From assembly GCA_005800325.1 (NCBI GenBank), contig SYFR01000362.1, forward strand, positions 1-34,400: a stretch of 34,400 bases of DNA, written 5' to 3'. The position numbers and the translations under genes were made by a program. The DNA is from Myxococcales bacterium. Its GTDB lineage: Bacteria; Myxococcota_A; Polyangia; Polyangiales; Polyangiaceae. Of the stretch, positions 1 to 34,400 are shown one piece after another. Numbering within the stretch: position 1 is the stretch's first letter; each line of letters opens with the position of its first letter. Under the pieces are notes generated by a model. The model worked only from the letters and a program-made list of their open reading frames with translations, was not told the origin of the DNA and made no database searches.

Positions 1-2
1 CG

Positions 3-695
3 CGCGGCGATCTCGGTGTGGAGTTCAGCCCCGAGCGCGTGCCCGTGATGCAGCGCAAGATCCTGGGCCTCGCCCGCATGCACCAGCGGCCGGTCATCGT
101 CGCGACCGAGATGATGCAGTCGATGATCACCGCGATGCGGCCGACCCGTGCGGAGGCGAGCGACGTCGCGACGGCGGTCTTCGACGGCACCGATGCGGTC
201 ATGCTCTCGGGCGAGACGGCCACGGGCGCCCACCCGGCGCTGGTCGTGCGGACGATGCACAAGATCATCGTCGAGGCGGAGCAAAGCGCGTTTTATCGGG
301 CCAGCACGAGTCGCAAGGCAACCGAGCGTGCGCGCGTGTCCGAGGCGATCGCGCGCGGCGCCTGCGACATTGGCGCGGCGGTAGGCAGCAAGGTGCTCGT
401 GGCGTTCACCGAGAGCGGACAGACGGCGCGCTTCGCGTCCGGCGCGCGGCCGTCGATGCCGATCATCGGCCTGTCGCCCAACATCAAGACGCTCCGGCAG
501 CTCTGCTTGCTCTGGGGGATCGTGCCGATCTTCGTCGAGCCTCTTCGTGCCTCCGACGAGATGGTCGATCGGGCGCACGCGCTGCTCTTGGCCAATGGTA
601 TCGTCTCTCCGGGAGACTCGTTCGTCGTCATCTTCGGCGCACCCGTCGGTGTGTCCGGTACGACGAACGCCATTCAGGTCAAGGTCGTGGAGTGA
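3..695 (+). CDS. pyk: Pyruvate kinase, C-terminal part (gene begins upstream of the window)
   Basis: Frame is open from the window edge (RGDLGVEFSPERVPVMQRKI); characteristic pyruvate kinase motifs PVIVATEMMQSMI, PTRAEASDVATAVFDGTDAVMLSGETA, and C-terminal domain ending SGTTNAIQVKVVE. Confidence 0.95.
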   Translation, partial: RGDLGVEFSPERVPVMQRKILGLARMHQRPVIVATEMMQSMITAMRPTRAEASDVATAVFDGTDAVMLSGETATGAHPALVVRTMHKIIVEAEQSAFYRASTSRKATERARVSEAIARGACDIGAAVGSKVLVAFTESGQTARFASGARPSMPIIGLSPNIKTLRQLCLLWGIVPIFVEPLRASDEMVDRAHALLLANGIVSPGDSFVVIFGAPVGVSGTTNAIQVKVVE

Positions 696-2620
696 GCGCC
701 GCGCCCAGCTCGGATCGGCTACCGCAGATCGGCAAGTACGAGCTGCTCGAGGAGCTCGGCCACGGGGGTATGGCCACCGTCTACCGCGCGCGCGACCCGC
801 GGCTCGAGCGCGACGTCGCGGTGAAGCTCATCCACAAGCACCTGCGCGAGCACGCCGAGGTGCGGAGCCGATTCGTGGCCGAGGCGAAGGCCGTGGCCAA
901 GCTTCGGCACCCGGGCATCGTCGATGTCTACGACGTCGCAGAGGACGACGACCCCGAGCGGTACCTCGTCGTCGAGCTGATTCGCGGCACGACGCTGCGC
1001 AAGCTGCTCGACAGCCACCCGACGATGCCGGCCGAGATCGTGGCGATCCTCGGGTCGATCCTCTGCGACGCCGTGCAGCACGCCCACGATGCGGGCGTGA
1101 TTCATCGCGACATCAAGCCCGAGAACGTGCTCGTCGAGATCGCGCCACCGCCGGGAGACGGCGCTGCGGTTCCGGCGGCGCGCGCGTCGAACAGCGGCGC
1201 GGCAGGCTCCGATCCGCAAGCTGCCGATCGCTCGGGGACGTCCTCGTCGCGGCGCGGCCGCGTGCGCGTCAAGCTCACCGACTTCGGGATCGCGAAGGTG
1301 CTCGATGCACAGGGCGTGACGTCGACGGGCCAGATCTTGGGCTCACCGGCGCACATGGCTCCGGAGCAGATCGAGGCCGGCGAGATCGGCCCGCACACCG
1401 ACGTCTTCGCGCTTGGCGTGCTCATGTACGAGTGCATGGTGGGGCACCTTCCGTTTCACGGGAGCAATCCGGCGCAGGTCCTGCGGCGCGTGCTCGGCGG
1501 TACGTACGACGCGCCTGACGCGGAGCGTCCCGAGATCGGTGCGCGTTGGGCAGCGATCCTCGCCGGTGCGCTACAGCATGAGATCGCGAACCGAACGAAG
1601 AGCGCGGCCGAGCTCGCCGAGTCGATCGCGCGGGAGCTCACGGCGCTCGGGATCGACGACAGAACGAAGTGGCTCGAAGATTATTTCGCGAGCCCCGACG
1701 AAGCTCGCGCGGAGCTCGTCGCGTCGATCGTGCCGCGTCTCATCGAGCGTGGCGAACGTGAGCACCGGAATGGCGCGGCGCTGGCCGCAGCCGGTGATCT
1801 TAACCGCGCGCTCGCGCTGCGTCCCCACGACCTGGCGATTCTCAAGCGCGTGGGTACCCTGGCGCGAGCGCGGGCGATGCGTGAGTGGGTGCGAAAGGCG
1901 GTGCTCCTCGCAGCCTGCGCTTCGCTCGTCGGCGTGCTGGCGTTCGGTACGACACGGCTCGTGAAATCACAGCGCGCGAGAGGCGACGTCGTCCCGGTGA
2001 TCGCGTCGGCGCCGCTCGTAGCAACCGCCGAGCCCGCGACTCCGGCCGTGACGAGCGCGCCTGCATCCGCGTCGAGCGGGAGCGAGGCCCGAGGCGCGGA
2101 ACCCGCGACGGTGTCGCCGACCTCGAGCGCGCTCGTAGCCGTGAGCCGTGGAGCTCTCGATGCGCGGGTCGGGCGCGTCCAGCGGCGCGTGCGGTTTCAT
2201 GCAACTCCCGAGGGGGCGCGCCTCACGCTGAACGGGACCGAGCTCGCGTGGTTCGGGCAGGTGCACGTCCTCGCTCCGGGGAGCTACTCGGTCACCGGGG
2301 CGATGCCTGCCGATGTGCCGTGCTGCGAGCCCGTCACGCTCGGCGTCACGGTGACCGCGCCGCCGAAAGAGGCCCCAGACGAGCTGCAGACCGTGGCCGT
2401 GCCGCTCACGATCAAGCCGGCGCGCGCCATGCTTGCCGGCTCGCCGGCGGGCAGCTCGATGACCTGCGACAACGGGCTAACCGTGGCCCAGCAGGGCATC
2501 GCGAGCGTACGGATGACCCGCGTGGAGTGGGCCGGCGCGTGCAGCTTCAGCCCGGGCGGCACGAAACGGCGCGTGACCCTGCGGGCGGGCGAGCTCACGA
2601 AGGTGTCCTGGCCGCGGTGA
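692..2620 (+). CDS. Serine/threonine protein kinase with C-terminal TM segment and PEGA-like domain
   Basis: GHGGMATVYRA P-loop, VAVKLI, HRDIKPENVLVE, DFGIAK, GSPAHMAPEQ, DVFALGVLMYECMVGHLPF; TM segment VLLAACASLVGVLAFGTT; later RFHATPEGARLTLNGTE. GTG start overlaps the pyk stop (GTGA). Confidence 0.93.
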   Translation: MSAAPSSDRLPQIGKYELLEELGHGGMATVYRARDPRLERDVAVKLIHKHLREHAEVRSRFVAEAKAVAKLRHPGIVDVYDVAEDDDPERYLVVELIRGTTLRKLLDSHPTMPAEIVAILGSILCDAVQHAHDAGVIHRDIKPENVLVEIAPPPGDGAAVPAARASNSGAAGSDPQAADRSGTSSSRRGRVRVKLTDFGIAKVLDAQGVTSTGQILGSPAHMAPEQIEAGEIGPHTDVFALGVLMYECMVGHLPFHGSNPAQVLRRVLGGTYDAPDAERPEIGARWAAILAGALQHEIANRTKSAAELAESIARELTALGIDDRTKWLEDYFASPDEARAELVASIVPRLIERGEREHRNGAALAAAGDLNRALALRPHDLAILKRVGTLARARAMREWVRKAVLLAACASLVGVLAFGTTRLVKSQRARGDVVPVIASAPLVATAEPATPAVTSAPASASSGSEARGAEPATVSPTSSALVAVSRGALDARVGRVQRRVRFHATPEGARLTLNGTELAWFGQVHVLAPGSYSVTGAMPADVPCCEPVTLGVTVTAPPKEAPDELQTVAVPLTIKPARAMLAGSPAGSSMTCDNGLTVAQQGIASVRMTRVEWAGACSFSPGGTKRRVTLRAGELTKVSWPR

Positions 2621-2709
2621 TCCGGGGGAGGCGCGGTGCGCTCGTCGACGCGCATTTGTGACGGCGTCGCGCTCGCCGCCGGCGCTCACATCGAGTAGTC
2701 ACGGGCAGA

Positions 2710-3630
2710 GTGCGACTGCGCGCAATTGCCCTGGTCGTCGCAGCCTGCGCCATGACGTCGCCGGTGTACGCGAGCCTGCACAGCGATTTCGAGGCTGCGC
2801 GCAGTCTATTCACGAGTGGCCAATACGAAGAGGCAGCGCAGCTCTTCGCGCGCGTACTCGATGAGCCGCTCGAGCCGACCGCTCCCGACTTCAAGAAGCG
2901 GCGCGAGATCCTCGAGGCGGCGCGACCGGTCTACGCGGCCTGCCTCGTGGCGTTGGGGCGCTCGAGCGAGGCCGATCGCGTCATCCTCGAGCAGCTGCGC
3001 GACGATCCGTTTTACGAGCCGGCGCCAGGACAGTTCGCGCAGCCCGTGATGTTTCGGTACATCGCGGTGCGCGAGGAGCACCTGACGGAGCTCGACGCGC
3101 TCAAGCAGCGTGTTCTGCGGACGCGGCAGGAGAGCCTCCTGAAAGAAGAGCGGCAGCGTGAGCTCGACGAGGGGCGGCTCGCCAAGCTCGAGGAGCTCGC
3201 GGGCACCGAGACCGTCGTCGAGGCCCGCTCGAGGCTCGTCGCGACGGTGCCGTTCGGAATTGGACAGCTCCAGAACGGCAGCTCCGGGCTCGGGGCGTTC
3301 TTCGCGGCGAGCGAGGTGGTCGGCGTGGCAGCGACGATCGCCTCCGCGTTCGTGGCGCACGACTTCGCGTCGGTCGATTGCCGCGAGCACACCGACGTGG
3401 ATTGCGTCGAGCTCGAGCGGCGCTTCGATACGGCACGCGCCGTGAATTGGGCGAGCTTTGCCGTCACCGGCGCGCTCATCGTCGCAGGTGTCGCGGAGGC
3501 CCACGTGTCGTTCGTGCCAGCGACGACGACGCGAAAGCGGCGCGCTATCCCGCCTCGCGTGACCCTGGAGCCCGCCGTCGTCTTCGCCGAAGAAGGTGCC
3601 CTCGTTGGCGTCACGGCGCGGTTTTTCTGA
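2710..3630 (+). CDS. Secreted/envelope TPR-like protein of unknown function
   Basis: Signal peptide-like N-terminus (MRLRAIALVVAACAMTSPVYA) followed by FEAARSLFTSGQYEEAAQLFARVL TPR-like segment; C-terminal hydrophobic helices. Confidence 0.7.
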   Translation: MRLRAIALVVAACAMTSPVYASLHSDFEAARSLFTSGQYEEAAQLFARVLDEPLEPTAPDFKKRREILEAARPVYAACLVALGRSSEADRVILEQLRDDPFYEPAPGQFAQPVMFRYIAVREEHLTELDALKQRVLRTRQESLLKEERQRELDEGRLAKLEELAGTETVVEARSRLVATVPFGIGQLQNGSSGLGAFFAASEVVGVAATIASAFVAHDFASVDCREHTDVDCVELERRFDTARAVNWASFAVTGALIVAGVAEAHVSFVPATTTRKRRAIPPRVTLEPAVVFAEEGALVGVTARFF

Positions 3631-3676
3631 GGAGCTGCGGTGTGTGTGGCGACCCCTCTCTCGTGAGACAGCAACC

Positions 3677-4543
3677 ATGAAGGAAGCCATCGAGCGGATG
3701 CTGGGGAACCGTGCTCAGCCCACGGGCGACGTGCCGCGAGCACTGCAGCTCTCCCTCATGCACGGGTGGCGCGAGCGCGCCGACGCGGGTAGAGCCGCGC
3801 TCGCTTTTGCAGATGTCGGCTTCGACGTGTTCAGCTCGACCTGGGAGGACGGCATTCTCCTTTATGTGTTCGCGCTCATCGGCATGACGAACCGAAAGTG
3901 CGTGGACATCGGCGCGGGCGGCGTCGACGGCAGCAACGTCTGTAACCTGCTCGTCCACCACGGCTTCTCCGGTCTGCTCATTGACGGCGACGCGGAGAGC
4001 CTCGAGGTCGCGAGGCGTTTTTACGCCGGGCGCCGGGAGACGAAGCTCTTTCCTCCGTCGATTCGAGCTGGGTTCGTGACCGCCGAGAACGTGAGCTCCA
4101 TCTGCAAGGAGCGCGGATTCGGCGGTGAGATCGATCTGCTTTGCCTCGACATCGACGGCGTCGACTACTGGATCTGGAAGGCGCTCACCGAGGTCGAGCC
4201 GCGTGTCGTCGTCGTCGAGTATCAGGACATCCTCGGACCGGAGCGCTCATGGACGGTGCCGTACCGTCGCGACTTCGAAGTCGCGTCGTACCCGGTCAAC
4301 CGCGAGCGCCGCAACTACTGCGGGGCGTCACTGCGCGCGTTCGAGAGGCTCGCCACCTCGAAGGGGTATCGGCTCGTCGGCTGCAATCGCGGCGGCTGGA
4401 ATGCCTTCTTCGTGAAGGAGGGCCTGGCCGACGCGCTCTTGCCGAGGGTGACGGTCGAGAGCTGCTTGTCGTCGGACTGGAACCGCTTCGGGATGGAGAC
4501 GCGCTTTCCGCTCGTCGCCGATCTCGAGTGGCAAGAGGTGTAG
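3677..4543 (+). CDS. FkbM-like / Rossmann methyltransferase-fold protein
   Basis: CVDIGAGGVDGSNVCNLLVHHGFSGLLIDGD resembles SAM-binding motif I/II of FkbM-type proteins; LLCLDIDGVDYWIWKAL. ATG at 3677 chosen over the extended ORF start at 3596. Confidence 0.7.
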   Translation: MKEAIERMLGNRAQPTGDVPRALQLSLMHGWRERADAGRAALAFADVGFDVFSSTWEDGILLYVFALIGMTNRKCVDIGAGGVDGSNVCNLLVHHGFSGLLIDGDAESLEVARRFYAGRRETKLFPPSIRAGFVTAENVSSICKERGFGGEIDLLCLDIDGVDYWIWKALTEVEPRVVVVEYQDILGPERSWTVPYRRDFEVASYPVNRERRNYCGASLRAFERLATSKGYRLVGCNRGGWNAFFVKEGLADALLPRVTVESCLSSDWNRFGMETRFPLVADLEWQEV

Positions 4544-4572
4544 CGCCGCGTCCCGTCTCGCCGCGGCGTGCG

Positions 4573-5379
4573 TCAGCTCTTCTTCAGCGCGGCAATCCAG
4601 AACCCCCCGAACGCCGCGAGCGGCGAGTCGCAGAGGCGCCACTCGATCGAGCGGAGCATCGGTCCGAGCACGGGCACGGCGAGCGCGCGGGCTGCGGGCG
4701 TCACGATGCGGACGCCGCGGCGGGCGACGATGCGGAGGCACTCGGGCAGCATGGCGCGGACCTCGCGCGGCGAATCGAAGCGAGTGTAGACGGCGTCCTC
4801 GCGCGTGTGCTTGCTGATGGCGCCAGCGGGACCGAGTCGCTTGGCGAGGCCGCGAAGACTGTACGGGTTGTAGAATTCGGCGACGATGACGCCACCGGGT
4901 CGCGTGACCCGCGCCATTTCGGCGAGCGCGCCTCGAATGTCGGGCACATGCGCGAGGACCTTGAAGGAACACGCGACGTCGAATGCGTCGTCGGAGAAGG
5001 GGAGGCTCGTTGCGCTCGCCTCGGACACGTCGAGCCCACGGTCCCGCGCGCGCTCGAGCATACGAGGTGAGAGGTCGACGCCGCGGGCGCTGCGTGCGAA
5101 ACCCGCGATGCGCTCGAGCAAGAGGCCCGTGCCGCAGCCGACCTCGAGCACGTCCTTGCCGCGCGCGAACCGCTCGAGGAATTCCATCTCGAGGTCGTCG
5201 ATCAAATCGTGGTAGCCCCCAGTGACGGCTCCGCCTCGCTGGTCATCGTAGCGCCCCGCGAACTCGTCGTAATACCGGCGCGTCTCGTGCGCGCGGTGTG
5301 GCTCGGGCTCGCTCACGACGCGCGAGCCTACGCCCGCGTCTCCGTCGAATCGACGGAAAACACGCCGTGCACGTGCCAT
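4573..5379 (-). CDS. Class I SAM-dependent methyltransferase
   Basis: VLEVGCGTGLLLERIAGFARSARGVDLSPRMLERAR (motif I), FDVACSFKVLAHVPDIRGALAEMARVTRPGGVIVAEFYNP (motifs II/III). Start codon uncertain. Confidence 0.88.
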   Translation of the reverse strand: MARARRVFRRFDGDAGVGSRVVSEPEPHRAHETRRYYDEFAGRYDDQRGGAVTGGYHDLIDDLEMEFLERFARGKDVLEVGCGTGLLLERIAGFARSARGVDLSPRMLERARDRGLDVSEASATSLPFSDDAFDVACSFKVLAHVPDIRGALAEMARVTRPGGVIVAEFYNPYSLRGLAKRLGPAGAISKHTREDAVYTRFDSPREVRAMLPECLRIVARRGVRIVTPAARALAVPVLGPMLRSIEWRLCDSPLAAFGGFWIAALKKS

Positions 5380-5455
5380 CCTCGTCGCTTAGGATCGAGC
5401 AGCGCGCCCCGAAGTTCCGGTTCATTCCGACCTCCGAGCCACCGGACGCCCCGCG

Positions 5456-5983
5456 ATGAAGCCCTCTGACCGCGACGACTTCTTCCGCCTGCCGGCGCCC
5501 GACGGCAGGGGTCGGGAGAGCACGATCGTCCTCGATCGCAGCGGCGGCTGGCATCATGAGGGCGCGCCCGTCGAGCACGAGGGGCTCGCGCGCGGTCTCG
5601 CGAGCTGGGTGCGCCGCCACCCCGACGACGGTCGCTACATTCTCTCGAACGGCTACGACTGGTGCTACTTCGCGGTCGAGTGCGCGCCGTTCTTCGTGGC
5701 GAGCGTGTGGGCTGACCACGGACAGGCCCACGTGCGGCTGACCGACGGGTCCGTGGAGCCGCTGCTGCTCGAGTCGCTGGTCGTCGACGAAGACGGAGTC
5801 TGCGGTTGCAAGGTGCGCGACGGCGCCTTCGACGCGCGCTTCACCCGCGGCGCGCAGCTCATGCTGGGGGCGCTGCTCTGCGACTGCGATGCGGCAGCCA
5901 TCTCCGTGGCCGGTCGCGTCTACACGATCCGCTCACGGGCCGGCGAAGACGAAGACGAGGCGGCTCGAAGGGAGCGAGGCTGA
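5456..5983 (+). CDS. DUF1285-like protein
   Basis: DGRYILSNGYDWCYFAVECAPFFVASV...DGVCGCKVRDGAFDARFTRGAQLMLGALL resembles the DUF1285 pattern (vedaPF, gleArftR). Confidence 0.65.
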   Translation: MKPSDRDDFFRLPAPDGRGRESTIVLDRSGGWHHEGAPVEHEGLARGLASWVRRHPDDGRYILSNGYDWCYFAVECAPFFVASVWADHGQAHVRLTDGSVEPLLLESLVVDEDGVCGCKVRDGAFDARFTRGAQLMLGALLCDCDAAAISVAGRVYTIRSRAGEDEDEAARRERG

Positions 5984-8350
5984 GAGCCCAGCTGCGACCG
6001 CGGCCGGATCGGCGGGGCTCGTGGGCGCGCCGCGAAACAGCGCGATGAGCCGCGTTCGCGGATCGCGACGCGATACGAGCTCGTCGTGCGCGAGTTTCTC
6101 GTGGGCGCGCGTGAGCGTCCCCGCGTCGAGGCCGTCGCGTCGTAACCGCGCGAGCAGCTCGTTGATGGCTGCGCGCGCGTCGCCCTGCCGCTCCGCAGGG
6201 ACGCTCACGTCGATGACGAGCGCAGGCGCCCGATCGCCTCCGAGAGCCGCGGCGTTCGCGCTGAGCGCAACTCCGCCTAGCGCGGATGCGAGCAGGCCGT
6301 CGGTTCCGTTGAGCGCCGCTGCCAGGAGCTGCGGCACCTCCGCGTGCGTCGGCTCCATCCGTGCGCCGACGAGGATGCGTGACTCGGGGCCGCTCGCGCG
6401 GCGGTGGTAGGTGCCTCCTTCGGGCGGCTCGGGCGCGGCGGAGCCATCGCACCCCCTCGAGCCAACGTCCGTGGGGTTTTGCCACCGTGAGAACTCGCGC
6501 GTGGCAACGTCGGCCTGCGCCCCGGTGCGGTTCGCGAGCACCGCGATGCGAAGCGGCCCGCGCGCCACGGACCGAAGGCTCCTCTGCGCGTCCGCGTGCG
6601 ACAGCGTGAAGGTGTCGGCCGCGGCTCCGAGCGGAACGATCCACGACGGGTGATTCGGCACGAGGTGCTCCGACAACAGGACCGCGCTAGCGAGCGAATG
6701 CGCGTCGAACGTGTCCGCGAGCCGCACGCGCGCTCTCGCCAGCGCTGCTTCGTCGAGGTAGGCGCCGTGGAGCGCGGCGGCCGCGGCGCGAGCCACGCGC
6801 TGCGCGACGAGCGTGCCATCTGCGTCGCCGACGATCGCGTCCGCGTGTGCGAACACACCGATCCCACTCGGATCGATCCACGCCTCGAGCGCAACGTCGC
6901 CGACGTGCCCGAGCTCCACGGCCGACAGCATCGCCATCGTGGCGCGCCCGCGTTCCCACTCGCTCTCGGTCGCGAGCGCGCAACGATTGCCCGCCAAGAT
7001 CCAGAAGCGCCCCTGGCCTGCTTCGACCGAAGCTCGCGTCTCGAGCGCCTGGGAGCGGAGCGTCAGCGCGCGCGGAACTGCGGCTCCGTAGTCTCTCGTG
7101 AGCGCGGCCTCATCGCTCGGTGCGGCGTCACGTCCGCCTGCACCCACGAGCAGCGCCGAGGTGAACGCGCGGGGCCGCGAAGGTTCGCTCGCTCCAGCGA
7201 GGGCCCACCACGCCGCCAGGAGCGCGCCTTGACGGGCGTCGCTGCTCCGGGCGACGAGCGCCGGTACGATGCTGGCGTCAGCGGGAGCCGCGAGCTCGAG
7301 CTCGACCTCCGAGCTTACCACCGCTGCTGCGAGCGCCGCCGACTCGACGAGCCGCGCGGCGGGGCGAGGCGCATTGGATGCTGGCTCCGCCGTGACTCGA
7401 ACGCAGCCGCCATCGCCGAGCGCCGTCGCGTCGAGGGACACGACCCTGAACGGCACCTCGAGCCCCGCGAGCTTGGTGCGCATCGCCCATGGCGCCCTCC
7501 CGAGCGCGTCAACGGCGCTCGCCGCACGCGACGGATCGCCGACGCGCCAACCGAGCTCGAGTCGCGCGGTGCCCTCCGGCATCGCTCCCTCGGCGGCCAC
7601 GCTATGGCTCTCCATCATGGTTGGCGCGGGCGGACCCGCGGAGCCGAGCTCGAACTCCGTCCCCTCGAGCTGAAGGAGCGCGGCGCGCATTACGGGCTCT
7701 GGTCCGACGACGCCCACGGCGACCGCGTTCGCCACCATGGTCGTCGCTCTCCATCGCTCGAGCTCTGCCGTTCCGAGCTTCGTCGTGAGATCCGGCAGCG
7801 CTTCTCGAGGACCGAGAGCTCGCCGTCCGTCACATGCCGCCACCGCGTGGACCGCTGCCGGCACACGTGCGGCCGAGAGCGGCACGAGCGCCTGCGTGAC
7901 GCGTGCAAGGTTGTCGCTCGCGGCGACGGGCGTCGCCATCGCGCGCGCAAGGTCTTGCACCACGCGCTCGAGCTCCCCCGAATGTTCGAGCTCGATGGCG
8001 AGGCGGAAGCTCGCGCCGTCGCTCGCGGCAAAGGTCTCGAGCCCGCGCGCCTCTAGCCGTGCTTGGAGCAGCGCAACGAGCGCCGCGTTTGCGATCGTCG
8101 CCGTCGTGCTCCCCCCCGAGGACCGTACCGCGAGGCCGAGGGCAGGGCGTGGATCGCCGCTGCGGGTGATGAGCGCGAGGTGCGGACGCGAGCCGAGCCT
8201 TCGGACGTCGATCGCGGCGATGCTGCCTTCGCCGCTCCATGCAAGCGGGCCTCGCGTAGCGGTGTCATGGCGCCGCGCGCACCCCGCGATGGCACCGGAC
8301 AGCGCCGCCACGGCCGTGAACGCGAGCCACGACCGCGGCGAGCCTCTCAT
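5933..8350 (-). CDS. Lipoprotein, peptidase M16-like fold (no HxxEH zinc motif seen)
   Basis: MRGSPRSWLAFTAVAALSGAIAGC lipobox; duplicated domain architecture reminiscent of insulinase-family proteins. ATG at 8350 overlaps the stop of the upstream Fe-S gene (ATGA). Confidence 0.6.
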   Translation of the reverse strand: MRGSPRSWLAFTAVAALSGAIAGCARRHDTATRGPLAWSGEGSIAAIDVRRLGSRPHLALITRSGDPRPALGLAVRSSGGSTTATIANAALVALLQARLEARGLETFAASDGASFRLAIELEHSGELERVVQDLARAMATPVAASDNLARVTQALVPLSAARVPAAVHAVAACDGRRALGPREALPDLTTKLGTAELERWRATTMVANAVAVGVVGPEPVMRAALLQLEGTEFELGSAGPPAPTMMESHSVAAEGAMPEGTARLELGWRVGDPSRAASAVDALGRAPWAMRTKLAGLEVPFRVVSLDATALGDGGCVRVTAEPASNAPRPAARLVESAALAAAVVSSEVELELAAPADASIVPALVARSSDARQGALLAAWWALAGASEPSRPRAFTSALLVGAGGRDAAPSDEAALTRDYGAAVPRALTLRSQALETRASVEAGQGRFWILAGNRCALATESEWERGRATMAMLSAVELGHVGDVALEAWIDPSGIGVFAHADAIVGDADGTLVAQRVARAAAAALHGAYLDEAALARARVRLADTFDAHSLASAVLLSEHLVPNHPSWIVPLGAAADTFTLSHADAQRSLRSVARGPLRIAVLANRTGAQADVATREFSRWQNPTDVGSRGCDGSAAPEPPEGGTYHRRASGPESRILVGARMEPTHAEVPQLLAAALNGTDGLLASALGGVALSANAAALGGDRAPALVIDVSVPAERQGDARAAINELLARLRRDGLDAGTLTRAHEKLAHDELVSRRDPRTRLIALFRGAPTSPADPAAVAAGLSASLPSSRLVFVFAGP

Positions 8351-8832
8351 GGATGCTTCCACGCGAGCGCCTTGCTGACGACGAAGCGCTTGATCGCCTG
8401 GAACGGGACGCGGGTCGGGCAGATGCGGCTTTTTTGCTCGAGCACCTCGTCCGGCACGTGAGCGAAGGCTCTCTTTGCCGCGTGAAAGTCGGGGATGTTG
8501 CGGCTCGACGCCAAGACGAGCTGCATGAGTCCCACGTATTCACCGCTCGAGCTCGCGATACGACTCGCCTCACCGTGGTCGCAGCGACCGCACGCAATGC
8601 ACCGCGAGAAGTCAGGCATCGACTCGCGCTCCTCCGGGGCGAGTGCGACCAGCCCCTCGGCGTCGTAGTTTCGATGAAAGACCTCGAGGCCAGACTCGTC
8701 CCGGCGAAAGACGCGCCTCACGAGCACCTTGAGCAGCGACCACGCGAGGATGAGGAGCGCGAGCGGCCGACCGGTGAGCACCGCGGATCCCTTACCAGAG
8801 CCGCCGACCCACTGCACGCGATGGGGCGCCAT
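8347..8832 (-). CDS. Membrane-anchored protein with a single [4Fe-4S] ferredoxin-type motif
   Basis: N-terminal TM segment RPLALLILAWSLLKVLV; CIACGRC (CxxCxxC) at 8581-8601 and a later ICP motif (RICPTRVPF). Confidence 0.7.
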   Translation of the reverse strand: MAPHRVQWVGGSGKGSAVLTGRPLALLILAWSLLKVLVRRVFRRDESGLEVFHRNYDAEGLVALAPEERESMPDFSRCIACGRCDHGEASRIASSSGEYVGLMQLVLASSRNIPDFHAAKRAFAHVPDEVLEQKSRICPTRVPFQAIKRFVVSKALAWKHP

Positions 8833-8871
8833 CGGGGGTGCGTGGCCCCGTCGCCCTGAGGCCGCTGCGCC

Positions 8872-10056
8872 TCAGTCTGCGGGACACTCCACGACGGCGC
8901 CGTGCGCGATCCAATCGCTGATCAGCTGGAGCGCGGCGAACGACTTCGAGCCGTCGGGATCGATCGGATTGCCATCCTTGTCGCTGCCACCCACGAGCCC
9001 GCGATGCTCGCCATTTTCGGCGGGCATGGGGAGGCCGACGACGACGCTCGCGCGCAGGCGGTCGAGCTCCGCCTGGTGCTGCGGCTCGAGCGCGCCGGGT
9101 TCGCGCGGGTGGTTCAGCGGGTTGGCGATCAGCTTGTACAAGAGGTAGCTCTGTCCAGGGTCGTCCGGGGCGATGAGCGCCATCGCCCGCCCGAACTTCG
9201 GACCGCTCGGCTCAGGCGCGAAGCTCGCCTCGCCCGTTGCCGTGCCATGCGCGACGACCCCAATCGCCGTGGCGGAGATCAGGCTTTTTCGGGAGAGGTC
9301 GAGCCCCATCGGCGCGGGGACGCCCGGAGCGGCCGCGTGGCAGGGCGAGTACGCGCACGACCCAAAGACCTCAGGAACGAACCCCGCGAGGACGTCACCG
9401 TCGCCTTGACAAGCGTCGTCGAGGCAGAGCGGCCGGCAGCCGTTGCGGCAGGTCTCGACGTCGGTCGCATCGGCACACGAGCGCAAGCACTTCTGCGCGG
9501 CGCAGTAGGCTTCGGCCGACGGCCCCAGCTCGTCGCGCGCGGTCGACGTGTCGGCCTTGGTCTTGAAGTCGAACGCATACGATCGCACGAGCGGCGCTCC
9601 GTCGAAGGCGCGAAGCCCGGTCGAGTCCTCGTCCCGCGGCGGAAATACGGTCAACCGGTACAGCGTGTCGGCGCTCAGCCGCGTGCCGGGCGCGAGCCGC
9701 ACGACGAGCTCGCGCTTCACGGGGTTGTACTCCGGGGCGGCGAAGGGCTGAAACGGCTCGACGCAGGCGTCGATGCTCGCAATGGGTGTCGCGCTCGGAT
9801 GCAGGCAAACGGCCTGGCGAATGGCGGTCGTCGGCAGCAGATAGCGATCGAAGAACAGCCGAAAGCTCGCCGAGACCTCGAGGCCTTCGGCGATCGAAGT
9901 CTCCGAGAGGGTGACCCGCTCACCGCCTCCATCGCCGTACGATCCCGTCGCGCTCACGACGCCGAGCTGCAGCGGCGGCCGGTCCGATCCGCGCGCCCGC
10001 GCGTTCTCCGGAGGGATCTCGACATCGCAGGCCGCCATGGCCGGCGCGAGGGCCAT
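8872..10056 (-). CDS. Lipoprotein with Ig-like region and C-terminal cytochrome c-like domain carrying CX4CH
   Basis: MALAPAMAAC lipobox-like N-terminus (start uncertain, short signal); C-terminal SCAYSPCH ... SYLLYKLI ... GLPMPAENGEH ... ISDWIAHGA, the layout of cytochrome c-like domains in large envelope lipoproteins. Confidence 0.7.
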   Translation of the reverse strand: MALAPAMAACDVEIPPENARARGSDRPPLQLGVVSATGSYGDGGGERVTLSETSIAEGLEVSASFRLFFDRYLLPTTAIRQAVCLHPSATPIASIDACVEPFQPFAAPEYNPVKRELVVRLAPGTRLSADTLYRLTVFPPRDEDSTGLRAFDGAPLVRSYAFDFKTKADTSTARDELGPSAEAYCAAQKCLRSCADATDVETCRNGCRPLCLDDACQGDGDVLAGFVPEVFGSCAYSPCHAAAPGVPAPMGLDLSRKSLISATAIGVVAHGTATGEASFAPEPSGPKFGRAMALIAPDDPGQSYLLYKLIANPLNHPREPGALEPQHQAELDRLRASVVVGLPMPAENGEHRGLVGGSDKDGNPIDPDGSKSFAALQLISDWIAHGAVVECPAD

Positions 10057-10157
10057 GAGTGTCGCAAGCGGGACTCGCGACCCGGAGTGCGCCGAAATCG
10101 GGCCCCGCCGCAGGCGCCCTTCAACGCTGAGCCCTTCAGCGCGGGGCAGCGCCGCCT

Positions 10158-10412
10158 TCAGGACTCGGAGTAGATGCTCAGTTGGTCCGAAACGACCTTC
10201 TCGCTGATCCCCGTCTGGAGGTAATCCCGGAGGCAGTCCGAGAGCGTGAGAAGCAAGTCGTCCGCTCTGCCGTCCTCGATCAGCTTCTTCATCAACTTGC
10301 GCGCCTCGCGGCTGTCGTCCTCGCGGAGGAACGAGCGCATCGTGTCGAGCGAGATCTCCGCCGGGAAATCCAACTGCATGTTTTCGATGAGGTATTGAAT
10401 GAGCTCTTTCAC
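10158..10412 (-). CDS. Small conserved-looking protein (84 aa), unknown function
   Basis: Compact ORF MKELIQYLIENMQLDFPAEISLDTMRSFLREDDSREARKLMKKLIEDG..., helical and charged composition typical of a real small protein; GTG start. Confidence 0.6.
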   Translation of the reverse strand: MKELIQYLIENMQLDFPAEISLDTMRSFLREDDSREARKLMKKLIEDGRADDLLLTLSDCLRDYLQTGISEKVVSDQLSIYSES

Positions 10413-10541
10413 TCTTGTCAGCCCTCTCAGCTGGATCCAACTGGGCGTGCCCGGGGTGGCGGGACGATCCCGGCCCTGCGACGCGCCGGACGCTATAGCG
10501 CTCGTCGGCGGCCTGCGGCAAGGACAATTGCGCGAGCTTCG

Positions 10542-12014
10542 TCATCGGCAGGCTCCGAGGGACGCGTCGGTCGTCGCATGGCACACGAGGCAGGGTCGCG
10601 GATTGCGGCGCATCGCGTCGACGCAGTTGGCCTCGAACCCCGGGGCGTGGGGGTTCACACCCTGACCGCCGCGCGCGCCCTGCGTCGCGTGGCACGTCGC
10701 GCAGTCGCGCTCGGTATGGCACGAGACGCACGCGTTCAGGTTGCGCTCGGCCTCCCAGGAGTGGTGCTGCGGACTACGCGGGGCGACGGTCCACACGTCG
10801 GCCGCCGGGTGAAAGCGCCGGCCGGCGAGTCGATTCGCGCTCGGAGCGTCGCGCGCCACGCCGACCCTTCGATGGCAGTCGCCGCAGAACGTCGTCAGCT
10901 GATGGCAGCTGACGCAGCGTGGGTTGTCCTGCCTCGCCGCCTGCGCGTGTTGCGAGATCCAGTCGTCCGGGTGGACGTCGCGCGGTCGCACCTTGCCGTC
11001 GTGGCAGTCGGTACAAAACTCGGTCGCGTGGCAGCTGGCGCACAGCTCGCTGTTGGCGCCCGCGATGCCCTTGTGGCGGTCGAGCCAATCCGGCGTGTGC
11101 GCGGCTCCGTGAAGCCACACCGGGGGCACGAGCTGGCCAGTCGAGAACGTCGTCTCGAGTCGACCACTCGCCTCGGTCACATGGCACGTGACGCACGCGC
11201 CTTTCGCGTCGCCGGTCGCCGCCGCAGAGCGAGCGTGGCACGAAAAGCACCCGGCCATTCGAGGTAGCTGCTCGCGTGTCGCGAGCTCGAGCTCCTCGAT
11301 CTGCCCGTGGCACTGCGCGCAGCCGATGTTGCGCCGCAGATGCGCCTCGTGATTCATCTTGAGGTTCGGCGCGGGGACGACGACCTTGGCGACGCGGCCG
11401 CCCTTGCCAGCTTCGTCGCCGAGGTGGCAATAGCCGCATTGCCCGTTTGGCTCCGTGCCGGCGACTACGTTGGCGAGGTTCCGGTGGTCGACGTCGTGGC
11501 AGTTGTCGCAGGTCTTCGCCGGACTTGGCAGCAGCGTGTCCGTCGACTTGGCGCTTCGATAAGCCGCGGCGTGGCAAACCTTGCATGTCTGCTGCAGCTC
11601 TCCGACGTGCTTCTTGTGGTTGAAGCGAATCGTGAGCTGCTGCGGCGGAAAGATCTCGTCGCTCGGGACCGGGCTCGCGCTCGTTCCTGGCGGCATCCAC
11701 TCGAGGGGCACGAGCGTGTCTCCGAAGAGCGGCGCCAGGCCGTGCCTGCGATCGATCGCGGCGAGCGGCTCCGCGGGCTGGCCCGCAGCCGGCCCAGCAG
11801 AGGGCCCAGCAGAGGGCCCAGCAGAGGGCCCAGCAGAGGGCCCAGCAGAGGGCCCAGCAGAGGGCCCAAGCGTGGCGGCGTGTGCGCTCGCACCTGCTGC
11901 GGGCGCGTCAGCGGCGGTTGGCGCGGCGCTGGCCCCCGCGAGGCCGACCACGACCGCGAGCGCGCACGCGAGCGCGGCGACCCACCCGGGCAGGAGTCCG
12001 CGCGCCCCGGTCAT
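10542..12014 (-). CDS. Multiheme cytochrome c, 13 CxxCH motifs, exported
   Basis: Signal peptide MTGARGLLPGWVAALACALAVVVGLAGASA; CKVCH, CDNCH, CGYCH, CAQCH, CFSCH, CVTCH, CASCH, CTDCH, CVSCH, CGDCH, CVSCH, CATCH, CLVCH. ATG at 12014 overlaps the stop of the porin-like gene. Confidence 0.93.
   Translation of the reverse strand: MTGARGLLPGWVAALACALAVVVGLAGASAAPTAADAPAAGASAHAATLGPSAGPSAGPSAGPSAGPSAGPSAGPAAGQPAEPLAAIDRRHGLAPLFGDTLVPLEWMPPGTSASPVPSDEIFPPQQLTIRFNHKKHVGELQQTCKVCHAAAYRSAKSTDTLLPSPAKTCDNCHDVDHRNLANVVAGTEPNGQCGYCHLGDEAGKGGRVAKVVVPAPNLKMNHEAHLRRNIGCAQCHGQIEELELATREQLPRMAGCFSCHARSAAATGDAKGACVTCHVTEASGRLETTFSTGQLVPPVWLHGAAHTPDWLDRHKGIAGANSELCASCHATEFCTDCHDGKVRPRDVHPDDWISQHAQAARQDNPRCVSCHQLTTFCGDCHRRVGVARDAPSANRLAGRRFHPAADVWTVAPRSPQHHSWEAERNLNACVSCHTERDCATCHATQGARGGQGVNPHAPGFEANCVDAMRRNPRPCLVCHATTDASLGACR
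11791..11868. repeat. 12-bp tandem repeat (about 6.5 copies) encoding (GPSA)n in the cytochrome linker
   Basis: Perfect iteration of ggcccagcagag on the + strand; reads GPSAGPSAGPSAGPSAGPSAGPSA on the minus strand. Confidence 0.97.
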
Positions 12015-13705
12015 GGCACCTCTACCGTGAGCGTGCCCACCACGCGGAAGCGGTGGCCGACGAGTCGGTTCATGTCGTGCTCCCACTCGATCCGCACCTT
12101 GGTCCGCTCGACCGGCGCGACCTCGGGGGCGACGACGTATCCGAACGACGTCGCGTCCCGATCCGGACGGAGCGGATTGTGCCACTCGTAGGTCGAGACC
12201 CTTCCGCCGAGCGCGAGTGTCCCGGGGACGATGTCTTGATGCGCGCTCAAGGTCCCGCCAACACGACGCCCCCGATCGCTGTCGGTGCCACCGAACCCCG
12301 TCTCGAGGTTGGCGCGCGCCGTCGCACGACCCGTGCCCCAACGATGCGTCGCCCCGAAACTGGCCAGCAGATCGGGCGCGATCACGGTCCCGCGGCTCGC
12401 ACTGGCGCGTACGAACTCGGCTTCCGGCCCGGTCGTCGGTTCAAGGCCGTACTCGAGGCAGGCGCGCTCAAGTTCTGGCGTCGCGAAGCCCGCCGCGGTG
12501 CACTCGGCGGCCGCGAAGCCGGCGGGGCTGCCGTCCGTGAGCCACAGTCGCGTGCCGGCCTGGCCCGACAGCTCGAGGCGCGGCGTCGGGCGCGTCGCGA
12601 CCCGCGCGAGCGCCGTGATCGACGGATTGTGTGCAAACCAATTGAAGATGGAATCGGCGTCGAAGGTCGGCAGAAAAAACTCTCCGTCGAGTCCAACCGT
12701 CGTGCTCTCGCCGACACGCGCCTCGAGCCCCCCGTACGCGCGTGAGAGGGCCGCCGCGTAGACGTCGTAAACGAAACCTCCCCGTGCGCTGCCCACATCC
12801 GACAAGAACGCGGTGAGCGCGTAGCCGAGGCGCTCGTGCGAGATCCGGAGACCGCTGACTTCCTCGAGCCCTCCGCCGCCTGGCGCGGGAAACTGGGAAG
12901 TGAACGCGCCGCCGGAGTTATAGACGCGGCGGTAGTCGAAGCGACCGTGAACCCAGTTCGGCCCCGAGCTCTCGATCGCAGCGCCGAACGCCGGCGCCAG
13001 CGAGGCCTCTTGAAATGACGGAAACACTTGCGGCTCGTCCGCGAGGCCGCCATTGCGCGCGCCGCGCCACACGCCCTGGGCCTCGTACCGCGGCGTCGAG
13101 AGCGGAAGTCCGCCGCGTTGCTCGAACCCACCGAACGCCTCGACCGCGAAGAAATACGGAGTCGTCAGTCGCACGAGGCCACCGTCGAACGTCCACCAGC
13201 CGAGCACGTTCGTCGTCATCTGGCGCCCGACGCGCACGCCGAAGAGGCCTCGGGCGATATTGCGCGCCTCGACATAGCCGTGCATGAGGTCAATCGGAGA
13301 ATAGGCGAGCCCCGGCACGAAGCGGCTCCGATTGCTGGCGTCGTAGTTCGCCTCGGCATCGTCGACCCCAAAGTCGGCGTCGATGCGCATCCTCACGTGG
13401 ACGCTGTAGTCGGCGGCGAGCGGGTCCTGATTGCCCTCGAGGTCGTAGGCCGCAAAGCCGAGCGTCGTGGTCATTCGCCGCCGCCCCAAGATGACGTCCC
13501 CGAACGGGCTCACGACGTCGTAGCCCTGGGCGCTCACTGCCCCCTCGACCGCGGCCTCCACGGCGTGGGCGACGGACGGACGCAGCGCATTCGGCGCGAC
13601 GACGGCGAGCGCCACGAGCCAGCGCTTCGGTGCCCATGTGGCAACGCGAGCGGCTTGGCGCGGGACGACATTCATGAACGCGACGCGCCCCTCGAATCGA
13701 GCCAC
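12011..13705 (-). CDS. Outer-membrane beta-barrel / porin-like protein
   Basis: Signal-like N-terminus then alternating amphipathic strands (GLFGVRVGRQMTTNVLGWWTFDGGLVRLTTPYFFAVEAFGGFEQR, WVHGRFDYRRVYNSGG, ...KVRIEWEHDMNRLVGHRFRVVGTLTVEVP). 4-nt overlap with the cytochrome gene. Confidence 0.8.
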   Translation of the reverse strand: MARFEGRVAFMNVVPRQAARVATWAPKRWLVALAVVAPNALRPSVAHAVEAAVEGAVSAQGYDVVSPFGDVILGRRRMTTTLGFAAYDLEGNQDPLAADYSVHVRMRIDADFGVDDAEANYDASNRSRFVPGLAYSPIDLMHGYVEARNIARGLFGVRVGRQMTTNVLGWWTFDGGLVRLTTPYFFAVEAFGGFEQRGGLPLSTPRYEAQGVWRGARNGGLADEPQVFPSFQEASLAPAFGAAIESSGPNWVHGRFDYRRVYNSGGAFTSQFPAPGGGGLEEVSGLRISHERLGYALTAFLSDVGSARGGFVYDVYAAALSRAYGGLEARVGESTTVGLDGEFFLPTFDADSIFNWFAHNPSITALARVATRPTPRLELSGQAGTRLWLTDGSPAGFAAAECTAAGFATPELERACLEYGLEPTTGPEAEFVRASASRGTVIAPDLLASFGATHRWGTGRATARANLETGFGGTDSDRGRRVGGTLSAHQDIVPGTLALGGRVSTYEWHNPLRPDRDATSFGYVVAPEVAPVERTKVRIEWEHDMNRLVGHRFRVVGTLTVEVP

Positions 13706-14505
13706 TACACCCGGTCGATCTCGCCGTCGTCGCCGACGCGATATTCGCGCGCGTCACGCAGCCCCGTGCGAAGCGCATCGCGAAGCTCGACGCCTGCGGA
13801 CCACCCGGCACGTGCGAGTCCCTCGGCGACCTTGTTCTTGATGCGCACCGACTCCTCTTTGGCGAGCATCGCTACGAGCGCCGGCACGCAAGCAGCATCG
13901 CCCTCGGCGTAGAGCGTCTGTACGGCGTGGTAGCGGACGGTCTCGTTGACGTCGCTGAGGTACGCCTCGACGGCTCGCCGCGCGCCAGGGCTCTTCACGC
14001 TCTCGAGGGCCGCCAGCAGGTTGACCTTCGGCTCTACATTGCGCACGTACTCGGTGTCGTGACGCTCGAGCAGCGCCAACAGCTCGCGCTCGTAATCTTC
14101 ATCGACGAGCAGGCTCCTCAGCAGCTTGATGGCCCAGGTGAGCGTCTCGGCCGCCTCGCAAAACGAGCGCACGCGTTCGATGACCGCCTGCCGCAACGCG
14201 CTCCGTCCGGCATCGTCGAGCGGCACGCCCTTCTTGCCTGCCGCGATCGCGAGGATCCCGTCGAAGACGAGCTGCTTCTCGTCCTCGTCGGTGATCGACG
14301 GATCGACCTTGACGCCGAAGCGCTTGAGAAGCGCGCTCGCCGCTGCGCTCGTTCCTAGCTCGATGAGTTGCCGTAGCGCCTCGTCGCGGTCGTAGGCCTG
14401 AAGGCGGATGTCCGTCGCGGTCTTTCCGAGCGACGCCACCTTCGCCTCGGAGCCCCTCGTTTCGTCCCCCTGCGCGCGTGGCTTGAGAAAGTCGAAGAGA
14501 CCCAT
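13705..14505 (-). CDS. HEAT-repeat protein
   Basis: MGLFDFLKP start; repeat units such as VNLLAALESVKSPGARRAVEAYLSDVNETVRYHAVQTLYAEGDAACVPALVAMLAKEESVRIKNKVAEGLARAGW. Confidence 0.8.
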   Translation of the reverse strand: MGLFDFLKPRAQGDETRGSEAKVASLGKTATDIRLQAYDRDEALRQLIELGTSAAASALLKRFGVKVDPSITDEDEKQLVFDGILAIAAGKKGVPLDDAGRSALRQAVIERVRSFCEAAETLTWAIKLLRSLLVDEDYERELLALLERHDTEYVRNVEPKVNLLAALESVKSPGARRAVEAYLSDVNETVRYHAVQTLYAEGDAACVPALVAMLAKEESVRIKNKVAEGLARAGWSAGVELRDALRTGLRDAREYRVGDDGEIDRV

Positions 14506-14619
14506 GGGACGAGTGCCTAGACCAGAAGTTACGCCTAGCCCTGATTTGCTTGCCGCGGCACGGCGAGCGAGCACGGTGCGACTACCGAGCGGACCGGTGC
14601 GCCGCTCGAGCCGAATTGC

Positions 14620-15504
14620 TCAGTCCGATAGATTGATCGCCGTCGGGAGCTGGACGCTCGCGAACACGGTCAACATCGGATTGAAGTGGAACGAGCGATC
14701 GTTCGTGTCGATGGCGTCGTCCGGAAAGTTCGATTCCGGGCCGGCGATGTCAAAGCCCGAGGTGTTCCACGACAAGGGCGTCGCGCGGAACTCGGCGCCG
14801 AAGGACATGTAGTCCGTCGGATAGAAGTTGAACCCGAGCCCGAACGTCGCCGTTCCGGTCACGCGCGAGTCGAGCTTGAAATTGTCCGCGCACTCGCCCT
14901 TCGTGCATTCCGCGCGCTCGTTCAACCCGACGACCGCGGGGCCGAGAAACAGGCTGATGTCCGCGTCCATGAAGAAGGCACCGAAGAACGAAAACTTGCC
15001 GCGAAACGGGACCACCGTGAGCTGCGGCGCAAGCATCCACACGATGCTCCCGAGCTGGCTCTCCTCAAGACAGTTCGGTCCGCGGCACAGGCTCACCGCC
15101 GTGCGGCGACAAGCGAGCGTGTTCGGATTGTCCGCGCAGTCGCGACCGTCTACCGCCTTGGTCTGAAGCTCGTCGGCGAGCCCAGCGTTGTAGCTGATGC
15201 CGCCAGCACCGAAGAGGCCGGCCCCGAGCGAGTCCGTGAAGTGGTAGTTCGCCCGCGCGCCGAAGAGCACGTTGCGACGGAACTCGTCGAGCAGCGTGAA
15301 CGTCGCGTGTGGCGCGATGTCGAAGCGTCCGTCGCGGTGGAGCCGGAGGCGTCGCACGGCGGGGGCGCCCGCGAGGGGCCCAGTGATCTGGAGCTCCTGG
15401 GCGCTCGCGTCGGGCGCGGACGCGAGGACGATCGTGCCGGCAGTCAGACCGGCGAGTAGAGCGAGGCGACTCGTCATGTTCTTCATGGCAGCACCCTTCG
15501 TCAT
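14620..15504 (-). CDS. Outer-membrane beta-barrel protein, OMP_myx type (GltA/GltB- or NfsA/NfsB-like)
   Basis: Signal peptide MKNMTSRLALLAGLTAGTIVLASAPDASA; FDIAPHATFTLLDEFRRNVLFGARANYHFTDSLGAGLFGAGG and terminal amphipathic strands. ATG overlaps the upstream stop (ATGA); an internal ATG at 15486 is an alternative start. Confidence 0.75.
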   Translation of the reverse strand: MTKGAAMKNMTSRLALLAGLTAGTIVLASAPDASAQELQITGPLAGAPAVRRLRLHRDGRFDIAPHATFTLLDEFRRNVLFGARANYHFTDSLGAGLFGAGGISYNAGLADELQTKAVDGRDCADNPNTLACRRTAVSLCRGPNCLEESQLGSIVWMLAPQLTVVPFRGKFSFFGAFFMDADISLFLGPAVVGLNERAECTKGECADNFKLDSRVTGTATFGLGFNFYPTDYMSFGAEFRATPLSWNTSGFDIAGPESNFPDDAIDTNDRSFHFNPMLTVFASVQLPTAINLSD

Positions 15505-16469
15505 TTCGCCAGCTCGTACTTCCAGGAGAATGGCAAGAACACGGACAGGCCGAGCTGCGCCTGGACGTTATTCGTGAAGCTCTTGTCTGGCGCGAGCCAG
15601 GTGCTGGGATCCTGAGCTAGCGGGAGACCCCTCGAGTCGATCCCCGACGCGATCGATGGGTTCTCGAGATCCTCGAGGAACATATAGTCGCGAATTTCGA
15701 GCATCGCGGAGAGGTAGCGCGTGAAGAAAATGCGAATTCCGCCGCCAAAGCCCCAGGTCGGCTTGACCGACCAATCGAAGGTTCGGTTGTCGGGGTCGAC
15801 GACCGCCTTCGGACGCGTGCTCATCGCGCCTGCGCCGGCGAGGAAGTAAAAGTCGTAGTGGAAGATGAAGTTCGAGAGCACCGCGAACTTTCCATACGCT
15901 GGCACCAGCGTGACGTTCGCGTTCACGTTCCACTGGTACTCAGTGATCGGCTGACCCACGCGCGCCGCGCGGCTCGTCTCGAAGTTGAAGTCCGACTCCG
16001 CGTTGAGCTCTTGGTAGAAGTTGCCGTTTACGCCGCCCGCGAGCCAGTTCAGGACGTAATAGTTCAGGCCGACGCCGGGCCCGGGATGCGCGACGAACTG
16101 GTCGTTCATCGTGACGCTCCCGTACGGGTTGATCTCGAAGCGGCCCTTCCGCAGCGCCCAGATCTGCTGCACCGCGTACATGTCCGGCGCCAGCACGCGA
16201 TCTGCCGCGGCCTTCATGTCGACCTTGACACAGTTTTCGGGGTCGATCCTGCAGAGCTCCTCGAGGCTGCCGGCGTCCGCATCTCCGGCCTCTTCGCCCG
16301 CGACGGCGGTCGCGTCTCCGGTCGGGGCCGTGTCTTCCGCCGGAGTCGGAGCTTCGGCGGCGGCGCCCTCGGCGGCCTTGCCTTCTTCGGTCTGCGCCAG
16401 GCTCGGTGCGGCCGTGAGCACGAGCGCTACCGAGAACCAGAGCCCCACAGTAGCTTGCTTGATCGCCAT
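15501..16469 (-). CDS. Outer-membrane beta-barrel protein, OMP_myx type (GltA/GltB- or NfsA/NfsB-like)
   Basis: Signal peptide MAIKQATVGLWFSVALVLTAAPSLAQ; acidic/Ala linker; KGRFEINPYGSVTMNDQFVAHPGPGVGLNYYVLNWLAGGVNGNFY, the same layout as the next gene. Confidence 0.75.
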   Translation of the reverse strand: MAIKQATVGLWFSVALVLTAAPSLAQTEEGKAAEGAAAEAPTPAEDTAPTGDATAVAGEEAGDADAGSLEELCRIDPENCVKVDMKAAADRVLAPDMYAVQQIWALRKGRFEINPYGSVTMNDQFVAHPGPGVGLNYYVLNWLAGGVNGNFYQELNAESDFNFETSRAARVGQPITEYQWNVNANVTLVPAYGKFAVLSNFIFHYDFYFLAGAGAMSTRPKAVVDPDNRTFDWSVKPTWGFGGGIRIFFTRYLSAMLEIRDYMFLEDLENPSIASGIDSRGLPLAQDPSTWLAPDKSFTNNVQAQLGLSVFLPFSWKYELAK

Positions 16470-16543
16470 CCCTCTTTGCTCCGCCGCGGCAGCCAAGTGC
16501 CGGATCTTATTAAAGAAAACGGCTAGCCGCGAATTGACGGCGC

Positions 16544-16573
16544 ACTATAACACGCGCAATTTTTTGACCGCAA
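16544..16573 (-). promoter_or_regulatory. Candidate sigma70-type promoter for the OM beta-barrel gene pair
   Basis: Minus strand reads TTGCGG - 18 nt - TATAGT in a locally AT-rich intergenic stretch. Confidence 0.35.
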
Positions 16574-16602
16574 CCAATAACGCGATGCGCGCCTGACGAG
16601 CG

Positions 16603-17979
16603 TCATGCCGCGCGCGCCGGGTCGTCGCCTTGGCCGAGCAGCGCCTCGACGAACTCGTCCGCATCGAATTCGCGCAGGTCTTGAGGTCGCTCGCCAACCC
16701 CGACGTAGCGCACGGGCACGCGGTGCTCGGACGCGATCGCCAGGACGCTGCCGCCCTTCGCCGTGCCGTCGAGCTTCGTCAGGACGAGCCCGGTGAGCCG
16801 CAGCGCCTCGCCAAACTCCGACACCTGCTGGACGGCGTTTTGTCCCGTCGTCCCGTCGACGACGAGGATCGTGTCGTGCGGGGCACCAGGGAGCGCCTTC
16901 TTGATCGTGCGCTCGACTTTGCGCAGCTCGTCCATGAGGTTCGATTTGGTGTGAAGTCGCCCCGCGGTGTCTACGAGCACGAACTCGGGCTTGTCTTTCA
17001 CCGCCTTGGTGATCGCATCGAAGACGACACTGGCCGGATCCGCGCCGTCCGCACCCGCGTGGACTTCGCATCCGACGCGCTTGCCCCACGCCTGAAGTTG
17101 CTGCACCGCCGCGGCTCGAAAGGTATCGCCCGCGACGAGCAGGACCTTGCGCCCTTGCTCGGTCAGCTTGGTGGCGAGCTTGCCAATCGTCGTGGTCTTG
17201 CCCGTCCCGTTCACGCCGATGAACAGCACCACCGTGGGCTTGTCACGCTGGCGCAGTGCGCCGCCGCCAGGAATTTCGAGTAGCTCCCGCGCGCGCTCGC
17301 GCAGTCGTGTCCAGACGCGCTCGGAGCTCGTCAGCTCTTTGCGGCCAAGCGCTTGCCGTACATCGTCGAGGAGCATCGCCGTGGTCTTCACGCCGACGTC
17401 GCTCGTGAGCAGCACCTCTTCGATTTGGTCCACCAGGCGCGGATCGATCTCGGTCTTGCCGGCAATCAGCTCTTTGAGGCGGCCAAAGAACCCGCCCGCG
17501 CCGCGCATCTTCGCCAGCCCTTGTCGCAAGCCGGCGACGTCGCGCTTGTGCGCGGCCGGCGGCGGCATCGGCGGTGCCGAAACCTCGACGCTGAGCGGCA
17601 CGGTCGACTCCGGAATGTCCTCCTCTTCGCGCTCACCCTCTTCCGCTTCCACGCGCTCCGCCTTGCGCGGGGCTGCTTGCGCCTGCGGGCTCGGCTTCGC
17701 GCTCACCGCGGGCGCAGGGCGCGGCTCCTCGCGCGAAGCTTCCGGTGCGCCTGCAGGTTCCGGCGCCCGCCCCGCCTTCTCGCGAGGGAGCGGGGCAGGT
17801 GGCCCGTCGGACGCTGGCCGCCTCGGCGGCACGGATTGCGGTTTCCGGAGCCGCGGCCCCCCCGCGCTCTCCGTCTCATCGTCCGGTAAAGTCGGCAACG
17901 CCGGCCTCTTACGAATGAGCGCCAGCACGACACCGCCAACGATGAGGAGGGCGGCGACGACGAGGAGGAGTGTGGTCAC
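16603..17979 (-). CDS. ftsY: Signal recognition particle receptor FtsY with N-terminal TM anchor
   Basis: GVNGTGKTTTIGKLA, DTFRAAAVQQL, VDTAGRL, LTKLDGTAKGGSVLAIA, GVGERPQDLREFDADEFVEALLG. Confidence 0.97.
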   Translation of the reverse strand: MTTLLLVVAALLIVGGVVLALIRKRPALPTLPDDETESAGGPRLRKPQSVPPRRPASDGPPAPLPREKAGRAPEPAGAPEASREEPRPAPAVSAKPSPQAQAAPRKAERVEAEEGEREEEDIPESTVPLSVEVSAPPMPPPAAHKRDVAGLRQGLAKMRGAGGFFGRLKELIAGKTEIDPRLVDQIEEVLLTSDVGVKTTAMLLDDVRQALGRKELTSSERVWTRLRERARELLEIPGGGALRQRDKPTVVLFIGVNGTGKTTTIGKLATKLTEQGRKVLLVAGDTFRAAAVQQLQAWGKRVGCEVHAGADGADPASVVFDAITKAVKDKPEFVLVDTAGRLHTKSNLMDELRKVERTIKKALPGAPHDTILVVDGTTGQNAVQQVSEFGEALRLTGLVLTKLDGTAKGGSVLAIASEHRVPVRYVGVGERPQDLREFDADEFVEALLGQGDDPARAA

Positions 17980-18080
17980 GGCACGGTGTTAGTTTCGCAA
18001 GTCGGAGCCGTCAACGCGCGTGACGCGTCGTGTCGCTAGGTTGAGCACCTTCGGCACGCGTGCGTCGCGAGCGTGGCGAA

Positions 18081-19790
18081 TCACCCCGGGGACTGGTGCG
18101 CGCCCGGCTCGCGCGTCGCGATCGCGTGCTCGGTCGCGGCATCGAGTTCGCCGCCGCCGAAGGCTGCTTCCTCGACCTCCGCGGCCCACTGGCGGACGTC
18201 GTCGCGCTCGCCGGCGACGGCCATGACCTGAGCAGGGGTGGGCTCGCGTGTGCGGTCGAAGGGGCGACCGGCTCCGCGCGTCCAGCTCACGAGGCGTGCG
18301 AGGAGCGACCGGCGCCGCGTCGACAGCGCGACGACGAGACGGCCGCCGCTCGGGAGGTGGCGCTTCACGGCGCTGTGTGTCGAGACGCTCGCCTCGAGCC
18401 AGAGCGTGTCGTGCCCTCGCTCGAGCCCGAACGCGAAGGTGCCGTCGCTGCCGCTCAGCGTGCGGGCCACGACCCCGTCGCCGTCGATCGCCGGCGCTCG
18501 CACGACGAGCTCGACGTTCGCGAGAGCGACGCCGTCGTGCGCGTCGACGACGCGGCCATGGAGATCGCCGCGCTCGTGGCCGGCCTCGAGCACATGGACG
18601 CCTGGTGGCAACGCACGCGCGGGCGGCGCAGCGGGCGCGGGGCGCTCGCGGCTGCGCTTCCACCCGGACAACGCCCAGGCGAGCGTGCGGATCACGAGCG
18701 CGAGGAGCGTCGTCCTCAGTACGGCGCTCGGCGGGCTCACGGCGACGCGAACGTCGAGCGCACGGCCGGCTCGCAAGTACGGCGACGCGGGTAAGAAACG
18801 AAGCGTGATCGCCGCCTCGCCGAGCGCGCCCGGATCGACCGGCACCTCGAGCACGGCGCGGCCATCGCGGAGCGGAACCGAAGCGACGCTGGCGCCGGAT
18901 GCAAGCGCCTCGACCGCGCCGACCGCGACGACGTCGAAAGCAGCCGCGCGGACGTGCAAGGCTGCGATGCCGCCACGCACGACGGCCTCGGGCTCGCGCT
19001 CGAGCTCGAGCCGGACCGTGCGAAAGCGCGTGACCGTCGCCTCGTCGCTCGCTCGCGCGAACGCGCCGTCGCCGTCGAAGCGCGCGCTCAGCTCGCCGAG
19101 TCCCGGCGGTCCGAGCCGGTCGCTCGCGATCTCGAAACGCGCCTTTTTGTCGCCACCGATCTTGGCCGTCGCGAGCTCGCGTTCGCCATCGCTGAAGAGT
19201 CGCACGACGAGCGGGTCGCCGAGCGAGAGCGCGTCTTCGATGTCCACGCGCGCCGCGATCACCGTCGTGCGCAAGTCGAGATCGATCTCGGTCGGCGGTG
19301 GATCGAACGTCACCGCCGCTCGGCGCTTGCGCGTCGCGTCTCGGTCGAAGGCGACGCTTGCGGTGGCAGCCGTGTGGTGCGCGTGGCCCGGGAAGCGGAG
19401 TCTCAATTCTCCGATGGGCGCGCCGCCCGCGAGACGCAGGCAGATCTCGCCGCGTGCTGCAGTCTGGACCCGCACGCCTCCGTCGAGCGGTGCGATCGAG
19501 ACGCGCGGCGTCGGACACCCGCCGACGTCCCGCGCGGAAAACGGTGCGGTCGAGGTCAGCTCGAGCCACGCCCTCTCGAGCGGCGCGCCGTCGTCGTCGG
19601 TGAGGGTCGCGCGGAGCTCGAGTGTACTCTTGTCCTCGAGGAACACTGCCTGGCCCGCAAGCCTTGCGCCCCCACGGACGCGCACGTCGAGCGCCGCGGC
19701 CGGCCCGACGGCAACGATCGCGGGGCCAAGAGCTGCGAGCGCTGCGCCGAGGCGCGCCTTCGTGCGAAGCGACCAAGAACCGCGGCTCAT
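18081..19790 (-). CDS. Membrane-anchored protein with Ig-like repeats and a carboxypeptidase regulatory-like domain
   Basis: N-terminal signal; TM region SAVLRTTLLALVIRTLAWALSGW; LHGRVVDAHDGVALANVELVVRAP...TLSGSDGTFAFGL regulatory-like module. ATG overlaps the yraN stop. Confidence 0.65.
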   Translation of the reverse strand: MSRGSWSLRTKARLGAALAALGPAIVAVGPAAALDVRVRGGARLAGQAVFLEDKSTLELRATLTDDDGAPLERAWLELTSTAPFSARDVGGCPTPRVSIAPLDGGVRVQTAARGEICLRLAGGAPIGELRLRFPGHAHHTAATASVAFDRDATRKRRAAVTFDPPPTEIDLDLRTTVIAARVDIEDALSLGDPLVVRLFSDGERELATAKIGGDKKARFEIASDRLGPPGLGELSARFDGDGAFARASDEATVTRFRTVRLELEREPEAVVRGGIAALHVRAAAFDVVAVGAVEALASGASVASVPLRDGRAVLEVPVDPGALGEAAITLRFLPASPYLRAGRALDVRVAVSPPSAVLRTTLLALVIRTLAWALSGWKRSRERPAPAAPPARALPPGVHVLEAGHERGDLHGRVVDAHDGVALANVELVVRAPAIDGDGVVARTLSGSDGTFAFGLERGHDTLWLEASVSTHSAVKRHLPSGGRLVVALSTRRRSLLARLVSWTRGAGRPFDRTREPTPAQVMAVAGERDDVRQWAAEVEEAAFGGGELDAATEHAIATREPGAHQSPG

Positions 19791-20155
19791 GTGAACGCCG
19801 CGCGAATGTACTCCACACGCGGGCCGCCTTCAGCGTCGAGATCGACCGAGGCCACATCGAACCGGAGACGTTCGATCCCCGGCCAGCGCGACGCCTGCTT
19901 GACCCACAGCAGCTCGGCAGCCCGACGCAGCCGCGCCTGCTTCTTGTGGTCCACGCTGTCGAGGGCGCCGGCCCACGCGCCTTTTCCGCGCGTGCGCACC
20001 TCCACGACGACGACCACCGCGCCGTCACGCGCCACGAGGTCGAGCTCGAGGCTGCCGAAGCGGAGGTTGCGCCCGATCACGTCGAGCCCGAGGTCGCGCA
20101 CGAACTGTTCGGCCACCGCCTCGGCGGCGCGCCCCCGCGCGGCACGCAGCGTCAC
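19787..20155 (-). CDS. yraN: YraN family protein (UPF0102)
   Basis: RAAEAVAEQFVRDLGLDVIGRNLRFGSLELDLVARDGAVVVVVEVRTR...KKQARLRRAAELLW, typical YraN motif arrangement. Confidence 0.88.
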   Translation of the reverse strand: MTLRAARGRAAEAVAEQFVRDLGLDVIGRNLRFGSLELDLVARDGAVVVVVEVRTRGKGAWAGALDSVDHKKQARLRRAAELLWVKQASRWPGIERLRFDVASVDLDAEGGPRVEYIRAAFT

Positions 20156-20166
20156 GAGTCAGGCGG

Positions 20167-21096
20167 TCACTTCGGGGTGCCCTGACAGCTCTCTCCGACG
20201 TGTCCGTCGACGGTGCCGCAGTTCACCGTCTCCTTTTCGAACGTCGTGCCCTGCTTGACGCAGTACTTTCCCGCGACGACCGCATCACCGAGACCGACGT
20301 TGGGTCGAATCTCGACGCACTCGTAGCCCTCGTCGCAGGTGCAGAAGTTGAAGTTCGCGTCGGCCTCGCTGGCGCCGTCGCTTGGCGGTCCACAGCGGCA
20401 CGAACAGTACACGGCGTCCTCGGCGTCGCGGCCCGAGTTCTGGTCGCACTGTCCGCACACCTCGACGGCGATCGGGATCCCGGTGCCGGGGACGTAGCAG
20501 CGCCGATCGCTCTCCGCATCCGAGAGCGGCAACGAGCACACCTTGATCTTGCACAGGCCCGCGTCCGAGTCGCAGGTGTAGCGGTCCGGGCACTGCGGGT
20601 TCGACGGATTGCAGCGGCAGAATCGGCCGTCCTTGTCGCACACCTCGTTCTTGCACGCAGGGTTGCGACCCATCTCGTCGTTGCAGTTGGCTGGGTTCGC
20701 CCCGCTACCACAAGGAGTGGGATCGCAGTCGTTGAAGAGGACGCCAGCGTCGAGGCACTGTTCGGTGCCATCGCACGCGCTTTCGCCCCCACTGCAGACC
20801 TTCGGCTCCGGCTGACCGTGCTTGCAGCTCGCGCGCCCCTGGAAGTGATTCACCAGGCAGACGCGCGTGTCGCACTGAAAGGACCGCGACTCGATGTTCT
20901 CTTCTTCGAGCGCGAAGCCCGAGAAATTCTCGCGGTACTCGTCTTCTGGGGTGCACGGATCGCCGACACCACCCGCGGGGCATCCGACCAACGCGACCGA
21001 CACGAATCCGCCCGCCACAAGGGTGGCAGAGAGCGCGCGTAGCCCACGAATCCAGCCGCCCACGACGGTGCTACCAACCCGAAAAGATCGCGACAT
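20167..21096 (-). CDS. Cysteine-rich lipoprotein
   Basis: Lipobox SVALVGC; about 31 Cys in the mature chain with EGF/TIL-like spacing (CTCDEGYECVEI, FCRCNPSNPQC). ATG at 21096 chosen. Confidence 0.8.
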   Translation of the reverse strand: MSRSFRVGSTVVGGWIRGLRALSATLVAGGFVSVALVGCPAGGVGDPCTPEDEYRENFSGFALEEENIESRSFQCDTRVCLVNHFQGRASCKHGQPEPKVCSGGESACDGTEQCLDAGVLFNDCDPTPCGSGANPANCNDEMGRNPACKNEVCDKDGRFCRCNPSNPQCPDRYTCDSDAGLCKIKVCSLPLSDAESDRRCYVPGTGIPIAVEVCGQCDQNSGRDAEDAVYCSCRCGPPSDGASEADANFNFCTCDEGYECVEIRPNVGLGDAVVAGKYCVKQGTTFEKETVNCGTVDGHVGESCQGTPK

Positions 21097-21277
21097 CAGA
21101 AGGTCATCTCCTACGTCCTCGCGCGAAGGTGACGGCCCCGCGAGGAGCGCAACGAATTGTGGAGCGTCAAGGTAGTCGAACGGACGCGGCACCGTCAACG
21201 ACTTGCGCCTCACGGCCTCCGCGCGGCCGAGCCGCCACCGCGGCGGGTGAATCACGCCCGTTTTGGCGATACGCTCG

Positions 21278-21307
21278 TTGACAACGGTCGCACCGGAAAA
21301 CTAGCAT
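21278..21307 (+). promoter_or_regulatory. Candidate sigma70-type promoter upstream of the gltC-like gene
   Basis: Perfect TTGACA (21278-21283), 18-nt spacer, TAGCAT (21302-21307); 60 nt before the ATG at 21367. Confidence 0.55.
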
Positions 21308-21366
21308 CGGTCGCCCAAAGCCGGAATTTCAAGTCAAGTTTCGGCGAATTGCGAAGGATCTCACGG

Positions 21367-23103
21367 ATGGCGAAGTCGTACCGCTGGTTGCTCGTGGCCC
21401 TGTCCCTCTCGCTCGGCGCAACCACCGCCGAGGCGCAAGGCAGGCGCGGGAAAAAGAACGGCAAGGACGAGAAGTCCGCGCCCGCGAAGGGCGGCAAAAA
21501 GACGATCGATCTCGACGCCGCCGAGGGCGACGACAAGGGCAAGGCCGAAGACGACGGCCCCGTAACCGCCGGCGAGATGACCGAGGCGGCCGCGCAGGCG
21601 AAGCGCCTATTCGATCAGGAGCGGTGGGGCGAGTCGGCGATGATGCTGAAGCAGGTCGTCGACGGCGAGACCAACGACGACGCCGGCAACCGCCAGATTG
21701 CACAGTATCACCTCGCGATCGCGCTCTACCGGCTCAAGTTTTTTCAGGCCAGCTACGACATTTTTCGCCGCGTCGCGGACAACCCGAACCACCTCAAGTT
21801 CAAGGAGACGCTGCTGTGGCTGGCCAAGCTCGCCACCCAGCTCCCGGAGCCGGCGGACATCATCGGCGCGGTCGGCAAGTACTCGAAGGATCAGGTCGCC
21901 CGCTTCAACAATGATCAGCAGCGCGATCTGTACTTTCAGCTCAACTACCTGCTCGGACGATCCATGTATCGCCAGCGTGAGTTCCAGCAGGGAATCGACC
22001 TCTTCTCGAACGTCAAGAAGGAGAGCCCCTACTTCGTCAAGTCCCAGTTCTTCATGGGGATCTCGTATGTGCAGTTGACGAAGAGCGCACCGGCCGTGCG
22101 CGCCTTTCAGCGCATCATCGACGCGCTCGACGAGGGCATCGAGGGCGTCGAGGACGAGGCACGCATGCGCGATCTGGCGAACCTCTCGATCGCCCGCACG
22201 CTCTATTCGGCGTCGACGAAGCTCGACCAGAACAACGTGCCGAAGATCGACGGGCAGAAGATTGGCTACGCCGTCCAGTATTGGAACCAGGTCGACGTCG
22301 CCAGCGAGTACTGGCTCGATGCGCTGTTCGAGCAGTCTTGGGCCTACTTCATGGCGAGCGACTTTCCGCGCGCCCTCGGCAACGTCCACACGATCCAGTC
22401 GCCGTACTTCCCCAACTCGTTCTACCCCGAGGCGGACATCCTTCGCGCCGTCATCTACTTCATGACGTGTCAGTACGACGACGCGACGTCGATCGTGGCG
22501 AAGTTTCAGACGCGCTACGAGCCGATTCAGAAAGAGCTCAATGCCATCCTGAAGCGCTTCGAGGGCGAAGGCAGCGAGCAGAAGTTCTACGAGTTTCTGA
22601 TCGCCGTGCGCGACGGCAAGGCGAACCTCTCACCCGCGGTCGAGCCCATCGTAAAAATAGCGCTCAGCGACCGCGAGCTGCTTCGCAACATCGAGTACGT
22701 CGCGGTGCTCGATCAGGAGCTCGAGCGGTTCGGCACCGCCAACAAGGGCTTCCAAAACAGCCCGGTCGGAGCCGACGTCGAGGACAACGTCAAGCTCGCG
22801 AAGACCAACGCCATTCGCAAGGCCGGCGAGCTGGCGCGACGCCGCTACCGCCGAAACCTCACCGAGCTCGGCGAGCATCTCCGTAGCGCGCAGAAGATCA
22901 TCGTCGATATCACGAACGCGCAGCGCAAGAAGCTCGACGAGGAGATCGAGGCGGGCAGGTGGTCCCAGGAGGACGCCTACGAGTTCGGCCAAGTGAAACC
23001 CGACGAAGAGCATGTGATCTGGCCCTTCGCGGACGAGTATTGGCGCGACGAGCTCGGCTTCTATCGCCAGGTGATGCAGTCGCAGTGCGGCAGCGGCAAG
23101 TAG
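21367..23103 (+). CDS. gltC: GltC-like (or NfsC-like) periplasmic TPR protein
   Basis: Signal peptide MAKSYRWLLVALSLSLGATTAEA, charged linker, TPR-type helices (AAQAKRLFDQERWGESAMMLKQVV..., QIAQYHLAIALYRLKFFQASYDIFRRV). Symbol inferred from architecture and context with neighbouring Glt-type genes. Confidence 0.6.
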   Translation: MAKSYRWLLVALSLSLGATTAEAQGRRGKKNGKDEKSAPAKGGKKTIDLDAAEGDDKGKAEDDGPVTAGEMTEAAAQAKRLFDQERWGESAMMLKQVVDGETNDDAGNRQIAQYHLAIALYRLKFFQASYDIFRRVADNPNHLKFKETLLWLAKLATQLPEPADIIGAVGKYSKDQVARFNNDQQRDLYFQLNYLLGRSMYRQREFQQGIDLFSNVKKESPYFVKSQFFMGISYVQLTKSAPAVRAFQRIIDALDEGIEGVEDEARMRDLANLSIARTLYSASTKLDQNNVPKIDGQKIGYAVQYWNQVDVASEYWLDALFEQSWAYFMASDFPRALGNVHTIQSPYFPNSFYPEADILRAVIYFMTCQYDDATSIVAKFQTRYEPIQKELNAILKRFEGEGSEQKFYEFLIAVRDGKANLSPAVEPIVKIALSDRELLRNIEYVAVLDQELERFGTANKGFQNSPVGADVEDNVKLAKTNAIRKAGELARRRYRRNLTELGEHLRSAQKIIVDITNAQRKKLDEEIEAGRWSQEDAYEFGQVKPDEEHVIWPFADEYWRDELGFYRQVMQSQCGSGK

Positions 23104-23135
23104 GCGCGATGCCCGCAGCGCGCGCGGGACGCTGC

Positions 23136-23155
23136 CCCGGGCCGACTTGCCCGGG
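23136..23155. terminator. Hairpin downstream of the gltC-like gene (possible terminator or processing site)
   Basis: CCCGGGC - CGACTT - GCCCGGG, 7-bp perfect stem, 6-nt loop; no clear T-tract. Confidence 0.35.
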
Positions 23156-23204
23156 CGCATATGTGCTCGGCGGTGTAGGCCCGCGGACGACGTGGTGTTT
23201 CTCG

Positions 23205-23324
23205 GGTAGCGTTGACTTTCGGTAGCAGGGTTGACTTTCGGTAGCAGGGTTGACTTTCGGTAGCAGGGTTGACTTTCGGTAGCAGGGTTGACCTTCGGTA
23301 GCAGGGTTGACTTTCGGTAGCAGG
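23205..23324. repeat. 19-bp intergenic tandem repeat, 5 full copies plus degenerate flanking partial copies
   Basis: GGTAGCAGGGTTGACTTTC at 23221, 23240, 23259, 23278 (one T>C) and 23297; leading copy at 23205 lacks AGG; trailing GGTAGCAGG at 23316. Confidence 0.98.
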
Positions 23325-23349
23325 CTCACAGCAAGCGAGCACGGTGGAT

Positions 23350-26300
23350 ATGACTAGATCGAAGGCGGATCGGTTTCGGGTTGGAATTCTGTCGGGCGTC
23401 GCGGCGCTCTCGGCCGCGCTCTTCGCGGCGCCCTCGCCGGCGAGCGAGTGCACCTCGTCGCAAGCTCAGAAGACGCTCGCCGAATGTCCGGGCGGGAAGT
23501 TTCAGTCGAACGTCACGAAGCGGCCCCAGGTGAGCTTCACGACGGCGCCGGAGGCCATCAAGAAGAAGGACCGGACCGACGACATCAAGCCGGTGAACCC
23601 GACCGACATCACGCAAACGGCACAGCGCGACGAGCGTGCCTCGCGCCTCAAGCCAAAGGTGCGAAAGCTCCTCTTGACCGAGATCGCCAACGTCGAGCGG
23701 CTTTACAAATCGACTCCGAAGAACGACAAGGACCGGCCCCAGCTCATGCGGCGCCTCGCCGAGGGCTACGTCGAGCTCGAGTCGAGCGCGTTCAAGGACA
23801 AGGTCGAAGGCGAGGTCCGGGCGCAGGAGCTGCGTGCCAAGGACCCGAGCGGCGCATCGAAGGCGAAAGACGGCGTCAAGAAGGCGACCGAGATCATCAA
23901 GGTCGCGCGCAAGAACGCGATCACTTTCTACAAGCAGCTCAAGGACCAATACCCGAAGTGGTGCCAGTTTCCGGACAACCCGGAAGGGCAGCAGGGGTGC
24001 ATCGACGAGGTGCTGTACTACCTCGCGTACGAATACGAGCAGGCCGGCGACCTCGAGAACGCGCGCTCGGCTTACCTCGAGCTCACGGAAAACTGGAAGA
24101 AGTCTCGCTTCGTGCCGAACGCCTTCCTCGCGTTCGGCGAGCTCTATTTCCAAGAGGCGCAGGGCGACCCGAGCAAGTGGCCATTCGCGCAGAACTTCTA
24201 CAAAGAGGTGCTCAAGTACGACCCTCCGGAAAATAAGCTCTGGGGCTACGCGGCGTACAAGCAGGCCTACGTCTTCTGGAATCAGGGCGACTATGCGACG
24301 GCGATCGAGCAGTTCAAGAAGGTCATCGAGTTCGGTGGCAAATTCCCGCAGCTCCCCAACGCGAAGAGCCTGGCGAGCAGCGCGCGCCGCGACATCATTC
24401 CGGTCTACGCGCTCAAGGGCGATCCGGCGAAGGCGCACGACTTCTTCCGGCCGCTGAGCGGCGATTCGGGCGTATCGAACGCGGGCACGATCACGATGAT
24501 GGAGGCCCTCGGCGCCAACCTCCTCGACACCGGCCACTACGACGAGGCGGTCATCCTCTATCGCGACCTGATGAAGCGGAACCAGGGCGACCAGCTCTGC
24601 TTCTACCAGGCGCAGATCACGCAGGCCATCATGGCCAGCAAGAGCGGCAACAAGCCCGCCATCGTCGCCGAGCTCGAGAAGCAGCTCGGCACCTACAAAG
24701 AGTTCATGTCGAGCCGGCACGAGAAAGAAAAGCTCAAGTGCGCGAACACGACGGCGGCGGTCATGAGCGAGACGGCGATGGCCTGGCACCTCGAGGCCGT
24801 CGGCTCGGGCGGCGTGCGCGGCACCGGCGACGCGAAGACGATGGATCAGAGCGAGAAGCTCTATTCGCTGGTCATCGATAACTTCACGCCCGATCAGTTC
24901 CGCGGGTTCACCTTCCCGCGAATTGTCAAAGAGGACTGGCCGACCGTCTCCAAGATTCGCTACGCGATGGCGGACCTCCTCTACTTTCAGAAGAAGTGGG
25001 AGAAGTGCGGACCGGCGTTCGATCAGGTCGTCGCCGACGACCCCAACGGGCCGAATGCGGCCGAGGCGGCGTTCGCCTCCGTGCTCTGCTACCAAAACAT
25101 CTATGCCCAGCAGCACGCGGACGGCTCGCATCGAAAGGGCGGTGGCCACCTCGACGATGGCGCCGCGAAGGGCAAGAAACCGCAGAGCGACGCCGACAAG
25201 CTTAAGGCGAAGGAGTTCTCGCCCGGGCAGAAGGGCATGATCACCGCCTTCAACCGGTATGTTTGCTACATCAAGCCGCCGGACTCCGACAAAGAGGCGC
25301 TCGAGCAATACGTCGAGGTGAAGTACGCGCGTGCTCGCACCTACTTCGAGGCTCAGCACTGGCAAGAGGCCGCCCTCGCGTTCCGCGATGTGGCCATGAA
25401 CCATCATCAGCTCGACGCCGGGCTCTACGCGGCGCAACTCTACCTCGAGGCGCTCAACGTTCTCGGGACGCGTGTCGATCCGCCGAATCCGGACTGCCTG
25501 CTCGACATGGAGCAGGACGTGCCGAAGTTCATCGAGTTCTTCTGCAAAGATGACAAGCAGAAGCAGGAGAACGAGGAACAGTGCTCGGTGCTCTTCCGCA
25601 TCCAACGCGACGTTCAAGCGAAGCGCGCGGAGGCGCTCGTAAAGAAGGCCGACGGGGGAGCATCCAACCGCATCAAGCTCTACGAAGAGGCCGGGCAGCT
25701 CTACTTCAACCTCTGGAAGCAGTACGGCGAGCCGGCGTGTCGCGATAAGAAGCCGACCTGCGAGAAGAACGACAAGATCCTCTACAACGCGGCGCGCGCG
25801 TTCCAGGCGGCCCGCCTCATCGCCAAGTCGATCAAGATCCGGCAGATCCTCATCAACCCCGAGTTCAACCTGCACCAGACGGAGTCGGCGAAGCTCGCGG
25901 TCTATGAAATCGGCGGCAACTACCAGGCCATCGCGGTCTACGAGCTGGCGGCCGAATGGTACGAGCGATTTGCCAACGAGAACCCCAAGCTCGAGAAGGC
26001 GGACGACGCGCTCAGCGACGCCGTCGTCCTGCGCCTTGGGCTCGGCCACAACGACAAGGCGATCGAGGACGCGAAGCTCTTCGGGCAGCGCTACGGCGCG
26101 AAAGAGCCCGCCAAGGCGGCCCAAATCGCGTTCGCGATCGGCTCGTATTACGGCGAGCGCGAAGACTGGAAGAACGCCGAGAAGGCCCTCTCCGGGCAGA
26201 TTGGCAAGATCGACCAGCAGGCTACCGTCGACGTGAAGCTTCAGGCCCACGCGCTGCTCGGCCGCACCTACGCGGCCCTCGGCAAGGCGCCTCAGGCCGA

Positions 26301-27114
26301 GAAGGAATTCGGCGTCGTTCGCGACACCTGGAAGGATCCGGCGGCCGTTCAAAAGGCGCTCGCGGCGCTCGGCGGTGGCAAAGCCGCCGAGGTGCGCCGG
26401 CTCGTAAAATCGCTCACCGCCGCGGGCGAAGCGCTGTTCTTCTTCGCTGAAAAAGCGCGCGTGGCGCAGGTCGATGCCCTGGCGTTCCCGGTCTACAAGG
26501 GCAAGGGCGATCCGAAGGACGTCAACGACTTCACCAAGACGAAGGTGAAGGAGTGGTACGAGTCCAAAGAGAAGGCCATCGACCTCGTCAACAAGGACTA
26601 CCTCAAGATCGTCGAGCTCAAGCCCGAGCCGCCGCCGATGTGGGTCATCAAGGCGGGAGCGAGCGTCGGAAAGATGTGGGGGCAGTTCGTCGCGGACTTC
26701 AACAACGCGCCGTACCCCAAGGACTGGGACAAAGACGCCTACGTCCCCGGCTTCGATCCGCCGCTGCATTTCCACGAGCTGCGCGCGAGCTACAAGGCGG
26801 GCCTCGCCGAGGCGAGCGAGAAGTACAAAATCCGCGCGAAGGGCGCCTTCGTGACGTGCCTCGGGTACTCGACGAAGTTCCAATACTTCGACAAGGACTC
26901 CCGTTCTTGCGAGAAGTGGCTCAGCAAGGAATACGGCAAAGAGTTTCACCTCATCGACGAGTTCCGCGGTGCGCCGACGCGCGTGAACTCTCCGCTTGCC
27001 GAGCGTCCGCAGGCCGTCGCTCATGACGGAACCTCGCTCGTCTACGACACGCGCGAGCAGGAGGACAAGGAGTCCGGCGCCGAGGCGAAGGACGCAAAGG
27101 CGGGCGACAAATGA
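23350..27114 (+). CDS. gltD: GltD/AgmU-like large periplasmic TPR protein
   Basis: About 1250 aa, signal-like N-terminus, many TPR-like units (YEYEQAGDLENARSAYLELTENW, YAAYKQAYVFWNQGDYATAIEQFKKVIEF, QAHALLGRTYAALGKAPQAEKEF). Size, order and overlap with the following TPR lipoprotein match the Glt/Nfs layout. GTG at 23344 is an alternative start. Confidence 0.65.
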   Translation: MTRSKADRFRVGILSGVAALSAALFAAPSPASECTSSQAQKTLAECPGGKFQSNVTKRPQVSFTTAPEAIKKKDRTDDIKPVNPTDITQTAQRDERASRLKPKVRKLLLTEIANVERLYKSTPKNDKDRPQLMRRLAEGYVELESSAFKDKVEGEVRAQELRAKDPSGASKAKDGVKKATEIIKVARKNAITFYKQLKDQYPKWCQFPDNPEGQQGCIDEVLYYLAYEYEQAGDLENARSAYLELTENWKKSRFVPNAFLAFGELYFQEAQGDPSKWPFAQNFYKEVLKYDPPENKLWGYAAYKQAYVFWNQGDYATAIEQFKKVIEFGGKFPQLPNAKSLASSARRDIIPVYALKGDPAKAHDFFRPLSGDSGVSNAGTITMMEALGANLLDTGHYDEAVILYRDLMKRNQGDQLCFYQAQITQAIMASKSGNKPAIVAELEKQLGTYKEFMSSRHEKEKLKCANTTAAVMSETAMAWHLEAVGSGGVRGTGDAKTMDQSEKLYSLVIDNFTPDQFRGFTFPRIVKEDWPTVSKIRYAMADLLYFQKKWEKCGPAFDQVVADDPNGPNAAEAAFASVLCYQNIYAQQHADGSHRKGGGHLDDGAAKGKKPQSDADKLKAKEFSPGQKGMITAFNRYVCYIKPPDSDKEALEQYVEVKYARARTYFEAQHWQEAALAFRDVAMNHHQLDAGLYAAQLYLEALNVLGTRVDPPNPDCLLDMEQDVPKFIEFFCKDDKQKQENEEQCSVLFRIQRDVQAKRAEALVKKADGGASNRIKLYEEAGQLYFNLWKQYGEPACRDKKPTCEKNDKILYNAARAFQAARLIAKSIKIRQILINPEFNLHQTESAKLAVYEIGGNYQAIAVYELAAEWYERFANENPKLEKADDALSDAVVLRLGLGHNDKAIEDAKLFGQRYGAKEPAKAAQIAFAIGSYYGEREDWKNAEKALSGQIGKIDQQATVDVKLQAHALLGRTYAALGKAPQAEKEFGVVRDTWKDPAAVQKALAALGGGKAAEVRRLVKSLTAAGEALFFFAEKARVAQVDALAFPVYKGKGDPKDVNDFTKTKVKEWYESKEKAIDLVNKDYLKIVELKPEPPPMWVIKAGASVGKMWGQFVADFNNAPYPKDWDKDAYVPGFDPPLHFHELRASYKAGLAEASEKYKIRAKGAFVTCLGYSTKFQYFDKDSRSCEKWLSKEYGKEFHLIDEFRGAPTRVNSPLAERPQAVAHDGTSLVYDTREQEDKESGAEAKDAKAGDK

Positions 27115-28643
27115 GCCAAGCGAACAGGGCAAGGACCATGAGAAGCGCGACGAACTCTGCACTGGCCGCCTTGGTTGCGGCGGGGCTCCTCGGCCTCGTC
27201 GGGTGCGGCACCTCTTCGGGGACGATCGATCCGGCCGTGGACCCGACGACGATGGACGTATTGAAGACCGGCGGCGGCACTGCGCTTTCGAAGGAAGCGG
27301 CGGGCCTCTTCAAGAAGGGATCCGAAGCGATGGTCCAGCACGACCGCGCTGGGGACTGGAGCGATGCCCTGTGCGACGACATCGCGAGCATGTTCAAGCG
27401 CGCTGCCGACGAGCAGTCGGACGGAAAGTTCCACGAGGCGCTCTACAACTCGGGCGTGGCGCAGCAACGCTGCAAGAACGACGCTAAGGCGCGGGCCACC
27501 TTCGATGAGCTCCTCGGCAAGGAACCGAAATTCCATCGGGCCCGCGTCCAGGTCGCGCTCTATGAGTTCATCGCGTCCGGCCAGAAGGACGTCGAGAAAG
27601 CGATCGGCGAGATGAACCAGGCCGTGACCGACGCGCAGTTCAAGAACGAGGAAGCGCTCGTGCACCTCGCGATGCTGCAGATGATGCGCGACAACGACGT
27701 CTCCGATGACGACGGCGCCAACGACTTCGAACGGGCAAAGTCGAATCTCCAGCGCGCGCTGGCCATCAACGATTCGTACATGTCGGCGTTCAACCAGCTG
27801 GCGATCTACTACCTCGAGATGGCGAAGAAGAAGGCCCTCGGGGAAAAGGCGCCGAAGGGCAAGCGCCGTCGCGGCATCGCGGTCGCGTCCGAAGACAAGA
27901 AAAAGGCCGACTCACAGGCGCTCGAGCTCGCGGCCCTCGTCTGCTCGCAGGCGATCCGCAAGAACCCCAATTACGCCCCCATCTACAACACGATGGGCCT
28001 CATCTCCGCCGAGCTCGGCGATCTGTCGCAGTCGGCGCAATCGTTCGGCAAGGCGCGCGCGCTCGACGCGAAGTTCTTCGAGGCGCACATGAACTACGCG
28101 GCCGTGAACCTTCAATTCCGTGGCTTCGAGCAGGCCGAGGACGCCTACCGAAAGGCGCTCGGCGAGAAGAGCAACGATTTCGAGGCCCACCTCGGACTCG
28201 CCCTCGCGCTTCGCGGCCAGATCACGGACGCGAATTTCGATTCGCAGATCGCCGCTGTGGCGAAGGAGCTGGACGCGGCGCGCAAGATCGACGGCGACCG
28301 ACCTGAGACCTACTACAACGACGCGATCCTCACGCAGGAGTACAAGAGTAAAACGCTCGATCAGGCCAAGGTCGAGGGGATCCTCGAGCAGTCGAAGACC
28401 TTGTTCCGCGATTTCCTCGCGAAGGCGACCGGCAAGGACGAATACGCCGATGCCGCCAAGCGCGCCGAAGAGCGCATCAAGGAAATCGACGACGTCATCA
28501 AGTTCACGCGAGAGACCCGCGAGATGGAGAAGAAGACGCCGCCGGCCGCCGCACCGGCGCCGGGGGGCGCCAACGGAACGCCGCCGGCCGAGGGCAAGCC
28601 GGAGGCGGGTGCCAGCGCCGCGACTCCGCCGACGAATGGCTGA
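27111..28643 (+). CDS. gltE: GltE/AglT-like TPR lipoprotein
   Basis: Lipobox AGLLGLVGC; TPR units (FHEALYNSGVAQQRCKNDAKARATFDELLGKEP, YAPIYNTMGLISAELGDLSQSAQSFGKARALD); ATGA overlap with the gltD-like gene. Confidence 0.62.
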   Translation: MSQANRARTMRSATNSALAALVAAGLLGLVGCGTSSGTIDPAVDPTTMDVLKTGGGTALSKEAAGLFKKGSEAMVQHDRAGDWSDALCDDIASMFKRAADEQSDGKFHEALYNSGVAQQRCKNDAKARATFDELLGKEPKFHRARVQVALYEFIASGQKDVEKAIGEMNQAVTDAQFKNEEALVHLAMLQMMRDNDVSDDDGANDFERAKSNLQRALAINDSYMSAFNQLAIYYLEMAKKKALGEKAPKGKRRRGIAVASEDKKKADSQALELAALVCSQAIRKNPNYAPIYNTMGLISAELGDLSQSAQSFGKARALDAKFFEAHMNYAAVNLQFRGFEQAEDAYRKALGEKSNDFEAHLGLALALRGQITDANFDSQIAAVAKELDAARKIDGDRPETYYNDAILTQEYKSKTLDQAKVEGILEQSKTLFRDFLAKATGKDEYADAAKRAEERIKEIDDVIKFTRETREMEKKTPPAAAPAPGGANGTPPAEGKPEAGASAATPPTNG

Positions 28644-28741
28644 GGTGCGCGCAGAGATTTTTGGAACCGGCCAACGCGCGGCGTGTCTCTCCGGACGGCG
28701 GCCGCGAGCGGCCACGCCGTGAGCCTGCCGCGAGTTCTCGG

Positions 28742-28771
28742 TTGACCCTGACCCGGCGAGGCGGTTACAAT
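28742..28771 (+). promoter_or_regulatory. Candidate sigma70-type promoter upstream of the gltF-like gene
   Basis: TTGACC (28742-28747), 18-nt spacer, TACAAT (28766-28771), followed by an RBS-like GGGAGG before GTG 28812. Confidence 0.55.
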
Positions 28772-28811
28772 CGTACTGTAAAGAGGGCGTCTTTTTCAGG
28801 GAGGCCATAAC

Positions 28812-29096
28812 GTGACGAGGCAAAACGTGTCGAAGGTAGTGCGAACGACGTTGTCTGCAGCGGTAGCGAGCGCCTTGCTCTTGGCGGCCGGGGCTGCTTC
28901 AGCTCAGGGCGGCCCGAAGAGCGAGGACTCCGAGGACGGCTACGGCTACACGTTCTCCGATGACCCGCTGACGGCGGGTGGTTTCGGTCCGTCCGACAGC
29001 AACATCAAGGTGCGTCCGCAGGGCGTGCGACGGACGCTCATCCGACCGCGCATCTCGTTCGTTCCCGAGATGTTGAAGTCCGTCGAGAACATCTGA
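28812..29096 (+). CDS. gltF: GltF-like small exported protein
   Basis: 94 aa: signal peptide TLSAAVASALLLAAGAASAQ, conserved-looking C-terminus RRTLIRPRISFVPEMLKSVENI; position between GltE- and GltG-like genes. Confidence 0.5.
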   Translation: MTRQNVSKVVRTTLSAAVASALLLAAGAASAQGGPKSEDSEDGYGYTFSDDPLTAGGFGPSDSNIKVRPQGVRRTLIRPRISFVPEMLKSVENI

Positions 29097-29128
29097 GTGA
29101 GGTCGCGCGCACGCGATGCACGACGCTA

Positions 29129-29147
29129 CGGCTGCGCAGTGCAGCCG
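29129..29147. terminator. Hairpin between gltF-like and gltG-like genes (possible terminator/attenuator)
   Basis: CGGCTGC - GCAGT - GCAGCCG, 7-bp perfect stem, 5-nt loop; only weakly T-rich downstream. Confidence 0.35.
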
Positions 29148-29256
29148 GGCTTGCGTTCATTTCGTGTCGGGGCGCTAACGCACGGCGTTCGCGGTCCGCG
29201 GTATTCGGGTCTCAAGAAGTCTTAGTCCACCTGATTGCAAGGGGCATCACGCGCTC

Positions 29257-31248
29257 ATGGAAGCCAAGCAGAATCTCGCACTCACGTTCGCGTTCTATCA
29301 GGGCAACGAGCTGATCCGTCGCGAGACGGTCGCGCAGGACATCATCAAGGTCGGCAAGGATCCGAAGAGCCACCTGCGCGTCGACGACGAACAGGCGGCG
29401 CGGACCCACGCGGTGATCGAAGTCCAGGACGAGATCACGCTCATCGACCTGGGCATCGAGGCTGGGACGATGGTGAACGGCGCGCGCGTGAACAAGTGCC
29501 GCCTCAACGCGGGAGACCAGCTGCAGATCGGCGCCACGGTGATCGTGCTCGAGCGTATCGAGGATGCGGGCGCGGTCGCCGCGGTTCCTGCCCCGGCCTC
29601 GTCGGCGGCCGCAGCGTTCGTTCCCCCTCCCGCAGTGAGCAATCCGTTTGCGGTAGCCGTGACCAGCAACCCGTTCGCGGCGCCGGCGAGCGTGCCGATC
29701 GCGTCGAATCCGTTCGCGGCCCCGAACCCGTTCGCGCCGTCGCACCGCGGCGGCGTGCCGAAGAACGCAGCCGAGGGCACGTACGAATACCAGATCGTCA
29801 AGGCTGGGCCGGCAGTGCCCCCGGAAGAGGTGGAGACGCCGGCGGATGCACTCGAGGTTCGCGTCCTCTGGGGCCGCAATCTCCTGCATGTCGCTCACCT
29901 GTCTCCGCCGCGCTCGTTCTACGTCGGCGAGGCGGAGGGCAAGGGCACGAGGGTTGATTTCTCGGTGCCGTCAGAGAAGCTCGGTGCAGGTGGGCGTGTA
30001 GCCATCGTCGAGGCCGGCGGTGGCAGCGCGTTCGCGGTCGTGCCGGCAGCGGCGGGCGGCTACGCCGAGACCGGCGGTCAGAAGGTGTCGCTCCAGGACG
30101 CTGCGAAGGCGCAGGGTGGTCGCATCGCGCTCAACCGTGGCACGAGCATCCGCATGGAGGTTGGGGATCTCGTGTTCGAGGTGAACTCGGTCGCGGGAGG
30201 CAAGAAGGTCGCGGCCGCGTTCTCGCTCGCGGCGCTCATCACGGGAGGATCGCTGCTCTACATCCTCGGCGCCGGCGTCGGCGTCGGCGGTTTTCTCGCG
30301 GCGACGGCGATGTTCACGCCGGATCTCAACAGCACGTCCGACGATCAGATGACCGACGAGCAGCGGTATCTGATTTCGCACTACCTCGAGTCCGCGGCCG
30401 AGCAGGAGCTCGAAGAGAAAGAGACCGAGCAAGTCTCTGAGGACAACGCCGACAACAAAGAGGGTGGCACCGGCACTCGCGCCAAGGGCGAAGAGGGGTC
30501 GATGGGCAATCCCAACTCGAAGGCGTCCGGCAATCGCTACGGCGTCGCCGGCCCTGCCGACAACCAAGATCCGCACATCGCGCGGCAGGCGGCGCTGCGT
30601 GACGCGGCGGAGTTCGGCATGATCGGGCTCCTGAATTCCGGTGCCGGCGGCGATCCGGATGCTCCGACGGCACCTTGGGGACGCGATGACTCGCTCGGCA
30701 ACGACCCGCTCAGCGCTCGCGGCAACATGTGGGGCGACGCGATCGGCGAGTCGTTCGGCGCCGGCGGCCTTGGCTTGACCGGCATTGGCGAGGGCGGTGG
30801 CGGTCGCGGCGAGGGGATCGGCCTTGGCAACATCGGCACCATCGGACACGGCGCTGGCACCGGCACGGGTCAGGGGTTCGGCTCTGGTCACGGTCGCCTG
30901 GGTCGCTCGCACCGCGCGCGCCCGCCACAGGTTCGCATGGGTGCGACGAGCGTGAGCGGCAGGCTTCCGCCCGAGGTCATCCAGCGCATCGTGCGCCAGA
31001 ACTTCGGTCGCTTCCGCGTGTGCTACGAGACGGGCCTTCGAAACAACCCGAACCTTCAGGGCACCGTGAGCGTGCGGTTCGTGATCGGGCGCGATGGCAG
31101 CGTATCGAACGTCGGCGGCGGCGGCAGCATGCCTGACAGCGGCGTCACGAGCTGTGTGACGCGCGCGTTCTACGGGCTGAGCTTCCCGCAGCCCGAAGGC
31201 GGCATCGTGACGGTTTCGTACCCGATCTCGTTCTCGCCGGCGAGCTGA
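29257..31248 (+). CDS. gltG: GltG-like protein: N-terminal FHA domain, TM segment, Gly-rich linker, AgmX/PglI (TonB-like) C-terminal domain
   Basis: FHA-like IIKVGKDPKSHLRVDDEQAARTHAVIEVQ...LGIEAGTMVNGARV; TM VAAAFSLAALITGGSLLYILGAGVGVGGFLAA; C-terminal VIQRIVRQNFGRFRVCYETGLRNNPNLQGTVSVRFVIGRDGSVSNVGG...VTSCVTRAFYGLSFPQPEGGIVTVSYPI. Confidence 0.72.
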   Translation: MEAKQNLALTFAFYQGNELIRRETVAQDIIKVGKDPKSHLRVDDEQAARTHAVIEVQDEITLIDLGIEAGTMVNGARVNKCRLNAGDQLQIGATVIVLERIEDAGAVAAVPAPASSAAAAFVPPPAVSNPFAVAVTSNPFAAPASVPIASNPFAAPNPFAPSHRGGVPKNAAEGTYEYQIVKAGPAVPPEEVETPADALEVRVLWGRNLLHVAHLSPPRSFYVGEAEGKGTRVDFSVPSEKLGAGGRVAIVEAGGGSAFAVVPAAAGGYAETGGQKVSLQDAAKAQGGRIALNRGTSIRMEVGDLVFEVNSVAGGKKVAAAFSLAALITGGSLLYILGAGVGVGGFLAATAMFTPDLNSTSDDQMTDEQRYLISHYLESAAEQELEEKETEQVSEDNADNKEGGTGTRAKGEEGSMGNPNSKASGNRYGVAGPADNQDPHIARQAALRDAAEFGMIGLLNSGAGGDPDAPTAPWGRDDSLGNDPLSARGNMWGDAIGESFGAGGLGLTGIGEGGGGRGEGIGLGNIGTIGHGAGTGTGQGFGSGHGRLGRSHRARPPQVRMGATSVSGRLPPEVIQRIVRQNFGRFRVCYETGLRNNPNLQGTVSVRFVIGRDGSVSNVGGGGSMPDSGVTSCVTRAFYGLSFPQPEGGIVTVSYPISFSPAS

Positions 31249-31297
31249 CGTTCGCGAGACGAGACGAGGCGAGGCGCGTTCGCGCGGCTCCTGGGTT

Positions 31298-31341
31298 CGC
31301 CCGCCCCTGCCAGTGAGGGGGCGGGCGAGTTCGTTTTGTGG
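31298..31341 (+). terminator. Rho-independent terminator candidate after the gltG-like gene
   Basis: CGCCCGCCCCT - loop - AGGGGGCGGGCG (11-bp stem with one bulged G) followed by agttcgttttgt. Confidence 0.65.
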
Positions 31342-31630
31342 CGCCGTGGCGACATACGTTGCGGCGCGGCGCGACGACGCGGACGACTGTGGCATCAGGC
31401 TGCGGCCTGGGTGCACGGCGCGCCGCGCGCGAAACGCATGCGCGGGTTGGCCGGGGCGACGGGCGCTACGGCCTCGCGGGTGCGTGGTATTTTTGTGGGC
31501 CGCGCGGGGCGTGTGCCGCTGGACTTCGGCGAGCGGGGAACACTATCCTCCCAGCGCCGTGAAAGGCTTGATCTTGTCTTCGTTACGCTCGCGGTGGACG
31601 CGGGGGACGCAGCCGAGGAAAGGTGGCTCG

Positions 31631-32572
31631 ATGAAGTTTCGTGCGATGTTGACGGGGGCCGTGTTCTTGGTTGCGCTCGGGGGCGGTTGCAGCCGCGCGA
31701 AGCAAGAGGCGGTGCTGCTGTCGAACCAGGGTGACAATCTCGTCGACTCGAACCCGGGACAGGCGATCGGAAAGTACGAAGAGGCGACGAAGCTCGACCC
31801 CGCCAACCACCTCATCCTCTACAAGCTCGCGAAGGCCTACAAGAAGAAGGAAGACTGGGAGAAGGCGGCATCGACCTTGGCACGCGCAGCGGAAAAGGCG
31901 CCCGCGTTCGCCAGTTATTGGTTCGAGCTAGGCAACGCGCTCGAGCAGCAAGCGAAGAAGGGCACGGTGAAGTGGTCGGAGACGATTGAGCCGTACTCGA
32001 AGTGCATCGAGAAGGACCCGAACAAGGACGAGTGCTACGCGCGCTTGGCAAACGCCTACGTCTGGAGCGACGACGATCAAAAGGCGCTTCAGAAGTACGT
32101 CGAGGCGATCGAGAAGCGCCCCGCGTCGAGCGATCGTGCGTGCATCGATGACCCGCTGCTCCTGTGCCCGGTGGCCTATTACACGAGCCTCGCGAACCTC
32201 TTGATGCGACTCGACTACTACAAAGAGGCCGAGCAGGTGCTCAACGCGGCCAAGGAGTTTGCGGATCCGAAGGACAAGCGGCTCTTCAACGTGCACACGC
32301 TGCTTGCGCAGGTTTACCGGGAGCAGAACGACGTCGACAAGCAGGTGCGGGCGCTCGAGGACGCGAAGAGCGTGCGCGAGGATGAGCCGACTCTGCTCTT
32401 CAACCTGGGGATGGCCTACGCGGCGAAGAAGCCGCCGAACAAGGCGGACGCGCTCGCCCGGCTCAAGGGTTTTTCAGCGCGGGCCTGCAAGCAGAAGGAC
32501 GCGGCGAAGTACAAGTCGCAGTGTGAACAGACGCAGACCGTGATCATGCGCTTGCAGGGTCCTGGCGGCTGA
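31631..32572 (+). CDS. TPR-repeat lipoprotein
   Basis: MKFRAMLTGAVFLVALGGGC lipobox; TPR units AIGKYEEATKLDPANHLILYKLAKAYKKKEDWEKAASTLARAAEKAPAFASYWFELGNALEQ. ORF extends upstream to 31313 but the lipoprotein signal fixes the start. Confidence 0.85.
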   Translation: MKFRAMLTGAVFLVALGGGCSRAKQEAVLLSNQGDNLVDSNPGQAIGKYEEATKLDPANHLILYKLAKAYKKKEDWEKAASTLARAAEKAPAFASYWFELGNALEQQAKKGTVKWSETIEPYSKCIEKDPNKDECYARLANAYVWSDDDQKALQKYVEAIEKRPASSDRACIDDPLLLCPVAYYTSLANLLMRLDYYKEAEQVLNAAKEFADPKDKRLFNVHTLLAQVYREQNDVDKQVRALEDAKSVREDEPTLLFNLGMAYAAKKPPNKADALARLKGFSARACKQKDAAKYKSQCEQTQTVIMRLQGPGG

Positions 32573-32675
32573 AGCGCGCGGGCTGCGCGTGGCTCGCCGT
32601 GTGACGTCGTGGGCGATTTCGCTGCCGCCACGAGAAGACAGCGCATTCAAGTTGGGTGTTCATTCGTCGCCTCAG

Positions 32676-34400
32676 ATGCAAATTACGCAGCGCCTAGCCG
32701 AGCTTGAAGCTACACGCGAGTGGTCTGCATTTGCCGACGCGCTCGAGCAGGCCATAGAGCTCGAGCCGAGCGAGCCGGCAAAGGCCGAGCTCTTCTTGCG
32801 GCTCGGACGCACCCTGAACGAGAAGCTTGCGCGAGGGCCGCGGGCGCTCAAGGCGTTTCAGCAGGCGTGGAAGCTTCAGCCCGCGGACGTCGGCGCGCTG
32901 CACGAGGCGAGTCGGGCGTATTGGGATCTCGCCAAGATCAAGATGGTCGAGACGGTCCTCCGCAAGGGCCTCGCGGTCGTGACCGGCGAGGCGCGTGCCA
33001 AGGTGCTCGTCGACCTCGCCGACGTGCTGCAGGACCTCGGTGATTACGACGCCGCGCGCGAGTGTTGTCACGAGGCTGCGGCCGTCGATTCGCCCTTGGC
33101 GTTCGAGGCCCAGCTGTGCGGAGAGGACTTGAGCGTGGACGCGGCGTCGCAGGCCGACCGCATCGACGAGCTCGTCTCGGACGCCGCGGAGCGTTCCGAC
33201 GTGGCCGAGCGAGCGAGGCTGTTGATTCGGGCGGCCCGGATCGCGAGGCGGTTCGCGGCACCACGCCATGAGGAGCTGTTGCTGCTCGCGTATCAGGCCG
33301 ACCGCGGGGACCGGCAAACGGCTGCGCTCTACGAGGAGCTGCTCGCGAGCGATGGCCGACTCGACGAGGTCATGTCGCGCCAAGTCGAGCTCTTGGACGC
33401 CGCCGGCGGCCTCGAGCGATCGCGGTTGGCCCTTCGGTTCGGCGCGCGGTGGGCAACGCGGCACCAAGACCTCGCACGCGCGGCCGAGTTGTTCGAACGA
33501 GCGGTGCGTGCGGACCCAAGCAACGACGCGGCGTTTGCGTCGCTCGTCGAGTTGTGGGGCGCCCAAGAGGGCAGCGCGGGCAAGCTCCTCGCGCTCGCCG
33601 AGGAGCTCGTTGAGAGCGCCGGTGCCCCGGACTTCGTGCTGGCCGCTGCGGGCAAGGCCTCGTGGCGAATGCTTGGCGACATCGAGCGCGCCGGATCGTG
33701 GTTTGCTCGCCTGGCGCCCGTGGCACCGAACCATCCGGAGCTACGCGCCTATGAGGCGTGGCTCGGGGCACTGGAGCACGAGGCTGTCGGGGCGCGCGAA
33801 CCCGCGACGGAAGCGGGGTCGTGTGGCGACGTGGCTCGGTCGGCCCCACCCGCAGCTGGCGCACTGGCGTCGCCGACGGAAGAGGGCGATGTCAGAGGCG
33901 TTCCTGAGGACGGGCAGGCGGCCTTCAATACGACGGACGTCGACAGAGGGCTTCACGTGAGTGCCGAACAGGGCAGAGACGACGAGGAAAAGATGGTCGT
34001 GGACGAAGGGGACAGCGCGGTGAATTCGGTGGGTGACGAGGATCTCGACAACACGACGGAATTGGACTCGTTGGTCGACTCGGTGAGCGGAGCGGACATC
34101 GAAGCCGTGGTCGACTCGGTGAGCGGAGCGGACGTCGAGACCGTGGCCGACTCGGTGAGCGGAGCGGACATCGAGTCGGTGCCGAGCTCGCGTGAGGCGG
34201 CGCAAGACGTGGCGCGCGCCGTCGCGGATTCGGCCGATGCGGCCCTGGCGGCTCCCGCGGATGCCAGCCACGAAGCAAGCGCTGACGGGAACTCACCAGC
34301 GAGCCCCGCCGAGCCCGAGCCGTGCAGTGCCACGCCGGTCAGTGCCACGCCGGTCAGTGCCACGCCGGTCAGTGCCACGCCGGTCAGTGCCACGCCGGTC
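32676..34400 (+). CDS. Large TPR protein, 5' part only (AgmK/GltI-like candidate); runs off the window
   Basis: Manual translation from ATG 32676 is stop-free for 575 codons to the last base: MQITQRLAELEATREWSAFADALEQAIELEPSEPAKAELFLRLGRTLNEKLARGPRALKAFQQAWKLQPADVGALHEASRAYWD...; not listed in the ORF track because it has no stop in the window. Alternative upstream in-frame GTG exists. Confidence 0.75.
   Translation, partial: MQITQRLAELEATREWSAFADALEQAIELEPSEPAKAELFLRLGRTLNEKLARGPRALKAFQQAWKLQPADVGALHEASRAYWDLAKIKMVETVLRKGLAVVTGEARAKVLVDLADVLQDLGDYDAARECCHEAAAVDSPLAFEAQLCGEDLSVDAASQADRIDELVSDAAERSDVAERARLLIRAARIARRFAAPRHEELLLLAYQADRGDRQTAALYEELLASDGRLDEVMSRQVELLDAAGGLERSRLALRFGARWATRHQDLARAAELFERAVRADPSNDAAFASLVELWGAQEGSAGKLLALAEELVESAGAPDFVLAAAGKASWRMLGDIERAGSWFARLAPVAPNHPELRAYEAWLGALEHEAVGAREPATEAGSCGDVARSAPPAAGALASPTEEGDVRGVPEDGQAAFNTTDVDRGLHVSAEQGRDDEEKMVVDEGDSAVNSVGDEDLDNTTELDSLVDSVSGADIEAVVDSVSGADVETVADSVSGADIESVPSSREAAQDVARAVADSADAALAAPADASHEASADGNSPASPAEPEPCSATPVSATPVSATPVSATPVSATPV
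34074..34181 (+). repeat. 36-bp in-frame tandem repeat, 3 copies (VDSVSGADIEAV-type 12-aa unit)
   Basis: VDSVSGADIEAV / VDSVSGADVETV / ADSVSGADIESV at 34074-34109, 34110-34145, 34146-34181. Confidence 0.95.
34326..34400 (+). repeat. 15-bp in-frame tandem repeat (SATPV)n, 5 perfect copies up to the window edge
   Basis: agtgccacgccggtc repeated exactly at 34326, 34341, 34356, 34371, 34386; array probably continues beyond the window. Confidence 0.98.

Follow-up and report, generated by a model that had tools for sequence, protein, structure and literature searches.

The locus considered here, in which the start codon of the gene for an exported cytochrome with thirteen heme motifs overlaps the stop codon of the gene for a predicted outer-membrane beta-barrel, raises the question of whether the two products form an electron conduit across the outer membrane. 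Employing a combined approach of profile searches, gene-order comparison and structure prediction on the window (the whole stretch of DNA that was analysed, 34.4 kb in length) and on related genomes, we conclude that the barrel and the 13-heme cytochrome probably constitute a trans-outer-membrane electron conduit which represents a variant of the porin-cytochrome kind. All functional statements made about this conduit are drawn from homology, gene order and co-occurrence. The features of the locus, all of which are encoded on the minus strand, are as follows:

8872 to approximately 10056, minus strand: predicted lipoprotein with an Ig-like (Big_5) domain and a C-terminal monoheme c-type domain (lipobox Cys, CAYSPCH heme site, invariant Met-Pro)
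10158 to 10412, minus strand: conserved acidic protein of 84 aa without a signal peptide, between the cytochrome and lipoprotein genes
10542 to 12014, minus strand: exported 13-heme c-type cytochrome of 490 aa (13 CxxCH motifs, Cytochrome_C7, conserved distal His)
10545 to 11120, minus strand: C-terminal 7-heme part of the cytochrome (residues 299-490), the better conserved half
11121 to 11654, minus strand: N-terminal 6-heme part of the cytochrome (residues 121-298), cytochrome c7/ActA/QrcA-like
11780 to 11868, minus strand: 12-bp tandem repeat coding for a GPSA-type flexible linker between the signal peptide and the first heme
12011 to 12014, minus strand: ATGA overlap of 4 nt between the barrel stop codon (TGA) and the cytochrome ATG
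12011 to 13705, minus strand: predicted outer-membrane beta-barrel and putative porin-like sheath, 564 aa from a GTG start (alignment, predicted strands, PDB barrels)
13705 to 14574, minus strand: HEAT-repeat protein, upstream of the barrel gene
14620 to 15504 and 15501 to 16496, minus strand: two small OMP_myx_plus barrels, upstream of the HEAT-repeat gene

Conservation and gene order of the pair

The barrel and the cytochrome are conserved together in Polyangiales and also outside the order. A window-type cytochrome, defined as a profile match below 1e-40, was present in 46 of 59 related genomes and the barrel in 45 of the 59, the named relatives with the pair being Sorangium cellulosum and Polyangium, and both Sorangium and Polyangium are mainly aerobic soil organisms. 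The assignment of the order as Polyangiales follows from these named relatives and from genome sizes. Among the 44 Polyangiales loci with the cytochrome, 43 have the barrel gene immediately upstream on the same strand and the remaining one begins at a contig edge, while in a wider group the barrel profile matched 56 of 141 genomes, other classes included. The adjacency of the two genes extends beyond the window's own genome, contrary to what would have refuted the original prediction. The heme complement is similarly stable, with 13 motifs in 39 of 43 cytochrome homologues and 12 in the other four. What is found is a porin-like barrel gene adjoining the gene for an exported multiheme cytochrome, the two being kept together, which is the arrangement that defines conduits of the Pcc kind.

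The 4-nt overlap of the two genes, already noted in the original prediction, was observed in 35 of 39 homologous pairs, with a 1-nt overlap in two more, and its recurrence is accordingly beyond chance; this suggests that the barrel and the cytochrome are translationally coupled. Since the upstream neighbours differ between genera, the pair appears to move as a unit.

A number of neighbouring genes were evaluated as possible parts of the conduit and rejected. The HEAT-repeat gene is a neighbour only in the window's genus, Sorangium, Polyangium and close relatives, and an FtsY gene stands upstream of the two OMP_myx_plus barrels; most other genera do not retain these genes beside the conduit. 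The 84-aa protein was taken up as a near-constant follower of the cytochrome, but its gene occurs in 55 of the 59 genomes, conduit-free ones included, and being near universal it is regarded as a mere neighbour. None of the genes adjoining the conduit locus was recognised as an oxidase, carbon-fixation or siderophore gene.

The barrel

Besides the GTG start, an alternative in-frame ATG at position 13675 would yield a product of 554 aa with a more typical signal peptide ending in SVAHA. The 564-aa protein alone produced no match in Pfam, NCBIfam or PDB sequences, nor did a profile of 32 homologues match the PDB, and weak OMP_b-brl matches were obtained for six homologues. The homologue alignment contains two conserved motifs, GRQ..LGWW.FDG and PTFDADSI(F/W)NWF. 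An AlphaFold model derived from six sequences predicts 22 beta-strands at low confidence (pLDDT 47.8, pTM 0.37), and most of these strands fall on stretches that are amphipathic in the alignment of 32 sequences. The structural neighbours of the model in the PDB are outer-membrane barrels (TM 0.2-0.43), with the better scores belonging to TonB-dependent receptors such as PirA, OprC and BtuB, which possess 22 strands. As the model does not offer a reliable fold, the PDB comparison goes no further than indicating an outer-membrane barrel. The assignment of the 564-aa protein as a large outer-membrane barrel is supported by these predictions, and its strand number is provisionally placed at 22. 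The original barrel call is consistent with this low-confidence model and with its PDB neighbours, and the predicted size argues against a small specific porin.

The cytochrome

Translation from the ATG at 12014 gives a 490-aa protein whose N-terminus, MTGARGLLPGWVAALACALAVVVGLAGASA-AP, was judged by eye to resemble a signal peptide. A six-frame scan of the window (ORFs >80 aa) identified this as the sole CxxCH-bearing ORF, carrying 13 motifs, and 2000 rounds of shuffling of the protein generated a maximum of two, so that the coordinates and counts originally given for an exported 13-CxxCH protein proved right. The motifs divide into a group of six (residues 144-274) and a group of seven (residues 325-475), a division which the original prediction overlooked.

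The N-terminal part matches Cytochrome_C7 in Pfam (6.4e-18) and its PDB profile relatives are ActA of alternative complex III, PpcA and other c7-type proteins; the PDB/NCBIfam relatives of the 6-heme part also include QrcA. Against NCBIfam the cytochrome gave sub-threshold matches only, these being HmcA, QrcA, OmcA/MtrC and c7. The profile matches to ActA, QrcA and c7 stop short of the seven C-terminal hemes, and the 7-heme part is the better conserved, with a mean majority fraction of 0.64 versus 0.56 for the 6-heme part. The length of the GPSA-type linker varies among homologues. At L074, L078 and L079 the partner cytochromes are reduced to the seven C-terminal hemes and the 6-heme part is absent; since it is the 7-heme part that is retained in these shortened forms, this part would be the one tied to the barrel, and we regard it as the candidate for the portion that sits within it. 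In MtrA the main barrel contacts are likewise made by the C-terminal half (PMC7198977). The AlphaFold model of the cytochrome (pLDDT 31) offered no usable fold.

Relation to clusters with OmcB-like genes

Searches with the cytochrome profile additionally recovered another set, here called the second set, consisting of 12-13-heme cytochromes elsewhere in the group. In most of the 22 second-set clusters examined, a 10-34-heme gene and a barrel of 470-640 aa adjoin the cytochrome; the 10-34-heme genes, where scanned or searched, are of the Geobacter OmcB-like CxxxxCH/CxxCH type (TIGR01904), and several of the other clusters show TIGR01904 matches farther along the contig, past the cytochrome. A 100/100 branch of the cytochrome tree divides 21 sampled members of the second set from 50 of the window kind, and as both kinds are present in some genomes (G016, G024, G028, G033, G042, G044, G045 and G050) they are considered to be old paralogues.

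The barrels display the same relationship. The window-family barrel profile (A2) reaches second-set barrels (down to 1.2e-12), hhalign comparison of window-family with second-set barrels returned 98.3% and 99.0%, whereas a control family of unrelated myxobacterial barrels returned 0.2%, and conserved motifs are common to the window family and the OmcB-cluster barrels. At the sequence level, both members of the window pair have homologues in the OmcB-like clusters, namely the porin and the periplasmic cytochrome, and this homology is the main evidence that the pair may function in the manner of a porin-cytochrome conduit.

No TIGR01904 (OmcB-type) protein was found in five genomes of the window's genus, three of which are 97-99% complete; the window's own genome is approximately 68% complete. 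Similarly, no CymA/NapC-type quinol oxidase scored above cut-off in this genus, and a candidate in G001 was rejected because it is sub-threshold and falls inside the 13-heme gene itself. CymA/NapC matches above cut-off were recorded in several genomes with OmcB-like clusters, sometimes on the same contig.

A lipoprotein as probable third component

The Ig/monoheme lipoprotein escaped the CxxCH scan because its motif in the window is C-x4-CH. Among 26 homologues the heme site takes the form C-x2-CH or C-x4-CH, there is no variation in the CH of this motif or in the Met-Pro, and hardly any in the lipobox Cys and first heme Cys. In half of the homologues the Big_5 Ig-like domain was recognised, and six gave weak matches to planctomycete-type cytochrome c, while a weak FoxE-like match around the heme (E 6.6e-4) covers just 44 profile positions. 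The lipobox Cys codon is at position 10029 and the sole standard start shortly upstream is the ATG at 10056, which leaves nine residues before the Cys and thus a very short signal, for which reason the start coordinate is given as approximate.

The distribution of the lipoprotein coincides precisely with that of the 13-heme cytochrome: both are found in the same 46 genomes of the 59, and the lipoprotein is missing from the 13 others (Fisher p 2.5e-13, with shared ancestry disregarded). Two of these 13 (G005 and G032) are fragmented assemblies which nonetheless contain the barrel, and in G041, G053 and G055 the lipoprotein is present even though its gene and the pair lie on separate contigs. 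The Ig/monoheme lipoprotein is therefore likely to be the third member of the functional unit. The proposal of the pair as a possible electron conduit, while supported by co-conservation and by homology to the OmcB clusters, was incomplete in that it missed this component.

Concerning the location of the lipoprotein, an Asp after the lipobox Cys retains lipoproteins in the inner membrane of Escherichia coli, whereas in Myxococcus xanthus the retention signal is a Lys at position +2 and not Asp (PMC3222651). In the window lipoprotein the lipobox Cys is followed by Asp, and in light of the M. xanthus signal its placement in the outer membrane is plausible.

Proposed conduit and alternative explanations

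In the proposed conduit, the predicted 22-strand barrel would act as an insulating sheath, with the 7-heme C-terminal part of the cytochrome lying in or against it and the 6-heme c7/ActA-like part extending into the periplasm, where electrons may pass between it and carriers of the periplasm or inner membrane. The 6-heme part would serve as the point where periplasmic electrons come in or go out, with the 7-heme part in the barrel as their path, and the outside would be met either directly or via the monoheme lipoprotein. The lipid-anchored Ig/monoheme protein could in this manner provide the contact at the outer face, replacing the multiheme OmcB/MtrC of known systems.

Points against a conduit are the low-confidence models of the barrel (pLDDT 47.8, pTM 0.37) and cytochrome (pLDDT 31), as well as the lack of an OmcB-type gene and of an above-cut-off CymA/NapC in the window's genus, where the window's own genome (G000) is approximately 68% complete.

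The barrel might instead be a substrate porin in its own right, with the cytochrome serving as a soluble electron carrier in the periplasm or as a feeder of a terminal reductase (c7/ActA/QrcA-like), the two being co-transcribed without forming a conduit. Such an arrangement would agree with the ActA, QrcA and PpcA-type periplasmic cytochromes found as PDB/NCBIfam relatives of the N-terminal part, with the failure to find an OmcB-type surface cytochrome in the window's genus, and with models of the barrel and cytochrome that are too weak for a complex; it is nevertheless improbable, as the coupling of the pair is almost invariant across dozens of genera, as barrel and cytochrome recur beside OmcB-like genes in related clusters, and as the barrel shares its motifs with the OmcB-cluster barrels. 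It is also possible, although somewhat doubtful, that the pair is indeed a conduit whose lipoprotein feeds the 13-heme protein from the inner membrane or the periplasmic leaflet and makes no contact at the outer face. The Cys-Asp lipobox would signify inner-membrane retention by the E. coli rule (PMC3222651), a lone heme is a small complement for a surface terminus, and the lipoprotein gene is located apart from the pair in some genomes. Against this, the Lys signal of M. xanthus would make the outer membrane the default destination (PMC3222651), and surface lipoproteins are the usual third member in Mtr and Pcc systems.

The direction and purpose of electron flow represent a separate matter. 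A conduit that runs inward for the oxidation of metal or sulfur compounds, or that serves reductive iron acquisition or detoxification rather than respiration of an external acceptor, would suit its presence in soil organisms with a mainly aerobic lifestyle, Sorangium and Polyangium among them, the absence of above-cut-off CymA/NapC from the window's genus and the weak FoxE-like match at the lipoprotein heme (E 6.6e-4). We consider this rather unlikely, since the genes for oxidases, carbon fixation or siderophores were not found adjoining the locus and the FoxE match spans such a small number of profile positions.

Returning to the conduit with a lipoprotein at its outer face, we tentatively advance the broader proposal that it may represent a third conduit architecture which is order-wide, employs a single-heme Ig lipoprotein as its surface terminus and forms a standard part of the envelope of mainly aerobic soil myxobacteria, many of them without OmcB-type extracellular respiration genes. 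If the locus does encode a conduit, outer-membrane electron wires would be among the core traits of Polyangiales (Sorangium, Polyangium and relatives), an order noted for natural products and large genomes rather than for extracellular electron transfer. The locus would then offer a defined three-gene target for establishing why such bacteria need a conduit, as well as a natural comparison, within one phylum, between conduits that have a multiheme surface cytochrome and conduits that do not, the forms trimmed to a 7-heme core included.

Comparison with known systems

Membership of the MtrAB/PioAB family was rejected. Neither the window barrel nor any other protein of its genome matched MtrB_PioB (PF11854) or the NCBIfam MtrB/PioB model, and the 32 barrel homologues likewise failed to match the Pfam model; the cytochrome did not match the MtrA/DmsE decaheme family, and no MtrA chain was present among its PDB profile relatives at E values up to 0.01. 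The suspicion that the barrel is of a type distinct from MtrB is borne out by these results, and it does lack an N-terminal CxxC, as had been remarked. By analogy, the locus may share with the MtrCAB and PioAB systems of Shewanella and Rhodopseudomonas the principle of a multiheme cytochrome inside a large barrel, but differs from them in having 13 hemes as opposed to 10 and no N-terminal CxxC in its barrel, and in a low-confidence model (pLDDT 47.8) the barrel has 22 predicted strands compared with about 26.

The 6-heme N-terminal part resembles ActA of alternative complex III, QrcA and cytochrome c7 in sequence, although those proteins serve as subunits or carriers in the periplasm and have no barrel as partner. 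With Geobacter Pcc (OmbB-OmaB-OmcB), for which OmbB and OmaB were compared by architecture, the locus has in common a porin adjoining an exported multiheme cytochrome, and related clusters in the window's group hold an OmcB-like CxxxxCH/CxxCH cytochrome (TIGR01904); in contrast, the window's genus has a monoheme lipoprotein in place of an OmcB-type gene, and the cytochrome carries 13 hemes rather than 8.

A search of the open-access literature found nothing on these genes, or on such electron transfer, in Polyangiales, an absence which is no proof. In the parts of Shi et al. (2014, PMC4245776) that describe them, the two-gene pcc clusters of Anaeromyxobacter and Kuenenia consist of a porin-like protein and a periplasmic 12-14-heme cytochrome, without a gene for an outer-membrane multiheme cytochrome, and in both respects they resemble the pair in the window. 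Their cytochromes are given there as 338-344 aa, as opposed to 490 aa with a linker here, and an Ig/monoheme lipoprotein is not mentioned for them in those parts of the paper. On the basis of this description, the two-gene clusters of Anaeromyxobacter, compared on architecture, are the closest published parallel to the Polyangiales locus (PMC4245776).

Neighbouring gene and other features of the window

Beside the gene for the 13-heme cytochrome lies a small open reading frame, judged to be a neighbour of the candidate conduit rather than a part of it:

10158-10412, minus strand: acidic protein of 84 aa without a signal peptide

This protein was found in 55 of the 59 related genomes at an identity of at least 55% to the Sorangium copy. 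Family assignment gave no confident result, returning a single sub-threshold Pfam match.

Elsewhere in the window, a Ser/Thr kinase is encoded at 692-2620 and an FHA-domain protein, also matching the T3SS YscD cytoplasmic domain, at 29257-31248. Between two plus-strand genes for TPR-repeat proteins (21367-23103 and 23350-27114), a 19-bp unit (GTTGACTTTCGGTAGCAGG) is repeated six times in tandem at 23211-23324. A 36-bp repeat was observed at 34072-34196, and a 15-bp repeat is present in five copies at 34325-34400, the extreme end of contig SYFR01000362.1, whose terminus probably falls within a repeat.

Cytochrome variants and related clusters

At three loci from related genomes (L074, L078 and L079) the cytochrome partnering the barrel is reduced to its C-terminal seven hemes, a naturally occurring minimal form of this protein. 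Separate clusters (loci L083-L086 and L089-L106), hosted by several genomes of the Polyangiales and others in the group, combine an OmcB-like multiheme cytochrome (10-34 hemes) with a barrel of 470-640 aa and a 12-13-heme cytochrome, some with NapC/CymA-like genes on the same contigs. They appear to be complete porin-cytochrome clusters, in lineages that have received little study.
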